Of a stretch of 64,000 nucleotides of DNA, positions 1 through 64,000 are shown in pieces. How positions within the stretch are numbered: the stretch's first letter is position 1; every line of letters begins with the position of its first letter. The translations under genes were made by a program, and so were the position numbers. The DNA is from Microbacterium halophytorum. GTDB taxonomy: Bacteria; Actinomycetota; Actinomycetes; Actinomycetales; Microbacteriaceae. The stretch spans positions 457,592 to 521,591 of the forward strand of contig NZ_KZ672982.1 of assembly GCF_002970975.1 (NCBI RefSeq), in the 5' to 3' direction. Under the pieces are notes generated by a model. The model saw only the letters and a program-made list of their open reading frames with translations, was not told the origin of the DNA and did no database searches.

Positions 1-43
1 GCAACCTATGCTGCGGTTCAGACGCGGGAATGAGTCGATGCCG

Positions 44-49
44 TAGCGT
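44..49 (+). promoter_or_regulatory. -10 element of leaderless aminotransferase gene
   Basis: TAGCGT lies seven bases before the ATG at 57. The same arrangement recurs at many starts here, which favours 57 over the upstream ATG at 30. No convincing -35 is visible. Confidence 0.45.
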
Positions 50-56
50 GAAGGCC

Positions 57-1262
57 ATGTCTTCTGTGCCAGGCGCCTGGCGGCGCACTGCCGAGGGCGC
101 TGGTCTCCTCAGCGCCGACGGATCGATCGCTCCCACCATCTTCGCAGAGATGACGGAGCTCGCGGCGGAGACCGGCGCCGTGAATCTCGGCCAGGGGTTC
201 CCTGACGAGGATGGCCCGGCCGACGTGCTCGAGGCGGCGAGGAAGGCGATCGCCGACGGCGCGAACCAATACACGCCCGGCAGGGGCGTTCCCTCGCTGC
301 TGAGCGCGATCGCCGAGCATCAGGAGCGGTTCTACGGGCTCGCGCCGGACCCCGCGACCGAGATCGTCGTGACGGCCGGTGCCACCGAGGCGCTCGCCGC
401 GACGCTGCTGGCCCTCATCGACTCCCCCGACGACGAGGTCGTCGTCTTCGAGCCGTACTACGACTCGTACGCCGCGTGCGTCGCCCTCGCGGGGGCGCGG
501 CTCAGGACGGTGCCGCTGGAGTGGCCCGACTTCCAGCCCGACCCGCAGGCCCTGGCCGATGCCGTCACGGACCGCACCAGGGTCATCCTGGTCAACGACC
601 CCCACAACCCGACGGGGGCGGTGTTCTCCCCCGAGATCCGCGCCGAGGTCGCGCGCCTGGCCGACGAGCACGACGCGATCATCGTGACCGACGAGGTCTA
701 CGAGCACATGAGCTTCGGCGCGCCGCACGTGCCGATCGCAACGCTCCCCGAGGCGGCGCCGCGCACGCTGACGATCTCTTCCGCGGGCAAGACGTTCAGC
801 GCAACCGGTTGGAAGATCGGCTGGGTGCACGGCCCCGCCGACCTCGTCACGGCAGTGCTCACCGTCAAACAGTTCCTCACCTATGTGCCCGCCTCGCCGC
901 TGCAGCCGGCGATCGCCGCGGGATTGCGGCTTCCGGACGCGTTCTTCGCGGGCCTGGCGACCGACATGGGCGCGAAGGCGGCGATCCTCGGCTCCGGCCT
1001 GCGCGCGGCCGGCCTGGAGATCTCGGAGCCGGCCGGTTCGTACTTCACCGTCGCCGACGCGGCGCCGCTCGGCGCCCGAGATGCGTCGGACTTCTGCCGC
1101 GAACTGCCGCGCTCCGCCGGCGTCGTCGGCGTGCCGCTGACGGCATTCGTGACGCCCGAGAACCGCGATCGCTATGCGACGCTCGTCCGTTTCGCGGCGT
1201 GCAAGCGCGTCGACGTGCTCGAGGAGGCGTCCCGGCGCCTCGCGGCGCTCTCCGCCGGCTGA
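57..1262 (+). CDS. PLP-dependent class I/II aminotransferase
   Basis: A fold-type I aminotransferase of 401 residues that transfers amino groups between an amino acid and a 2-oxo acid with pyridoxal phosphate in the cytoplasm. The N-terminal motif VNLGQGFPDEDGP, the NDPHNPTGAVF loop, the cofactor-contacting DEVYEHM and the Schiff-base lysine in SSAGKTFSATGWKIGW are all present. It resembles the actinobacterial DapC-like/kynurenine aminotransferase subgroup, but a better dapC candidate lies at 45465-46577 beside other dap genes, so a methionine or aromatic amino-acid aminotransferase is equally possible. Start 57 is preferred over 30 because a -10-like TAGCGT precedes it. It converges on the nitrilase-family gene. 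Confidence 0.85.
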   Translation: MSSVPGAWRRTAEGAGLLSADGSIAPTIFAEMTELAAETGAVNLGQGFPDEDGPADVLEAARKAIADGANQYTPGRGVPSLLSAIAEHQERFYGLAPDPATEIVVTAGATEALAATLLALIDSPDDEVVVFEPYYDSYAACVALAGARLRTVPLEWPDFQPDPQALADAVTDRTRVILVNDPHNPTGAVFSPEIRAEVARLADEHDAIIVTDEVYEHMSFGAPHVPIATLPEAAPRTLTISSAGKTFSATGWKIGWVHGPADLVTAVLTVKQFLTYVPASPLQPAIAAGLRLPDAFFAGLATDMGAKAAILGSGLRAAGLEISEPAGSYFTVADAAPLGARDASDFCRELPRSAGVVGVPLTAFVTPENRDRYATLVRFAACKRVDVLEEASRRLAALSAG

Positions 1263-1264
1263 CG

Positions 1265-1280
1265 GCGCGCCCGGGCGCGC
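1265..1280. terminator. GC-only palindrome between convergent genes
   Basis: A perfect 16-base palindrome (GCGCGCCCGGGCGCGC) lies just after the aminotransferase stop and could fold as a 6-bp stem with a four-base loop. It has no T-tract, so the terminator role is tentative. Confidence 0.3.
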
Positions 1281-1344
1281 ACGCCCTCGCGCAGTGCACG
1301 GGCCCCGATCGGCGCGGCGGCGCACGGGGGCGCGACCGGCGCGG

Positions 1345-2136
1345 CTACTCCGGGATTACTCGGTAGCGCCGCAGCGCGAGCGCCGGGTTCTGACGGCGGG
1401 TCTCGGCGACCCTCTCGGCCTCGAGCTCCGCGACGGCGATACCCGGGCCGAGCGCGAGCTGGGCGGTCGTGACGCCCTGCGGATCGATGACGGCCGATGC
1501 GCCGATGCCGATCGGCGCCGAGTGGTCCGCCGCGACGACGTAGATCGTGTTCTCGATCGCGCGCGCCGCCAGCAGGGTATTCCAGTGGTGCTCCTTGAGG
1601 GGCCCGCGCACCCACTCGGCGGGCACGACGGCCGCGTCGACGTCGGCGTCGGCGAGCGTGCGGGCGACCTCGGGGAACCGCAAGTCGTAGCACGTCATCA
1701 GCCCGAATGTCATGCCTCCCGTGACGAAGGTCTGCGCTCCCCCGACGGGCCCCGGTTCGATCCATTCGCTCTCGCGCTGTCCGAAGGCGTCGTACAGGTG
1801 CTGTTTGCGGTACACCGCGAGAACGCCCGACCCGTCGACCGCGACGACGGCGTTGCGCACACGCGACCCCGTGCCCTCCTCGACGAGTCCGGCGACGAGG
1901 GCCGCCCCGAGCTCCCCCGCGAGCTCGATCAGCCGCGTCGTGAAAGGCCCGCCGACGGGCTCGGCGTTCTCGACGTACGTGGCGTCGTACGGGTTCACGA
2001 AGTAGCTCGCATACTCGGGGAAGACGACCACCTCGGCCCCGCGCGCGGCCCCCACCCGGGCCAGGCGCTCGATCTCGGCGATGTTCGCCGCCTTGTCGGC
2101 CGTCGGCGCGAACTGCGCCACCGCAACAGACGTCAT
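1345..2136 (-). CDS. Carbon-nitrogen hydrolase (nitrilase superfamily)
   Basis: A cytoplasmic amidase-type enzyme of 263 residues that hydrolyses non-peptide C-N bonds. The Glu-Lys-Cys triad is visible: Glu in VVVFPEYASYF, Lys in VYRKQHLYDAF and the nucleophilic Cys in GLMTCYDLRFPE. Size and motifs fit the Nit/omega-amidase branch, which removes deaminated glutamine or glutathione by-products, but the substrate cannot be read from sequence. The start at 2136 begins MTSVAVAQFAPT, the normal first beta strand of the family, and has a TTAGCT element six bases upstream. The reading frame stays open upstream but encodes no family sequence. Confidence 0.85.
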   Translation of the reverse strand: MTSVAVAQFAPTADKAANIAEIERLARVGAARGAEVVVFPEYASYFVNPYDATYVENAEPVGGPFTTRLIELAGELGAALVAGLVEEGTGSRVRNAVVAVDGSGVLAVYRKQHLYDAFGQRESEWIEPGPVGGAQTFVTGGMTFGLMTCYDLRFPEVARTLADADVDAAVVPAEWVRGPLKEHHWNTLLAARAIENTIYVVAADHSAPIGIGASAVIDPQGVTTAQLALGPGIAVAELEAERVAETRRQNPALALRRYRVIPE

Positions 2137-2142
2137 CCCCCC

Positions 2143-2148
2143 AGCTAA
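2143..2148 (-). promoter_or_regulatory. -10 element of leaderless nitrilase-family gene
   Basis: TTAGCT on the minus strand, exactly six bases before the ATG at 2136. This supports that start and a leaderless transcript. Confidence 0.4.
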
Positions 2149-2243
2149 CCACGCCGGCGCCCTCGCGTCTCCCACGGGATGTGCCCGACAGCGGGCCGGG
2201 AACCGGAACGATCTCCCGAGACGCCCCACCCCGGGAAAGAGAG

Positions 2244-2281
2244 AAGTCTCGGGACATCGGATGAACGATGTCCCGAGACTT
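2244..2281 (-). terminator. Rho-independent terminator of first initiator tRNA
   Basis: A perfect 16-bp stem (2244-2259 with 2266-2281) with a six-base loop begins five bases after the encoded CCA of the tRNA. A pyrimidine run (CTCTCTTT) follows on the minus strand. It is nearly identical to the hairpin at 3803-3840. Confidence 0.85.
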
Positions 2282-2286
2282 CCGTT

Positions 2287-2363
2287 TGGTTGCGGGGGCA
2301 GGATTTGAACCTGCGGCCTCCGGGTTATGAGCCCGGCGAGCTACCGAACTGCTCCACCCCGCG
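2287..2363 (-). tRNA. Initiator tRNA-fMet (CAT), copy 1
   Basis: A 77-base tRNA with encoded CCA. The anticodon loop is CTCATAA, flanked by three G-C pairs (GGG/CCC) in the anticodon stem. The first base C cannot pair with A72; both traits mark the bacterial initiator rather than elongator tRNA-Met. The T-arm GCAGG-TTCAAAT-CCTGC is intact. The tRNA body is identical to copy 2 at 3846-3922. Confidence 0.96.
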
Positions 2364-2497
2364 TCACGCCTTCCAGCCTAGCACGCGGGTGAGCGGCCGG
2401 CGGATCGCGCCGGATGCGGGCGTGTCCGACCCCGGGCCGACCGAGCCCCACCCGCCCGGACAACAGGGCGGTGGGGAGCCCGGCCGGGGCGGAGGGC

Positions 2498-3601
2498 TCA
2501 GCTCTCCGCGAGGACCCCCTGCCATTCGATGAGGTCATCGATCTTCTCGGCCAGGACGTCGTCCTGCAGGCCGTGGGACTTGCCCCTCGCCTGCGTCAGC
2601 GTACGGATCGCCGCCGCGTGGTCACCGGAGTCCGCCTTCTCCTGCGCCGCCTCGAGGTAGTCCGCCACCTGCGCGGACAGCTTCTCCGCGCGGGGCGAAC
2701 CGTCCGAAAGGCCGTCGACGATGCCGTCGACCTCGCGGAACGTGACGCAGTTGCCTCCGCCGATGTCGTCGATCACGCCTGCGGTCCACTCCAGCCCGAC
2801 GAGGATGTGCTCCATGAAGTCCGGGTCGCTGTACGCCTCATCGACGTGGCCGGCCCCCTCGTACCAGGTGCGCCCTCCTTCGAAGTTCTGACACCACGAG
2901 AGCGGGTGGTCATCGCCCATCGCGAGCCCGCCCGGCTCGTACGTATCCTCGTCAAGGGTGATCAGGACGTTGACGTTCTCGCGCGGATTGACGGTGTACG
3001 AGTACCACTCGTCATAGCGCGTCCACTCGGTCGGCAGGTGCGCCACCGACAGGTTCCCGGTGTTCTCCACGACCATGGTGGCTTCCTGTTGCCTGGGGTG
3101 ACCGAGGAACTCCGCACCGCCGCCCATCATCGCGGTGTACCAGGGCACGTTGTGCATCGTGTCGGTGGCCGCGTGCAGGCCGAGCACCCCGCCGCCGCCG
3201 CGCACATACCCCTGCAGGGCGGACACGTCAGCGGGGCTCAGCAGGGATGCCGAGGCCGGGCTGTTCGCGTTCGTGCCATCGACCGGCGAGTCGAACACGA
3301 TGGAGCTGTACTGCTGCAGGTTCTCCGTGCTGGAGAACGGGTTCTCCGTGAGGGTGCGCTCATCGCGCGAATCCCACACATCGACGGTGAAGCCGCGATC
3401 CTCGCCCGCCTCGATCAGCGCCGTGATGGTGTGCGGAATGTGCGAATGACGGAATCCCTTCGTCTCGCCGACCACGAGGACCTTGTATTCGCCGTCGCTC
3501 TCGCCTTCGTCGGCGACCACCGGGCTCGCGGCCAGCAGGAGCCCCGCCGCAGTCCCCGCCGCCGCGACCAGTGTGCCCGCGCGCATCGTTCGTCTGTTCA
3601 T
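2498..3601 (-). CDS. Secreted ThuA-like domain protein (thuA1)
   Basis: A 367-residue exported protein. The signal peptide (MNRRTMRAG, a hydrophobic stretch to about residue 28, then ASPVVADE) is followed by a ThuA-like class I glutamine-amidotransferase-fold domain at about residues 35-245, with YKVLVVGETKGFRHSHI, YVRGGGGVLGLHAATDT and the late DDHPLSWCQNFEGGRTWY motif. The C-terminal 100 residues are helical and repeat-like (LSAQVADYLEAAQEKADSGDH). ThuA relatives are linked to disaccharide and 3-keto-sugar metabolism, but secreted forms have no assigned reaction. The start is set by AAAGGAG before the ATG. A paralogue lies at 29619-30593. Confidence 0.8.
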   Translation of the reverse strand: MNRRTMRAGTLVAAAGTAAGLLLAASPVVADEGESDGEYKVLVVGETKGFRHSHIPHTITALIEAGEDRGFTVDVWDSRDERTLTENPFSSTENLQQYSSIVFDSPVDGTNANSPASASLLSPADVSALQGYVRGGGGVLGLHAATDTMHNVPWYTAMMGGGAEFLGHPRQQEATMVVENTGNLSVAHLPTEWTRYDEWYSYTVNPRENVNVLITLDEDTYEPGGLAMGDDHPLSWCQNFEGGRTWYEGAGHVDEAYSDPDFMEHILVGLEWTAGVIDDIGGGNCVTFREVDGIVDGLSDGSPRAEKLSAQVADYLEAAQEKADSGDHAAAIRTLTQARGKSHGLQDDVLAEKIDDLIEWQGVLAES

Positions 3602-3644
3602 GGTGCCTCTCCTTTGAGGTCGATGATGTGAGCTTCCGAGGGAA

Positions 3645-3661
3645 TAGGTTGTCACTACCTA
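3645..3661. promoter_or_regulatory. Candidate operator upstream of thuA1
   Basis: TAGGT-TGTCACT-ACCTA, a 17-bp inverted repeat with 5-bp arms, lies about 45-60 bp before the thuA1 start. Size and position suit a dimeric regulator, but no regulator gene adjoins it. Confidence 0.3.
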
Positions 3662-3802
3662 CTTATTCATCGCCACCGTAGCGAGGTCGGACGATCGCTG
3701 TCAAGGCTTCGGGAGCGCCGTGAGGCAGCCGCTCGACGCCCCGGCAGCGGAGCCCGGCCGAGCCGACACCCCCTCCGCGGCATCCGGTGCCGGAAAAGAG
3801 AG

Positions 3803-3840
3803 AAGTCTCGGGACATCGAATGAACGATGTCCCGAGACTT
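3803..3840 (-). terminator. Rho-independent terminator of second initiator tRNA
   Basis: A perfect 16-bp stem (3803-3818 with 3825-3840), a six-base loop and CTCTCTTTTCC after it on the minus strand. It differs from the hairpin at 2244-2281 only in one loop base and the flanks. Confidence 0.85.
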
Positions 3841-3843
3841 CAC

Positions 3844-3922
<79 letters not shown>

Positions 3923-3984
3923 TCACGCCTTCCAGCCTAACACTCGGGTGAACAGTCGTCGAATCGAGCCCCCTCCGACGCGCC

Positions 3985-6933
3985 CTACGGCGTGTCGCCC
4001 TCGAGTTCGAGCAGCGTCTCGACGGCGTCGCCGAGCTTCTCGTTGGCCTCGGCGATCGCAACCTGGTCGCCGGACGAGATCGCGTCGTTGCGCTCCTGGA
4101 GCGCGCTCTGCGCCGCGGCCAGCGCCTCCTGGTAGGCCTCGGTGCCCTCGACGCCGGTGCCGCCGGTGTCCGGCTCCGGCTGCTCGGAGTCGTCCGGCTG
4201 ATCGGCCTCGCCCGTGTCGGGCGTCGGCTGGTCCTCTGCCTCATCCGGATCGGCCTCCACATCGGAGTCGCCCGTCTCGGCGCCGGAGTCGCCGCCGAAG
4301 ATCTGGTCGAGACCGTCGGCGAGCGTGTCGGTGAACGCGAGCTTGTCGCCGAAGGACACGAAGACGCGTTGCAGCAGCGGGTACGACGTGCCTGCGGTCG
4401 ACTGCACGTAGACCGGCTGGACGTACAGGAACCCGCCGCCGACGGGAACCGTCAGCAGGTTGCCGAGCGCGAGCTCGCTGTCACCGAGCTGCAGGATGTT
4501 GCGCTCCTCCGCGATCGACGGATCGGAGTCGAACGTGTTCTGCACCTGGCCGGGGCCGGCGACCGTCGTGTCCGACGAGATCTGCAGCAGGCGAAGGGTT
4601 CCGTAGTCCTCCCTCACCTCGCCCGCTGTCGAGCCCGCGTCGGAGTCAGCCGCGAGATAGCCCAGCAGCACGTTCCGGCTGTCCTCGCCCTCGCCCGGCG
4701 GGATGAACGTCGTGTACAGCGAGTACGACGGATCGTCCTGCGTCGGCATCTGCATCGTCAGGTAGTACGGCGGCTGCTTGACCTGGTCGTTCTGCGGGTC
4801 GTTCGGCGTGTTCCACACGTTGTCGCGCTGGTAGAAACTCGCCGCGTTGTCGACGTGGTAGACGCCGAGCATCTCGCGCTGCACCTTGAACAGGTCCGTC
4901 GGGTAGCGCACGTGGCTCATCAGCTCGCCCGACATCTCGGAGATCGGCTCGAGCGTCGACGGGTAGACCTTCTGCCACGCCTGCAGCACCGGGTCCTGGT
5001 CGTCCCACGCGTAGAGCGTGACCGATCCGTCGTATGCGTCGACCGTCGCCTTCACCGAGTTCCGGATGTAGTTGATCTCGTCGAGGCGCACCTGCGGCTG
5101 CGGCACGTTCGAGTCGCTGATCGCGTCGCCGAGGCCGACGGGCGTCGAGTAGGGGTAGTCAGCGCTCGTCGTGTAGCCGTCGACGACCCACTTGACGCGG
5201 CCGTCGACGACCGTCGGATACGGGTCGGAGTCGACCGTCAGGTATGGCGCGACCTTTTGGACGCGCGTCACCGGGTGGCGGTCGTACAGGATCTGCGATT
5301 CCTCGTTGACGTACTCGGAGAGGAAGATCTGCTCCGACTGGAACTTCAGCGCGTAGATCAGCTGGTTGAACAGGTTCCCGACGCTCGGGCCGCCCTCGCC
5401 CGTGAACGTCGTGCGGGTCTCGCTCGAGCCGTCCTCACCGCGGGCGTAGTCGAGCTCGAGCGGCTCCTCGCCCTCCGGCTGGCCGACGATCGAGTACTCC
5501 GGCGAGTTCTCGCCGAAGTACACGCGCGGCTCGTATTCCATATCGCTGAAGATGCCCGTCGTCGGGATGCCGCTCTCGAGGAACACCGGCCAGCCGTCGG
5601 TCGTGCGGGCGTTGCCCTTCGCGGCGACGAGGCCGTAGCCGTGGGTGTAGACCATGGCGGTGTTCTGCCAGGTCTGGCTGTCGAGGTTCGACTGGTTCAG
5701 CTCGCGAACCGACACGACGGTGTCCTGCGTCTCGCCGTCGACCTCGTAGCGGTCGACGTCGAGCGTCTGCTCGAAGCTGTAGTACGGGAAGTGCTGCTGC
5801 AGCTGCCGCACCGTCGGGCTGATCACGGCGGGGTCCATCAGGCGCAGCGACGTGGTGGTCGCCAGGTCGTCGCCGAGCTGGCCCGCCTCGGTCGCCGTCT
5901 CGGCCGCGTAGGACTCGACCTCGATGTCGTCGATCCCGTAGGCCTCGCGGGTGCCGTCGACGTTGCGCTGGTAGTAGTCGCTCTCGTAGGCGTACTGGTT
6001 CGGCTGGACCTGCAGCGTATTGATGATCGCGGGGTAGGCGACGTTCACGACGAGCGCCGTGACGATGAGGAGCCCCGTGCCGATCAGGGGAAGCCGCCAG
6101 CGGCCGATGAACGCCGTCACGACGAACAGCGCGGCGACCAGGATCGCGACGATCGCGAGGATCGTGAGGCCGGGGATCTCGGCATGCGTGCCCACGTAGC
6201 CGGGGCCCGTGATGCGGTCGCCCGCCTCTGTGAGCTTCGCGTAGCGGTCGAGCCACAGGCTGACGCCCTGCAGGAGCAGGTAGAGCGCGGCGATGATGGC
6301 GATCTGGAAGCGCGCCGCCTTGGAGATGCGCAGCTCCCCCTGCCCGATGCGGACCGAGCCGTAGAGGTACGACACGACGATCGTGAGCACCAGGCTCAGC
6401 AGCACGACGGCCGATGCGAAGGCCACGACGCCCGCATAGAACGGGAGGTCGAACATGTAGAAGCCGAGGTCGTGGCCGAACTCGGGGTCGACCTCGCCGA
6501 CCTCGCCGCCGTTGATCCAGAGAGCCGCGGTCTCCCAGCTCGACGACGCCGAGAATCCCGCGAAGAGGCCGAAGAAGATCGGGATGCCCCAGGTCGCGAG
6601 GCGGCGCAGCGGCTCGATGACCTCCTGGTACCGGTCGAGCTGCGAGCTCAATTGTGCGTAGACGGGGCGCAGCCGATGCGCGAGGGAGATCGACAGCCAC
6701 AGCGGCACGGCCATCGCGACGAAGCCGATGACGAACATCAGGGCGCGGGCGCCCCACTGGGTCCACATCACGCCGGCGAAGCCGAGCTGCTCGAACCAGA
6801 GGACGTCGGCGTACAGGCTCGCGAACACGAAGAAGGCCGCGACGAGCGCGGCGATCACGATCACTGCGATCGTGATCACCCTCCTCACCGGGCTCGGCGG
6901 ACTTTTGGGCGTCGGCGCTGTCGTCGAAGTCAC
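3985..6933 (-). CDS. UPF0182 family integral membrane protein
   Basis: A 982-residue member of UPF0182 (COG1615), like mycobacterial Rv3193c. The first 300 residues hold about seven transmembrane helices (for example VITIAVIVIAALVAAFFVF and FVIGFVAMAVPLWLSIS). A large extracytoplasmic part follows, with a family-typical segment PYLTVDSDPYPTVVDGR. The last 100 residues are acidic and then a coiled-coil-like helix (YQEALAAAQSALQERNDAI). Molecular function is unknown. Its partner next door is the PDZ protease, an arrangement conserved in actinobacteria. The GTG start at 6933 has TAGGAT six bases upstream. Confidence 0.9.
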   Translation of the reverse strand: MTSTTAPTPKSPPSPVRRVITIAVIVIAALVAAFFVFASLYADVLWFEQLGFAGVMWTQWGARALMFVIGFVAMAVPLWLSISLAHRLRPVYAQLSSQLDRYQEVIEPLRRLATWGIPIFFGLFAGFSASSSWETAALWINGGEVGEVDPEFGHDLGFYMFDLPFYAGVVAFASAVVLLSLVLTIVVSYLYGSVRIGQGELRISKAARFQIAIIAALYLLLQGVSLWLDRYAKLTEAGDRITGPGYVGTHAEIPGLTILAIVAILVAALFVVTAFIGRWRLPLIGTGLLIVTALVVNVAYPAIINTLQVQPNQYAYESDYYQRNVDGTREAYGIDDIEVESYAAETATEAGQLGDDLATTTSLRLMDPAVISPTVRQLQQHFPYYSFEQTLDVDRYEVDGETQDTVVSVRELNQSNLDSQTWQNTAMVYTHGYGLVAAKGNARTTDGWPVFLESGIPTTGIFSDMEYEPRVYFGENSPEYSIVGQPEGEEPLELDYARGEDGSSETRTTFTGEGGPSVGNLFNQLIYALKFQSEQIFLSEYVNEESQILYDRHPVTRVQKVAPYLTVDSDPYPTVVDGRVKWVVDGYTTSADYPYSTPVGLGDAISDSNVPQPQVRLDEINYIRNSVKATVDAYDGSVTLYAWDDQDPVLQAWQKVYPSTLEPISEMSGELMSHVRYPTDLFKVQREMLGVYHVDNAASFYQRDNVWNTPNDPQNDQVKQPPYYLTMQMPTQDDPSYSLYTTFIPPGEGEDSRNVLLGYLAADSDAGSTAGEVREDYGTLRLLQISSDTTVAGPGQVQNTFDSDPSIAEERNILQLGDSELALGNLLTVPVGGGFLYVQPVYVQSTAGTSYPLLQRVFVSFGDKLAFTDTLADGLDQIFGGDSGAETGDSDVEADPDEAEDQPTPDTGEADQPDDSEQPEPDTGGTGVEGTEAYQEALAAAQSALQERNDAISSGDQVAIAEANEKLGDAVETLLELEGDTP

Positions 6934-6939
6934 CCGTCC

Positions 6940-6945
6940 ATCCTA
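6940..6945 (-). promoter_or_regulatory. -10 element of leaderless UPF0182 gene
   Basis: TAGGAT on the minus strand, six bases before the GTG at 6933. The transcript would begin at or next to the start codon. Confidence 0.45.
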
Positions 6946-6989
6946 TGAGCGTTTCTCATGACCCGGCTGACAGGCGGGCACCGGATGGG

Positions 6990-8078
6990 CTACGGCGCGG
7001 AGCAGGTCGGCAGGCCGCGCGTGTCGCCGTCCGCGATCGCCGCGACGGCATCCTCCGCGTCGCCGAGCGTCGATACGGAGAAAACGCTCAGCCCATCCGG
7101 AACGTGGCCGACGACCTCGTCGCAGTTGTCGGAGGGGGCGAGGAACCAGTCGGCCCCCGCCTCGCGGGCGCCGTACAGCTTCTGCCGGATCCCTCCGATC
7201 GGCCCGACGACGCCCTCTGCGTCGATCGTCCCGGTTCCCGCGATGTTCTCGCCGCCCGTCATCGGCCCCTCCGTGAGGGTGTCGATGATGCCGAGGGCGA
7301 ACATCGTTCCGGCGCTCGGGCCGCCGACGTCGTCGAGCTGGATCGTGACGTCGACGGGGAAGTCGAAGGTCGTCATCGGCGCCAGCATCACGCCGATCGC
7401 CCAGCTCTCCTCGCCATCGATCTCCGCCCTCTCGGGCCGGATGCTCGCCGTGCCCGCCTCGCCGTCGCGGGTGTAGGCCACCTCGACCGGCGCGCCGTCG
7501 CCGGCATCGATCACGCCGCGCAGCTCCTCGGCGTCGGCGACGGGCTCGCCGTTCGCCGCCGTGATGACGTCTCCGGCCTCGAGCTCCCCGTCGGACGGCG
7601 CGCCCTCCGTGACGCCAGCGACCGCCAGCTCCGTCGAGCTGGGCACGTCGTAGCCGAGCTCGATGAGCGCGGCGGCGGTCGCCTCCGCCTGGGAATCGAC
7701 CATCATCGCCGCGTTCTGCGCCTCGCGGTCCTCCGTCGTGACGCCCTCGGGGAACACGGAATCGAGGGGGACGACCGCCTTCGACCGGTCGAACCAGGCG
7801 ATCGCGAGCTCGAACCAGCTCGGCGTCTGCTCGCGGTTCCCGAGCACCTGGACCGTGGTGAGGTCGAGGCTGCCCTCGGTCTCATAGGTCTCGGCGTCGT
7901 GCACCTCGATGAGCGGCAGCTCCTCGCCGTCGGAGCTGGCGACAGTGCCGATCGTGTTGTAGACGGGCCCCGGCTGCTGCACGACGAACGACGTGGGCAG
8001 GAAGGCCATGCCGAACAGTGCCACGAGCGCGATGGCCAGCGACGTCGTCCCGACGACCGCTCTTCTCGTCTGCTTCAC
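6990..8078 (-). CDS. PDZ domain-containing Lon-type (S16) membrane protease
   Basis: A 362-residue relative of Bacillus YlbL/SepM and Rv3194c. One N-terminal membrane anchor (about residues 10-30) is followed by a PDZ domain near 150-220 (VTEGAPSDGELEAGDVITAA) and a Lon-type peptidase domain. The Ser-Lys dyad is intact: Ser in DDVGGPSAGTMFALG and Lys in GGIRQKLYGA. The active domain should lie outside the membrane and process exported substrates. It ends 57 bp after the UPF0182 start region and reads the same way, so the two may be co-transcribed. GTG start with a GAGGAG ribosome site about ten bases before it. Confidence 0.9.
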   Translation of the reverse strand: MKQTRRAVVGTTSLAIALVALFGMAFLPTSFVVQQPGPVYNTIGTVASSDGEELPLIEVHDAETYETEGSLDLTTVQVLGNREQTPSWFELAIAWFDRSKAVVPLDSVFPEGVTTEDREAQNAAMMVDSQAEATAAALIELGYDVPSSTELAVAGVTEGAPSDGELEAGDVITAANGEPVADAEELRGVIDAGDGAPVEVAYTRDGEAGTASIRPERAEIDGEESWAIGVMLAPMTTFDFPVDVTIQLDDVGGPSAGTMFALGIIDTLTEGPMTGGENIAGTGTIDAEGVVGPIGGIRQKLYGAREAGADWFLAPSDNCDEVVGHVPDGLSVFSVSTLGDAEDAVAAIADGDTRGLPTCSAP

Positions 8079-8157
8079 CGCTGCCGCGCTCCTCGTCTCG
8101 TCCCGCCCGTTCGCGGGAGGCGTATCCGCACACCCCCGCCGGACCGGCGGCTCGCAC

Positions 8158-8163
8158 TAGCGT
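8158..8163 (+). promoter_or_regulatory. -10 element before DUF2342 gene
   Basis: TAGCGT, five bases before the GTG at 8169. If real, the transcript is leaderless and 8169 is the start. The rival GTG at 8217 has a weak AAAGG site instead. Confidence 0.35.
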
Positions 8164-8168
8164 AGAAC

Positions 8169-9650
8169 GTGACAACCTCTCCGCACGCTGACAGCGGCGC
8201 ACGAAAGGCGGCTGACGTGACCAGCGACGACTCCCCCCGTGACGACGACGATCTGCCCGAGTTCCTGCGCAGGATGTTCGAGAACGCCGGTGCAGGCGAG
8301 AACCCCTTCGCGGGCGGCATCGACCCCGAACAGATGAAGCGGCTCTCCGAGCAGCTCGGCGCATCCGGCATCGACCCCGCCATGTTCCAGCCGCTGATGG
8401 CCAGCATGCAACAGGCGTTCTCGCAGGCCGGCGACGACGGCATCGCGTGGGACGCGGCGAAGCGCCAGGCGCTGCACCTGGCGAACCAGGACGGCCGCGC
8501 GATCACGACGGGCGCGAAGGCCGACCTCGACCAGGCGTTCGCGTTGGCCGACCTGTGGCTCAGCGAGGCCACCACGATCTCGGAGCTGGCTTCACCAGCA
8601 CGGCCGATCACGCGCGGCGAGTGGGTCGAGCAGACCCTGCCGGTGTGGCAGGAGCTCGCCGAGCCGGTGGCCACGAGCATGGCGGACGGCCTCATCGAGG
8701 CCCTGCGCGCCCAGTCCCCCGAGGACATGCAGCAGATGCTCGAAGGCGCGGGGCGGATGCTCCGATCGATCGGCGGGCAGATGTTCGCGGCCCAGCTCGG
8801 GCAGGTGATCGGCAGGCTGTCGCGCGAGGTCGTCTCGGGCGGCGACGTCGGAATCCCCGTGATGCCCGCCGGCACGGCCGCGATCGTGCCCCAGAACTTC
8901 GAGGACCTCGGCAGGGGCCTCGAGATCCCCGACGACCAGCTCGCGCTCTACGTCGCGGCCAGGGAGTTGGCCCACGCCCGCCTGTTCCGGCACGCCAAGT
9001 GGCTGCGGCTGCAGGCGATCGCCCAGGTCACCGATTTCGCCCGCGGCGTCGACATCGACGTGGAGCGGCTCGAGGACCTCGCCGCCCGCTTCGACCCCGA
9101 GAACCCCGAGGAGCTCAAGACCGCCCTCGAGTCGGGAGCCCTTCTGCCCGAGCAGTCGGAGGCGCAGAAGCACGCCCTCGAACGGTTGGAGACGCAGCTC
9201 GCGCTGATCGAGGGCTGGGTCGACGTCGTCACGGCCGAAGCCACGAGTCGGATGCCGGGCGGAGACCGATTCACCGAGGTCATCCGGCGCCGGCGCGCCG
9301 CAGGTGGGCCGGCGGAGGACGCGCTCGAGGCGCTCGTCGGGCTGCGACTGCGGCCGCGCCGCCTGCGCGAGGCGGCGGCGATGTGGCGCGCCGTCACCGA
9401 CGCCGTCGGCGTCGAGGCGCGCGACTCGCTGTGGGACTACCCCGACATGATGCCGAACGGGGGCGACATCGACGACCCGAGCGCGCTGATCGCACGGCTC
9501 GAGGCGCGCGCCCGCGGCGAGGACCCGGCCCCGGACGACATGGACCAGGCGCTCGCGCAGCTGCTCGCGGAGGAGGCCGACGGCGGGTCGCCCGATGGCG
9601 AAGGAACCGGTGACGGCGAGCCGGGGAGCGGCGACAAGCCGCAGGCATAG
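8169..9650 (+). CDS. DUF2342 zinc-dependent metalloprotease-like protein
   Basis: A 493-residue zincin-like protein of the DUF2342 family, orthologous in position to Rv3195. The putative zinc helix is AARELAHARLFRHAKWL, and a second conserved block is LIEGWVDVVTAEA. The N-terminal 90 residues are low-complexity and acidic, with many Asp, Glu, Met and Gln. The C-terminal tail is disordered and Gly/Asp-rich. Substrate unknown. The start may be GTG 8169 (leaderless) or GTG 8217, giving 493 or 477 residues. It diverges from the PDZ protease with 90 bp between them. Confidence 0.85.
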   Translation: MTTSPHADSGARKAADVTSDDSPRDDDDLPEFLRRMFENAGAGENPFAGGIDPEQMKRLSEQLGASGIDPAMFQPLMASMQQAFSQAGDDGIAWDAAKRQALHLANQDGRAITTGAKADLDQAFALADLWLSEATTISELASPARPITRGEWVEQTLPVWQELAEPVATSMADGLIEALRAQSPEDMQQMLEGAGRMLRSIGGQMFAAQLGQVIGRLSREVVSGGDVGIPVMPAGTAAIVPQNFEDLGRGLEIPDDQLALYVAARELAHARLFRHAKWLRLQAIAQVTDFARGVDIDVERLEDLAARFDPENPEELKTALESGALLPEQSEAQKHALERLETQLALIEGWVDVVTAEATSRMPGGDRFTEVIRRRRAAGGPAEDALEALVGLRLRPRRLREAAAMWRAVTDAVGVEARDSLWDYPDMMPNGGDIDDPSALIARLEARARGEDPAPDDMDQALAQLLAEEADGGSPDGEGTGDGEPGSGDKPQA

Positions 9651-9680
9651 CAGGGGCGGGCGGGAGAGCCCACCCCTGCT
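9649..9680 (+). terminator. Hairpin after DUF2342 gene
   Basis: 13-base arms (9649-9661 with 9668-9680) pair with one C-A mismatch around a six-base loop, overlapping the TAG stop. There is no T-run, so it is a probable but not canonical terminator. Confidence 0.6.
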
Positions 9681-9755
9681 TCGTCCCCAGGTCGATCCGC
9701 GACGGGATCCGAGGATCCGATTGTGGATAACGCGGCCCGCCGTGCCCGCCGGCGG

Positions 9756-9761
9756 CACAAT
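9756..9761 (+). promoter_or_regulatory. -10 element of leaderless ThiF-like gene
   Basis: CACAAT, exactly six bases before the ATG at 9768. Confidence 0.4.
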
Positions 9762-9767
9762 CGCGGT

Positions 9768-10649
9768 ATGTCCCTCGTCCGCATCGACCCGCGACACGGC
9801 CCCCTCTGGCGCGACACGCGCACGCTGCAGTTCGGCGTGAGCGGCTCGCTGAGGCTGCAGGACCCTGCGCCGTGGCAGGAGCGTGCCGTCGACCAGCTCG
9901 AGCGCGGCATGGCGTGCGAGTCCGCCGCATGGCTGCTCGGGCACCCCGAGCGGCTCGCGCACGCCGTCGGCGGTCCGACGACCGGGCTCGCGTCGCTCCT
10001 GGCCGCGCTCGAGCCCGTGCTCGAGACGATCGAGCCCGACGGTTCCGGCGTCGGCGTCCGCACCGCGGATGCGGTCGCTCCCGAGATCGCCGGCACGGTC
10101 GTCGATGCGCTCTCCGACGAGGGCTGGCCGGCGATCTGGCTGACACCGGATGAGGAGCCCGTCGACCCGGCGACGCCGATCGTGCTGATCGGGGCGAACG
10201 CGCTCCCGCCGCACCTCGGGGCGCGGTGCGTTCGTGCCGACGCCCCGCACCTGCCGATCGTGTTCGACGCGGCGGGCGCGCATATCGGCCCCGTGGTCGT
10301 ACCGGGCACCACGGCCTGCCTCGCGTGCCTCGACCGGCACCGCACGGACGCCGACCCCGCGTGGCCTGTCCTGGCCTCTCAGCTGCTGCTGCGGGAGCCC
10401 CCGCGCGTGGCGATGTCGCTCGCCGTCGAGTCGGCGGCTCTCGCCGCGCGGCTGCTGCACGACGGCCCCGACCATTCGGACGGTGAGGCGGTCACCGCGT
10501 CGGCGCTGATCGAACATCGCAGCGCGGGTCGGGGCGGGCGTGACCACACCCGCCGCTGGTCGTCCCATCGCCCTCATCCCGAGTGCCTGTGCCGTGCACC
10601 GGTCGCCGCGGGAGCGGCTGCGACCGCTCACCCGCGGCGCGCCGCGTAG
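9768..10649 (+). CDS. ThiF/cyclodehydratase-like zinc-binding protein
   Basis: A 293-residue actinobacterial protein that occupies the place of Rv3196. It resembles the partner half of azoline-forming cyclodehydratases: a central PIVLIGANALPP segment, then GPVVVPGTTACLACLDRHR and a terminal HPECLCRAP. The two CxxC/CxC pairs would form a structural zinc site. No ATP-binding ThiF loop (GxGxxG) is visible, so it is unlikely to be an active adenylating enzyme. No peptide precursor or partner gene is adjacent, and its role is unknown. Confidence 0.65.
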   Translation: MSLVRIDPRHGPLWRDTRTLQFGVSGSLRLQDPAPWQERAVDQLERGMACESAAWLLGHPERLAHAVGGPTTGLASLLAALEPVLETIEPDGSGVGVRTADAVAPEIAGTVVDALSDEGWPAIWLTPDEEPVDPATPIVLIGANALPPHLGARCVRADAPHLPIVFDAAGAHIGPVVVPGTTACLACLDRHRTDADPAWPVLASQLLLREPPRVAMSLAVESAALAARLLHDGPDHSDGEAVTASALIEHRSAGRGGRDHTRRWSSHRPHPECLCRAPVAAGAAATAHPRRAA

Positions 10650-10699
10650 CCTCGGATCGCCGAGGGACCGAGTCGGAGCGGCTCAGCGCCGACGTCTCA

Positions 10700-12454
10700 C
10701 TAGGCTTCCGGCGGCCGGAGCACCGCCGAGCCGGCGCCCTCGCGGAGCGCACGAGGGCCGAGGATCTCGCCGAGGAAGCGCGAGGGCTCCCTCTCCATGC
10801 GGCCCGAGCCGCGCGCCCACGTCACCGAGAGGGTCCGCGCCGCGCGCGTGATCGCGACGTAGACGAGGCGCCGCTCCTCATCGATCTGCTCCATGGTCGT
10901 CGCGTACGAGATCGGCATCAGCCCCTCGGCCGCGCCCGCGACGTGCACGTGGGGCCACTCGAGGCCCTTCGCCGCGTGGACCGTCGCGAGGGTGACGGTC
11001 TTCAGCGCCGGCTCGTGCTGGTCCTTGGCCCTGGCCAACAGGTCATCCGCGAACGTGCGCAGAGTCGTCCCGCGCGGCGCCTCCTCCGCGAGCCGGAGGA
11101 TCGCCTGGCGCGCCTCCCAGCCGCTGCGCAGCGCACCACCTGCCTCCGGCGCCTCTTCCGTGTGCCCGAGGCCGCGCAGGACGTCCCGCACGTTCGCGAT
11201 CCGCACGGCGTCCTCCCGCGTGCGCCCGGGGACGAGGTCGGCGGCGAACGAGGTGCTGTCGGGCGCGACCGCGGCGCCGCGCAGGCCGAGCACCGCCTGC
11301 CGCACCTCCGGCATGTCGAAGAAGCGCGTGCCGCCGAGCACCGTCGTCGCGATGCCGCGGGCGGCGAGCGCCTGCTGCAGCGTCGCGGACTGCGCGTGGA
11401 TCCGGTACAGCACGGCGATCTCGTCGGGCCCGGCGCCGTCCGCGATCTGCTTCTCGATCGCAGCCGCGACCGCCTCGGCCTCTGCCGTCTCATCGGCGTA
11501 CGCCGCCACGCGCGGCACGGGCGCGTCCTCCCCCGAGCCGTTCGCGACGAGGGTCAGAGCCCCCGGCCTCCCCTTCATCAGGGCGTTCGCCGCATCGACG
11601 ATCGCGGGCTCCGAGCGGTAGTTCCGCTCGAGGCGCACGACCTTGGCGTCCTGGTGCGTCCGTTCGAAGTCGAGCAGGAAGCGCGCGTCGGCGCCGGTGA
11701 ACGAATAGATCGTCTGGCTCGCGTCGCCGACGACGCAGAGATCGCGGCGGTTGCCGAGCCACAGCTCGAGGAGGCGGTTCTGCAGCGGCGAGACGTCCTG
11801 GTACTCGTCGACCGTGAAGTGGCGGTACTGCTCACGGACCGCCGTCGCCACCTTCGGCTCGCCCTCGAGCATGCCGGCGCACGCCAGCAGGACGTCCTCG
11901 AAATCGAGCTGCCTGCGCTCGTCCTTGAGCGACTCGTACGCGCCCATGAGCGCGACCAGCGCGTCGGTGCCGAGCCGGCCCACGCTGCGCCCCAGCGCCG
12001 CATACGCATCGATCGAGCGCATGGTCACCTTCCGCCACTCGATCTGGGCGGCGACGTCGCGCAGGGTTGCCGTGTCCAGCCGCATTCCGAGGCCGTCGGC
12101 GGCGTGCGCCAGCATCCGGACCTTGTTGTCGATGATCTTCGGTGCGACGTCGCCGGCGACGGTCGGCCAGAAGTAGTTCAGCTGGCTCAGCGCCGCCGCA
12201 TGGAACGTGCGGGCGACGACGCCCTGCACGCCGAGAGCGCGCAGCCGGCCGCGCAGCTCGCCCGCTGCCTTGGTCGTGAACGTCAGCGCCAGGAGTCGGC
12301 TCGGCGTGTATGCGCCGGTGTCGACGCCGTGCGCGATGCGGTGCGTGATGGCGCGGGTCTTTCCCGTTCCGGCGCCCGCGAGGATCGCGACGGGGCCGCG
12401 CAACGTCGAGGCCGCCTCGCGCTGCTGCTCATCGAGTGCGTCGAGGGCGCTCAC
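10700..12454 (-). CDS. uvrD2: UvrD2-type superfamily 1 DNA helicase
   Basis: A 584-residue 3'-5' DNA helicase. Walker A is GAGTGKT at about residues 27-33, motif II is DEYQDVS, motif III covers GDASQTIYSFTGA, and motif VI lies in VYVAITRAARTLSV. Gene order matches Rv3198c (UvrD2), but the C-terminal HRDC domain of the 700-residue mycobacterial protein is absent: the frame stops soon after motif VI. The GTG start overlaps the nudC stop as GTGA (12451-12454), indicating translational coupling. Probable role in DNA repair. Confidence 0.85.
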   Translation of the reverse strand: MSALDALDEQQREAASTLRGPVAILAGAGTGKTRAITHRIAHGVDTGAYTPSRLLALTFTTKAAGELRGRLRALGVQGVVARTFHAAALSQLNYFWPTVAGDVAPKIIDNKVRMLAHAADGLGMRLDTATLRDVAAQIEWRKVTMRSIDAYAALGRSVGRLGTDALVALMGAYESLKDERRQLDFEDVLLACAGMLEGEPKVATAVREQYRHFTVDEYQDVSPLQNRLLELWLGNRRDLCVVGDASQTIYSFTGADARFLLDFERTHQDAKVVRLERNYRSEPAIVDAANALMKGRPGALTLVANGSGEDAPVPRVAAYADETAEAEAVAAAIEKQIADGAGPDEIAVLYRIHAQSATLQQALAARGIATTVLGGTRFFDMPEVRQAVLGLRGAAVAPDSTSFAADLVPGRTREDAVRIANVRDVLRGLGHTEEAPEAGGALRSGWEARQAILRLAEEAPRGTTLRTFADDLLARAKDQHEPALKTVTLATVHAAKGLEWPHVHVAGAAEGLMPISYATTMEQIDEERRLVYVAITRAARTLSVTWARGSGRMEREPSRFLGEILGPRALREGAGSAVLRPPEA

Positions 12455-13368
12455 GCGACGGAGGCCTCGGCACCTGCGGCCTCGTGCTCGGCCCACCCCC
12501 GGATCAGGCGGTGCGCGATCGACACGCGCCCGGGCAGCCCGAAGTCGGTCTCACCCCGCAGCCCCGCGCGGATCTCGTCGCGCGAGAACCAGCGCACGTC
12601 GATGATCTCGGTGCCGTCGGCCCGCACGCCGTCCTCCGTCTCGGCGACCGCGCGGTAGCCGAGCATCAGGGAGCGGGGGTACGGCCACGGCTGCGACGCG
12701 ATATAGCGCACCTCGCTCAGCCGCACGCCCGCCTCCTCGAACAGCTCCCGGTGCACGGCGTCCTCGAGCGACTCGCCCGCTTCGACGAAGCCGGCGAAGC
12801 ACGAGTACATCTCGCCGTTCCAGGCCGCGTTCGCGCCGAGCAGGATCCGCTCGCCGTCGACGCTCTCCGGAACGACGATCACCGCGGGGTCGGTGCGCGG
12901 GAAGAGCTCGCGACCGCATCCGGAGCACGTGCGCGCCCAGCCGGCCGTCGTGAGCGGCGCCTCCGAGCCGCAACGGGGGCAGAAGCGTTCGGCGGCGAAG
13001 CGCCCGATGCTGACCGCGGCCGTGAACGCGCCGAACGCCTCCGGCGACAGCTCGCCAGAGCGCCGCAGCGTCAGCCACCCCTCGTCGAGGCCGGGGATCG
13101 GCGCGTCCGGACCGGCGGCGACCGCCGCGAGCACCGCCGAACCCTCCGCGTCCCGGCCGAGGAACGCCCAGTCGATCGGTGCCTCGGCGCGCTCCCGGAT
13201 GTCGGAGGGCGCGAACCAGCCGAGGCCGTCCCCCGAACGGGGTGCGGCGTCGCCGTGCACGAGGAGCACCCGGGTCGCCGGGTCGGCGAACGCCCGCTCG
13301 ATCACATCCCTGCGCTCCCTCTCCCCTGCCGCGCGGTCGATGCGTCCTGAGGGGGCGGGCTGGAACAT
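12451..13368 (-). CDS. nudC: NADH pyrophosphatase/decapping Nudix hydrolase
   Basis: A 305-residue NudC-type enzyme that cleaves NAD(H) and NAD-capped RNA. The zinc-ribbon is CPRCGSEAPLTTAGWARTCSGCG, followed by GRELFPRTDPAVI and the Nudix box GFVEAGESLEDAVHRELFEE. The SQPWPYPRSLMLGY motif is the NudC hallmark (SQPWPFPxS). The ATG at 13368 has AAGGAG nine bases upstream. It is the first gene of a two-gene operon with the helicase, as in mycobacteria. Confidence 0.93.
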   Translation of the reverse strand: MFQPAPSGRIDRAAGERERRDVIERAFADPATRVLLVHGDAAPRSGDGLGWFAPSDIRERAEAPIDWAFLGRDAEGSAVLAAVAAGPDAPIPGLDEGWLTLRRSGELSPEAFGAFTAAVSIGRFAAERFCPRCGSEAPLTTAGWARTCSGCGRELFPRTDPAVIVVPESVDGERILLGANAAWNGEMYSCFAGFVEAGESLEDAVHRELFEEAGVRLSEVRYIASQPWPYPRSLMLGYRAVAETEDGVRADGTEIIDVRWFSRDEIRAGLRGETDFGLPGRVSIAHRLIRGWAEHEAAGAEASVA

Positions 13369-13419
13369 GCGGTGCTTCTCCTTGCGGGCGTGGCGTGGAG
13401 CATTCTGCGGCGTCCGACC

Positions 13420-13425
13420 TAACCT
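13420..13425 (+). promoter_or_regulatory. -10 element of phosphotransferase-like gene
   Basis: TAACCT, seven bases before the ATG at 13433, consistent with a leaderless or near-leaderless message. Confidence 0.35.
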
Positions 13426-13432
13426 GAATGCC

Positions 13433-14674
13433 ATGGCGCGCTCTCCTCTCACTCTAGCGGCGGCGGTCACCGCGGCGGTTCCCGGCGCAGAGATCGACGG
13501 CACCCGCCGCCTCACGGCAGGGGGCGACGAGCGCTACGACTCGGCCGTCGCGACGCTCGCGGACGGGCGGGAGGCGGTCATCCGGGTCCCCTCGGACGAC
13601 GAGGCCGACCAGGAGCTGGCGGCGCAGGTCGTCGCGCTGCACGCCCTCACGGCGGGCGTGCGCCGCATGCTCCCGGTCGACGCGCCGGAGTTCCTGGGGC
13701 AGACGGGCCTCGACGGCTCCCGGGCCGTCGTCACGACCATGCTCCCCGGCTACCAGATCGACGCGGCGGCGATCCCGCCTGGTGACGGCGCCGCGCGCTC
13801 GCTCGGCCGCACTCTCGCCGCGATCCACGCGCTCCCGGCCTCCGTCGTCCGCGCCGCTGGTCTTCGCGAGCGCACGGCGGCCGAGGTGCGCTCCGACGCT
13901 GGGCGCGTGCTCGATCGGGCAGCCGCGAGCGGGCACGTTCCCGTGCGGCTCACGGTGCGCTGGCGCGAGGCCGTCGACGACGACCGGCTCTGGTCGTTCG
14001 AACCGGCCGTGGTGCTCGGCGGCGTCGGTGCGGCGGCGTTCCTGTACGGGGACGACGAGCGGGGCGCCCCGACCGTGACGGGCGTGTACGACTGGCACGG
14101 CCTCGCGATCGACGACCCGGCCGTCGACCTGAAGTGGCTTTCGACGGCGCCCGAGGCGGAGGAGCACGTGCTCGCCGCGTACGCCGACGCGTCGCACCGT
14201 GCGCCGGATCCGGCCTTCGCCGCGCGCTCGCGCCTGCACGCCGAGATGGAGTTCGCGCGCTGGCTGCTCCACGGCGCCGACGCCCACCGCGACGACATCG
14301 TCCGCGACGCGGCCGCACTGCTCGACGCGCTGGCCCAGGACGTCCGCGACTACGGCCTGCTGGACGACCTGCCGCGGAACGGCTCCGGCGGGGTCGACGA
14401 CGCGATCGCTCTGCTCGGCCGATTCCCCGGCCGCGCGGAGCAGCAGCATCCGGCGACCTCGATGGAGACCGACGCATACGCGCCCGAGGACCTCGCGTTC
14501 GCCGGAGGCTGGCACGCCGACGGCGCACGCGAGGAGGACGCCGCCCCCGAGCGGACCGCCGCGGACGAAGAGGAGCACCGGGTCGCGCAGTCGGAGAACG
14601 AGACGCAGCCGGTCGAGCTCGGCGAGTTCGAGCGCGACGTCCTCGCCGACGGAGCCGACGCCTCCGACCGCTGA
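13433..14674 (+). CDS. Aminoglycoside-phosphotransferase-fold protein with degenerate active site
   Basis: A 413-residue protein with the APH/choline-kinase fold. The C-lobe metal-binding motif is recognisable as VYDWHGLAIDDPAVDLKWL, and the N-lobe has DGREAVIRVP. The catalytic loop, normally HGDLxxxNxL, reads LGGVGAAAFLY: the catalytic Asp is Gly and the Mg-binding Asn is Ala. Classical kinase activity is therefore unlikely and a pseudokinase or ligand-binding role more plausible. The last 110 residues are acidic and probably disordered. It sits between nudC and adnB, where other actinobacteria keep various genes. Confidence 0.75.
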   Translation: MARSPLTLAAAVTAAVPGAEIDGTRRLTAGGDERYDSAVATLADGREAVIRVPSDDEADQELAAQVVALHALTAGVRRMLPVDAPEFLGQTGLDGSRAVVTTMLPGYQIDAAAIPPGDGAARSLGRTLAAIHALPASVVRAAGLRERTAAEVRSDAGRVLDRAAASGHVPVRLTVRWREAVDDDRLWSFEPAVVLGGVGAAAFLYGDDERGAPTVTGVYDWHGLAIDDPAVDLKWLSTAPEAEEHVLAAYADASHRAPDPAFAARSRLHAEMEFARWLLHGADAHRDDIVRDAAALLDALAQDVRDYGLLDDLPRNGSGGVDDAIALLGRFPGRAEQQHPATSMETDAYAPEDLAFAGGWHADGAREEDAAPERTAADEEEHRVAQSENETQPVELGEFERDVLADGADASDR

Positions 14675-14803
14675 CGCGGCTGCGTGCCGGCGGCCGTCGC
14701 CCGACAGCGCCCCCGTCTCAGATTCCGCGCCACGTGGGCCGCGAACGGCGCGTCATCTGCGACCCGGACGGACCTCAGACGCCCGTGTGCGGGTGGGCGG
14801 GCG

Positions 14804-17800
14804 TCACGAGACCGCGCGCGCGGCCGCCCAACGGGCGACGATCTGCTCCTCACTCGCCGCGCCCCCGCTCTCGCGGAGCACCAGGTCGTCGGCGACGTAG
14901 TAGAGCGCTACGTCGATCAGGTCGAGCGGCACGTCGTGCCGGCGGTGATAGGCGAGCCGGTACAGCGCGAGCTGGATCATCCGCTCCTCGCGCTCCTCGG
15001 CCGTGCGCGGCGCGCGACCCGTCTTCCAATCGACGATCTCGATGCGGTCCCCGCGCCGATACACGGCGTCGAGCTTGCAGATCACGATGTGCGGCTCGCC
15101 GTCGCCGAGGTCGATCGCGAAGTCGATCTCGGTCTCGACCTCGAGCGGCTTGAGCCCCGCCCACTCGCTCCGCTCGAACGTGTCGCGCAGTCGCGCGAGA
15201 TCGGCCTCGTCGGCCCGCGCTGCGCCGGGACCGCGCCCTCGGCCGTCGGCGGCGCCGTCGGCGGTCGTGCCGAAGCCGCCGAACTCGTCGTCGGTCTCCC
15301 ACAGCGCGTCGTCGAGCGACGGCCCGGAGCCGACGAGGCCGGATCGCTGCTCGACCCACTGGTGGAACAGCGTGCCGAGGCGGGTCTGGCGATAGGGCCG
15401 CTCGGGCATGGGGCGGGCGATCTCGTGCACCGTGCCCGAGTAGTCGGTCACGAAGTCCTTGAACCGCGAGGCGGGCAGGCGCGTGGGCGGGAGCCCCGCG
15501 GCCGCGCCTTCGCGGAGCTCCCGCTCTTCGAGCAGCCGCCGGAGGCGATCGCTCGGCGCCGCGGGCGCCACGGCATCCGCGGCGATGGCTTCTTCGGCCA
15601 GCCGGGCGGCCGACGCGACGGCGGCGCGCCGCGCGCCGAGCGGGTCGAGCGGCCAGCTGATGGTGCGCCCCTCCCCCTCGTACGGGTTCTCCTCGCCGGG
15701 CTCGGCATCGATGGGCGGCATTCCGAGCTCGTCGAGCACGTCGACGAGGTACTCGCTCGGCCGTCGCGGCGTCCTGCCGCCCGACCAGTACGAGCCGGAC
15801 AGCAGCAGCTGCGACTTGGCGCGGGTCACCGCGACGTACGCGAGCCGGCGCTCCTCCGCCAGGTCGTGCGCCCGGTTCTGCTCCTTGAACGCCTTGATCT
15901 CGCGCGACAGCGCCCTGCCGTCCTCGCCAGGCTCCCAGTCGAGCATGGGCAGAGCGCGCGCGTCGCCGCGGAACTCGTACGGCAGCTGCCCGAAGCCGAG
16001 CCAGCCCGACGTCGACTTCGGCTTCTTCGGGAGCTCCTCCGCGACGAGCCTCACGACCGCGACGGCGTCCCATTCGAGACCCTTGGATCCGTGGATCGTC
16101 AGCAGCTGCACGACGCCGGGCTCGGGCGGTTCGCTGCGGGGCTTCAGGCCGTCGCTCCCCTCGGCGTGCGCGAGCCAGGCGAGCAGGCTGCCGATCGTGC
16201 CGTGCTCATCGGCCGCGAGGAAGCCGCGCACCTCGTCGCCGAAGGCGCGCAGCTGCGTGGCCGCCGTGCGCGCCGAGCCGCGGCTCTCGTTCGCGGCGAG
16301 CTCGATGTCGAGCCTGAGCTCGAGCTCGATCAGCCGGATGACCTCGGCGACCGGCTGCCCTGCCGCCGCGCGGAGCCGGTCGAACATGCCGGAGGCCTCC
16401 CTCATCCGGGCTCGACCCTCGGGCGTGATCGCCGCGAACAGGCGGTAGTCGTCGGGCAGTTGGCGCAGCATGTCGAGCGCGTCGATGATCGACACCTGCT
16501 CGTCGGCACCCGTCGAAGAGCGGATCTTCTCGCGCATGTCGTCGCTCAGCGGTGCGAGCGCCTCATCGCGCTGTGAGAGCGCCGTCGCGAGGTCGTAGAG
16601 CGCCCCCATGTCGGCGACACCGATGCGGAAACGAGGGCCGACGAGCAGCCGGATGAGGGCCGAGCCCTGCGTCGGGTCGTGCACGACCCGGAGGGCCGAG
16701 ACGACGTCGACGACCTCTGGCGTCGACAGCAGGCCGCCGAGCCCCATGATCCGGTGCGGCACGCCGCGACGGTCGAGCGCGTCGGCGAACTTCTGCATGT
16801 GGCGCTTGGCCCGGAACAGGATCGCGCCCGTGTGCGGTTCCTCGCCCGAGTGCGCGCCGCGCGCGGCCGCGAACCATTCGGCGACGGCGTCGGCCTCCTC
16901 GTCGACGGTCAGCTCGTACCTGGCGTCGACGAGGCCCTCGCCGACGCCGGGGCGATCCTCGAGCGGCTCGACGCGGAAGCCGCCCTCCGCTCGCAGGGGC
17001 GCGAGCACGCGGTTCGCGGCCGCGAGCACGCGCCTGTCGTTGCGCCAGCTCGTCATCAGGTCGTACCGCTGCGCCGAACGCTCGCGGACGAAATCGCGAG
17101 CGAACGCCGGAAGGTTGTCGGCGCTCGCGCCGCGCCACCCGTAGATCGACTGATTCGGGTCGCCGACCGCCATCACGGCCCCGTCGCGGAAGACGGAGGC
17201 GAGCAGTTCGGTCTGCGTGACCGACGTGTCCTGGTACTCGTCGAGGAGCACCACGCGGTACTGCTCGGCCAGCTCCCGGCCGACCTGCGGCGTCGACTCG
17301 ATGATCTCGAGAGCGCCCGTGACCTGGTCGGCGAAGTCGAGCACGCCGCGGCGGGACTTCTCGGCCCCGTACTCGCCGACGAGCGTCAGCAGCACGCCGA
17401 GCGCCCGCAGGTTCGCCGCGGCCCCCCGCGCGTCGGCGTTCGTCGCGACGGCGGCCATGGCCTCGCCGAGCTCGGCGGCGCGGGCCGCGACCGCCGCGGC
17501 GTCGGCCCTGTGGTCGAGCACGTCACCGGCGAGCGACTTGACGCTGTCGATGATCGTCGTCAGGCCCTGGTCGAGCTCATCGAGGCCCGCCTCGTCGGCG
17601 CGCATCACGATGTCCCGGATGATGAGCCACGACGCCGAGTCGCTCAGCAGTGCGGCCTCGGGGTCGCGGCCGATGCGGGCGGCGTGCTCGCGCACGATCT
17701 GGTCGGCGAACGCGTTGTAGGTCGACACCCGCGGGCGGTCGAGGACGCCGCGGAGGCGGGCTCCCGACTGCGGATCCCACCCCGTGCCGAAGCGGTCGGC

Positions 17801-18217
17801 CAGTTCGTCGAGCACGGCTCCGTGCGCGCCGGCGCCGCGGTCGGCGGCCGCGCGGACGCGTGCCAGGTCGGATCCGTCGACGATCTCGTCGAGGTGCGGC
17901 AGCAGGCCGCGGTCCGCGAACTCGGCGACGCGCTCGAGCCGCGCCGAGATCCGCTCGGCGAGCTCGCCGGCGGCCTTCCGCGTGAAGGTCAGACCGAGGA
18001 TCTCGCTCGGAGCGACCAGCCCGTTCGCGACGAGCCAGACGACGCGGCCCGACATCGTCTCGGTCTTGCCGCTGCCGGCACCGGCGACGACGAGGGCCGG
18101 CGCCATCGGCGCCTCGATCACGCCCTTCTGCGCGTCGGTCGGCGACGGCAGCCCGAGGGCGGCCGCGATCGTACGCGCCCCGATCATGGCTTCGGTGCGG
18201 GGTTCGGGGGTGCTCAC
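14804..18217 (-). CDS. adnB: AdnB-type helicase-nuclease subunit
   Basis: An 1137-residue UvrD-like motor fused to a RecB-type nuclease, half of the AdnAB complex that resects double-strand breaks in actinobacteria. Walker A GAGSGKT lies at about residues 46-52. Motif II is LLDEYQDTS, motif III GDPNQSIYGWRGA, and motif VI YVAVTRAKSQLL. The C-terminal PD-(D/E)XK nuclease has LDAVYRRGDRIEIVDWKTG followed by QLALYRLAYH. The GTG start overlaps the adnA stop as GTGA (18214-18217), so the subunits are translationally coupled. The order adnA-adnB matches Rv3202c-Rv3201c. Confidence 0.93.
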   Translation of the reverse strand: MSTPEPRTEAMIGARTIAAALGLPSPTDAQKGVIEAPMAPALVVAGAGSGKTETMSGRVVWLVANGLVAPSEILGLTFTRKAAGELAERISARLERVAEFADRGLLPHLDEIVDGSDLARVRAAADRGAGAHGAVLDELADRFGTGWDPQSGARLRGVLDRPRVSTYNAFADQIVREHAARIGRDPEAALLSDSASWLIIRDIVMRADEAGLDELDQGLTTIIDSVKSLAGDVLDHRADAAAVAARAAELGEAMAAVATNADARGAAANLRALGVLLTLVGEYGAEKSRRGVLDFADQVTGALEIIESTPQVGRELAEQYRVVLLDEYQDTSVTQTELLASVFRDGAVMAVGDPNQSIYGWRGASADNLPAFARDFVRERSAQRYDLMTSWRNDRRVLAAANRVLAPLRAEGGFRVEPLEDRPGVGEGLVDARYELTVDEEADAVAEWFAAARGAHSGEEPHTGAILFRAKRHMQKFADALDRRGVPHRIMGLGGLLSTPEVVDVVSALRVVHDPTQGSALIRLLVGPRFRIGVADMGALYDLATALSQRDEALAPLSDDMREKIRSSTGADEQVSIIDALDMLRQLPDDYRLFAAITPEGRARMREASGMFDRLRAAAGQPVAEVIRLIELELRLDIELAANESRGSARTAATQLRAFGDEVRGFLAADEHGTIGSLLAWLAHAEGSDGLKPRSEPPEPGVVQLLTIHGSKGLEWDAVAVVRLVAEELPKKPKSTSGWLGFGQLPYEFRGDARALPMLDWEPGEDGRALSREIKAFKEQNRAHDLAEERRLAYVAVTRAKSQLLLSGSYWSGGRTPRRPSEYLVDVLDELGMPPIDAEPGEENPYEGEGRTISWPLDPLGARRAAVASAARLAEEAIAADAVAPAAPSDRLRRLLEERELREGAAAGLPPTRLPASRFKDFVTDYSGTVHEIARPMPERPYRQTRLGTLFHQWVEQRSGLVGSGPSLDDALWETDDEFGGFGTTADGAADGRGRGPGAARADEADLARLRDTFERSEWAGLKPLEVETEIDFAIDLGDGEPHIVICKLDAVYRRGDRIEIVDWKTGRAPRTAEEREERMIQLALYRLAYHRRHDVPLDLIDVALYYVADDLVLRESGGAASEEQIVARWAAARAVS

Positions 18218-21200
18218 GAAGCACTCACCGCCTTCACGGTGTGGGGCCGGCAGAGGGTGGGTCGATGCGACCCGTTGCAGTGCGCCTCGACGTTCGCCGT
18301 GAAGGCGGCCGCCGACATTCCGCGCGCCGCTTCGACGACGCGGCGCAGGAAGGCATCGCGCTGCTCCGGTTCGAAGGCCGGTTGGTGTGCGACGCGGTAG
18401 GCAGCGGCGCCCGTCGCCTTCGAGACGACGACGAGCCGTGCCCCCGCGAGCGCTCCGGGTTCCGCGCCGGGCACGAGCCCGGCCTCGACGGCGAGCTGAT
18501 ACGCCGACAGCTGCGCGTCGTCGACGACCTTCGGGTCGCCGAGGCGGGCCTCGTAGCGGCCGGTCTTCAGGTCGGCGATGACGACCTGCTCGGCCGCCGA
18601 TGCGTTGCGCGGCGCGATCGGATCCCACGTGCGCCCGCGGGCCCCGCCGTGGTCGCCGTGGCCGAGGGGGTAGGACTCGACGCGGTCGATCGTGCCCCGG
18701 ATGAGCGCGATCGGGCCGAGCTCTTCGGGGCGCCGCGCGCCCTCCGGTACGCCGATCACCCGGGGCCGTTCGGCCTCGCCGTCGGCGCCGGCGTCGCCCG
18801 GCTCCGGGTCGAAGGGGACCACCACCTGGAAGTCGGCCTCGGTCGCGAGGACGCGCCCCCCGTCGGTCGCCGCGGCGCTCGCATACCTGTGCAGGTTCTG
18901 CAGGGAGCGCTCGACCTGCTCCCTGCTCTGCTTCTCGATCCACGCCGCCTCGAACTCGAGCTCGCCCCAGCGCTCGTCGACGACGCGACGCATCGCGTCG
19001 ATGTCGCCCGTCGGGGACGCCTCGAGTGCGGCGTGCAGGATGGTGCCGATGCCCGTCGACGCCGATTTGTCGGTGTCGCCGCCGAGCACCCGGATGGCCC
19101 AATCCAGGCCGCAGTCCTCGAACGTCTGCATCCTCGACGGCGACACGCGCACGGGCCGTTGGCTCGGATCGATGAGCGGAGCGTCGCTCGTCGGCGCCGC
19201 GGTGCCGTACCAGTCGGCGGGCGCCGCTCCCGGCACTCCCTCCCGCGCGAGCACCGCGAGCTGCCCGGCGGCGGCCGCCCGCTCCGCGCCGTCGCGCGAC
19301 GTCGTGAGCGTGCGTCGGTGGGCCGCGACGAGCCCGCGCAGGGTGAGGGGGTGTTCGCGCGCCGCCGCGAACTCCGCGTCGCCCCCCGCGTCAGGCACGA
19401 GGTCGAGCAGAGGGCTCGGGGCCTGGTCGTCGTCGCCGACCGCCGTCAGCAGCAGGCGCGACCGGGCGCGGGTGATGGCCCGGACGAACAGCCGCAGCTC
19501 GTCGTGCAGCACGGCGCGGCGGCGATCGATCGCCCCCGCGGCTTCCGGCTGATCGCCGACCGCGACCTCGAGCGCGGCAGGGAGGCGCCAGGCCTCGAGC
19601 ATGCCGCCGCGGAGCCGCACGTTCGGCCAGACGCCGTCCTGCAGCCCCGCCACGACGACGGCATCGAACTCGAGGCCGAGCGCCGATGCGGGCGTGAGCA
19701 GCGTCACGGCACCGCCGCGATCGGGCGCGCTCAGCGAGTCCTCCGGGACGTCGCTGTCGAGGATGTTGTGGATGAAGCCGGCCGGCCCCTCCCCCGGAGA
19801 ACGCTCCACGTAGCGCTTGGCGGCGGCGAACAGTGCGACGAGCCCGTCGAGCGCACGCGACGTCTCGGCGGCGAGAGGGCGCGACGACGACGCGAGCTCG
19901 CGCCAGGCGTCGTCGAGCCGCCTGCCGGTGGGCGTGCGGGCGCGGTCCCAGGCCTCCCAGAGCAGCTCGTGGATCGTCGCTCCCTCGTCGCCCATCTCGC
20001 GCAGCCGCGCCAGCGTCTGGCCGAAGCGCTTCGCCGAGCGGGCCTCGGGCGTGTCGATGAAATCGAACAGCTCGGGCGCCGCAAGGGCCGAGGCCAGCAG
20101 CTCCCTCGCCGAGGTCGTGCCGCCGTCGGCGAGCTCGCGGTGCCGCATCCGCGCGCGGAGGCGGCGCAGCGCGACGCCGTCGAAGCCGCCGTACGGCGAA
20201 CGCAGCGCCGCGACGAGGGCGTCGGCGTCGCGCTCCCCGGGCGCGAGGAGCCCGAGCCGCACGAGTTCGACCAGCTCGCGGACGGCGCGCTCGCCGCCCA
20301 GCGGGCGCTGCACGCCTGCCGCTCGCGTCGGCACCTCGCGCGCCGCGAGCTCGGCCTCGAGAGCGACGATCTGGCGCGTGTCGTGAGCGACGACCGCCAT
20401 GCTCCGCCACGGCGTTCCGCCGTCGAGGTGCCAGGAGCGCAGCTCCCACGCGATCCGGTCGGCTTCCTCGTAGGGCGACGCCGCCACGATGCGGCCGACG
20501 ACGCCGGCCCCGTCGACCTCCGGCCCCGGCGCCGATCGGTGCTCGACGCGACCGCCCGCGCCGATCTGGGCGGTCACGACGCGGGCGAGCCGTGCGATCG
20601 CCGGGTGTGAGCGATGGCCGTCGCCCAGCACGAAGACCTCTCCGAGCGACGCCGCGAGCCGTGCGAACAGCTCGGGCGCGGCCCCGCGGAAGGCCCCCGA
20701 CCCGATGTCGGGGTCGCCGAAGGCGACGACTGCGACGCCGCGCACGCGCAGCGCCTCGACCAGCGCCACACCGCCCGCGGTGAGCTCCTGAGCGTCGTCG
20801 ATCAGCACGACGCGGAGGCCGTCGATCTCGCCGAGCCCTCCTGCCGCTTCGTCGGCGAGGGCGGACGCGGCGTCGCGGTAGAGCTCCGAGCTGTCCCTGT
20901 GCGCGTCGCGCATGCCGGCGAGCACCGTGCGGTAGTCGCGGACGAACTCGGCGACGGCGGCCCACGCGTCGTCGCCGAGCGACGCGAGCACCTCCGGCTC
21001 GACGCCCCGCTCGGTGAGGTCGCTGAGGAACGCGCGCAGCTCCGCGCGGAACGTCGGCGACCGGCGGACGAGCGTGCCGAGGGACGCCGGCCAGCGCCCC
21101 CTGCCCTCGAGCTCGTCCTCTTCGTCGCCCGCGAGGATCTCGGCGATGATGCGGTCCTGGTCGGCGCCCGTCAGCAGCTGCGGCGAGGCTTCCCCGCGGC

Positions 21201-21498
21201 GAACGGCGTCGGCTCTCACGATCTGGAACGCGAGCGACCCGACGGAGCGCGCGAGCGGCCCCGGCGTCGCGACGCCGACGCGCACGCCGAGCCTGTCGCG
21301 CAGCCGCGTCGCCGACGCCCGCGTCGGCGTCAGCACCACGAGCTCGCCGGGGGCGGTGCCGCCGGCGAGCAGCCCGGCCGCGCGCTCGACGAGAGCGGCC
21401 GTCTTGCCCGTGCCCGGAGCGCCGATGACGGTTCCGGATGCCCCGGCGGGTAGGTCGATGACCGCGAGCTGTTCGGGTGTCGGCTGGAAGGAGTCCAC
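18214..21498 (-). CDS. adnA: AdnA-type helicase-nuclease subunit
   Basis: A 1094-residue partner of AdnB. Walker A is GAPGTGKT at about residues 27-34; the Walker B region reads VVLIDDAQELT, with DDAQ in place of DEYQ, and motor motifs are weaker than in AdnB. The C-terminal nuclease retains VIADLKTGRYEARLGDPKVV and QLSAYQLAV. A cysteine cluster typical of an iron-sulfur nuclease is not evident. GTG start with TAGCGT six bases before it. First gene of the adnAB operon, with exact GTGA overlap to adnB. Confidence 0.92.
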   Translation of the reverse strand: MDSFQPTPEQLAVIDLPAGASGTVIGAPGTGKTAALVERAAGLLAGGTAPGELVVLTPTRASATRLRDRLGVRVGVATPGPLARSVGSLAFQIVRADAVRRGEASPQLLTGADQDRIIAEILAGDEEDELEGRGRWPASLGTLVRRSPTFRAELRAFLSDLTERGVEPEVLASLGDDAWAAVAEFVRDYRTVLAGMRDAHRDSSELYRDAASALADEAAGGLGEIDGLRVVLIDDAQELTAGGVALVEALRVRGVAVVAFGDPDIGSGAFRGAAPELFARLAASLGEVFVLGDGHRSHPAIARLARVVTAQIGAGGRVEHRSAPGPEVDGAGVVGRIVAASPYEEADRIAWELRSWHLDGGTPWRSMAVVAHDTRQIVALEAELAAREVPTRAAGVQRPLGGERAVRELVELVRLGLLAPGERDADALVAALRSPYGGFDGVALRRLRARMRHRELADGGTTSARELLASALAAPELFDFIDTPEARSAKRFGQTLARLREMGDEGATIHELLWEAWDRARTPTGRRLDDAWRELASSSRPLAAETSRALDGLVALFAAAKRYVERSPGEGPAGFIHNILDSDVPEDSLSAPDRGGAVTLLTPASALGLEFDAVVVAGLQDGVWPNVRLRGGMLEAWRLPAALEVAVGDQPEAAGAIDRRRAVLHDELRLFVRAITRARSRLLLTAVGDDDQAPSPLLDLVPDAGGDAEFAAAREHPLTLRGLVAAHRRTLTTSRDGAERAAAAGQLAVLAREGVPGAAPADWYGTAAPTSDAPLIDPSQRPVRVSPSRMQTFEDCGLDWAIRVLGGDTDKSASTGIGTILHAALEASPTGDIDAMRRVVDERWGELEFEAAWIEKQSREQVERSLQNLHRYASAAATDGGRVLATEADFQVVVPFDPEPGDAGADGEAERPRVIGVPEGARRPEELGPIALIRGTIDRVESYPLGHGDHGGARGRTWDPIAPRNASAAEQVVIADLKTGRYEARLGDPKVVDDAQLSAYQLAVEAGLVPGAEPGALAGARLVVVSKATGAAAYRVAHQPAFEPEQRDAFLRRVVEAARGMSAAAFTANVEAHCNGSHRPTLCRPHTVKAVSAS

Positions 21499-21504
21499 GC
21501 TCCC

Positions 21505-21510
21505 ACGCTA
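21505..21510 (-). promoter_or_regulatory. -10 element of leaderless adnA
   Basis: TAGCGT on the minus strand, six bases before the GTG at 21498. Confidence 0.45.
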
Positions 21511-21670
21511 GCGATGCCCTCCGACATTCCGCCTCCGCGACGGCGACGCGCGGCGCCCCCCGACGCGCGTTCGCCCTCAGCGTGCGCGCGGCCGCCCGCG
21601 CCGCGGCGTGCCATAGGCTGAACGGGACGCCGGCACGCGCCGGTGCGCACCGCGTAGAAAGGCAGCCACC

Positions 21671-21895
21671 GTGGACATCCGCATCGGCCTCACGAACACC
21701 GCCCGCGAGCTCAGCTTCGAGTCCGCCGACACCGCGGACGCTGTCAAGAAGGCGATCGCCGACGCCCTCGCCAAGGGCACCGTGCACATCGAGCTCACCG
21801 ACGCCAAGGGCGCGGTCTACCTCGTCCCGACCGCGAACATCGCCTACGTCGAGCTCGGCGCCGAGTCGAAGCGCCCCGTCGGCTTCGTGAACTGA
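21671..21895 (+). CDS. DUF3107 family protein
   Basis: A 74-residue actinobacterial protein (compare Rv3208A) beginning MDIRIGLTNTARELSFES and ending YVELGAESKRPVGFV. It is predicted to be a small alpha/beta protein in the cytoplasm with no known function. The GTG start has AGAAAGG about ten bases upstream. It stops five bases before the next gene, forming a short operon. Confidence 0.9.
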   Translation: MDIRIGLTNTARELSFESADTADAVKKAIADALAKGTVHIELTDAKGAVYLVPTANIAYVELGAESKRPVGFVN

Positions 21896-21900
21896 GCGCC

Positions 21901-22191
21901 GTGTACATCCTGCTCGCCCTCATCGCGGCCGCGGCCATCGGCATCGGCCTGCACTTCCTGCTGCCGCACCGCGACGAGCGCGGCGCGGTGCTGACGCCCG
22001 GTGTCGCGGTGGCCGTGGCCGCCGCCGCGTACTCGGGGCTGACCTGGGCGCAATGGGGCGAGGGCAACGTCTGGCTCTGGGTCGTGACGCTGGTCGCTTC
22101 CGCCGCCGCGGCCGCCGCCGTCACGTTCGTCCTCGCGTCCCGCCGCACGCGGCACGACGCCGAGGAGCGCCGCCGCGCCGGCATCGCCTGA
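21901..22191 (+). CDS. Small three-helix membrane protein
   Basis: 96 residues with three hydrophobic helices (about residues 2-21, 32-46 and 57-80) and a basic RRTRHDAEERRR tail that should face the cytoplasm. It starts with GTG five bases after the DUF3107 stop and is probably co-translated with it. I recognise no characterised family. Confidence 0.7.
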   Translation: MYILLALIAAAAIGIGLHFLLPHRDERGAVLTPGVAVAVAAAAYSGLTWAQWGEGNVWLWVVTLVASAAAAAAVTFVLASRRTRHDAEERRRAGIA

Positions 22192-22233
22192 GGCCCTCAC
22201 CGCCGAGGCCGCGGCGCGCGAACGCCCGACCGC

Positions 22234-22944
22234 TCAGGCGTTCAGGCCGAGTGCGTCCATCCGGCGCGCGTGCGCGGCCATCAGCGCCGTGAAGACCGGC
22301 TCCACGCGTTCCTGGTCCGACGCGAGGCGCTCGGGCACGAGCGCGCTGCGAGCGATCAGGAGCGTGTCGCCGACGAGGCGGCGCGCCCACATCGACAGCA
22401 GGTCGCGCCACTCGTCATCGCCCGCGATCGTCTCGCGCAGCAGTTCCTCGATCTGCTCCCTGTCGGATGCCTCGCCGAGGATCTTCTCGACCCGGCGCCC
22501 CGTCTCCCCGTAGCTCGAGGCGAGCGCGAGGTAGAAGTCGTCGAGCATGCCGGCCGTGATGTGCACCGACAGCATCGTCTCCCTTGGCCTCGCTCCGATC
22601 GTCTTGCCCCGGAACGCATCTAGCTGCTCGCGGAACGGCTCCATCACCTCGGTCGGCTCCCCGACCCGGTCGGAGATCACGTCGACGAGCTGGCGGTGCT
22701 TGCGGAGCGCGCGCCCCGCCGCGAGCGAGATCGCCTCCTTCTCGGCGAGGCCGGGAGTGGCGCGCACCAGGCGGCCCAGAGTCTCGAAGTAGCCGAGCTG
22801 CAGGTACGCGGCCTGGCCGAGGAACGTCGACGCCTCCGGGGCGAGCTCCGCGAAGTCCACGCGCTGTGCGTCGCCCATGTCCCCACGAGCGCGGAGCCGC
22901 AGGACGCGCGTCGGCCGCCGCCGCTTCCAGAACCAATTCACCAC
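22234..22944 (-). CDS. Ferritin-like fold protein (MiaE-like)
   Basis: A 237-residue mostly helical protein of the ferritin-like/MiaE-related group common in actinobacteria. Possible di-iron helices include FLGQAAYLQLGYFETLGRLV, with Glu in YFET, and EKEAISLAAGRALRKHRQLV, with an E...H pair. A complete pair of ExxH motifs is not obvious, so metal binding is uncertain. GTG start at 22944 with TATGCT six bases before it; the frame extends further upstream but into GC-rich non-family sequence. It converges on the small membrane protein. Confidence 0.7.
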   Translation of the reverse strand: MVNWFWKRRRPTRVLRLRARGDMGDAQRVDFAELAPEASTFLGQAAYLQLGYFETLGRLVRATPGLAEKEAISLAAGRALRKHRQLVDVISDRVGEPTEVMEPFREQLDAFRGKTIGARPRETMLSVHITAGMLDDFYLALASSYGETGRRVEKILGEASDREQIEELLRETIAGDDEWRDLLSMWARRLVGDTLLIARSALVPERLASDQERVEPVFTALMAAHARRMDALGLNA

Positions 22945-22950
22945 GTCGAC

Positions 22951-22956
22951 AGCATA
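22951..22956 (-). promoter_or_regulatory. -10 element of leaderless ferritin-like gene
   Basis: TATGCT on the minus strand, six bases before the GTG at 22944; a close match to TATAAT. Confidence 0.5.
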
Positions 22957-23120
22957 GGGCCCGCGCGCGCCGCGGAGCCGTGCGCTCCCGCCGATCGCCA
23001 GGGGCGTGCCGTAGGCTGGTGGCGGCCCCGGCGCACGGACCGGGGCGCCGCGCCTGGGGAAGACAAGGGCGTGGGCCCTCACTTCGAGGCGGCGATCGCC
23101 GCCGGACAGGCATTACTCAC

Positions 23121-24584
23121 GTGACACGATTCGCAGAGCTCGACATCGAGCAGGACATCATCGACGCGCTCGGCTCCAAGGGCATCGAAGAGGCTTTCCC
23201 GATCCAGGAGCAGACGATCCCTCTGTCGCTTCCCGGCCAGGACGTCATCGGTCAGGCGAAGACCGGAACCGGCAAGACCTTCGGCTTCGGCATTCCCGTC
23301 GTGCAGCGGCTCGGCGCCGAGCCCGAGCCCGGCGTGAAGGCGCTCGTCGTCGTTCCCACCCGCGAGCTCGCGGTGCAGGTGTACGAGGACATGGACCTCC
23401 TCACGTCGAACCGGCCGACGAGCGTCGTCGCCATCTACGGCGGCAAGGCGTACGAGGGCCAGATCGACCAGCTCAAGGCCGGCGCCCAGATCGTCGTCGG
23501 CACCCCCGGCCGCCTGATCGACCTCGCCAACCAGCGCCTCCTGGACCTCTCGAACGCGACCGAGGTCGTGCTCGACGAGGCCGACAAGATGCTCGACCTC
23601 GGCTTCCTGCCCGACATCGAGAAGATCTTCTCGATGGTCCCTGCCAAGCGCCACACCCAGCTGTTCAGCGCCACCATGCCCGGCCCGATCCTCACCCTCG
23701 CGCGCCGTTTCATGTCGCAGCCGATCCACATCCGGGCCACCGACCCGGATGAGGGCCTCACTCAGGCGAACATCAAGCACGTCATCTATCGGGCCCACTC
23801 GCTCGACAAGGACGAGATGATCGGCCGCATCCTGCAGGCCGAGGGCCGGGGCAAGACGATCATCTTCACGCGCACCAAGCGCGCCGCCCAGCGCCTCGTC
23901 GACGAGCTGAACGACCGAGGCTTCTCGGCCGGCGGCGTGCACGGCGACATGGGTCAGGAGCAGCGCGAGCGCTCGATGGCCGCGTTCAAGGCCGGCAAGA
24001 AGGACGTCATGGTGGCCACCGACGTCGCCGCCCGCGGCATCGACGTGAACGACGTCACGCACGTGATCAACCACACGATCCCGGACGACGACAAGGCGTA
24101 CCTGCACCGTGCCGGCCGCACGGGTCGCGCCGGCAACGAGGGCACGGCCGTGACCTTCGTCGACTGGGACGACATGCACAAGTGGGCGCTCATCAACCGC
24201 GCGCTCGAGTTCGGCCAGCCCGAGCCCGTCGAGACCTATTCGTCGAGCCCCCACTTCTACACCGACCTCGACATCCCCGAGGGGACGAAGGGCCGCGTCT
24301 CGGCCGCCCCCAAGTCGGACAGGCCGCGCCGCGGTCGCGGCGGCGACCGCCCGCAGGGCGGTCAGAAGGGCGGCGCGCCGGCGGACGGCGACGAGAACCG
24401 TTCGCGCCGGCGGCGCAGGCGCTCCGGCGGCGAGCAGGCGGAGATCGCGGCCGACAGCGGCGCGGGCGCGGGCACCCACGACGGTGCGGGCAGCGAGCAC
24501 CGCGACGGCAAGTCGGGCGGCTCCGGCCGGCGGCGGCGCCGCCGCCGCAGCGGAGGCTCGAACGAGCCGTCGACCGGCGCCTGA
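23121..24584 (+). CDS. DEAD-box ATP-dependent RNA helicase
   Basis: A 487-residue RNA helicase. Visible motifs in order: Q motif EEAFPIQEQTIP, Walker A AKTGTGKT, PTRELA, DEAD in VVLDEADKMLDLGF, SAT in LFSATMPG, and HRAGRTGRAG. The last 90 residues form a basic Arg/Gly-rich tail with RRRRR blocks, typical of RhlE/CsdA-like proteins that remodel structured RNA or ribosome intermediates. The start is GTG 23121, giving VTRFAELDIEQDIIDAL; the open frame upstream has no family similarity. The position corresponds to Rv3211 (RhlE). Confidence 0.95.
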   Translation: MTRFAELDIEQDIIDALGSKGIEEAFPIQEQTIPLSLPGQDVIGQAKTGTGKTFGFGIPVVQRLGAEPEPGVKALVVVPTRELAVQVYEDMDLLTSNRPTSVVAIYGGKAYEGQIDQLKAGAQIVVGTPGRLIDLANQRLLDLSNATEVVLDEADKMLDLGFLPDIEKIFSMVPAKRHTQLFSATMPGPILTLARRFMSQPIHIRATDPDEGLTQANIKHVIYRAHSLDKDEMIGRILQAEGRGKTIIFTRTKRAAQRLVDELNDRGFSAGGVHGDMGQEQRERSMAAFKAGKKDVMVATDVAARGIDVNDVTHVINHTIPDDDKAYLHRAGRTGRAGNEGTAVTFVDWDDMHKWALINRALEFGQPEPVETYSSSPHFYTDLDIPEGTKGRVSAAPKSDRPRRGRGGDRPQGGQKGGAPADGDENRSRRRRRRSGGEQAEIAADSGAGAGTHDGAGSEHRDGKSGGSGRRRRRRRSGGSNEPSTGA

Positions 24585-24600
24585 CGCGGGCACCGACAGC

Positions 24601-24646
24601 ACGGCGGAAGCCGCGGCTCCCACGGGGGCGCCGCGGCTTCCGCCGT
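24601..24646 (+). terminator. Strong hairpin after DEAD-box helicase
   Basis: A perfect 16-bp stem (24601-24616 with 24631-24646) around a 14-base loop, starting 17 bp after the stop codon. No T-run follows. Confidence 0.75.
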
Positions 24647-24782
24647 TCGCCCGCCCTGGTCCGGCACCGGAGGGCCCCCGTCGCCCGCTGCGGCCGGCAA
24701 TCGCTCCGCTGACCCGACCCTCATCCCGCGGACTCGCACCGCGCGCACTGGTGTCTACGGAGATTTCCCCAGGTGCCGCCCG

Positions 24783-24788
24783 TAGGCT
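24783..24788 (+). promoter_or_regulatory. -10 element of leaderless phosphoesterase gene
   Basis: TAGGCT exactly six bases before the GTG at 24795. No ribosome site precedes this GTG, which supports leaderless initiation. Confidence 0.5.
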
Positions 24789-24794
24789 CGCCCC

Positions 24795-25820
24795 GTGCGA
24801 TTCCTCGGGGTGCTCTTCACGGTGCTGTTCGCGTGCGCCGTCGCCGTGATCACCTTTCCCGCCTTCTTCCGCGTCGAGCAGGTCTTCCCGATCACCCAGA
24901 TCGTCGCGATGCGGGGCCTCATCGTCGTCGGGCTCGCGGCCCTGACCGTGCTGTTCCTGCTGCTCGCGGCCGCGCGGCCTATCCGGGGCTTCGCGCTGTC
25001 GATGGCTCTCGTCGCCGCCCTCGGCTCGATCTCGTCGGGCGTCATGCTGGGCGCCAGGGGATACGGCGAGGACACGCTCCCCGAAGCGACGGACACGAGC
25101 GTGCGGGTCATGAGCTGGAACACGGCGGGCGAGGCGACCGGTGCGTACCGGATCGCCCAGACGGCCGTCGCGATGGACGCCGACATCGTCGCGCTGCCGG
25201 AGACCACCGAGGACGGCGGCGAACAGGTCGCGCTCGAGATGCGCGAGCTCGGGAGGCCGATGTGGGTGCACCACGTCGCCTACAACGACTCGGACCAGCC
25301 GACCCCGTACGCCTGGGAGACCACCCTGCTGATCTCCCCCGATCTCGGTGACTACTCGGTCATCGAGTCGTCGGAGGACGGCTCGAGCAACACGACGACC
25401 GTTCCGAGCGCCGTCGCGATGCCCGTCGACGGCGACGGCCCGACGGTCGTCGCCGTGCACGCCGTCGCGCCGCGCCAGTCGTACATGGACCGCTGGTCGA
25501 ACGACCTGCAGTGGATCGCCGATCAGTGCCCCGAGGGCAACGTCATCATGGCGGGCGACTTCAACGCAACGCTCGAGCACATGGCAGGTCTGGGCGTCGG
25601 CGACCACGACCTCGGCTACTGCGACGACGCCGCGTCGCGCTCGGGCAACGGCGCCATCGGCACGTGGCCGACGGACGTCCCCGAGCTGCTCGGCGCCCCG
25701 ATCGACCACGTGATGCACACCGACGCCTGGCGCACCACGGGGTCGATCGTGCTCACCAACCTCGACGACGCGGGCAGCGACCACCGCCCCGTGGTCGTGC
25801 AGCTCGAACCCGCGGGCTGA
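24795..25820 (+). CDS. Membrane-anchored endonuclease/exonuclease/phosphatase family protein
   Basis: 341 residues: three N-terminal transmembrane helices (about residues 3-21, 35-57 and 64-85), then an extracytoplasmic EEP domain. Domain motifs are VMSWNTAGEATG, DADIVALPETTED (catalytic Glu), VIMAGDFNATLEHM and a final AGSDHRPVVVQL with the catalytic Asp-His. Members cleave phosphodiesters in nucleic acids, lipids or inositides; this anchored actinobacterial form has no assigned substrate. It stands alone between the helicase terminator and pepP. Confidence 0.88.
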   Translation: MRFLGVLFTVLFACAVAVITFPAFFRVEQVFPITQIVAMRGLIVVGLAALTVLFLLLAAARPIRGFALSMALVAALGSISSGVMLGARGYGEDTLPEATDTSVRVMSWNTAGEATGAYRIAQTAVAMDADIVALPETTEDGGEQVALEMRELGRPMWVHHVAYNDSDQPTPYAWETTLLISPDLGDYSVIESSEDGSSNTTTVPSAVAMPVDGDGPTVVAVHAVAPRQSYMDRWSNDLQWIADQCPEGNVIMAGDFNATLEHMAGLGVGDHDLGYCDDAASRSGNGAIGTWPTDVPELLGAPIDHVMHTDAWRTTGSIVLTNLDDAGSDHRPVVVQLEPAG

Positions 25821-25911
25821 TCCCCTCCCGCGCCCGTCTCCGGCGCTCGGCCGCCCGGCACAGCCTCAGGTGAGAGACTGGGACGACGCCAGAAGCGACA
25901 AGGGAGACGAC

Positions 25912-27321
25912 GTGACCGACACCTCAACGACAGAGACCGCCGAGCAGGCCGAACGGGCCGACAAGCCGTCGAACCGCAAGCAGCCGTACGGCCAGGGGTT
26001 CCTCGACACGATCTCGACCGGTTGGGCCGACCGCCCGTCGATCGCGCCGCCCGCCCGCGAGCAGGCGCCTTTCGCGGCGCGCCGCCGCGCCGCCGTCTCG
26101 GAGGCGTTCGCGGGCCGACGCATCGTCGTGCCCGCCGGATCGCTGAAGCAGCGCTCCAACGACACCGACTACCCCTTCCGCGCCCATACGGCATTCGCCC
26201 ACCTCACCGGCTGGGCCGCCGATTCCGAGCCCGACTCGGCGCTCGTGTTCGAGCCGTCGGGCGACGGGCACGACGTCACGCTCTTCTTCCGGGAGCGCGC
26301 CGATCGCACCACGAGCGAGTTCTACTCCGACGCGACGATCGGCGAGTTCTGGATCGGTCCGCGCCCCGACCGCGACGGCGTCGCGGGCGACCTCGGCGTT
26401 GCGACGGCGCCCCTGGACGAGTTCGAGTCGCGCGACGGCGACCTCGTCGTCGGCGAGGACGCCGAGCTGGACGCCTTCGTGTCGGAGCTGCGGCTCGTCA
26501 AGGACGACTACGAGATCGCGCAGATGCAGCTGGCCGTCGACGTCACGGCCAGGGGCTTCGACGACATCATCCGGGAGCTGCCCAGGGCCATCGCGCACGG
26601 CCGCGGTGAGCGGATCATCGAGGGCGTCTTCCATCAGCGCGCTCGCAGCGACGGCAACTGGGAGGGCTACGACACGATCGCGGCCGCCGGCCCGCACGCG
26701 TGCTACCTGCACTGGACGCGCAACGACGGCCCCGTCGTGCCCGGCGATCTCGTGCTGATCGACGCGGGCGTCGAGGTCGACAGCCTGTACACGGCCGACA
26801 TCACCCGCACCCTGCCCGTGAACGGCACGTTCTCGCCCACCCAGCGCAAGGTGTACGAGGCCGTTCGCGAGGCCGCCGACGTCGCGTTCGCCGCCGCCCG
26901 CCCCGGCGTGAGGTTCCGCGAGGTGCACGACGCGGCCATGCGCGTCATCGCGGCGAAGGTCGCCGAGTGGGGCCTGCTGCCCGTGACCGCCGAGGAGGCC
27001 CTCGAGGCCGACCGCGGCGGCCACCACCGCCGCTACATGGTGCACGGCACCAGCCACCACCTGGGCATCGACGTGCACGACTGCGCCGCCGCGCGCCGCG
27101 AGATGTACTACGACGGCGTCCTGGAGCCCGGAATGGTCTTCACGATCGAGCCCGGCCTGTACTTCCAGGCGGACGACGTGACGGTCCCCGAGGAGTACCG
27201 CGGGATCGGCGTGCGCATCGAGGACGACATCCGGATGACCGCGGACGGCCCCGTGAACATGTCCGCCGCGATCCCGCGAACGGCGGACGAGGTCGAGGCC
27301 TGGATGGCGCGGCTCGGCTGA
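25912..27321 (+). CDS. pepP: Xaa-Pro aminopeptidase (aminopeptidase P, M24B)
   Basis: A 469-residue metalloaminopeptidase that removes N-terminal residues preceding proline. An N-terminal AMP_N domain (about residues 50-180, including FRAHTAFAHLTGW) precedes the pita-bread catalytic domain. The five metal ligands are present: two Asp in IDAGVEVDSLYTADITRT, His in HGTSHHLGIDVHD, Glu in FTIEPGLYF and Glu in GVRIEDDI. The GTG start has AGGGAG six bases upstream. It is cytoplasmic and converges closely (18 bp) on the YflT-domain gene. Confidence 0.95.
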   Translation: MTDTSTTETAEQAERADKPSNRKQPYGQGFLDTISTGWADRPSIAPPAREQAPFAARRRAAVSEAFAGRRIVVPAGSLKQRSNDTDYPFRAHTAFAHLTGWAADSEPDSALVFEPSGDGHDVTLFFRERADRTTSEFYSDATIGEFWIGPRPDRDGVAGDLGVATAPLDEFESRDGDLVVGEDAELDAFVSELRLVKDDYEIAQMQLAVDVTARGFDDIIRELPRAIAHGRGERIIEGVFHQRARSDGNWEGYDTIAAAGPHACYLHWTRNDGPVVPGDLVLIDAGVEVDSLYTADITRTLPVNGTFSPTQRKVYEAVREAADVAFAAARPGVRFREVHDAAMRVIAAKVAEWGLLPVTAEEALEADRGGHHRRYMVHGTSHHLGIDVHDCAAARREMYYDGVLEPGMVFTIEPGLYFQADDVTVPEEYRGIGVRIEDDIRMTADGPVNMSAAIPRTADEVEAWMARLG

Positions 27322-27339
27322 GCCGCCGAGGCGGGGCGG

Positions 27340-28221
27340 TCACGACTCGCGTCGGGCCGCCTCGCGTTCGGCCTGTTCCGTCGCGTCCGCGGGGGCCTCG
27401 GGCGCTGCCTCGGCCGGTTCGGGTGCCGACGGCGCCGCCCGACCTGGCACGGCGTCCTGCTCCGGCGCCGGGGCGGGCTGCTCCGGAGCCGCGGGCGGTC
27501 GGCCCGGCGCTGCCGGCTCCGCGTCCGGCGCCGCGGGCTGGTCGGGCGCCGCGGCGGGCTCAGCCGGTGCCGCGACCGGCCCGGGCGGCGCCGTCCGCGG
27601 CGAGGGAGCGACGACCGGCTGAGCAGGTGCCTGCTCGGCCGGCGGTGCCTCCGGGTACGGGATCGGCTGATTCGTCGCAGGGTCGAGCCGGATGCCGTAC
27701 TGCGGCGGGGGCAGAGGGCCCGACGGCCGCACGGGCTCCGTCCGGCGCTGCTGCGCCTCGATGCCGAGCACGCGGCGAGCCGTCGCGATGTGGGCCGCCT
27801 GCACGGCGACCTCGTAGTGGTCGGCGACGGGCGACGTCGCGCTGGAGTAGTCGCGGCGCCTGCGCACCATCCGGTACGTCAGCAGCCGCATCAGCATGCC
27901 GAGCGCCATACCGACGAGCAGGAAGCCGACGAGCAGCTGCAGCGTCGCCTGCGGGGTGACGAGCGTGTAGATCGCGCCGAACAGCAGGCCGAGGACGGCA
28001 CCGTTCAGCGCGCCCGACCACGCGGCGCGACCGTAGCCGAGCCGCCCCGTGATCATCTCGACGGCGCGAAGGCCCGCCCACACGATCGAGATCTCGCGCG
28101 CCGGCACCTCGGCCTCGATGAGCTTGCCGACGGCCTTCTGCGCCGCCTCGTACTCGTCGTAGCTCGCGACCGTCTCGCCGATGTCCTTCGGCGAACGGAC
28201 CCCACCGCCCATCATGCTCAT
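27340..28221 (-). CDS. YflT-domain membrane protein with Pro/Ala-rich tail
   Basis: 293 residues. The N-terminal part matches the YflT/general stress protein 17M domain (ETVASYDEYEAAQKAVGKL, ISIVWAGLRAVEMITGRLGY). Two transmembrane helices follow at about residues 72-115 (SGALNGAVLGLLFGAIYTLV and LLVGFLLVGMALGMLMRLL). From about residue 175 the protein is disordered and rich in Pro, Ala and Gln/Glu, ending with EQAEREAARRES. Function is unknown beyond stress association in relatives. Start 28221 has GACAAT six bases before it. Confidence 0.8.
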   Translation of the reverse strand: MSMMGGGVRSPKDIGETVASYDEYEAAQKAVGKLIEAEVPAREISIVWAGLRAVEMITGRLGYGRAAWSGALNGAVLGLLFGAIYTLVTPQATLQLLVGFLLVGMALGMLMRLLTYRMVRRRRDYSSATSPVADHYEVAVQAAHIATARRVLGIEAQQRRTEPVRPSGPLPPPQYGIRLDPATNQPIPYPEAPPAEQAPAQPVVAPSPRTAPPGPVAAPAEPAAAPDQPAAPDAEPAAPGRPPAAPEQPAPAPEQDAVPGRAAPSAPEPAEAAPEAPADATEQAEREAARRES

Positions 28222-28227
28222 ATCGTC

Positions 28228-28233
28228 ATTGTC
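28228..28233 (-). promoter_or_regulatory. -10 element of leaderless YflT-domain gene
   Basis: GACAAT on the minus strand, six bases before the ATG at 28221. Confidence 0.4.
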
Positions 28234-28337
28234 CCACGCGGCACCGCACGGCCGGGCGGTGGAACCCATGAGCAGGCTATGCGTCAGCTACGAGTGCGCC
28301 TCCGCGCGGGTTCAGGCCCCACCCCGCTCCGCGTCGA

Positions 28338-28343
28338 TACGCT
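28338..28343 (+). promoter_or_regulatory. -10 element of leaderless mrp
   Basis: TACGCT six bases before the GTG at 28350. The intervening GGGAGG is too close to the start to be a ribosome site, so leaderless initiation is preferred. Confidence 0.4.
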
Positions 28344-28349
28344 GGGAGG

Positions 28350-29486
28350 GTGAGCACACTCGTCGACCGCGTGCGCGAGGCCGTGGGCCGCGTGCAGGAT
28401 CCGGAGCTGCGCCGTCCGCTCGCCGACCTCGACATGGTGCGCGACATCGCCGCGGACGGCGACGACGTGACGGTCGGCATCGCGCTGACGATCGTCGGCT
28501 GCCCCGCCGCCGACCGCATCGAACGCGAGGTGCGCGAGGCGGCAGAAGGCGTACCGGGCGTGGGCGACGTGGCGCTCGAGCTGGGCGTGATGACTCCGGA
28601 TGAGCGCAGGGCCCTGACCGAGCGCCTGCGCGGCCCCGGGCGGGCGATGCCGTTCGGCCCGGACTCGCTCACCCGCGTCGTCGCCGTGACGAGCGGCAAG
28701 GGCGGTGTCGGCAAGTCGACGCTCACCGCCAATCTCGCCGTCGCGCTCGCCCAGCGGGGGCTGCGCGTCGGCCTCGTCGACGCCGACGTGCACGGCTTCT
28801 CGATCCCCGGGCTGCTGGGGCTCAGCCGCGGCGGCGAGACGGCACAGCCGACCCGCCTCGACGACCTCATGCTCCCGCCCGTCGCGCACGGAGTGAAGAC
28901 CATCTCGATCGGAATGTTCCTCCAGCGCGGCTCGGACCACGGCGGCGCCGTCGCCTGGCGAGGCCCCATGCTCCACCGCACGATCAACCAGTTCCTGACC
29001 GATGTGCACTTCGGCGACCTCGACATCCTGCTGCTCGACATGCCGCCGGGTACGGGCGACATCGCGATCTCGGTCGGGCAGCTCCTCCCCCATGCCGAGG
29101 TGCTCGTCGTCACGACGCCGCAGCAGGCGGCCAGCGACGTCGCGGTGCGCAGCGGCCTCGTCGCGCGGCAGACCGGCCAGAGCGTGATCGGTGTCGTCGA
29201 GAACATGGCGGCGATGACTCTGCCCGACGGAACGATCCTCGACCTCTTCGGCGCGGGAGGCGGCGCGGAGGTCGCCGCGGCGCTCTCGGAGGGAGCCGAC
29301 GACGTGCCGCTTCTCGCGTCGATCCCGCTCAGCCCCGGCCTGCGCCGAGCCGGAGACGAGGGGGACCCCGTCGTGGTCTCGGCCCCCGAGGACCCGGCGG
29401 CGCGCGCCATCACGGAGCTGGCGGCGGCCGTCGCGGCGCGCCCACGCGGCCTCGCGGCCCGGCCCCTCCCCTTCTCGCCGCGCTGA
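28350..29486 (+). CDS. mrp: Mrp/NBP35-family ATP-binding iron-sulfur carrier
   Basis: A 378-residue P-loop protein that carries iron-sulfur clusters to target apoproteins. An N-terminal DUF59/MIP18 domain (VQDPELRRPLADLDMVRD) precedes the deviant Walker A VTSGKGGVGKSTL at about residues 112-124, Walker B-like LLDMPPGTGDIA and VENMAAMTLPDGT. The CxxC that often follows VENM is missing (MAAMTLPDG), as in many actinobacterial members. The last 55 codons recur as a truncated copy at 38567-38711, across a 9-kb island. In relatives mrp lies close to tatB. Confidence 0.92.
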   Translation: MSTLVDRVREAVGRVQDPELRRPLADLDMVRDIAADGDDVTVGIALTIVGCPAADRIEREVREAAEGVPGVGDVALELGVMTPDERRALTERLRGPGRAMPFGPDSLTRVVAVTSGKGGVGKSTLTANLAVALAQRGLRVGLVDADVHGFSIPGLLGLSRGGETAQPTRLDDLMLPPVAHGVKTISIGMFLQRGSDHGGAVAWRGPMLHRTINQFLTDVHFGDLDILLLDMPPGTGDIAISVGQLLPHAEVLVVTTPQQAASDVAVRSGLVARQTGQSVIGVVENMAAMTLPDGTILDLFGAGGGAEVAAALSEGADDVPLLASIPLSPGLRRAGDEGDPVVVSAPEDPAARAITELAAAVAARPRGLAARPLPFSPR

Positions 29487-29493
29487 CGCCGCC
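29321..29493. repeat. Direct repeat L: mrp 3' end bordering the island
   Basis: The 3' end of mrp plus seven bases after the stop recurs at 38567-38718 in the same orientation. The first 56 bases are identical, as is a 35-base stretch around CATCACGGAGCTGGCGGCGG. The far copy lacks 3 and 18 bases internally. The copies bracket about 9.07 kb. Confidence 0.9.
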
Positions 29494-29513
29494 TCTGAGC
29501 CGTTCTCGCGGCC

Positions 29514-29527
29514 GCCCACTGATTGGA
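29514..29527 (-). promoter_or_regulatory. Weak copy of island operator upstream of thuA2
   Basis: TCCAATCAGTGGGC on the minus strand matches the island motif TCCATYYGRTGAGA at ten of 14 positions. It lies about 92-105 bp before the thuA2 start, close to the spacing seen at the other sites. Confidence 0.35.
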
Positions 29528-29618
29528 ACGCCGCGGGCGATGCCGCCCGCCGCGCACTAGCGTCGCGATCGGGCCGGCGCCCCTCCGCCGGGCATTCAGA
29601 CGATCGAAGGAGATCATC

Positions 29619-30593
29619 GTGAAATCGCTAGTACGCTCCGGAATCGCGCTCACTGGCGCGGCCGTGCTCGGCGCAACGCTCGCCGTCGGCGGCGCATCGG
29701 TCATGAGCGCGAACCCCGGCAACGGCGGCGGAGGCAAGCCCGCTACGTCGGCCGAGATCTATCAGGACGACGTCGAGGACTACGGCGCGTGCCGAGGGCT
29801 CGACCCGACGTGCTACAACGACTGGGGCAACGGCTTCGAGGAGGGAGAGGAGAAGCGGATCCTGATCTGGAGCCGTACCGCGGGCCCCCGCCACGCCCAC
29901 CTCGGCGCACCCCTCGGCGACGGAATGAACCCCGAGCTCGGCGACGACAACGTCGCACAGCGGGAACTCGTCTCCTGGGCGGACGAGCGCGGCATCAAGG
30001 CCGATTGGACGGAAGACCTGGATGAGTTCCGCCGCCTCGGCGGCTACCAGGCGGTCGTCTTCCTCTCCGCCAACCGTGACACGCTCGGCGACCTGCAGCA
30101 GAACGAACTGACGAAGTACGTGCGCGGCGGCGGCGGTTTCGTCGGCATCCACAACGCCTTCGGCGCGGAGTACAACTGGGAGTGGTACGAGGGGCTCCTC
30201 GGTGGCGCGAACTTCTACGACCACGGGCCGAACCGCGATGGCACGGTCGAGACGATCGACCGCGATGACGTGTCGACCGAGTTCCTGCCGAGCGAGTTCG
30301 GCTTCACCGACGAGTTCTACAACCTGTACCCGTACCCGAGCCACGTGAACATCCTGCTGGAGGCGAGCGAGGACACCGTCACCCTGGATCGAGACGGCGG
30401 GCACCCGGGGCACGGCGACGCGCACCCCTTGAGCTGGAATCACTACTACGACGGCGGCCGCGCCTGGCTCACGACGCTCGGCCACGAAGTCGAGGCCTGG
30501 ACTGGCGATTCGGAGAACGCCGACCTCTTCGAGGACCATGTGATGAACGGCGTGGAGAGCGCGATGGGCGTCTCGCCGTTCCTCGGCGACTGA
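29619..30593 (+). CDS. Secreted ThuA-like domain protein (thuA2)
   Basis: A 324-residue exported protein with a signal peptide (VKSLVRSGIALTGAAVLGAT, cleavage near residue 30). A ThuA-like domain at about residues 75-315 carries KRILIWSRTAGPRHAHLG, YVRGGGGFVGIHNAFGAEY and DAHPLSWNHYYDGGRAWL. It matches thuA1 in the RGGGG and HPLSW blocks but lacks the C-terminal helical extension and has a different acidic N-terminal segment with a Cys pair (GACRGLDPTCYNDW). The GTG start has AAGGAG seven bases upstream. First gene of the island; no enzyme activity is assigned to secreted ThuA proteins. Confidence 0.8.
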   Translation: MKSLVRSGIALTGAAVLGATLAVGGASVMSANPGNGGGGKPATSAEIYQDDVEDYGACRGLDPTCYNDWGNGFEEGEEKRILIWSRTAGPRHAHLGAPLGDGMNPELGDDNVAQRELVSWADERGIKADWTEDLDEFRRLGGYQAVVFLSANRDTLGDLQQNELTKYVRGGGGFVGIHNAFGAEYNWEWYEGLLGGANFYDHGPNRDGTVETIDRDDVSTEFLPSEFGFTDEFYNLYPYPSHVNILLEASEDTVTLDRDGGHPGHGDAHPLSWNHYYDGGRAWLTTLGHEVEAWTGDSENADLFEDHVMNGVESAMGVSPFLGD

Positions 30594-30648
30594 GCCGGCC
30601 TGCCTTGGCGGGGTTCGTCCTCGCCATGGCCGGCCCTCGTCCTCTTAC

Positions 30649-30662
30649 GTACCGAACGGTAC
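30649..30662. promoter_or_regulatory. Palindromic operator on the iclR1 promoter
   Basis: GTACCG-AA-CGGTAC, a perfect inverted repeat, runs into CATAAT (30662-30667), a good -10 element. A regulator bound here would block the promoter of the two iclR genes, so autoregulation is likely. The sequence is unlike the TCCATYYGRTGAGA sites, so the two IclR proteins may recognise different DNA. Confidence 0.55.
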
Positions 30663-30704
30663 ATAATAGAGGGGAGCCGCGACGCAGCGGCCCGGAGAGG
30701 ATCG

Positions 30705-31457
30705 ATGATGACGGATCCGGAACAGCGCTCGCCCGACGACCCGGACGCACCGACGTCGGTGCTCGATCGCGTGTTCGCGATCCTCGAGGCCGTTCGTCGC
30801 GCGTCCGGCCCCGTCACCATCGCGGGCATCGCCGCCGACGCCCGCGTACCGCGATCGACGACGGCACGGTTGGTCGCCGAACTGGTCGAACAGCGCTACC
30901 TCACCCGTGACCCCGACGGCGTGACCCTCGGCATGCGCCTGTTCGAGCTCGGCGCACGCGCCACTATCCCGCGCCGCATCGCCGCCGCCGCCGCTCCGGT
31001 TGTGCACGAGCTCGCGCTGCGCACCGGGGAGCGGGTGGGCGTGTGGGTCCAACAGGGAACCGACATGGTCTCGCTCACCGCCGTGCCGGGCCGGCTTCCG
31101 ATGCTCCCGACTCGCGCCGGCATGCGCTCTCCCGCCCTCACGACCGCGAGCGGAAAGGCGTTCCTCGCATTCTGCGAAGACGCCGCCGTGATCGAGCGCG
31201 TCGGCGCCCGTCTCGATCCCATCGCGGCCGCGCGCTTCTACGACGAGCTCACCACGGTGCGCGCGGCGACGCTCGCCACGGATCCCGGCGACTCATACGC
31301 CGGCGTCCTCGCCGTCGCCTGCCCCCTGATGGAGCACGGGCGAGTGATGGGGGCGCTCTCCCTCGCCGGCCCTGTGGACGCCATGCGCGAAGAGCGCGTC
31401 GCGCCGCTCGTCCGCGCCGCCGGGGTATCGCTCGCCCGCCGTCTCGCCGTGGTCTGA
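30705..31457 (+). CDS. IclR-family transcriptional regulator 1
   Basis: A 250-residue IclR protein. The winged helix-turn-helix at about residues 17-78 (SVLDRVFAILEAV, then VPRSTTARLVAELVEQRYL) is followed by the effector-binding domain with GERVGVWVQQGTDMVSL and the SGKAFLAF block. Members usually sense small acids or aromatics and control adjacent catabolic genes. It is the first of two regulators, with a four-base gap to the second, and its promoter carries the palindrome at 30649-30662. The alternative ATG one codon later is equally possible. Confidence 0.9.
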   Translation: MMTDPEQRSPDDPDAPTSVLDRVFAILEAVRRASGPVTIAGIAADARVPRSTTARLVAELVEQRYLTRDPDGVTLGMRLFELGARATIPRRIAAAAAPVVHELALRTGERVGVWVQQGTDMVSLTAVPGRLPMLPTRAGMRSPALTTASGKAFLAFCEDAAVIERVGARLDPIAAARFYDELTTVRAATLATDPGDSYAGVLAVACPLMEHGRVMGALSLAGPVDAMREERVAPLVRAAGVSLARRLAVV

Positions 31458-31461
31458 ACGC

Positions 31462-32118
31462 ATGCGCACCGCGGAATGGACCCAATCGGTCAGCGTGCTC
31501 GACCGGCTCACCGCCGTGCTCGATGCGTTCGGCCACGACGGCAAGGGCCTCACCGTCACCGAACTGGCGCGCCGGGCGAACCTGCCGAAGTCCACTGTGT
31601 CGCGCATCGCCTCTGAGCTCGTCGACGAGGGATACCTCGACCGCGACGGAACGCTCCTATACCTGGGAGTGCGCCTGTTCGAGTTCGGCCAGAGCGTCGA
31701 CGGCCCGCGCCGCCTGCGGGAAGTCTCACGACCCGCGATCAAGCGGCTTCGGGACGCGACGGGCTGCGACGTGCACGTAGCCGTCGTCGACGGAGACGGC
31801 GTCATCATCGTCGCCGAGGCCAGGAGTCGGTCGGGCACCGCCGCTGTGGATGTCGGAGACCGGCTGTCTCGGTCGGATACCGCCCTGGGCCTCGCGTACG
31901 CGGCTGCTGCCGACTCCGCCGCGACAGGCGATGCCCCGACGACGCGCGAGTGCTCCCACCGCGACCTGCGCTGCGTCGCCGCCGCGATCATCGCACGAAA
32001 CCGTCCAGCCGCGGCACTGGCCGTCAGCGGCGCCGCGTCGGAGGTCCGTGCCGCGGACGTCGCGCCTCTGGTCCAGGCCACGGCGATCACGATCGGCCGC
32101 GCGCTCAGCGACGGCTGA
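31462..32118 (+). CDS. IclR-family transcriptional regulator 2
   Basis: A 218-residue IclR protein starting four bases after the first regulator's stop. The DNA-binding part (SVLDRLTAVLDAF, LPKSTVSRIASELVDEGYL) is typical. The effector domain is about 30 residues shorter than in regulator 1 and lacks its SGKAFLA block, having DTALGLAYAAAAD at that place. It may have altered ligand binding or work as a heteromer with its neighbour. No ribosome site is evident between the two, suggesting translational coupling. Confidence 0.87.
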   Translation: MRTAEWTQSVSVLDRLTAVLDAFGHDGKGLTVTELARRANLPKSTVSRIASELVDEGYLDRDGTLLYLGVRLFEFGQSVDGPRRLREVSRPAIKRLRDATGCDVHVAVVDGDGVIIVAEARSRSGTAAVDVGDRLSRSDTALGLAYAAAADSAATGDAPTTRECSHRDLRCVAAAIIARNRPAAALAVSGAASEVRAADVAPLVQATAITIGRALSDG

Positions 32119-32126
32119 TCGGTCGC

Positions 32127-32170
32127 GACGGGCAGGGGCGCGGAGCCGAAGCTCCGCGCCCCTGCCCGTC
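32127..32170. terminator. Bidirectional terminator between iclR2 and dctP
   Basis: A perfect 19-bp GC-rich stem (32127-32145 with 32152-32170) with the six-base loop CCGAAG sits midway between the convergent stops. It can serve both strands. Confidence 0.8.
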
Positions 32171-32178
32171 GTACGGGC

Positions 32179-33219
32179 TCAACCGGCCAGCGCGCGGATC
32201 CCTTCGTACGCCGCGAGGGTGTCACCGTCGTAGTGATCAGTGAAGTACGACTCGGCCTTCGTGACGAACGCGTCGATGTCGATGTCATCCTTCTCGATCA
32301 CTGTGTACGCGTCGTCCGCCCGGTAGCCGTCGACGATCTCGTTCGTCTCGTCCTCGACGCACGTGCGGTTCTCCGCGCGGATCTCGTGCAGCGTTTCGTC
32401 GAGCAGCGCCGCCTGTTCGTCGTCCAGCTTCTCGTACGTCTTGTCGCTCACCAGCGTGAACTGCACTCCGACGTTGTGCTCGTTCAGCACGATCGTGTTC
32501 AGGATCTCGTCGTAACTCGCCGAGTGCGTCGCGACGATGGGGTTCTCCTGGCCGACCGCGATGCCCTGTTGGAGGGCCGTGTACACCTCCTCCACGGCAA
32601 CCGAGACGGGGCTGTCGACGCCCAGGGCTTCGGCGTTCGCGAGGAACCCGGGAGAATCCGGGAACCGGATCGGCTCGCCCGAGAGGTCATCGGGGTCGTG
32701 CACCGCCACGTCCTTGGTCGTGAAAGTGCGGTTGCCGAACCACCAGCCGTCGACGATCCTCACGCCGGTCTCCGCGTGGAACGCGTCGAACAGCTCTTGG
32801 GAGCCGTTGTCGATCCAGTCGAACAGGTGGTCGACGTCGTCGAAAGCATACGCGGCGTCGACCGCCTCGATGGCCGGGAAGGTCGTGCTCAGCTCCGATC
32901 CGCCGAGGAGGTCGACGTCGATGTCGCCCGACTGCACCTGCGGGAATCGGTCTGCGTGCGGGCCGAGCTGACTCGACGGATACAGGTCGACCGTGATCCC
33001 CATGTCCGCGGCTTCGAGGCGCTCCTTGAGCAGTTCGACCCCGCAGTAGTAGTTCGGCGTCTGCTCATTCTGCGTGAGCGAGACCGTCAGCGTGACGTCG
33101 CCGCCCCCACCGCCGGATCCGCCGCTGCCGCTGTCTCCGCTGCAGCCGGTCAGGACGAGTGCCGTTGCCGCGGCGGCCGCGAACACCGCCGCACGCTTCG
33201 TGGTTCGTGCTGTGATCAT
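32179..33219 (-). CDS. dctP: TRAP transporter substrate-binding lipoprotein
   Basis: A 346-residue DctP-family protein. The lipoprotein signal is MITARTTKRAAVFAAAAATA with lipobox LTGC (Cys about residue 25) and a Gly/Ser linker. Family landmarks are LYPSSQLGPHADRFPQVQSG, GWWFGNRTFTTKD and the EPIRFPDSPGF segment with the conserved Arg that salt-bridges a substrate carboxylate. It captures organic acids and hands them to DctQM. It lies 77 bp downstream of the aroQ-like gene rather than beside dctQM and has its own operator copy. AGGAGG precedes the ATG. Confidence 0.92.
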   Translation of the reverse strand: MITARTTKRAAVFAAAAATALVLTGCSGDSGSGGSGGGGGDVTLTVSLTQNEQTPNYYCGVELLKERLEAADMGITVDLYPSSQLGPHADRFPQVQSGDIDVDLLGGSELSTTFPAIEAVDAAYAFDDVDHLFDWIDNGSQELFDAFHAETGVRIVDGWWFGNRTFTTKDVAVHDPDDLSGEPIRFPDSPGFLANAEALGVDSPVSVAVEEVYTALQQGIAVGQENPIVATHSASYDEILNTIVLNEHNVGVQFTLVSDKTYEKLDDEQAALLDETLHEIRAENRTCVEDETNEIVDGYRADDAYTVIEKDDIDIDAFVTKAESYFTDHYDGDTLAAYEGIRALAG

Positions 33220-33287
33220 GATTCCTCCTGTGTGCGCATCGTCGCGCGGTATGGGCCTGACTCTGGTGCGCTCGCCGTCAGGCGACA

Positions 33288-33310
33288 AGCGACGTCTCAT
33301 CGAATGGAAT
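33288..33310 (-). promoter_or_regulatory. Island operator copy upstream of dctP
   Basis: The minus strand carries TCCATTCGATGAGACGTCGC inside this stretch. Twenty-one of 23 bases match the copy before dctQ. It overlaps the last codons of the aroQ-like gene and lies 70-90 bp before the dctP ATG, so dctP probably has its own regulated promoter as well as read-through. Confidence 0.6.
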
Positions 33311-33734
33311 GGTCCGCGGATCGGATCGCGAGTTCGTACCCGTACGCCCCCGCGCCGGCGATCACGGTTGTCGCGACGGGCGACATCAGGGAATGGCGAT
33401 GCTCGGCGTCCCTGCCGTGGATATTCGTGATGTGGAGTTCGACGATCGGCACGGCCAGCATTCGCAGCGCGTCGAGGACGGGGACCGAGCGGAAGCTGAG
33501 CCCCGCTGGGTTGATCACGACGGCGGCCCCGTCACGGTATGCGTCGTGGAGCCAGCCGATGATCTCGTGCTCCGCATTGGACTGCGCGAAGCACAGGTCG
33601 AACCCGAGCTCTTCCGCCACGCGGGAGCACTCCCGCTCGATGTCGGCGAGCGTCGTCGTCCCATAGATCGCGGGCTCACGCACGCCGAGCATGTCGAGGT
33701 TGGGGCCGTTGAGCACATAGAGCTTGCGGGTCAC
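33297..33734 (-). CDS. AroQ-like type II dehydroquinase family protein
   Basis: 145 residues, normal length for type II 3-dehydroquinate dehydratase. Conserved blocks: LNGPNLDMLGVREPAIYG (lid Arg, catalytic Tyr), QSNAEHEIIGWLHDA, INPAGLSFRSVPVLDAL and VELHITNIHGRD. Against the mycobacterial enzyme the catalytic Tyr, Asn and second His are kept, but the substrate-binding His of the THTS block is Phe and the substrate-binding Arg of EEFRRHS is His. It may dehydrate quinate-derived 3-dehydroquinate or a related ring acid. GTG start with AAAGGA upstream. Placement inside a TRAP operon indicates a catabolic, not biosynthetic, role. Confidence 0.8.
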   Translation of the reverse strand: MTRKLYVLNGPNLDMLGVREPAIYGTTTLADIERECSRVAEELGFDLCFAQSNAEHEIIGWLHDAYRDGAAVVINPAGLSFRSVPVLDALRMLAVPIVELHITNIHGRDAEHRHSLMSPVATTVIAGAGAYGYELAIRSADHSIR

Positions 33735-33760
33735 GGTCGGTTCCTTTCGCGGAGACGGCG

Positions 33761-35038
33761 TCACAGGCCGAGGAGGTCGGGCACGATCGTGGAGACGTGC
33801 GGGACGAAGACGAGGATGGCGAGCACGGCCAGCAGGGGGACGAGGAACGGAAGCACGGCTCGGAAGAGCTCCCCCATCGGACGTCTGGTCACGGAGCCGA
33901 TCACGAACAGCACGGCCCCGACGGGAGGGGTCAGAGTGCCGATCATCAGGCTGAGGATCGTGATCGTGCCCAGGTGGACCGGGTCGATGCCGTACTGCCC
34001 CGCGATGGGAAGCAGGATCGGGACCATCACGAGGATCGCTGGCGGCGGCTCGAGGAAGAGCCCCAGCCCGATCAGCAGGACGACCACGAGCAGAAGGAAG
34101 ACGACGGGGCTATCCGTGGCGTACGTGAGCCAGTCCGTCAGCGTGCGCGACACCTGCTCGCGCGCGAGCACCTGCCCGAGGAGGTTCGACGCGGCGAGGA
34201 TCAGCAGGATACCGGCAGAGGTGATCACCGTGTCCTTGGTCGCCTTCCAGAACGCGTCCCACGTCAGCGTGCGGTAGCAGGCGCCGAGGACGAGCGTGAC
34301 GATCGCCGCGACGCCCGCGCTCTCGGTCGGGGTGAACAGACCGCTGAAGATGCCGCCGAGCACGATGATCGGAAGCAGCGCGGGACCGAGCACCCGGACG
34401 GTCGCCTTCGCGAAGATCCGTCCGTCGAACTCCGCTCCTCCGGCGATCTCGCGGTGGAAGAACGCCCACACTCCGATGTACGCCGCAAGACCCACGACGA
34501 TCAACAGGGCTGGCAACACCGAGCCCGCGAACAGGGCACCGGTCGAGATCGATGCCGTTGCGGCGAAGAGCACGGCGGGGATCGACGGCGGCATGACCGA
34601 GCTGATCAGCGAACCGGCCGCCGTCAGACCGGCCGAGAAGCCGTACGGATAGCCGGACTTCAGCATCTGCGGTATCTGCACTTTGCTGACCGATGCGGCA
34701 TCCGCGAAGGCCGTTCCGCTGATCCAACTGAATCCGAGCGACGTGCCGAGGTTGACGTACGCGAGATTTCCCGGCAGCCGGGGAAGCAGCGCGCGAGCGA
34801 AGTCGTACAGGCGCGTCGCGATGCCGAGACCGTTCGCGAGCGTCCCCATGAAGATGAACAGGGGCACCGCGAGCAGCGGGAAGCTGTTCACTCCGTTGAA
34901 CATGTACGTCGCCGCGTAGCCCACCGAGAGGCCGTGGCTGGTGAAGTACAGCAGGCTCGGCAGGATCATCGCGAACGCGACGGGAACGCGCAGCAACAGG
35001 AGACCGACGACGAGCAGGACGTAGAGCCAGAGATCCAT
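33761..35038 (-). CDS. dctM: TRAP transporter large permease
   Basis: A 425-residue DctM protein with about twelve transmembrane helices that forms the sodium- or proton-coupled transport channel. Visible family features: PLFIFMGTLANGLGIATRLYDF, the re-entrant GTAFADAASVSKVQIPQM, the GSLISSVMPPSIPAVLFA block and MIGTLTPPVGAVLFV. It starts six bases after the dctQ stop and ends 26 bp before the aroQ-like start, so dctQ-dctM-aroQ reads as one operon. Confidence 0.94.
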   Translation of the reverse strand: MDLWLYVLLVVGLLLLRVPVAFAMILPSLLYFTSHGLSVGYAATYMFNGVNSFPLLAVPLFIFMGTLANGLGIATRLYDFARALLPRLPGNLAYVNLGTSLGFSWISGTAFADAASVSKVQIPQMLKSGYPYGFSAGLTAAGSLISSVMPPSIPAVLFAATASISTGALFAGSVLPALLIVVGLAAYIGVWAFFHREIAGGAEFDGRIFAKATVRVLGPALLPIIVLGGIFSGLFTPTESAGVAAIVTLVLGACYRTLTWDAFWKATKDTVITSAGILLILAASNLLGQVLAREQVSRTLTDWLTYATDSPVVFLLLVVVLLIGLGLFLEPPPAILVMVPILLPIAGQYGIDPVHLGTITILSLMIGTLTPPVGAVLFVIGSVTRRPMGELFRAVLPFLVPLLAVLAILVFVPHVSTIVPDLLGL

Positions 35039-35044
35039 CGGCGA

Positions 35045-35623
35045 TCACATCCCGTCGACGTCGAGGCGCCGCTCGGGGCGGTCCGAGAAGCGGATCTTCA
35101 GCACGGAGTGGAGCGCCCCGGATAGGGAACCGATCAGCGCGAACACGTAGACGAGACCGACCGGGACGCCGATCGCTGCGCTCGCCCTGCCCATCTCCGC
35201 GCCGATCTTCTCCCAGGACTCGAACGCCAACCACGCGCAGCTGACGAGCACCACTGCGGAGGAGAACACCCGGAGGGCGACGAACAGCCTGCCGCCCTCG
35301 AGCAGCCGGTCGAAGATCTCGATCGTCACGTGGCCGCTGCGGCCGACCAGGTACCCGATCATGACGAAGGTCATCGTCACCATCGACAGCAGCGCGAGCT
35401 CCCCCGCACCGATCCAGCTGATCGCCGGGATGTAGCGGCCGAGGACCTGGTAGATGACGCCGACGAGGATGCCGATGAAGCACACGGCACCGACGACGAT
35501 CTCGAGCCTCGACAGCAGCCGCAGCGGCAGCGGGTCCTCGGGCACGCCCGCGTTCCGGTCGGGCACGGAGAAGACCGTTTCCGTGCGGCCGAAGATGGAC
35601 TCGTCCCTCTTCCGTCGTCCCAT
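35045..35623 (-). CDS. dctQ: TRAP transporter small permease
   Basis: 192 residues with four transmembrane helices (for example LEIVVGAVCFIGILVGVIYQ and ALLSMVTMTFVMIGYLVG) and the DctQ motif VGRSGHVTIEIFDRLL. It pairs with DctM. The N-terminal 40 residues are hydrophilic and cytoplasmic. Start 35623 is chosen because GGGAGG lies seven bases before it; Met codons further upstream (35659, 35704) lack such a site and approach the operator. Confidence 0.9.
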   Translation of the reverse strand: MGRRKRDESIFGRTETVFSVPDRNAGVPEDPLPLRLLSRLEIVVGAVCFIGILVGVIYQVLGRYIPAISWIGAGELALLSMVTMTFVMIGYLVGRSGHVTIEIFDRLLEGGRLFVALRVFSSAVVLVSCAWLAFESWEKIGAEMGRASAAIGVPVGLVYVFALIGSLSGALHSVLKIRFSDRPERRLDVDGM

Positions 35624-35690
35624 GATCGACCTCCCTGTCGACGCGGCGTCCTGCCGCATTGCCACTCTCTCGGTGCTGGCCACGGGCTCA

Positions 35691-35713
35691 AAGCGACGTC
35701 TCACCGAATGGAA
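35691..35713 (-). promoter_or_regulatory. Island operator copy upstream of dctQ
   Basis: The minus strand carries TCCATTCGGTGAGACGTCGC within this stretch, 68-90 bp before the dctQ ATG. It is nearly identical to the site before dctP. Confidence 0.6.
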
Positions 35714-35720
35714 CCCCGCG

Positions 35721-35767
35721 GGCGCACAGGCGCCGCGCCCCGTGGCGGGACGCGGCGCCTGTGCGCC
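35721..35767 (-). terminator. Terminator after PQQ-dehydrogenase gene
   Basis: A perfect 17-bp stem (35721-35737 with 35751-35767) with a 13-base loop lies just downstream of the PQQ enzyme stop and upstream of the dctQ operator. It separates the two leftward units. Confidence 0.75.
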
Positions 35768-35777
35768 ATTGAGCGGG

Positions 35778-38456
35778 CTACTTCTCGATAGCGACGTCCG
35801 CGCTCGAGGCGATGCGCTTCAGCCCGTCGCCTGTCACGACGTTCGCTTCGACGGTCAGCAGCGCAGTGCCCTCCGGCACGTTGTTGTCGAGGTCGGCCTT
35901 GTCGAAGGTCAGGATGATCCGGTTCCCGTTCGCCTTCGCGCCCGTGGGTTCGATCGGCGCGAGCCCGAGCGGTGTGAGCAGCTGAGCGCCGCCGTCGAAC
36001 TCGTACCCCGCCGGCAGATCCAGGTGGGCGCGAACGGAGCCGCGCACGTCGTTGAACGTGTCGCCGCTGAACGATAGCGCGCCGGGCCGGAACGAGAGCG
36101 CTCCTTCCACCGACTCGGTCTCTTCGAAGACGACCTCCACCTTCCCCGTCGGTCGCGGGTCGGTGCAGTCATTGAAGAAGTACTCCCCCGGCCGCGTGAA
36201 CGTGTGCTCGTAGCTCTCGCCCGGTGCGAGCTCCGCATTGAACTCACCCTCGAAGAACTGCGTCGCGCAATGGACGCGCTCGTTCGGATGCTCGGGGAAC
36301 GTCTCCTCGCCCGGGTTGAGGAACGTCACGGTGTCGCCGACCGAGACGCGCAGGTGGGTCGGCTGCATCGCCGTCTGGCTGACGCTGTCCGCGGCCTCAG
36401 CCGTGTCGGACGTGCGGTCCTCACGGGCCAGCAGCACCGTGTGCTCCACGTCGTCGCCGTCCACAGCTCCGCCCCCCTGCACCGGTCTCCGGATCTGGAG
36501 CGGCGCCGTGATCGGTCCCTCCTGGCTGCCGGAAGTCGTGGCGTAGTCGCCGTCGAGCTTGAACGCCCACATCGAGTCGCCGGCCGTGATCGACCTGCCG
36601 TAGGGATTGGTGGTTCCGGCCGCGAACACCGCCAGGTACTGCTCCCCGTCGATCGTGTAGGTCACGGGAGGGGAGCCGATCGCGCTGCCTGTCTGGAACT
36701 CCCACAGCACCTCGCCGCTGTCATCGTCCATCGCCAGGAGGCGCCCGTCGGCCTGCCCGACGAAGACCAGCCCTCCGGCGGTGACGAGCGGGCCCTGTCC
36801 GTGCGACATATCCGTGCCGAGATGGTTGCGCCAGGCGACCTTGCCGTTGGTCGGATCGTACGCGAGGATCCCGCCGGTCTGGTACTGCCCGATCGCGCGC
36901 TGGCCGTTCATGCGTGCGTCCCGCCAGTGAGCCACCGGGTTGGTGCCGTACGGGAAGTAGACGAGGCCCGTGCGGTGGCTGTATGCCTGAGCAGACCAGT
37001 CGGCGCCGCCGTTCGGGCTCGTCGTCGACAGGATGGGCTGATCCCAGTGCGGGTCATAGAGGCACCCCTCACGGTGGTCGCCGGCACCGTCCGGGTACGT
37101 CAGATGCTCTTCGTCGGCCGCGACGTAGCTGTCGGGGTTGAAGACGAGATCGCCGTCGTCGTCCGGTTGGTAGCCGTTGTAGTTCGGCACGCCGCGATAC
37201 GGGTCACCTGGCACGTTCTCCGGGTCGAGCTTCTGCCAGACGATGCACTCGGGCAGCAGCTGAGCCTCTGGGATCGGCTGCGTCGGGGAACTGTGCTGGC
37301 GGTCGTCCGTGATCATCGGTGCGTCTTCAACGGGTCTGACCGGCTCGCCCGTGGCCCGGTCGAGCACGAACTGGTGGCCCGACTTCGCGCCGTAGAACAG
37401 TACGCGGCGCTCCTCCCCGCCGATCTCGAGGTCGGCGAAGGTCGGCGAGTGGACGTTGTCCATGTCCCACACGTCGTGGTGGATCGACTGGTAGTGCCAG
37501 CGATGCTCCCCCGACTCCGCGTCCAGCGCGACGATCGTCGACGAGAAGAGGTTGTCACCGGGGCGGCCGGAGCCGTCCTGCGACGAAGCGCAGCTGCGCG
37601 GGTTGCCGAACGTCGCGTAGTACAGGCCGAGCTCCGGGTCGACGGATCCGCTGATCCAGCTCGTCGCGCCACCCGTCTCGGCGCAGTCCGCCTCGCCTTC
37701 CTCCGGTGCGGGCCCCCAGGTCTCGGAAGCGTCGAACGTCGAGCCATCGGGGTTCGTGAACACCTCGCCACGCGTCGGACTGCCGAAGAAGTGCCACAGA
37801 CGACTGCCGTCCGCCGCATCGAGCGCGACGACAGCGCCGCGGTCGCCATCGGCGGCGTGCACATACACGATGCCGTCCGAGTACACGGTCGCCGCTTTGG
37901 CGACGCGGCCGATGTCCTCGCCGTTGTCGCCGACGGGCTGAACCGACCAAACCTCCTCGCCCGTGTCCTGGTCGAGCGCGACGACATGGTTCCCGCCGGC
38001 GAGGGTGTAGATGCGGCCATCGCCGCCGGATACTCCTCGCCGCGTGGACGACATGCCGATGTCGTGGTTCTCCCATTTCCATTCGGCCTCGCCCGTCGCG
38101 CCGTCGATGGCGATCACGCCGCCGGAAGGCGTGTCGAGGTAGATCACCCCGTCGACGACGATCGGCGCCGTCTGCTGACCGGTGTCATCTGACGCCGGCA
38201 AGACCGCCGAGACGTGCGTCCGCCATACCGGAGCGAGTCGATCCAGCGTGTTCTGATCGATGTCGTCGAGCGCCGAATAGCGCTGACTTCCGAGGTTCCC
38301 ACCGATCGTGGGCATGTCGGCTTCCGTAGCCTCGGTCGCGCCGAGCGGCCCGCCGACGTGGCCGCCGCCGTACGCGGGCGCGACGATCCCTCCCGACAGG
38401 ATGACGGCCGCGCCGAGCGCGAGTGCGGCACCGCGTACTGGTGGTCTGATCTTCAT
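35778..38456 (-). CDS. Secreted PQQ-dependent dehydrogenase fused to a cupredoxin domain
   Basis: 892 residues. A signal peptide (about 1-30, no lipobox) leads to an eight-bladed quinoprotein propeller (45-640) with QQTAPIVVDGVIYLDTPSGG, HYQSIHHDVWDMDNVHSP (catalytic Asp of the WDxD motif near residue 333) and AKSGHQFVLDRATGEPVRPV. A plastocyanin-like domain follows (695-776: HLRVSVGDTVTFLNPG, GEYFFNDCTDPRPTGKVEV), then an Ig-like tail. The type 1 copper set is incomplete: Cys764 is present but the usual His and Met after it are Asp/Pro and Thr. The HHDxWDMD form resembles membrane glucose and quinate dehydrogenases. Substrate unknown; no PQQ synthesis genes lie here. Confidence 0.85.
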   Translation of the reverse strand: MKIRPPVRGAALALGAAVILSGGIVAPAYGGGHVGGPLGATEATEADMPTIGGNLGSQRYSALDDIDQNTLDRLAPVWRTHVSAVLPASDDTGQQTAPIVVDGVIYLDTPSGGVIAIDGATGEAEWKWENHDIGMSSTRRGVSGGDGRIYTLAGGNHVVALDQDTGEEVWSVQPVGDNGEDIGRVAKAATVYSDGIVYVHAADGDRGAVVALDAADGSRLWHFFGSPTRGEVFTNPDGSTFDASETWGPAPEEGEADCAETGGATSWISGSVDPELGLYYATFGNPRSCASSQDGSGRPGDNLFSSTIVALDAESGEHRWHYQSIHHDVWDMDNVHSPTFADLEIGGEERRVLFYGAKSGHQFVLDRATGEPVRPVEDAPMITDDRQHSSPTQPIPEAQLLPECIVWQKLDPENVPGDPYRGVPNYNGYQPDDDGDLVFNPDSYVAADEEHLTYPDGAGDHREGCLYDPHWDQPILSTTSPNGGADWSAQAYSHRTGLVYFPYGTNPVAHWRDARMNGQRAIGQYQTGGILAYDPTNGKVAWRNHLGTDMSHGQGPLVTAGGLVFVGQADGRLLAMDDDSGEVLWEFQTGSAIGSPPVTYTIDGEQYLAVFAAGTTNPYGRSITAGDSMWAFKLDGDYATTSGSQEGPITAPLQIRRPVQGGGAVDGDDVEHTVLLAREDRTSDTAEAADSVSQTAMQPTHLRVSVGDTVTFLNPGEETFPEHPNERVHCATQFFEGEFNAELAPGESYEHTFTRPGEYFFNDCTDPRPTGKVEVVFEETESVEGALSFRPGALSFSGDTFNDVRGSVRAHLDLPAGYEFDGGAQLLTPLGLAPIEPTGAKANGNRIILTFDKADLDNNVPEGTALLTVEANVVTGDGLKRIASSADVAIEK

Positions 38457-38534
38457 CGTAGAGCTCCCTGATCCTCGTCGATCTGATGACGATTCGGAAG
38501 CTATCGGCCGCTCGCGCACACGGCCATGCCTGAT

Positions 38535-38548
38535 CCATCTGGTGAGAC
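38535..38548 (+). promoter_or_regulatory. Island operator copy upstream of PQQ-dehydrogenase
   Basis: TCCATCTGGTGAGA matches the island consensus TCCATYYGRTGAGA, here on the plus strand, opposite to the gene it precedes. It is 79-92 bp from the ATG at 38456 and only 18 bp from the island's right-hand repeat. Confidence 0.5.
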
Positions 38549-38566
38549 GCCACCGCGCAGCGCTGC

Positions 38567-38711
38567 GATCCCGCTCAGCCCCGGCCTGCGCCGAGCCGGA
38601 GACGAGGGGGACCCCGTCGTGGCCGCGGCCCCCGAGGACCCGGCGCGCGCCATCACGGAGCTGGCGGCGGCCGTCGCGGCCTCCCGGCCCCGCCCCTTCT
38701 CGCCGCGCTGA
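38567..38711 (+). pseudogene. Truncated duplicate of the mrp 3' end
   Basis: Encodes IPLSPGLRRAGDEGDPVV, then the APEDPARAITELAAAVAA stretch and the same terminal FSPR-stop as mrp, but has no P-loop, promoter or ribosome site. It is in frame with a short open stretch from an ATG at 38526, which I regard as chance. It lacks one and six codons relative to the intact copy, so the copies have diverged or come from different strains. It marks the right end of the island. Confidence 0.88.
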
Positions 38712-38718
38712 CGCCGCC
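38567..38718. repeat. Direct repeat R: mrp 3' end bordering the island
   Basis: Right-hand partner of the repeat at 29321-29493. It begins at the same GATCCCGCTCAGCC and ends at the same CGCGCTGACGCCGCC seven bases past the stop codon. Confidence 0.9.
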
Positions 38719-38860
38719 GCCCGCGGCCGGAGGCACGGTTCGGAGCGTAGGAGGATTCCTCGAAGATAGGCCTGAACCGAGCGGATCTGCCTACGCTCGG
38801 CGATTTCTCCTACACTCGGCGCGGATCCGGGCGCGCGGCACGCGATCGGCGCGTCACGGC
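38719..38860. other. Non-coding stretch between island end and tatB
   Basis: No gene seen. It contains a direct repeat CCTACRCTCGGCG (38790-38802 and 38809-38821, 19-bp period) and an inverted partner, GAGCGTAGG at 38743-38751. Possible protein-binding sites or a remnant of the island border. Confidence 0.5.
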
Positions 38861-39244
38861 TCAGGTCGCTTCGTCGTCGTACGGCGGCGGTGCGTCCGTC
38901 GTGAACGTGCGGCGCGGGGCCTGCTGAGGCTGCGGACCGCCGGCGGACTGCGGCTTCGCGGCCGCGGCGCCGACGCGCTCCGGCGCCGGATCGTCGAGGA
39001 GTGCCTCGCGCACGATGCGGCGGGGGTCGTACTGACGCGGATCGAGCTTGCGCCAGTCCACGTCGTCGAAGTCGTCGCCCATCTCGCTCTTGACGCGTTC
39101 CTGAGCGCCGCGAACGTAGTCGCGCGCGCCCCTCACGAACGCACCGAGCTTCTCTGCGTAGTACGGCAGCTTCTCCGGGCCGAGCACCAGAACGGCGATG
39201 ACGCCGATCAGGAGGAGCTTGTCCCATGTCATGCCGAGTTCCAC
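38861..39244 (-). CDS. tatB: Sec-independent protein translocase subunit TatB
   Basis: 127 residues: a short N-terminal transmembrane helix (KLLLIGVIAVLVLG), the invariant Pro-Glu hinge in GPEKLPYYAEKLG, an amphipathic helix (VRGARDYVRGAQERVKS) and a disordered tail. It works with TatA and TatC to export folded proteins; those genes are not in the window. The GTG start gives MELGMTWDKLL and has TAATGT six bases upstream; the ATG four codons later is possible. Confidence 0.9.
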   Translation of the reverse strand: MELGMTWDKLLLIGVIAVLVLGPEKLPYYAEKLGAFVRGARDYVRGAQERVKSEMGDDFDDVDWRKLDPRQYDPRRIVREALLDDPAPERVGAAAAKPQSAGGPQPQQAPRRTFTTDAPPPYDDEAT

Positions 39245-39250
39245 GCGTCC

Positions 39251-39256
39251 ACATTA
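39251..39256 (-). promoter_or_regulatory. -10 element of leaderless tatB
   Basis: TAATGT on the minus strand, six bases before the GTG at 39244. Confidence 0.45.
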
Positions 39257-39313
39257 CCCGCGCCGCCGCGCGGGTCGTGCCGCGCGGGAACGGGCGCGCC
39301 GCGGGCGACGACG

Positions 39314-39319
39314 TAGGCT
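39314..39319 (+). promoter_or_regulatory. -10 element of O-methyltransferase gene
   Basis: TAGGCT seven bases before the ATG at 39327. GGGGAG overlaps the spacer but is too close to the start to act as a normal ribosome site. Confidence 0.45.
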
Positions 39320-39326
39320 GGGGAGC

Positions 39327-39962
39327 ATGAGCGAGCAGGCAGCGGTGGCGCGATTCGTGCGCGAGAACGTCGTCGAACCCGACCACATCGCTCGGGCGCG
39401 GCAGCACGCGCGCGAGCTCGGCGCCAACCCCGTGAGCACGGTGGTGGGCGCCCAGCTCGCCTTCGTCACCGCGTCGGCCGCCTCGAAGTCGATCATCGAG
39501 ATCGGCACGGGCGCCGGCGTCTCGGGCCTGTGGCTGCTGCACGGGGCGCCGGGCGCGACGCTCACCACGATCGACAACGAGCCGGAGCACCTGGGCGCGG
39601 CGCGCGAGGCCTTCCAGGCCGCTCGCGTGCCCTCGGCCAGGGTGCGCTGGATCACCGGCCGCTCCGGCGATGTCCTGCCCCGGATGAACGAGGCCGCCTA
39701 CGACATCGTCCTCGTCGACGGCGGATCCGAGAACATGCTCGCCGACGTCGAGCACGGGCTGCGCCTGGCGCGGCCGGGCGGCGTCGTGCTCGTGCCCCGC
39801 GTACTCGCGGGCGGGCGCGTCGCCGACCCCGTCGCCCGCGACGAGCTCACCGCGAGCTGCCGCACGCTGCTGTCCGAGACGCGGGAGGCGCCCGGCGTGG
39901 TCGCATCGCTCTTCCCTGCGGGCGAGGGCCTCCTCCAGCTCGCAACGGTTCCGACGGCCTGA
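39327..39962 (+). CDS. SAM-dependent O-methyltransferase
   Basis: A 211-residue class I methyltransferase, ortholog-like to Rv1220c beside the tatB region. SAM motif I is IIEIGTGAGVSGLWLL, motif II holds TTIDNEPEHLGAA, and the catalytic or metal Asp lies in YDIVLVDGGSEN, typical of the catechol/caffeoyl-CoA O-methyltransferase family. Acceptor unknown. It diverges from tatB, with 82 bp of shared promoter space. Confidence 0.88.
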   Translation: MSEQAAVARFVRENVVEPDHIARARQHARELGANPVSTVVGAQLAFVTASAASKSIIEIGTGAGVSGLWLLHGAPGATLTTIDNEPEHLGAAREAFQAARVPSARVRWITGRSGDVLPRMNEAAYDIVLVDGGSENMLADVEHGLRLARPGGVVLVPRVLAGGRVADPVARDELTASCRTLLSETREAPGVVASLFPAGEGLLQLATVPTA

Positions 39963-40070
39963 CGCCGCCCCACGAGGGACGATCCTCGCACTGGGGCAGG
40001 ACCGGATCGATTCTGCCCCGCGTCGGTGACGATGCCGGTGCTCGGTGCCGCGCCCGCGCTCCGCATACGA

Positions 40071-40104
40071 CGGAAGGCCCCCTGGAGAACCAGGGGGCCT
40101 TCCG
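40071..40104 (-). terminator. Terminator after DUF3117 gene
   Basis: A perfect 15-bp stem (40071-40085 with 40090-40104) closed by the tetraloop AGAA. It sits 14 bp after the DUF3117 stop on the minus strand and can also serve the convergent methyltransferase. Confidence 0.8.
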
Positions 40105-40117
40105 TGAGGCACGCGGC

Positions 40118-40300
40118 TCAGGCCGCGGCGGCGTCCTCGACGACGCCGGACAGGACGCTGTGCAGCTCCTTCGCCTCGTCGTCGTTCACCGACACGACCA
40201 GGCGACCGCCGCCTTCCAGCGGCACGCGCACGATGATGAGGCGCCCCTCCTTCACGGCCTCCATCGGTCCGTCGCCAGTCCTGGGCTTCATGGCTGCCAT
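40118..40300 (-). CDS. DUF3117 family small protein
   Basis: A 60-residue, strongly conserved actinobacterial protein (compare Rv1211): MAAMKPRTGDGPMEAVKEGR, then RLIIVRVPLEGGGRLVV. Predicted as a compact beta-rich protein. Function unknown. GAAAGGGAG lies about nine bases before the ATG. Monocistronic, with a strong terminator. Confidence 0.93.
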   Translation of the reverse strand: MAAMKPRTGDGPMEAVKEGRLIIVRVPLEGGGRLVVSVNDDEAKELHSVLSGVVEDAAAA

Positions 40301-40463
40301 AGCGGGCTCCCTTTCTAGATGTCTCGCCCCCAGTTTACCCGCGAGACCGACGAGCGCCGCGCGGACTCCCGGGGCGCGGCGCAACGCGCGGAAACTTCCG
40401 CAGGCCCGGCGCGCTGCGTGAGTCGCCTCTGCCGCGCCCGCCGGACGACGGCGACCGGGGCGG

Positions 40464-41696
40464 TCACGGCACCTGCCAGAACTCCTGGCCGTTTCCCCAC
40501 ATGAACCAGATCCACGCCCACTGCCCCGCGACACAGGCGGTGAGGAGGCCGCAGCGGATCCAGCGGCGGCCCCGTCGCGCAGGCACGGCCGCGGCCCCGG
40601 CCGCGACGGGCGCGAGCGGCGCGAGGAGGCGGAACACGCTGGACTGCGGGAAGAACACCAACAGGAGGTAGACGAGGTGACTCGCACCCCAGATCCTCAG
40701 CTCGGGCGCGACTCGCCGCACGGCCGGCAGCAGGAACAGGCCGGCGGCGGCCACGACCAGGGCGACGACGGACAACGGGGCGAGCCCCGGCGGCAGCCCC
40801 CACACGGCGAACCACACGTCGGCCGCCTCGAACCAGCCCTGCACCGGCACGAAGTGCTCGGTCCCGACCCACGACCGACGCCAGGCCAGCTCGGTGTCGA
40901 GATACGCGCCGGCGCGGCCCGTCACAGCGCCCGCGACCGCCTGCCACGCGAACCCGAGTGCCGCAGCGATCAGGCCGATGGTCACGATGTGCAGGATCTC
41001 GCGCGACGGGAGCGGGTCTTCGCGCCGCCGGAGCCAGCGCCGGATGCCGTAGATCGCGAGCATGAGGGCGAACGCCTGCAGCCCCGGCCGAGTGAACGCC
41101 ATCAGCGGCACGAGCAGGTAGAGCCACGCCCAGCGGCGCCGCAGCACGCACAGCAGCGCCGCGAACAGCTCGGCCAGGAACAGCGTCTCGGCGTATCCGA
41201 TGTGGAACAGTGCCGCCAGCGGCCCGAACGAGAAGAACGTCACGGCCCACATCGCCTGCCTGCGGCCCTGGTGCATCCGGATGAGGCTGAGCAGGAGCAG
41301 GCACGCCGCGTATCCGGCGGCGAGCGACACGATCGCGGCACCCGCGCCCCAGCTGCCGAAGGGCACGCCGACGGACTTCGCCAGGAACGGGAACACGGGC
41401 ATGAACGCCCACGGGTTCTGCGCGACGGCACCCTCTGGGTCGAGGGGCAGTTCATCCGGATACCCCTGTTCGGCGATCAGCCAGTACCACTGCGCGTCCC
41501 ATGCGAGCGCGATGTCGCGCAGGGGTGTGACCTCCCCCAGCTGCGCCCCGGCGGGCGCCGCCCGCGCCGCCTGCACGACGAGCGCGGCCGTGACGAAGCG
41601 CCCGACGGCGTAGATCGCACCGACCTGCGCCCACGCGGGAAACGCGGCCCAGACGCGCCGAACGGCCGCGAGAGCCGTCAGGATCCGCTGAGCCAC
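40464..41696 (-). CDS. PIG-V-like mannosyltransferase family membrane protein
   Basis: 410 residues with about ten transmembrane helices. It resembles the PIG-V/GT-C group of polyprenyl-phosphate-dependent glycosyltransferases: the extracytoplasmic loop after helix 1 has the acidic motif LAWDAQWYWLIAEQGYP, with Trp-Asp as the likely catalytic pair, followed by AFMPVFPFLAK. The precise acceptor (cell-envelope glycan or protein) is unknown. Its GTG start lies 19 bases inside the 3' end of dapE, so the two are co-transcribed. Confidence 0.78.
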   Translation of the reverse strand: MAQRILTALAAVRRVWAAFPAWAQVGAIYAVGRFVTAALVVQAARAAPAGAQLGEVTPLRDIALAWDAQWYWLIAEQGYPDELPLDPEGAVAQNPWAFMPVFPFLAKSVGVPFGSWGAGAAIVSLAAGYAACLLLLSLIRMHQGRRQAMWAVTFFSFGPLAALFHIGYAETLFLAELFAALLCVLRRRWAWLYLLVPLMAFTRPGLQAFALMLAIYGIRRWLRRREDPLPSREILHIVTIGLIAAALGFAWQAVAGAVTGRAGAYLDTELAWRRSWVGTEHFVPVQGWFEAADVWFAVWGLPPGLAPLSVVALVVAAAGLFLLPAVRRVAPELRIWGASHLVYLLLVFFPQSSVFRLLAPLAPVAAGAAAVPARRGRRWIRCGLLTACVAGQWAWIWFMWGNGQEFWQVP

Positions 41697-42751
41697 GCTC
41701 TCAGGCCCCGCTCGACCCTGTCGATCTGCGAGACGGGCACCCGCTCCTCATCATGGTGCGCGAGGACGGCCTCGCCGGGGCCGTAGTTGACGGCCGGCAC
41801 CCCCATCTCGCTGAACCGAGCGACGTCGGTCCAGCCATACTTGGGCTTCGCCTCGGCGCCGACGGCCGCGAGGAAGGCGCGCGCGAGCGGCGCGTCGAGG
41901 CCGGGCCGCGCGGCGGGCGCGGCATCGGTGACCTCGATCTCGAAGCCGGCGAACACCTCGCGCACGTGCGCGATCGCCTCGTCGAGGGACCGCGACGGCG
42001 CGAACCGGAAGTTGACCTCGACCTCGCAGGCGTCGGGGATCACGTTCCCGGCGATGCCGCCGGCGATGCGCACGGCGTTGAGCCCCTCCCGGAACTCCAG
42101 CCCTTCGACCGCGATCGTCTGGGGCCGGTAGTCGGCGAGGCGCTTCAGGATGGGCGCGGCCGCGTGGATCGCGTTCTCCCCCATCCAGGCGCGGCCCGAG
42201 TGGGCCCGCGTGCCGGAGGTGCGGATCACGGCGCGCATCGTGCCGTTGCAGCCGCCCTCGACCTCGCCGGCCGTCGGCTCGCCGAGGATCGCGAAGTCGG
42301 CGGCGATCAGCTCGGGCGCCTCCCGCTGCAGCCGGCCCAGCCCGTTCTTCGACGCCTCGACCTCCTCGTGGTCGTACCACAGCCAGGTGATGTCGACGGC
42401 CGGGTCCGTCAGCTCCGCCGCGAGCTTCATCTGCACGGCGAGGCCGGACTTCATGTCGACGGCGCCCCGCCCCCAGATGACGTCCTCGCCGTCCTCGACG
42501 ATGTCGCGCGTCGGCACATTGCCGTTGATGGGCACGGTGTCGATGTGGCCGGCGATCGCGACGCGCTGCGGCCTGCCGAGCTCGGTCCGCGCGACGATCG
42601 CGTCGCCGTTGCGCGTCACCGTCAGGTGGTCCAGCCCGCTCACCGCGGCGAAGATCTCGTCGGCGAGGCGCTTCTCGTCCCCCGACACGCTCGGGATGTC
42701 GCAGATGTACCGGGTGATGTCGGCAGAGGAGGCCGTGAGGTCGAGCGCCAT
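41678..42751 (-). CDS. dapE: Succinyl-diaminopimelate desuccinylase
   Basis: A 357-residue M20 metalloenzyme that releases LL-diaminopimelate and succinate in lysine and peptidoglycan synthesis. Zinc ligands and catalytic residues are visible: His-Asp in IAGHIDTVPINGN, Asp in GRGAVDMKSGLAVQ, Glu-Glu in YDHEEVEASKNG and a late His in VLAHHDEERVP. The dimerisation lid domain lies at about residues 175-290. Start ATG 42751 is preceded by TAGGCT at six bases. Near dapD and dapC, it completes a scattered succinylase branch. Confidence 0.94.
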   Translation of the reverse strand: MALDLTASSADITRYICDIPSVSGDEKRLADEIFAAVSGLDHLTVTRNGDAIVARTELGRPQRVAIAGHIDTVPINGNVPTRDIVEDGEDVIWGRGAVDMKSGLAVQMKLAAELTDPAVDITWLWYDHEEVEASKNGLGRLQREAPELIAADFAILGEPTAGEVEGGCNGTMRAVIRTSGTRAHSGRAWMGENAIHAAAPILKRLADYRPQTIAVEGLEFREGLNAVRIAGGIAGNVIPDACEVEVNFRFAPSRSLDEAIAHVREVFAGFEIEVTDAAPAARPGLDAPLARAFLAAVGAEAKPKYGWTDVARFSEMGVPAVNYGPGEAVLAHHDEERVPVSQIDRVERGLRAWLSGS

Positions 42752-42757
42752 GCGCCC

Positions 42758-42763
42758 AGCCTA
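42758..42763 (-). promoter_or_regulatory. -10 element of leaderless dapE
   Basis: TAGGCT on the minus strand, six bases before the ATG at 42751. With the terminator at 42918-42958 it makes dapE transcriptionally separate from dapD. Confidence 0.5.
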
Positions 42764-42917
42764 TTGCGTTGCCGCCCGCGCCCTGGAATCAGGCGAGCGT
42801 CGGGTCGACGGCGCACGGACGCACAGCGCCCGGAACATGCGAGCGCGCTTGCAGACGCCGCCCGGATCCGCCGCGCGGGCGGAAGCGGCAGCGGGGCTCG
42901 GTCAGGTCGTCCGAACG

Positions 42918-42958
42918 CGGCGGAGCGGCCGGGCCCGTGGGCTCCGGCCGCTCCGCCG
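42918..42958 (-). terminator. Terminator after dapD
   Basis: A perfect 15-bp stem (42918-42932 with 42944-42958) with an 11-base loop, within 10 bp of the dapD stop. Confidence 0.75.
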
Positions 42959-42965
42959 GCGCGGC

Positions 42966-43889
42966 TCAGGCGTGCAGCGCCTCGTTCAGCGTGACGCCGA
43001 CGCCGGAGCGCTCGACGGCCTCGACAGCTCCCGAGAGCGAGTTGCGGCGGAACAGCAGGCCGGACGAGCCCGAGAGCTCCGCCGCCTTGACGGTGCGCCC
43101 CTCGGCGAGCGCGACCTTGGTGCCGGCCGTGACGTACAGGCCCGCTTCGACGACGCAGTCGTCGCCGAGCGAGATGCCCAGGCCCGAGTTCGCCCCGAGA
43201 AGCGTGCGCTGACCGATCGAGATGCGGTGCGTGCCGCCGCCCGAGAGCGTGCCCATGATCGATGCGCCGCCGCCGATGTCGGAGCCGTCGCCGACGACGA
43301 CGCCCTGCGAGATGCGCCCCTCGACCATGGAGGCGCCGAGCGTGCCCGCGTTGAAGTTCACGAAGCCCTCGTGCATCACGACGGTGCCGGATGCGAGGTG
43401 CGCGCCGAGCCGGATGCGCGAGGCGTCACCGAGGCGGACGCCTTCCGGCAGCACGTAGTCCGTCAGGCGCGGGAACTTGTCCTGCGCGTACACCTGGATG
43501 CCCGCACGGCGCAGGGCGGGCAGGGCGGCCGCCGCGACCTCCGGCTGCATCGGGCCGGCGTTCGTCCAGGCGTTGTTGGGCAGGTGCCCGAAGATGCCGT
43601 CGAGGCTGAGCCCGTTCGGCTGCACCAGGCGGTGCGACAGCGCGTGCAGCCGCAGGTACGCGTCGCTCGTCGAGGCGGGCGCAGCGTCGAGGTCGATCTC
43701 GACGGCCACGACCTCGGTCTTCACGCCGCGGACGTCGTCGGCGCCGGTCTGCGCCTCGAGGTCTGCTTCCGCGGCCGAGGAATCACCCAGCCGACCTGCG
43801 GCGGGTGCGGGGTACCAGGTGTCCAGAACGGTGCCATCGGCCGCAACAGTCGCGAGCCCGACACCGGAGATCCAACGCTCATCCGTCAT
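42966..43889 (-). CDS. dapD: Tetrahydrodipicolinate N-succinyltransferase
   Basis: A 307-residue actinobacterial-type DapD that transfers succinyl from succinyl-CoA to tetrahydrodipicolinate. The N-terminal domain has [19 protein letters not shown]. The C-terminal left-handed beta helix shows hexapeptide repeats such as [16 protein letters not shown] and [20 protein letters not shown]. It acts as a trimer, upstream of DapC and DapE. Start ATG 43889 with TAGGCT six bases before it. Confidence 0.94.
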
Positions 43890-43895
43890 GCGAAC

Positions 43896-43901
43896 AGCCT
43901 A
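43896..43901 (-). promoter_or_regulatory. -10 element of leaderless dapD
   Basis: TAGGCT on the minus strand, six bases before the ATG at 43889. Confidence 0.5.
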
Positions 43902-43981
43902 CCGGCGCCGCCCAACCGGACGCGCCGCGGACGACGATGCCCGCCGCTCCCTGCGAGGGATGCGGCGGGCGTCTGCGCGGA

Positions 43982-45274
43982 TCAGGCGCGGTAGTGGCGC
44001 TCCGTGGCGCCGGTGAACAGCTGCTGGGGGCGGCCGATCTTGCTCTTCGGGTCGGTGACCTGCTCGTTCCACTGCGCGAGCCAGCCGGGCAGGCGGCCGA
44101 TCGCGAACAGCACGGTGAAAACGCGCGTCGGGAAGCCCATGGCCTTGTAGATGACTCCCGTGTAGAAGTCGACGTTCGGGTACAGGTTGCGCGCCTGGAA
44201 GTACTCGTCGTTGAGCGCGATCTCCTCGAGCTCCTTCGCGAGGTCGAGCATCGGGTCGACGACGCCGAGCGACGCGAGGACCTCGTCGGCCGACGCCTTC
44301 ACGATCTTCGCGCGGGGGTCGTAGTTCTTGTAGACGCGGTGCCCGAAGCCCATCAGCTTCACGCCGTCTTCCTTGTTCTTGACGCGCTCGACGAACTTCT
44401 TCACGCCTTCGCCGGACTCCTGGATCTGCGACAGCATCTGCAGCACGGCCTCGTTGGCACCGCCGTGGAGCGGGCCGGACAGCGCCTGGATGCCCGCGGC
44501 GATCGACGCGAACTGCGTCGCGCCGGTCGAGCCGACGAGCCGGACGGTCGAGGTCGACGCGTTCTGCTCGTGGTCGGCGTGCAGGATGAGGAGGCGCTCG
44601 AGCGCCTTGGACATGACGGGGTCGACCTCGTAGTCCTCGGCCATGGTGCCGAAGTTCAGGCGGAGGAAGTTCTCGACATAGCCGAGCTTGTTGTCGGGGT
44701 ACAGGAACGCCTGCCCGATCGACTTCTTGTGCGAGTACGCCGCGATGACGGGAAGCTTCGCGAGGAGCCGGATGGTGTTGAGCTCGACGTGCTCGGGGTT
44801 GTGCGGGTCGGATTGGCCCTCGTAGTACGTCGCGAGCGCCGAGACGGCCGACGACAGCACCGACATCGGGTGGGCGCCGGCGGGCAGCCCGTCGAAGAAG
44901 TTCTTGAGGTCCTCGTGCAGGAGTGTGTGGCGCCGGATGCGCTCGTCGAAGTCGGCGAGTTCGTCGGCCGTCGGCAGCTCGCCGTACAGGAGCAGCCAGG
45001 CGGTCTCGAGGAACGACGCGTTCTCTGCGATCTCGTCGATCGGGTAGCCGCGGTAGCGGAGGATGCCCTGTTCGCCGTCGATGTAGGTGATCGCCGAGCG
45101 GGTCGACGCCGTGTTGACGAAGCCGTAGTCGAGCGACGTGTAGCCCGTCTGCTTCGTGAGCGTCGACATATCGATCGAGGGGTTGCCGTCGGCGGACTGC
45201 AACACGGGGAATTCGGCGGTCTTGCCGCCGATGGTCAGTGCTGCATTGTCCGGCAGGCTCGCTGCGTCGGTCAC
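43982..45274 (-). CDS. gltA: Citrate synthase
   Basis: A 430-residue type II (hexameric, NADH-sensitive class) citrate synthase that condenses oxaloacetate and acetyl-CoA. Catalytic residues are in ILHADHEQNASTSTVRLVGS (His), MGFGHRVYKNYDPRA (His and Arg) and LYPNVDFYTGVIYKAMG (Asp). Start GTG 45274 is chosen because AAGGAG lies five bases upstream; an ATG nine codons earlier (45301) has a poorer site. It lies between dapC and dapD but belongs to central metabolism. Confidence 0.96.
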   Translation of the reverse strand: MTDAASLPDNAALTIGGKTAEFPVLQSADGNPSIDMSTLTKQTGYTSLDYGFVNTASTRSAITYIDGEQGILRYRGYPIDEIAENASFLETAWLLLYGELPTADELADFDERIRRHTLLHEDLKNFFDGLPAGAHPMSVLSSAVSALATYYEGQSDPHNPEHVELNTIRLLAKLPVIAAYSHKKSIGQAFLYPDNKLGYVENFLRLNFGTMAEDYEVDPVMSKALERLLILHADHEQNASTSTVRLVGSTGATQFASIAAGIQALSGPLHGGANEAVLQMLSQIQESGEGVKKFVERVKNKEDGVKLMGFGHRVYKNYDPRAKIVKASADEVLASLGVVDPMLDLAKELEEIALNDEYFQARNLYPNVDFYTGVIYKAMGFPTRVFTVLFAIGRLPGWLAQWNEQVTDPKSKIGRPQQLFTGATERHYRA

Positions 45275-45464
45275 GGCTTCTCCTTGCGAAACGTCGTCCA
45301 TCGCGTCAGGCCTTCTCGCGCGGATAGCGCGGTCGCGGCCCCGGACAGCTTAGCGGCTCGCGCCGCCTGCACAGAATCGACGGGTGCCCCTCGCCGATGC
45401 GCTTCTCCCACGGAGCGGGAGGGCGGCGAGATCGGCGGAGAGCGCTTTCGGGCGGCGCGCGGCG

Positions 45465-46577
45465 CTACCGCCCTGCGCCGCGCAGACGCTCCGCCGCGGC
45501 CGCGATGCGGTCATCGGCCGCCGTCAGCGAGAACCGGACGTGTTGGGCGTTCCCCTCGCCGTAGAAGACACCGGGGCCCGCGAGCACGCCGATGTCGGCG
45601 AGCCCGCCCATGGTCTCCCAGGCGTCGCGCCCCTCGGTCGCCCAGAGGTACAGGCCCGCCTCGCTCCTGTCGATGCGGAAGCCGGCGGCCTCGAGCGCCG
45701 GCTTGAGCACGGCGCGGCGGGCGCGATAGCGCTCCCGCTGCGCGTCGACGTGCGCGTCGTCTCCGAGCGCGACCGCCATGGCGTGCTGGACGGGCGCCGG
45801 CAGCATGAGGCCGAGATGCTTGCGGTTCTTGAGCAGGCCATCCACGATCCTGCCGCATCCGGCGAGGAACGCGGCGCGGTACCCCGCGAGGTTCGACTGC
45901 TTGCTGAGCGAGTAGACGCTGAGGAGGCTCGCCCTGGTATCCCCCGCGACGCGCGGGTCGAGGACGCTCGGGATGCGCTCCGAGGCCCACCGCCCCTCCC
46001 AGCCGAGCTCTGCGTAGCACTCGTCGCTCGCGAGCACGGCACCGATCTCGCGCGCTCGCGCCACGGCGGCGCGCAGCTCCTCGACGGTCCACGTGCGGCC
46101 GTCGGGGTTGCCCGGCGTGTTGATCCAGACGAGCTTCGCGTCATCCGGCCATTCTGCGGGGTCGTCGCATGCGACGGCGGTCGCCCCCGCGACGGCGGCC
46201 CCGACGGCGTAGGTCGGGTAGGCGGCTCGCGGATGCACGACGACGTCGCCGGCGCCGAGGCCCAGGAGCGTCGGCAGCAGCGCGACCAGCTCCTTCGACC
46301 CGATCGTCGGCAGCACGTTGCGGGGCTCGAGGCCGACGACGCCGCGCCGGCGCTCGTACCAGGAGCAGATCGCTTCGCGCAGCTCCGGCGTGCCCGTCGT
46401 CGCGGGGTACGCGTGGGCATCGGTGGCGGCGATGAGCGCCTCGCGCACGATCTCCGGCGTCGGGTCGACGGGCGAACCGATCGAGAGGTCGCAGATCCCG
46501 CCCGGATGCGCGGCGGCGCGCTCGCGGAACGGCACCACCTCGTCCCACGGGTAGTCGTCGAGGTCGTTGATCGACAT
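45465..46577 (-). CDS. dapC: N-succinyldiaminopimelate aminotransferase
   Basis: A 370-residue class I PLP aminotransferase of the actinobacterial DapC type (Rv1178-like). Motifs: CDLSIGSPVDPTP, WINTPGNPDGRTW, the DECYAELGW Asp-Tyr pair and the Schiff-base Lys in VYSLSKQSNLAGYR. It converts succinyl-2-amino-6-oxopimelate to succinyl-DAP using glutamate. It follows fdxA by 79 bp, the fdxA-dapC pairing known in mycobacteria. AAAGGA precedes the ATG. Confidence 0.92.
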   Translation of the reverse strand: MSINDLDDYPWDEVVPFRERAAAHPGGICDLSIGSPVDPTPEIVREALIAATDAHAYPATTGTPELREAICSWYERRRGVVGLEPRNVLPTIGSKELVALLPTLLGLGAGDVVVHPRAAYPTYAVGAAVAGATAVACDDPAEWPDDAKLVWINTPGNPDGRTWTVEELRAAVARAREIGAVLASDECYAELGWEGRWASERIPSVLDPRVAGDTRASLLSVYSLSKQSNLAGYRAAFLAGCGRIVDGLLKNRKHLGLMLPAPVQHAMAVALGDDAHVDAQRERYRARRAVLKPALEAAGFRIDRSEAGLYLWATEGRDAWETMGGLADIGVLAGPGVFYGEGNAQHVRFSLTAADDRIAAAAERLRGAGR

Positions 46578-46656
46578 GCGGTGTCCTTTGCGGGGAAGGC
46601 GGGCCGCGAGCCGGGGCGCGGCCGCCGGCGGAGGTTCCGGGCGGGCGTCGCGCCGC

Positions 46657-46977
46657 TCAGTCGCCCTGGGGAGGGAGCGCGCTGATGACGGGGTGGTCCT
46701 TGGGGATCACGCCGACCTTCGCCGCGCCGCCGGGCGAGCCGATCTCGTCGAAGAACTCGACGTTGGCCTTGTAGTAGTCCTGCCACTCGTCCGGCAGGTC
46801 GTCCTCGTAGTAGATCGCCTCGACGGGGCAGACGGGCTCGCAGGCGCCGCAGTCGACGCACTCGTCGGGGTGGATGTAGAGGCTGCGCTCGCCCTCGTAG
46901 ATGCAGTCGACCGGGCACTCATCGATGCAGGCGCGGTCCTTGACGTCCACGCAGGGAAGGGCGATCACGTAAGTCAC
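46657..46977 (-). CDS. fdxA: 7Fe-8S ferredoxin
   Basis: A 106-residue ferredoxin with the seven-iron pattern: [19 protein letters not shown] for the 3Fe-4S and shared cysteines, then [18 protein letters not shown] for the 4Fe-4S site. The C-terminal 45-residue extension is normal for the actinobacterial FdxA/FdxC type. It donates electrons in the cytoplasm, partner unknown. GTG start with TAGAAT six bases upstream. Confidence 0.95.
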
Positions 46978-46983
46978 ACGTCG

Positions 46984-46989
46984 ATTCTA
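46984..46989 (-). promoter_or_regulatory. -10 element of leaderless fdxA
   Basis: TAGAAT on the minus strand, six bases before the GTG at 46977; five of six bases match TATAAT. Confidence 0.55.
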
Positions 46990-47098
46990 TTGCCCGCACC
47001 TGAGGGTTCGCGATGCAGGCGCACCTTACCCGGGCCGTGCCGGCCCCGCGGAACCGCCCGCGAGGCGCGACGGCGCGGATGCGCGCGCCGCGGATCCA

Positions 47099-47551
47099 TC
47101 AGGCTTCCGGCTGCGCCCTGGCCGACGCCTGGGCGAGTCGCCGGGCATGGGCGTCGCGGGCGCCGCGCAGGTCGGGCCACGCGACGACGACGAGCACGAT
47201 CACGGCGAGGGCCCACGACCAGATCATCCCGAGGGGCAGGGCGCCCTCAGCCGCCTGCGGCACGACGACCGAGCCGCCGGGGCCGCGGCCGGAGAAGAGG
47301 AAGAGCGCGAGGAGCATCCCGAGCCCCGTCGCGAGCACCGCGATGCGGTCATCGGCCAGGAGGCGCACCGCGAGCATGAGCCCGAGGCATGCGACGCCCG
47401 AGATCAGCAGGCCGAAGGGAAGGGGGATCGCGACGCCACCGATCACGGGGGTGACGACGAGCGAGGCGTAGCAGATCGTGCCTGCGATGCCGAAGACCGC
47501 GCCCGCCACCGCCGCGCCGAGCCAGGTCAGCGCCCTCATCACCCACTGCAT
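47099..47551 (-). CDS. Four-helix membrane protein of unknown function
   Basis: 150 residues with four hydrophobic helices (about 7-30, 36-61, 68-87 and 104-124) and a basic, Ala-rich cytoplasmic tail. I recognise no named family with certainty; similar proteins sit beside typA or fdxA in related actinobacteria. Start ATG 47551 has TAGGCT six bases before it, and a second ATG lies four codons later. Confidence 0.7.
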   Translation of the reverse strand: MQWVMRALTWLGAAVAGAVFGIAGTICYASLVVTPVIGGVAIPLPFGLLISGVACLGLMLAVRLLADDRIAVLATGLGMLLALFLFSGRGPGGSVVVPQAAEGALPLGMIWSWALAVIVLVVVAWPDLRGARDAHARRLAQASARAQPEA

Positions 47552-47557
47552 GCCGCC

Positions 47558-47563
47558 AGCCTA
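47558..47563 (-). promoter_or_regulatory. -10 element of leaderless membrane-protein gene
   Basis: TAGGCT on the minus strand, six bases before the ATG at 47551. Confidence 0.5.
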
Positions 47564-47674
47564 CGCGCGCGCGCTGAGCGGCCCATCCGGGTGCCAGGAG
47601 CGCCGACGTCTCGGATTCCGCAGCGCGGCTCGCGTCCGCGGTGCGGACGCGGCGACGCGAACCGACCCGGATGC

Positions 47675-47715
47675 GCGAAGGCCCCGAACCGCACGGGGCG
47701 GGTCGGGGCCTTCGC
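47675..47715 (-). terminator. Terminator after typA
   Basis: A perfect 13-bp stem (47675-47687 with 47703-47715) with a 15-base loop, about 10 bp after the typA stop. Confidence 0.75.
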
Positions 47716-47725
47716 GGGGATCCGA

Positions 47726-49639
<1,914 letters not shown>

Positions 49640-49753
49640 GGGGTTCCTTGCCGTGAGTGGTGTATCGCCCCGAGAGCGGGACGATCCATCCTATAGCCGC
49701 AAGGTGTCGCGCCGGTCAGCCGCTGGTCAGGTACGCGACCCCTGCGGCCCCGC

Positions 49754-50308
49754 TCAGAGGGCGAAACCGATCGCGACGACAAGCCAGAAGGCGATCACGA
49801 TGCCGGACGCGACGCCGAGCACGTCCCACCGAGCAGACCGCGACGCTTCTCCGCGCGGAGCCTCCTCGAGCATCGTGCGGAGGCGTTCGAGCTGGCTCTC
49901 GCTGGGGTGGTCGCGCTTGGTCGATCGCCTCCGGTGCTGCGTCGGAGCGCCCCAGGCCTGCAGCGGTTTGCCGCCGACGGCCGGGACCATCCGGAACTCG
50001 ATCTGCCAGCGGGCGGTGATCGACTCGATGGCGCCCCAGCTGAGGGTCGTCGTGCGCAGCACGTTGTGCACCTCGACGCCGTCGGGGCTGGCCACGATCC
50101 GCGGCGCGTACAGGAAGGCGTACACGAACCACACCAGCGCGAGGAGCCACGGCGTCACCATCCCCGCTTGTTCGAGCGAGCCCCGGATGAGGAGGTCGCC
50201 GAGGAGCAGGACGCACACGCCAGCGGCGACCCACATCCACACCAACCCCGCGACGGAGCGGAACACGACCCGCTCGGGGGCTCCGGAAGATGCTGGCATG
50301 GTCTCCAC
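49754..50308 (-). CDS. PH-domain-like membrane protein
   Basis: 184 residues. Two helices near the N-terminus (about 20-38 and 51-68) precede a bacterial PH-like segment (RIVASPDGVEVHNVLRTTTL, then WGAIESITARWQIEF), and one helix closes the protein (VLGVASGIVIAFWLVVAIGF). This layout fits the PH_2/bPH membrane protein group common in actinobacteria; function unknown. The start may be GTG 50308 or the ATG three codons later. Confidence 0.7.
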   Translation of the reverse strand: METMPASSGAPERVVFRSVAGLVWMWVAAGVCVLLLGDLLIRGSLEQAGMVTPWLLALVWFVYAFLYAPRIVASPDGVEVHNVLRTTTLSWGAIESITARWQIEFRMVPAVGGKPLQAWGAPTQHRRRSTKRDHPSESQLERLRTMLEEAPRGEASRSARWDVLGVASGIVIAFWLVVAIGFAL

Positions 50309-50317
50309 CCTATAGAC

Positions 50318-50350
50318 GGATGCCGGGCGGCCTGCGGCCGCCCGGCATCC
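50318..50350 (-). terminator. Terminator of the oligopeptide ABC operon
   Basis: A perfect 15-bp stem (50318-50332 with 50336-50350) with a three-base loop, 19 bp after the ATPase stop and directly before the PH-domain gene. Confidence 0.8.
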
Positions 50351-50368
50351 GGATCGTTCTCTGCGCGC

Positions 50369-52017
<1,649 letters not shown>

Positions 52018-52021
<4 letters not shown>

Positions 52022-52959
52022 CGTTCTGCCCTCGCCTTCGGGTCAAGGGCGTCGCGCATGGTCTCGCCCAGCATGATGAATGACAGCACCGCCAGCGTCA
52101 GCGCCGTCGACGGCCACACGAGCGCCATCGGCGAAGTGCGGATGGTCGTCTGCGCCTGACTGATATCGGCACCCCACGACACGGTGTCACCGCCGAGGCC
52201 CACGCCGAGGAACGACAGCACGGACTCCGCGACCATGTTGTTGCCGAGGCCGATGGTCGCGACGACGATGAGCGGCGCGATCGAGTTCGGCAGGACGTGC
52301 ACGAGCAGGGTCTTGAACCGACTCATCCCGAGTGCCAGCGACGCAGTCACGAAGTCGGACTGCTTCACGCGCAGCACTTCGGCGCGCACGATGCGGGCGA
52401 TGCTCGCCCAGCTGAAGCCGCCGATCGCGAAGGCGAGCGTGAGCATCGTGCGGTCCTGCTGCGGAATCACCGTCATCACGACGATCGCCGCGATGATGTA
52501 GGGGATCGTGAAGAAGATGTCGCCGACGCGCGACAGCACCGAGTCGACCCATCCGCCGTAGAAGCCGGCGAGCGAACCCATGACGAGGCCGATCACCGTG
52601 CCGATGAGCGTCGCGAGCAGGCCCACAACGACCGAGGTGCGGGCGCCGAAGACGATGCGCGACCAGACGTCGCAGCCCTGGCGGGTGTAGCCGAGCGGGT
52701 GGCCGGCCTCCGGGCCGCCGTTGCTGTTCATGAGCTGACACGCGCCGCCCGACGGGGCGACGTTCGTGAACAGGTACGGGAAGGCCGCCATGACGACGGT
52801 GAGCAGGGCGACAGCGGCGGCGATCCAGAACATCGGTCGGCGGCGCATATCGCGCCACGCGTCGAGCCAGAGATTGCTGCGCTTCGCACTGACTCGGACC
52901 TGGTCCACGACCAGGTCGGCCGCCTGCGCGGGCGCCACGAAGTGAGCGTTACGAGACAT
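52018..52959 (-). CDS. Peptide ABC transporter permease, DppC type
   Basis: 313 residues: an N-terminal cytoplasmic segment, a first helix at about 45-67, a periplasmic loop, then the BPD_transp_1 domain with five helices. The EAA loop that contacts the ATPase is recognisable as ASLALGMSRFKTLLVHVLPN. It overlaps dppB by 11 bases and the ATPase gene by four, so translation is coupled throughout. Confidence 0.94.
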
Positions 52960-53878
52960 AGCGGATCCTCGGGTCGAGCAGACCGTACAGCAGGTCGATC
53001 AGCAGGTTGATGAACACGTAGACCACGACGAACACGGTCACGAACGACACGATCGTCGGCGCCTCGTGCTTGAGGATCGCCTGGTAGAGCGTGTTCCCGA
53101 CGCCGGGGATGTTGAAGATGCCCTCCGTGACGGTCGCGCCGACCATCAGGATCCCGAACGTCGTGCCGAGATCCGTCACCATGGGGATGAACGAGTTGCG
53201 CAGCACGTGCACGGGGATGACGCGGCGGCGCGGGAGGCCCTTGCCGTAGGCGGTGCGCACCCAGTCCTGGCCGATCGTCTCGATCGTCGACGAACGCATG
53301 AGGCGCATGCTCGTCGCATACACGCTGACCGCGAGAGTCGAGGCGGGCAGCAGCAGGCCGAGCCAGCCGTTGTTCTCACCGACGGTCGGGCTCGCCCAAC
53401 CGAGCACCACGCCGAAGACGTACTGTGCGAAGAAGCCGACGACGAACACCGGGACGGCGATGAAGATCAGCGCGATCACGAGCATCGTGTGGTCGAACCA
53501 ACTGTTCTTGAAGAACGCCGAGAGCGAACCGATCACGACGGCGAGCACGGCCGCCAGGACGATCGCCTCGATCGCGAGCCGGAGCGTGACGGGGAAGGTG
53601 CGTGCAAGCACCTCGCCGACGTCCTGACCGCTGAAGGTCGTGCCGAAGTCCAGGCGGAAGATCCCGCCCAGGTAGTTGAAGTACTGGATGATGAACGGCT
53701 GATCGAGGGCGTACTGCTCCCGGATCTCATCGAGCAGCGCCTGCGGTGGTTGCTTGTCGCCGAACAACGCGGCAATCGGGTCGCCTGGCATGGCGAACAC
53801 CATGAAGTAGATCAGCAGCGTCGCCCCGAGGAAAACGGGGATGACCTGCAGGATCCGCTTGAGGATGTAAAACAGCAC
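52949..53878 (-). CDS. Peptide ABC transporter permease, DppB type
   Basis: 309 residues with six transmembrane helices. The N-terminus MLFYILKRILQVIPVFLGAT is the family standard, and the EAA loop appears as AYGKGLPRRRVIPVHVLRNS. The GTG start has AAGGAGG upstream. It forms the translocation pore with DppC. A strong hairpin lies between it and the binding-protein gene. Confidence 0.94.
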   Translation of the reverse strand: MLFYILKRILQVIPVFLGATLLIYFMVFAMPGDPIAALFGDKQPPQALLDEIREQYALDQPFIIQYFNYLGGIFRLDFGTTFSGQDVGEVLARTFPVTLRLAIEAIVLAAVLAVVIGSLSAFFKNSWFDHTMLVIALIFIAVPVFVVGFFAQYVFGVVLGWASPTVGENNGWLGLLLPASTLAVSVYATSMRLMRSSTIETIGQDWVRTAYGKGLPRRRVIPVHVLRNSFIPMVTDLGTTFGILMVGATVTEGIFNIPGVGNTLYQAILKHEAPTIVSFVTVFVVVYVFINLLIDLLYGLLDPRIRYVS

Positions 53879-53919
53879 CCTCGATCCTCCTTAATCGGAT
53901 GATTTGGTCCAACCGAGCA

Positions 53920-53958
53920 TGATACGAGGCGGTGGCTGTGAGCCACCGCCTCGTATCA
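53920..53958 (-). terminator. Intra-operon hairpin after the binding-protein gene
   Basis: A perfect 18-bp stem (53920-53937 with 53941-53958) with a GTG loop lies between the binding-protein stop and dppB. Partial termination here, or 3'-end protection, would give the abundant binding protein more transcript than the permeases. Confidence 0.8.
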
Positions 53959-53981
53959 GTCAGCGGTCGGTCCGAGGGAGC

Positions 53982-55607
53982 TTACTCCCAGGGGCTGATC
54001 TCGTTGGCCTGCTCCCAGAGCTCCACGGCCTTCTCGGGGTTGTACTCCAGGACCTCTTCGCCCTCGAGCTCGTCGGTCCAGCCATCGATCACGGGCGACG
54101 TGAAGTCACTCGCCGGGGTGCGGGTGCCCTGGAAGATCACGTCGGTGATCTCCTCGCGGTTGATCGCCATCGAGATGGCTTGGCGGCGCAGCTGGCCCTC
54201 CTCGTCGGCGCCGAAGTGCTCCTGGTACTCACCGATGGTGAACGACTGGAACAGCGCCGAGGCCTGGTTCACCGAGCGGTCGCCCAGCTCGTCCTCGTAG
54301 GTCTCGAACGCCGAGTCGGGCAGCGTGTCGAGCACGTCGAGGTTGTTCGCGAGCAGGTCGCTGTACGCCGCGTCGAACGTGGCGTAGAACACGAAGCGGA
54401 GCGCGTCGTTCTCCTGCGGGCGCGGGCCGTCGTACGCGTCGTTCTTGACGAGGTCGATCTGGATGTCGTGCTGCCAGCCGTCCTCCGCCATCTTGTACGG
54501 GCCGTTGCCGATCGGGTTCTCGCCGAACGCCTCCATGTCCTCGAACGCCACGTCGGGGAGCGGGTAGTACGCCGAGTAGCCGAGGCGCTGAGCGAAGTCG
54601 GCGGCCGGCTTGTTCAGCGTGACCTCGAAGGTGTAGTCGTCGATCTGGTTCAGACCCGACAGCTCCTCGACGTTCTCGTCCCAGCTGAAGCCCTCGATGT
54701 CCTCGAAGAAGTAGCTGCTGAGCTGGGCGTTGTCGAGCGCGGCGCCGTAGTTCCACGCCTTGATGAAGTTGTCGGCGGTGATCTCCTCACCGTTGCTGAA
54801 CTCCAGGCCCTCGCGGATCTTGATCGTGAGGTGGGTCGGCGAGTCCTGATCGATCGACTCGGCCACGTCGTTCTGGACCGCGCCGGTCTCGGTCTCGTAG
54901 TTCACGAGGCCGGTGAAGAGCGCGTCGAGGACGTTGCCGCCGCCGGTCTCGTTCGTGTTGGTCGGGATCAGCGGGTTCTGGGGCTCCGAGCCGTTGACCG
55001 TGACGGGGCCGTCCGTCGACTTCGTGATCTCCTCGTAGGCCGGGACCGACTTCCAGTTGATCGCGACGTTCTCGACGTTCTCGCTCCAGCCGGCGACGGA
55101 GTTCTGGTACCACAGCGGGATCGCGGGCAGGTCCTGCAGGAGGACCTCCTGCGCCTGCTTGTAGAACTCGTTGGCCTCAGCGGGGTCGGTCGTGCTGATG
55201 CCCTGCTCGATCAGCGAGTCGAACTCCTCCGACGAGTAGTCGCCGTCGTTCGAGCCGGCGTTGGTCGCGTAGAGCGGGCCGAGGAAGTTGTACAGGCCCG
55301 GGTAGTCGGCCTGCCAGCCGGTGCGGAATGCGCTGTCGATCTCGCGGTTCGTGACCTCTTCGCGCAGACCGGCGAAGTCCGGGTACGGAACGCCGACCGC
55401 GTTGATGCCGAGCGTGCCCGAGATCGAGTTGGCGACCGCGTCGACCCAGGCCTGGTGGCCGCCGTCGGCGTTGTACGCAATCCCGAACTCGGGGCCCGCA
55501 GCGGCTTCGTTGCCGCCTTCTTCTTCCGCGGGGCCGCAACCGGTGAGCGCCAGAGCGCCGACACCGATCACACCGAGGCCCGCGAGGGCAAACTTGTTGC
55601 GCTTCAC
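53982..55607 (-). CDS. Peptide-binding lipoprotein with circularly permuted SBP_bac_5 fold
   Basis: 541 residues. Signal peptide and lipobox LTGC (Cys24) are normal. Residues about 39-196 (FGIAYNADGGHQAWVDAVAN, FRTGWQADYPGLYNFLGPLY, DLPAIPLWYQN, VAINWKSVPAYEEITK) are what normally ends family-5 binding proteins. Residues about 199-541 then give the usual beginning (GSEPQNPLIPTNTNETGGGN, the AESIDQD/IREGLEFSNGEEITADN signature, IGNGPYKM) and stop at ELWEQANEISPWE, which normally runs straight into FxIAYNADGGHQ. The gene is thus rearranged head to tail with nothing lost. GTG start with AAGGAG. First gene of the operon; binds peptides outside the membrane. Confidence 0.88.
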   Translation of the reverse strand: MKRNKFALAGLGVIGVGALALTGCGPAEEEGGNEAAAGPEFGIAYNADGGHQAWVDAVANSISGTLGINAVGVPYPDFAGLREEVTNREIDSAFRTGWQADYPGLYNFLGPLYATNAGSNDGDYSSEEFDSLIEQGISTTDPAEANEFYKQAQEVLLQDLPAIPLWYQNSVAGWSENVENVAINWKSVPAYEEITKSTDGPVTVNGSEPQNPLIPTNTNETGGGNVLDALFTGLVNYETETGAVQNDVAESIDQDSPTHLTIKIREGLEFSNGEEITADNFIKAWNYGAALDNAQLSSYFFEDIEGFSWDENVEELSGLNQIDDYTFEVTLNKPAADFAQRLGYSAYYPLPDVAFEDMEAFGENPIGNGPYKMAEDGWQHDIQIDLVKNDAYDGPRPQENDALRFVFYATFDAAYSDLLANNLDVLDTLPDSAFETYEDELGDRSVNQASALFQSFTIGEYQEHFGADEEGQLRRQAISMAINREEITDVIFQGTRTPASDFTSPVIDGWTDELEGEEVLEYNPEKAVELWEQANEISPWE

Positions 55608-55674
55608 AGTTACTCCTTGTGGAAGGGATGGATACGTCCGAAGTGAACGGGTGCGCACCTCGGACTGCCCCGTG

Positions 55675-55703
55675 ACTCTATGCGCTCGCAAGGAATCCGG
55701 CAA
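55675..55703 (-). promoter_or_regulatory. Promoter of the oligopeptide ABC operon
   Basis: On the minus strand TTGCCG (55698-55703) and TAGAGT (55675-55680) are separated by 17 bases, a good sigma-A pair. The predicted leader is about 60 bases. A direct motif pair (GTTAC and TTTAC, 55720-55735) just upstream could bind an activator. Confidence 0.6.
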
Positions 55704-55743
55704 AGCCATCTGCAGAACCGTTACACAGGATTTACACGCTCCG

Positions 55744-55769
55744 CTGGGCAGATTGCGCAATCTGCCCAG
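55744..55769. promoter_or_regulatory. 26-bp perfect palindrome in divergent promoter region
   Basis: CTGGGCAGATTGC and its exact reverse complement abut. It lies in the 318-bp region between the divergent binding-protein and CPBP genes, about 40 bp upstream of the operon's -35. It may be an operator for a dimeric regulator. Apart from the promoter elements nothing else is seen in 55608-55925. Confidence 0.5.
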
Positions 55770-55913
55770 GCGTTGCCGGGTGTGTCTGGGGCTCTCGCTC
55801 AGTTCGGGCGTTGGGGCCCGAGGCAGCCCATGCCCCCTCCGAGCCCGACCGCGCCGGATGGATCGCACGCCAGGTCGGCGCGGCGCCCGCCCAGGCCGCA
55901 TCGGGGCCGCGCG

Positions 55914-55919
55914 TACCCT
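55914..55919 (+). promoter_or_regulatory. -10 element of leaderless CPBP gene
   Basis: TACCCT six bases before the GTG at 55926. Confidence 0.4.
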
Positions 55920-55925
55920 GTCGGG

Positions 55926-56690
55926 GTGAGCGATACCGTGCATCCCGACACTCGATACGCCCGCCGCCGCCTCGGCTGGGAGGTGGGCATCGTCGTCGCC
56001 CTCTCGCTCGGACAGACGGCGCTGTACTCGCTGCTGTCGCTCATCCGGGCCGCCCTGCGCGCGCCGCTCGCCGATCAGACCGCGTCGCTGAACCCGCAGC
56101 AGGCCGAGGAAGCGGTGTGGGATGCGGTGTACCGCGTGCTCGACGTGTTCTTCGACCTGTGTCTGGTCGCGCTCGTGATCTACCTGCTCTGGGAGCCGGG
56201 GCGCAGCGCGTTCCGCCGCATCGGCCTCGACTTCTCGCGCTTCTGGCGAGATGCGGGGCTCGGCGTCGCGCTCGTCGCGGCGATCGGCATCCCCGGCCTC
56301 GGGCTGTATGCCGTCAGTCGCATGTTCGGCATGACGGTGGAGGTGCAGGCCGGCGACCTCGACCAGGCCCTCTGGACGGTGCCGCTCCTGCTGCTCTCGG
56401 CCGCCCGCGCGGGCCTGCTCGAGGAGGTCATCCTGAACGGCTACCTCGTCACGCGGCTCGGCGCGCTGTGGCGGCGCCCGTGGGTCGTCCTCGTCGCCGT
56501 CGCGCTGCTGCGCGGCGCCTACCACCTGTACCAGGGCCCGGCGATGGCGCTCGGCAACGTCGTGATGGGCCTCGTGTTCGGCTGGTGCTTCCTGCGGTGG
56601 CGCCGCACGATGCCGCTCGTCCTCGCGCACGCGTTCATCGACACGATCGCGTTCGTCGGCTACCCCCTCGCCGCGCCCTTCCTCCCCTAA
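55926..56690 (+). CDS. CPBP family intramembrane protease-like protein
   Basis: 254 residues with seven or eight hydrophobic helices and the Abi/CAAX-protease domain in the second half. Motif 1 is LLEEVILNGYL: the two Glu are kept but the usual Arg of EExxxR is Asn. Motif 2 is LRGAYHLYQG with the catalytic His, and motif 3 is LAHAFIDTIAF. Such variants are frequent in actinobacteria. Substrate unknown. Its stop codon runs into the palindromic element at 56688-56755. Confidence 0.85.
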   Translation: MSDTVHPDTRYARRRLGWEVGIVVALSLGQTALYSLLSLIRAALRAPLADQTASLNPQQAEEAVWDAVYRVLDVFFDLCLVALVIYLLWEPGRSAFRRIGLDFSRFWRDAGLGVALVAAIGIPGLGLYAVSRMFGMTVEVQAGDLDQALWTVPLLLLSAARAGLLEEVILNGYLVTRLGALWRRPWVVLVAVALLRGAYHLYQGPAMALGNVVMGLVFGWCFLRWRRTMPLVLAHAFIDTIAFVGYPLAAPFLP

Positions 56691-56755
56691 CTCTTCATTT
56701 CTGGCACATCTCCGCACGCACACACCACGGGAGATGTGCCAGAAATGAAGAGTTA
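56688..56755. repeat. Palindromic element, copy 1
   Basis: A perfect 26-bp inverted repeat (56688-56713 with 56730-56755) around a 16-base loop. The core CTTCATTTCTGGCACATCTCC is shared exactly with copy 2 at 58590-58647. On the plus strand it can act as the terminator of the CPBP gene, whose stop codon overlaps its first bases. Confidence 0.85.
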
Positions 56756-56836
56756 CGCAGGCCGTCGTGTCCTCGTCCACAGCCCCGCGGGTCGCGGGAC
56801 TTCCCCACATTCCGCGAGATCTTCCTGCGAGCGCGG

Positions 56837-56842
56837 CACGAT
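56837..56842 (+). promoter_or_regulatory. -10 element of leaderless AbiEi/DUF559-like gene
   Basis: CACGAT six bases before the ATG at 56849. Confidence 0.35.
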
Positions 56843-56848
56843 CGTCGC

Positions 56849-57814
56849 ATGACGTCAATTGCTCCCTCGCGGCCTTCCCTCGCCCTGTGTCCGTGCCCGG
56901 TGCCGCTGATTCGCCGCACCGCGAACGGAACGCGATTCGACCACGCGCTGCGCAGGGGCGATCTCCGACGAATTCGCAGCGGGATCTACACACGTGCGGA
57001 CGCCTGGGATTCGCTTCCGCCTTGGGAGCGCTACCTCGCGCGCGTCCACGCATTCGCGCTCAAGCGTCCGCACGCGGTTCTGACGAACGAATCCGCGGCA
57101 GCGCTCTGGGGCCTACCGCTCGTCGGATCGCAGCCGCACGTCCACGCGATCGCGCCGCGATCGGGGGATGCGCGTCTCACGGGAGACGTCCAATGGCACC
57201 ACCTGGTGGACAGGTTGGAGGTCGTCACGGCGCAGCGTGCGACCGTCACTGACCCGATCGAGACCGTCGTCAATCTGGCAAGATGCCGTCATCCGGCTGT
57301 GGCACGGGTCGCGGCGGACGCCTTGTTGCGTATCGGTGACTGCACATCCGACGCCCTGCTGCACGCAAACGAAGCGCGCAGCAGCAAGCGCGGACGCGCC
57401 GCGGCGCGCTGGCCGCTGTCGACCGCGACGCCGACGCCCGAGTCGGCGTTCGAAACGCTGTCGCTCCTCGTCATCGAGTGGCTCGGTTTCGAGACCCCGG
57501 ACCTGCAGATCAGCATCCGTGCCGCCGACGGAGCGGAGTATCGCGTTGACTTCTTCTGGCGGCGATGCGGAATCATCGGCGAGGCGGACGGGCGGGCCAA
57601 GTACGTGATGGACGGGCGGGCCGCTGAGGAGGCGGTCTGGGCGGAGAAACTCCGCGAGGATGCTCTGCGAGGCAGCGCCGCCGGATTCGTCCGGTGGACG
57701 TGGGATGCGATTCGTCGCCCGGAACAATTGGAACAAATCCTCCGCGGAGCTGGTCTGTCCGAGGTGCGGGCACCGCAACGGGAACTGCTGAGAATGCTCG
57801 CGGCGATCCTGTAG
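56849..57814 (+). CDS. AbiEi-antitoxin/DUF559-like nuclease-fold protein
   Basis: 321 residues of a type abundant as multiple paralogues in actinobacteria. The N-terminal 80 residues resemble an AbiEi-like winged helix (ALRRGDLRRIRSGIYTRADAW, then RPHAVLTNESAAALWGLPLV). The C-terminal part has a DUF559/Vsr-like restriction-endonuclease fold with YRVDFFWRRCGIIGEADGRA: Asp and Glu are spaced as in PD-(D/E)XK enzymes, and a Lys follows at GRAKY. No AbiEii toxin gene lies beside it, so an antitoxin role is doubtful. Confidence 0.75.
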   Translation: MTSIAPSRPSLALCPCPVPLIRRTANGTRFDHALRRGDLRRIRSGIYTRADAWDSLPPWERYLARVHAFALKRPHAVLTNESAAALWGLPLVGSQPHVHAIAPRSGDARLTGDVQWHHLVDRLEVVTAQRATVTDPIETVVNLARCRHPAVARVAADALLRIGDCTSDALLHANEARSSKRGRAAARWPLSTATPTPESAFETLSLLVIEWLGFETPDLQISIRAADGAEYRVDFFWRRCGIIGEADGRAKYVMDGRAAEEAVWAEKLREDALRGSAAGFVRWTWDAIRRPEQLEQILRGAGLSEVRAPQRELLRMLAAIL

Positions 57815-57857
57815 CCGCGTTCGCATGCGCTCGACGCTGGACAGCAACGGCTACCGT

Positions 57858-58451
57858 TCAGCGCTTGCTGTCGAGCCTTGCCTGGAGTCCGCGGCGGACG
57901 GCTGGCCACTCCGTGTCGAGGATCGAATATACGACAGTGTCACGGAGGTGGCCGTCCGGCATCACGCGATGACTGCGCAGCACGCCTTCCTGTTTCGCGC
58001 CGAGACGCTCGATGGCCGCGCGCGACTGCCGGTTGTGCCAGTGGGTGCAGAACTGCACTCGGATGCAGCCGAGATCATCGAACGCACGCGACAGGAGCAG
58101 CAGCTTGACGGCTGGGTTGACGCCGGTGCCGTGCGCAGCACGCGCAAGCCAGGTGTACCCGATCTCGAGACGAAGGTTGGACTCGTCGACATCGCAGAAG
58201 GTCGTCATCCCGATCGCGCGATCGGTCGCAGGGTCGACGATCGCCCATGGCGCCATGTCGTCGGCTCGTTGCCGGGCGAGCCGGCGCTCGATCTCGTCGG
58301 ACATGCCAGCTGCATCCGGAATCGACGTGTACCAGGCGCGCCAGAGCTCTCCCTCCGCAGTCGCTTCCGCGAGTGCTCCTGCGTGGGCAAGCGCGAGCGG
58401 CTCGAGACGGATCCTGTCGTTCTCCAGCGTGGGCGTGGAGGTGAAACTCAC
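57858..58451 (-). CDS. GNAT family N-acetyltransferase (RimJ/RimL-like)
   Basis: A 197-residue acetyl-CoA-dependent acetyltransferase. The start matches the RimJ/RimL group (ENDRIRLEPLALAHAGAL); the core has IGMTTFCDVDESNLRLEIGY and the usual QSRAAIERLGAKQEGVLRSH and DTVVYSILDTEWPAV end. In place of the consensus acetyl-CoA loop it has LARAAHGTGVNPAVK. Acceptor unknown (protein N-terminus, amino acid or antibiotic). GTG 58451 with TATGAT six bases before it. It converges on the AbiEi-like gene. Confidence 0.88.
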   Translation of the reverse strand: MSFTSTPTLENDRIRLEPLALAHAGALAEATAEGELWRAWYTSIPDAAGMSDEIERRLARQRADDMAPWAIVDPATDRAIGMTTFCDVDESNLRLEIGYTWLARAAHGTGVNPAVKLLLLSRAFDDLGCIRVQFCTHWHNRQSRAAIERLGAKQEGVLRSHRVMPDGHLRDTVVYSILDTEWPAVRRGLQARLDSKR

Positions 58452-58457
58452 CCGGCG

Positions 58458-58463
58458 ATCATA
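58458..58463 (-). promoter_or_regulatory. -10 element of leaderless GNAT gene
   Basis: TATGAT on the minus strand, six bases before the GTG at 58451; five of six bases match the consensus. Confidence 0.55.
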
Positions 58464-58589
58464 TCCGCGGGATTGCGTGCGGGTCGCGCCTCTGTGCTCG
58501 GCCGGGTCGTCCGCTCCACCGCCGCCACCCGCACGCGAAGATCCACATTCCCGAAGCGGCTCGCGTCCGCCGCTCACCGACGTGCAACT

Positions 58590-58647
58590 CTTCATTTCTG
58601 GCACATCTCCGGTGGTAGACACCACCGGAGATGTGCCAGAAATGAAG
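58590..58647. repeat. Palindromic element, copy 2
   Basis: A perfect 27-bp inverted repeat (58590-58616 with 58621-58647) with loop AGAC. It shares 21 bp of each arm with copy 1. The central 16 bases differ but have the same length; here they extend the stem. It lies 13 bp after the gcvP stop and can terminate the gcv operon. Confidence 0.85.
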
Positions 58648-58660
58648 GTTCGGACGCGGA

Positions 58661-61582
58661 CTACACGAACGCTTCCGGCGGCGGACATGCGCAGACGAGG
58701 TTGCGGTCGCCGTAGGCCTGGTCGACGCGGGCGACGGGCGGCCAGTACTTCGCGGCCGGCTGCGCGGGGCCCGCAGGGAACACGGCTTGCGCGCGCGAGT
58801 ACGGGTGGGCCCACTCGCGCGTGAGCGACTCGGCGGTGTGCGGGGCGTTCACGAGGGGGTTGTCGTCGGCGGGCCACTCCCCCGCGCCCACCGCCGCGGC
58901 CTCCGCCCGAATCGCGATCATGGCGTCGGCGAACCGGTCGAGCTCGGCGCGGTCCTCCGATTCCGTCGGCTCGACCATGAGCGTGCCGGCGACGGGGAAC
59001 GACATCGTCGGCGCGTGGAAGCCGTAGTCGACCAGGCGCTTGGCGACGTCGTCGACCGTCACGCCGGTCTCGGCGCGCAGGGGGCGCAGATCGACGATGC
59101 ACTCGTGCGCGACCCGGCCGCGCTCCCCCCGGTACAGGATCGGGAACGCCTCTCCGAGCCTGCTCGCGAGGTAGTTCGCGTTCAGCACCGCCGCATCCGT
59201 CGCCGCGGCGAGGCCGTCGGCCCCGAGCATCCGGATGTAGGCCCACGTGATCGGCAGGATGCCGGGCGAGCCGTACGGCGCCGCCGCAACGGGGCCGATG
59301 CCGTCGCGGGGGCGCTGCGCCGACGCGTGCGAGGGCAGGAACGGCGCGAGATGCGCCTTGGCCGCGACAGGGCCGACGCCCGGGCCTCCGCCGCCGTGCG
59401 GGATCGCGAACGTCTTGTGCAGGTTGAGGTGCGACACGTCGCCGCCGAGGTCGCCGAACGTCGCCCGGCCGACGAGCGCATTCAAGTTCGCGCCGTCGAT
59501 GTACACCTGCCCGCCCGCGTCGTGCACGGCTTCCGTGATGTCGAGGACACCGGCCTCGTAGACCCCGTGCGTCGACGGGTAGGTGATCATCAGCGCGCCG
59601 AGGCCCGAGGCGTGCTCGTCGATCTTCGCCCGCAGGTCGGCGAGGTCGACGTCACCGCGCTCGTCGCATGCCACGACCACGACGCGCATCCCGGCCAGCA
59701 CCGCGCTGGCGGCGTTCGTGCCGTGCGCCGAGGACGGGATCAGGCAGACGTCCCGCCCGCTCTCGCCGCGCGAGGCGTGATACCCCCTGATCGCCAGCAG
59801 GCCGGCCATTTCCCCCTGCGAACCGGCGTTCGGCTGCAGCGAGACGGCGTCGTAGCCCGTGATGTCGGCGAGCCAGCCCTCGAGCTGGTCGATGAGCTCG
59901 AGGTGCCCCGCGACGGAGTCGACGGGAGCGAACGGGTGGATGCGCGCGAACTCGGCCCAGGACGAGGCCTGCAGCGTGGCGGCGGCGTTGAGCTTCATGG
60001 TGCAGGAGCCCAGCGGGATCATCCCGCGGTCGAGCGCGTAGTCGCGGTCGGCGAGTCGCTTGAGGTAGCGCATCATCGCGGTCTCCGAGCGGTGCTCGTG
60101 GAACACCGGGTGGGCGAGGATCTCGTCGTCGCGCCGCAGCTCCGGCGGGAGCGCGGTCGAGCCCGCCGTGTCCCGGCCGGCCCCGTCCTCGGCGCCGAAC
60201 GCGGCGAGCACGGCCTCGATGTCGGCGTCCGTCGTCGCCTCGCCGACCGAGATCCCGACCGTATCGGGGTCGGCGAGGTGCAGGAGCACACCGCGGTCGC
60301 GGGCGTTCGCCACGACGTCGGCGGCGCGGCCGGGCACGCGCACGCGGACGGTGTCGAAGAACTCGGCGTGCACGTGCGCGTGCCCGGCCGCGGCGAGCGC
60401 CTGCGCCATCCGGTGCGCGCGCCCCGCGACGGACACGGCGATCGCACGGAGCCCGTCGGGCCCGTGGTGCACCGCATACATCGCCGCCATCACGGCGAGG
60501 AGCACCTGTGCCGTGCAGATGTTGCTCGTCGCGCGCTCGCGCCGGATGTGCTGCTCGCGCGTCTGGAGCGCGAGCCGGTAGGCGGTGCGCCCGTCCGCGT
60601 CGACGGAGACGCCGACGAGCCGGCCGGGCAGCTGGCGCTCGAGCCCCTGGCGCACCGACATGTACCCCGCGTGCGGGCCGCCGAAGCCGAGCGGCACGCC
60701 GAAGCGCTGCGTCGAGCCCACGGCGATGTCGGCTCCGCACGCCCCCGGCGAGCGCAGCAGGGCGAGCGCCAGGATGTCCGCGGCGACGATCGCCTGCGCG
60801 CCCGCGGTGTGCGCCGCCCCGATCGCCGGGGTCGGGTCGCTGACCCGCCCGGATGCGCCGGGGTACTGCACGAGCACCCCGAAAGGGGCGTCGGGCAGCG
60901 TCTCCCCCGCGGCCAGGTCGCGCTCGACGATCTCGATGCCGACGGCCGCGGCGCGCACGCGGAGCACGGCCTTCGTCTGCGGCAGCGCGTCGGCGTCGAC
61001 CACGAAGACGTCGCTCTGCCCCCGCACGGCCCGCCTGGCGAGCAGCATCGCCTCGGCCGCCGCCGTCGCCTCGTCGAGCATCGACGCACCCGCGACGGGG
61101 AGCCCGGTCAGGTCGGAGACGACCGTCTGGAAGTTCAGCAGCGCCTCCAACCGCCCCTGCGAGATCTCCGGCTGGTACGGCGTGTACGCGGTGTACCAGG
61201 ACGGGTTCTCGAACACGTTGCGCTGGATCACGGCGGGCGTCACCGCATCGCTGTAGCCGAGCCCGATCATCGGTGTCAGCACCGTATTCTCCGCGGCGAG
61301 CGCGCGCAGCTCGGCGAGCGCCTGCGCCTCCGAGACGCCGTGCCGCGGGAGGCGGCGAGCCCTCCCGTCGCGGGCTCCGCCCCCGCCGCCGGCGCGCTCG
61401 GCGGCATCGGCCCCAGCGTCCGCGCGCATCGGCGCGCCGTCGCCCGCCGCACCGCCCGCGGCCCGGATCGCGTCGGGGAGGGCCTCGTCCATGACGAGGC
61501 CCGGCCGGGTGCCGATCGCCTCAGCCAACGCGGCCCGCTCATCCGGAGCCGGCCCGATGTGGCGGTCCGCGAAGCCCGTCAC
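58661..61582 (-). CDS. gcvP: Glycine dehydrogenase (decarboxylating), P protein
   Basis: A 973-residue PLP enzyme that decarboxylates glycine and loads the aminomethyl group on GcvH. N-half motifs: [36 protein letters not shown]. In the C-half the PLP Lys is in [18 protein letters not shown]. Between residues 45 and 83 a Gly/Ala/Arg-rich insertion of about 25 residues (around [17 protein letters not shown]) replaces the short usual linker. The GTG start overlaps the gcvH stop as GTGA. Last gene of gcvT-gcvH-gcvP. Confidence 0.95.
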
Positions 61583-61962
61583 GCGCCGCCGCCCGTCAGC
61601 TCGAGGTACGCGTCGCGGTCCATCAGCCCGGTGAGGGGCTGGCCGGACAGGCGGACCCGGATGAGCCAGCCGTCTCCGAACGGGTCTCTGTTCACGAGCG
61701 AGGGGTCGGCGTCGACCGCCCCGTTGAGCTCGATGACCTGGCCGTCGACGGGGGCGTACAGCTCGGAGACCGACTTGGTCGATTCGACCTCGCCCATGAC
61801 GTGGCCGGCCGCGAGCGTCGCATCGTCGGCAGGCATGTCGACGTAGACGATGTCGCCGAGCTGCTCGACGGCGTGGTCCGTGATGCCGACGGTCGCGATG
61901 TCGCCGTCGATGAGCACCCACTCGTGTTCGCTGGTGTATCGCAGCGCGCTGAGATCGGTCAT
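61579..61962 (-). CDS. gcvH: Glycine cleavage system H protein
   Basis: A 127-residue lipoyl carrier. The lipoylated Lys is in [16 protein letters not shown], preceded by [20 protein letters not shown] lies seven bases before the ATG, which overlaps the gcvT stop (ATGA). It shuttles the aminomethyl group between GcvP and GcvT. Confidence 0.97.
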
Positions 61963-63146
61963 TTCTTCCTCCGGTAGAACGGCATGGGCGTGATCACTGC
62001 GGGGATGCGCGTTCCGCGCACGTCGACGGCGAGCTCGCCGGCGGGCGCGCCGCCCGCGCTCGGCGCGTTTCTGTCCGGCTGAGCGCTCGGCCCGGCTGAC
62101 GCTTCCGCCGCGGCTGGGTCGACGTACGCCATCGCAATGGGGTGCCCGAGCGTCGGGCCGAGCGCACCGCTCGTGACCTCCCCGACGGCCTTCCCGCCAA
62201 GCAGCACGGGGGCGCCCGCGCGCGCCGCCCGGCGGCCGGGGAGCGACAGCCCGACGAGCACGCGGGCGCCCGGTCGCGGTTCCGCGCCCGCCTCGCCGAC
62301 GAAGCCGGTCTTGCCCTCGGGGATGACCCGGCCCAGCCCCGCCTGCGCCGGCACGACGTCGCGCGTGAGCTCGTGGCCGTACAGCGGCATGCCCGCCTCG
62401 AGCCGGAGCGTGTCCCGGGCGCCGAGCCCGGCGGGGACGAGGCCGTGCCCCTCGCCCGCCGCGAGGAGCGCCCGCCAGAGCGAACTCGCCATGCCGTTCT
62501 CGATGAGCAGCTCGAAGCCGTCCTCGCCCGTGTAGCCCGTGCGTGCGATCAGGAGCGGCGCTCCCCCGAACGAGGCGTCGGTCCAGCCGTAGCCCCGCTG
62601 CTCCGCCCACGGCGCACCGAGCGCCTCGATGCCCTCGGTGCGCTCGGCGATCGCCTGCGCCGCTGGGCCCTGCACCGCGATGAGGGCGTAGTCGTCCGAG
62701 ACGTCCTCGACGTCGACGGCGCCGTCCGGACCCTGCCGAAACGCGCCGGCGCGCTCGGCCATCGCGTCCCTCACCGCTCCTCGGTTGCCGGCGTTCGCGA
62801 TCACGAGGAAGCGATCGTCGCCGAGGCGATAGACGACGAGGTCGTCGATGACGCCGCCGTCCTCGGCGAGGATCATCGTGTACTTCGCTCGGCCGGATGC
62901 CACGGCGGACAGCCGGCCGGCGAGCGCGTAGTCGAGGAAGCCCGCCGCGTCGGCGCCGTGCACGAAGATCTCCCCCATGTGCGACAGGTCGAACAGGCCG
63001 GCGGCCTCCCGCACGGCGGCGTGCTCGGCGAGATCGGAGCCGTACCGGACGGGCATCCGCCACCCGGCGAAGTCGGTGAATGCCGCGCCGAGCGCCTCGT
63101 GCTCGGCCGCCAGCGGCGTCTGGCGCGGCTCCTGCGCTTCGGTCAT
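61959..63146 (-). CDS. gcvT: Glycine cleavage system aminomethyltransferase
   Basis: A 395-residue T protein that moves the methylene group to tetrahydrofolate, releasing ammonia. Motifs: [39 protein letters not shown] and [16 protein letters not shown] with the catalytic Asp. A Pro/Ser/Ala-rich insertion (about residues 345-375) interrupts the C-terminal beta-barrel. First gene of the operon and direct target of the riboswitch upstream. Confidence 0.96.
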
Positions 63147-63199
63147 CCGGGGCTCCCCTGTGCGAATGCGGTCACACGCCCGACGCGGGTGCGCCGTGC

Positions 63200-63395
63200 G
63201 GGACCCCCTCTGTCATGGGCCTGAGAGCTTCGGCGTATTCGCCTTGCACCTTCGGCGGGACCGGCGGCGCCCGAGCGCAGCGCGATCCGCTTTTCAGAGC
63301 GGCCTGGTCTGCTGCGGTATCTGTACCTGAGAGATTGGCGGGGAGCTTGCTCCTTCGGTGCCCGGTTCATCCGGGCTCTCCCGCGGCAGACCCTG
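63200..63395 (-). ncRNA. Tandem glycine riboswitch
   Basis: Read on the minus strand, two aptamers follow each other before gcvT. Aptamer 1 has GCGGGAGAGCCC, CCGAAGGAGCAA and AATCTCTCAGG; aptamer 2 has CCGAAGGTGCAA and AGCTCTCAGGCCCATGACAG. These are the conserved gcvT-motif blocks, and glycine binding normally switches the operon on. About 50 bases separate its 3' end from the gcvT ATG, room for an expression platform; no T-run is seen, so control may be translational. Confidence 0.93.
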
Positions 63396-63716
63396 GGCGC
63401 CGGACGCCGTAGGCGGCGTCGGAGGCCCAAGGGCCGATATTCAGTTGTCCGCCGCCAGCGGCGGCCGTTGCGGAAAGCGTACGACAGGAGGTGCGCCCGC
63501 CGATACCCCCGGCGCTGACGGTGCTGTCTCCCGGCCGCGCCCCGCCGCCCCGGTCGCAGACGAAGCGCCGTTCTTCGAGATCTTCGCGCGTCATCTGTCA
63601 CCGCGGCGGGAGCGGCAGAACGCGGATCGCACCGACGTGTCACGTCCGGGGCCTCGCCGGTGTCGTATGGGCGAGAGGGTGCGGCACGCGCACCCGCAGC
63701 GCGAGGAGTGAGACAG
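63396..63716. other. Divergent promoter region, no gene seen
   Basis: No supported gene in these 320 bp. A possible -10 for the riboswitch transcript is GAATAT on the minus strand (63437-63442), with no clear -35. The rest is GC-rich and non-descript apart from GAGGAG just before 63717. Confidence 0.4.
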
Positions 63717-64000
63717 ATGCCCAGCAGGTTCCGGATCCCCAAGGCCCGCATCACCGGCGCGTACGGCGCCGTCGTGAAAGCGATCGCGAAGCGGATGACG
63801 GGGGGCGAGATCCCCGACAACGGCTACGTGCTCTGGCACAACCGCCGTGTGATGAACGGCGTGCTCGGCATCGAGCGCAGTGCCGCCAGGTGGAACGCGC
63901 TCGACGCGAACCTGTCGTCATACGCGACGATGGCCGCGGCCGGCTCCATCGGCTGCAGCTGGTGCCTCGACTACGGCTACTTCGAGGCGCACAACGCGGG
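63717..64000 (+). CDS. Carboxymuconolactone decarboxylase family protein (partial)
   Basis: The first 94 codons of a gene that continues beyond the window, beginning MPSRFRIPKARITGAYGAVV. The redox-type motif CSWCLDYGYFEAH, preceded by MAAAGSIG, is the CxxC...H signature of the CMD/AhpD fold, so a peroxidase or thiol-redox role is likelier than true lactone decarboxylation. GAGGAG lies about nine bases before the ATG. Confidence 0.85.
   Translation, partial: MPSRFRIPKARITGAYGAVVKAIAKRMTGGEIPDNGYVLWHNRRVMNGVLGIERSAARWNALDANLSSYATMAAAGSIGCSWCLDYGYFEAHNA

Follow-up and report, generated by a model that had tools for sequence, protein, structure and literature searches.

Circular permutation of a DppA-like peptide-binding lipoprotein in Microbacterium halophytorum and its probable recurrence at one loop in related lineages

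The DppA-like substrate-binding lipoprotein of Microbacterium halophytorum is a circularly permuted protein, in which the two blocks of a canonical receptor occur in swapped order behind an ordinary lipoprotein signal. We consider it highly probable that the receptor was permuted in place in at least four lineages at the same cut and in one other lineage at a different cut, that the two-lobe fold is retained, and that the lipid anchor has likely moved. We lean, if only slightly, towards a fuller account in which in-place permutation occurred repeatedly, at least four times at the same loop and once elsewhere, in every case behind the lipoprotein signal already present and mostly replacing the canonical receptor, because a shift of the lipid anchor from the N-lobe to the C-lobe was favoured in these Gram-positive lineages.

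The window analysed is a stretch of 64,000 nucleotides of the M. halophytorum genome, to which all positions refer unless a locus is named. The receptor gene lies on the minus strand at 53982-55607, the coordinates given in the initial annotation, and extends from a GTG start codon at 55607 to a TAA stop codon ending at 53982, encoding 541 amino acids in an intact frame. A ribosome-binding site, AAGGAG, is located on the same strand 5 nt before the GTG (55613-55618). The signal peptide (residues 1-24; 55536-55607, minus strand, as are the following segments) is of the type found in canonical Microbacterium examples and ends in the lipobox LTGC (residues 21-24), the C24 of which is invariant in a 32-sequence alignment, so that the protein carries the lipoprotein signal of Gram-positive SBP_bac_5 members. 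It is followed by an N-terminal linker (residues 25-39; 55491-55535), modelled with a pLDDT under 50 up to residue 34, and by the old C-terminal block, which now comes first (residues 40-196; 55020-55490) and contains W98 and D101 (55305-55316), the equivalents of W442 and D445 in the peptide site of Mycobacterium tuberculosis DppA (MtDppA). A five-residue linker, STDGP (residues 197-201; 55005-55019), connects ..EITK, at the old C-terminus, with VTVNGSEPQN, at the old N-terminus, where the old N-terminal block, now last, begins (residues 202-540; 53988-55004). The chain terminates at W540, E541 and the stop codon (53982-53990), in the loop whose sequence resembles ISPW-EGTF-xIAYNADGG in canonical receptors; the earlier observation that the protein ends at ANEISPWE, where its canonical relatives continue into IAYNADGG, is correct.

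MtDppA (Rv3666c; 6e3d, 7jls, 8wd9) is a cluster C receptor of canonical order, and alignment with it confirmed the earlier reading that the closing blocks of the family precede the opening blocks after the lipoprotein signal. Receptor residues 201-540 align to chain positions 10-357 of 8wd9 and residues 40-196 to positions 360-516; the same swapped-order alignment was obtained with 7jls and 6e3d, and the whole-sequence E-values of five MtDppA entries against the receptor range from 1e-153 to 8e-152. Two residues of the 8wd9 chain are unmatched at the cut and five residues of the receptor link the old termini, which bears out the suggestion that nothing substantial was lost or doubled. The family profile PF00496 matches the receptor with 177.7 bits (curated cut-off 32.4) in one stretch, residues 244-535, that covers profile positions 2-277 of 368 and stops at position 277, where the receptor chain ends. 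The protein thus departs from the segment order that is canonical for SBP_bac_5/cluster C, and it has the attributes of a natural circular permutation: both segments are homologous to one parent, their order is swapped, the old termini are joined, and the protein is complete. Mapped on MtDppA, the new termini fall in the C-terminal half, residues 267-541, as delimited in PMC6751184. MtDppA H131 is a tyrosine in the M. halophytorum receptor, and the NCBIfam equivalog DppA_dipep (E. coli type) is missed by a wide distance (83.3 bits against a cut-off of 1005 bits).

The operon is otherwise ordinary, as first described. Downstream of the receptor on the same strand are genes for a DppB-like permease (52949-53878), a DppC-like permease (52018-52959) and a fused DppD-DppF-like double ATPase (50369-52021); close homology to MtDppA together with this gene order places the system in the actinobacterial dppABC(DF) type, and the gene product is likely the peptide receptor of its own operon. 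A perfect 18-nt inverted repeat (53920-53958, assigned to neither strand) lies in the gap between the receptor and DppB genes; it is possibly a terminator or attenuator and could raise synthesis of the receptor above that of the permease. Immediately upstream of the receptor gene, a divergent gene at 55680-56690 encodes an Rce1-like protein (CAAX protease family), which is matched in 11 of 13 Microbacterium loci (two locus pairs each come from one genome), where its first 60-90 residues are mostly without a match. The surroundings also contain two copies of a palindrome of about 68-76 nt with the half-site CTTCATTTCTGGCACATCTCC, at 56688-56755 and 58581-58656; genome-wide, with up to two mismatches, the half-site occurs 14 times per strand, forming 14 facing pairs, and the reversed control occurs 0 times.

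The permuted DppA-like protein is predicted to adopt the usual two-lobe receptor fold, and models of both cut forms predict one compact protein (pLDDT 87.5 and pTM 0.84 for the first cut, 85.1 and 0.82 for the second). The fold and family matches of the receptor are cluster C members. Sequential structure searches (Foldseek, VIA-align) aligned only residues ~196-541, the larger block, so closure with the swapped block is judged solely from model confidence. The columns of W98 and D101 are invariant in the 32-sequence alignment, although one protein, L135, lacks the WxxD[YF] pattern. We infer a working two-lobe receptor that still captures peptides, with its lipid anchor likely shifted to the other lobe. 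The initial annotation had supposed a permuted receptor with a displaced anchor and called it unusual; the permutation is genuine and the anchor probably sits on the other lobe, but the protein is not a lone oddity.

Relatives with the same block order, which had been proposed as a check, were found as a clade of Microbacterium and Arenivirga and as further lineages in the class, comprising Sanguibacter, Aeromicrobium, Bifidobacteriaceae MAGs and a genus labelled g104, which we take to be perhaps Brachybacterium. When 149 genomes of the genus were scanned, 91 had a match at an E-value of 1e-60 or better; six of the 149 match residues 1-541 in one piece, and in the other 85 the match begins only at about residue 192-206, with the C-block as a separate later piece where it is above the cut-off. 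The named permuted cases include Microbacterium halotolerans (G142), Microbacterium sp. G2-8, Arenivirga flava (G282) and Microbacteriaceae PS02343. Classification by block order gave 11 permuted, 90 canonical and 8 unclassed among 109 loci, and 27 permuted (26 distinct) and 94 canonical among 121 proteins; in a non-random sample formed by the best 120 hits of each of three database searches, 59 of 355 proteins are permuted (58 distinct). A 171-residue probe that spans the junction of the old termini, with the cut not inside it, detected five genomes among 398 of the family and 11 among 396 of the order. For a junction profile, full coverage was seen in three of the 394 genomes of the class, and the remaining 32 listed are half matches of the kind canonical proteins also give; at a stricter cut-off the profile detected 1 of 296 genomes of the phylum, that of M. 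halophytorum itself.

Within other groups, genus g213 (n=49) has four genomes with a one-piece match, 41 with only the larger block in one piece and four without a match; one of the former (G1184) contains a protein stretch identical to that of Aeromicrobium marinum over 98% of the query. The permuted form is present in 8 of 111 genomes of family f9, among them Sanguibacter antarcticus (G1673), and in 2 of 18 genomes of family f20, which includes the Bifidobacteriaceae MAG G772. One f20 genome, G670, has three permuted receptors (L138, L139, L226). DppB and DppC lie downstream of L138; DppB was not found beside L139, nor on the stretch examined for L226. The identity of L226 to the M. halophytorum receptor is only about 35%, so the permuted form has likely been duplicated and has diverged in this genome. 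The 49 genomes of genus g104 include 27 one-piece matches (partial in G681, G909 and G927), five canonical forms, two permuted forms in two pieces and 15 without a match. Four permuted copies in this genus are damaged: those of G947 and G921 (L160, L161) are split into two pieces, that of G909 (L169) is frameshifted, and that of G681 (L132) has its start out of frame.

The breadth of this distribution settles whether the swapped order could be an assembly or sequencing artefact at the receptor locus, a worry that the initial annotation had raised and that the draft state of the M. halophytorum genome (3.33 Mb in 20 contigs) makes understandable. The same order occurs in many other genomes, including several that consist of a single contig (G589, G918, G723, G1184, G1315), and the matched stretch of these genes is without an internal stop codon; misassembly is thus rejected, and we give an artefact a negligible chance. 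Recurrence of the order at high identity in other genomes likewise excludes chance. It is also very unlikely that the permuted gene is a relic encoding a decaying or non-functional receptor. The damaged copies in genus g104 would fit such decay, but the frames are long and conserved, the ligand residues and the lipobox are invariant over 32 rows, the models are confident, and the operon is kept; nor does the M. halophytorum genome hold a second close copy, the 11 other matches comprising ten at 22-39% identity and one of 42 residues at the signal peptide. The permuted gene is usually the first of the same dpp operon as in canonical relatives.

The chain is nearly always cut at one position. 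Among 97 rows with the first cut (not all distinct), 92 end 0-2 residues past the aromatic residue of the loop, three end 3, 4 or 7 residues past it, and two fall outside the pattern. The C-termini read ..ANEISPWE, ..AEAISKF or ..ADAISQW, the sequences after the N-terminal linker begin with FxIAYNADGG or LTLAYNSDG, and the cut can be written ..ISPW|EGTFxIAY... Across permuted groups, the old termini are joined by similar linkers, which are five residues long in several of these groups. A second cut was found in a single genome, G166 (locus L115), where the protein begins ..NAFRTGW and ends ..DFAGLRTEVNDAKKAVRAAAG; this cut is ~50 residues beyond the first, with the junction of the old termini unchanged. 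The sole congener of G166 examined, G247, has the canonical order, with 71% identity over the larger block, and the best 120 database hits of L115 include no permuted protein other than its own record. In four first-cut proteins, each from a different group, the PF00496 match stops at profile positions 277-279; it stops at 326 in L115 and reaches 366 in a canonical congener of M. halophytorum. In the genus of G166 (g19), a putative further gene for a binding-protein-like lipoprotein is situated directly upstream of the DppA gene in both the permuted genome and a canonical one; the matches to this upstream gene are weak (L115:3430-4500, E 0.025; L154 near 2258-2434, E 0.039).

For phylogenetic analysis, all sequences were rotated to one order before tree building; the broken genes L160, L161 and L169 were kept out of the tree set, L132 was retained as read (it forms a long branch in the tree of the cut columns), and some long-branched rows were dropped from later trees. 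A quick tree of 81 rows and an enlarged quick tree of 80 rows each require six changes between canonical and permuted states. A careful tree of 54 rows also requires six, at least five of which are forced by starred branches, and a single change sufficed in 0 of 200 bootstrap trees. The group of Microbacterium and Arenivirga (MB) is nested within successive canonical Microbacterium lines, the g104 group (F3) adjoins canonical members of its own genus, the Aeromicrobium group (F45) is placed among canonical congeners, and L115 falls among canonical Protaetiibacter-like proteins; the remaining permuted groups are F9 (Sanguibacter-like) and the F20 MAGs. Approximately unbiased (AU) tests, whose p-values are post hoc, as naming of the groups followed inspection of the first tree, rejected a single clade of all first-cut forms (p 1.8e-78) as well as MB+F3 (2.6e-86), MB+F9 (7.5e-9), F3+F20 (2.3e-5), F45+F3 (1.5e-79), F45+MB (1.6e-79), F45+F9+F20 (2.5e-139) and MB+F9+F20 (8.2e-6). 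Only F9+F20 was not rejected (p 0.40); the tally of eight rejections in nine covers the finished tests, with the joins F9+F20+F3 and F3+F9 outside it.

The initial annotation had reasoned that canonical family members sharing this block order throughout the clade would count against a permutation. Locally the order is indeed shared; given the canonical order of both near and outer relatives, this sharing dates the event and does not refute it. The opposite polarity, in which the permuted order is old and the canonical one came back many times, draws on the fact that parsimony counts carry no direction by themselves. We regard it as more remote still than decay of the gene: a single gain of the permuted order would need 11 losses, both the outgroup locus L104 (Austwickia) and MtDppA are canonical, and the permuted Microbacterium clade lies inside successive canonical lines.

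The trees could also mislead if the permuted form had arisen once, spread horizontally and then been converted by the canonical copy of each host, so that they reflect host lineages. The shared cut and the similar five-residue linkers in several groups speak for such a history, as does the possible common origin of F9 and F20 in the AU test. Conversion should spare the columns adjacent to the joints, but those near both joints still give six changes, at least four of them forced; the columns at the joint of the old termini, taken separately, give six with three forced, and those at the cut six, of which starred branches force two. Both halves follow the host lineage (six changes in the N-half tree and seven in the C-half tree, the extra one placing the permuted subclade P0016/P0037 beside canonical rows), as do the signal peptides compared, whose type is common to both orders in the examples from four groups with canonical sisters: VKRNK.AL.GL in Microbacterium, SRR.FG in g104, MRL.RR.R in g213 and VK.K.LALGLAAG in the L115 group. 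The signal does vary inside permuted clades, as in Arenivirga and in P0248 and P0251. The DppB+DppC tree requires five changes, and L115 is cut elsewhere. The junction-proximal trees thus disfavour spread followed by conversion, which we judge unlikely. A mobile C-block that moves between lineages was considered too and was rejected on the seven changes that the C-half tree itself needs.

The simplest reading is therefore that of at least five in-place permutations, at least four at one loop and one, in a single genome, at another. Provided that gain is more likely than a repeated return, the trees support separate permutation at the same cut in at least four lineages, namely MB, g104, Aeromicrobium, and Sanguibacter with the Bifidobacteriaceae MAGs, the last two of which may represent one origin or two. 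The likeness of the linkers across groups is the main fact against full independence of these origins; a constraint on the turn would explain it.

Mechanistically, the permuted gene was probably formed in place, through tandem duplication and fusion followed by trimming behind the resident signal, which put the old C-terminal 157 residues first behind the signal type of each lineage. The lobes would then close on a peptide for delivery to DppBC. Reuse of the same loop may have any of three mutually compatible causes: the loop may tolerate chain ends, the old ends may be near enough to be bridged by a short turn, or a lipid anchor on the C-lobe may be useful. A tandem or half-trimmed intermediate, sought as had been suggested, was absent from the 355 proteins and 90 loci, and no remnants of a duplicated copy were seen beside the gene in the 90 loci checked. 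Six loci gave extra hits: L115 its own second piece and the weak upstream match, L169 its frameshift, L154 the weak match noted above, L200 a match (E 1.4e-6) outside its gene, and L024 and L132 matches with E-values above 5. Six canonical genes gave no clear sign of a hot spot of DNA microhomology shared by the N-terminal linker and the cut, a seventh, L154, having been left out when its cut motif was not found. L016 alone stood out at the cut, with a 10-nt match, as long as those in 4% of its gene windows, and L193 has a 10-nt match between its linker and the C-terminal window, where its gene windows reach 8; short matches may have had a role in single cases. Crude dN/dS values of 0.53-0.65 for three permuted pairs and 0.29-0.60 for three canonical pairs are not informative, as these genomes are GC-rich.

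As a rule, natural circular permutations are deduced by comparing distant relatives and are taken for ancient events that happened once. Permuted proteins are already known, and so is one family of permuted receptors. Swaposins, DNA methyltransferases and transhydrogenases are permuted with the fold kept, and duplication with trimming is one of two main models of their origin, as set out in PMC3320104; compared with the cases treated there, several related DppA lineages seem to reach one cut separately within one operon context. The closest precedent is TpMglB-2 (Tp0684) of Treponema pallidum, a permuted sugar receptor designated 'Type Ic / Cluster Bc' (PMC4990184). Both are naturally permuted lipoprotein receptors, the two-lobe architecture being only predicted for the DppA-like one, but TpMglB-2 is a cluster B glucose receptor and the Microbacterium protein matches cluster C. 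The permuted part of TpMglB-2 is poorly conserved, whereas the DppA-like blocks are up to ~77% identical to canonical relatives. In the excerpted text of the same paper, TpMglB-2 forms two clades that, in the view of its authors, may be shared through horizontal transfer, and that excerpt makes no mention of repeated origin, whereas the DppA-like form seems to recur. The authors consider that the permutation may have been an adaptation to membrane anchoring, which by analogy makes the anchor idea attractive for the reuse of the DppA loop (PMC4990184). The top-ranked entries of searches in the open-licence literature described neither a DppA or other cluster C receptor with permuted order nor repeated permutation of one receptor at one loop.

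Canonical L014, from Microbacterium and relatives, has the ordinary order of N-block then C-block and is 76.5% identical to the permuted receptor in the N-block and 75.3% in the C-block; in the loci compared, canonical Microbacterium-type receptors have the same signal peptide type and operon as the permuted form. Family annotation hides the permutation: such proteins are recorded as normal binding proteins whose domain hit is truncated. The coexistence of permuted and canonical forms that are up to ~77% identical per block, in the same operon and with one recurrent cut, allows direct tests of what permutation costs or brings to a working receptor, of its genetic origin, and of the role of the anchor point in docking to the permease. 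If repeated in-place permutation is true, these receptors would constitute a natural experiment, run several times over, in fold topology and tethering.
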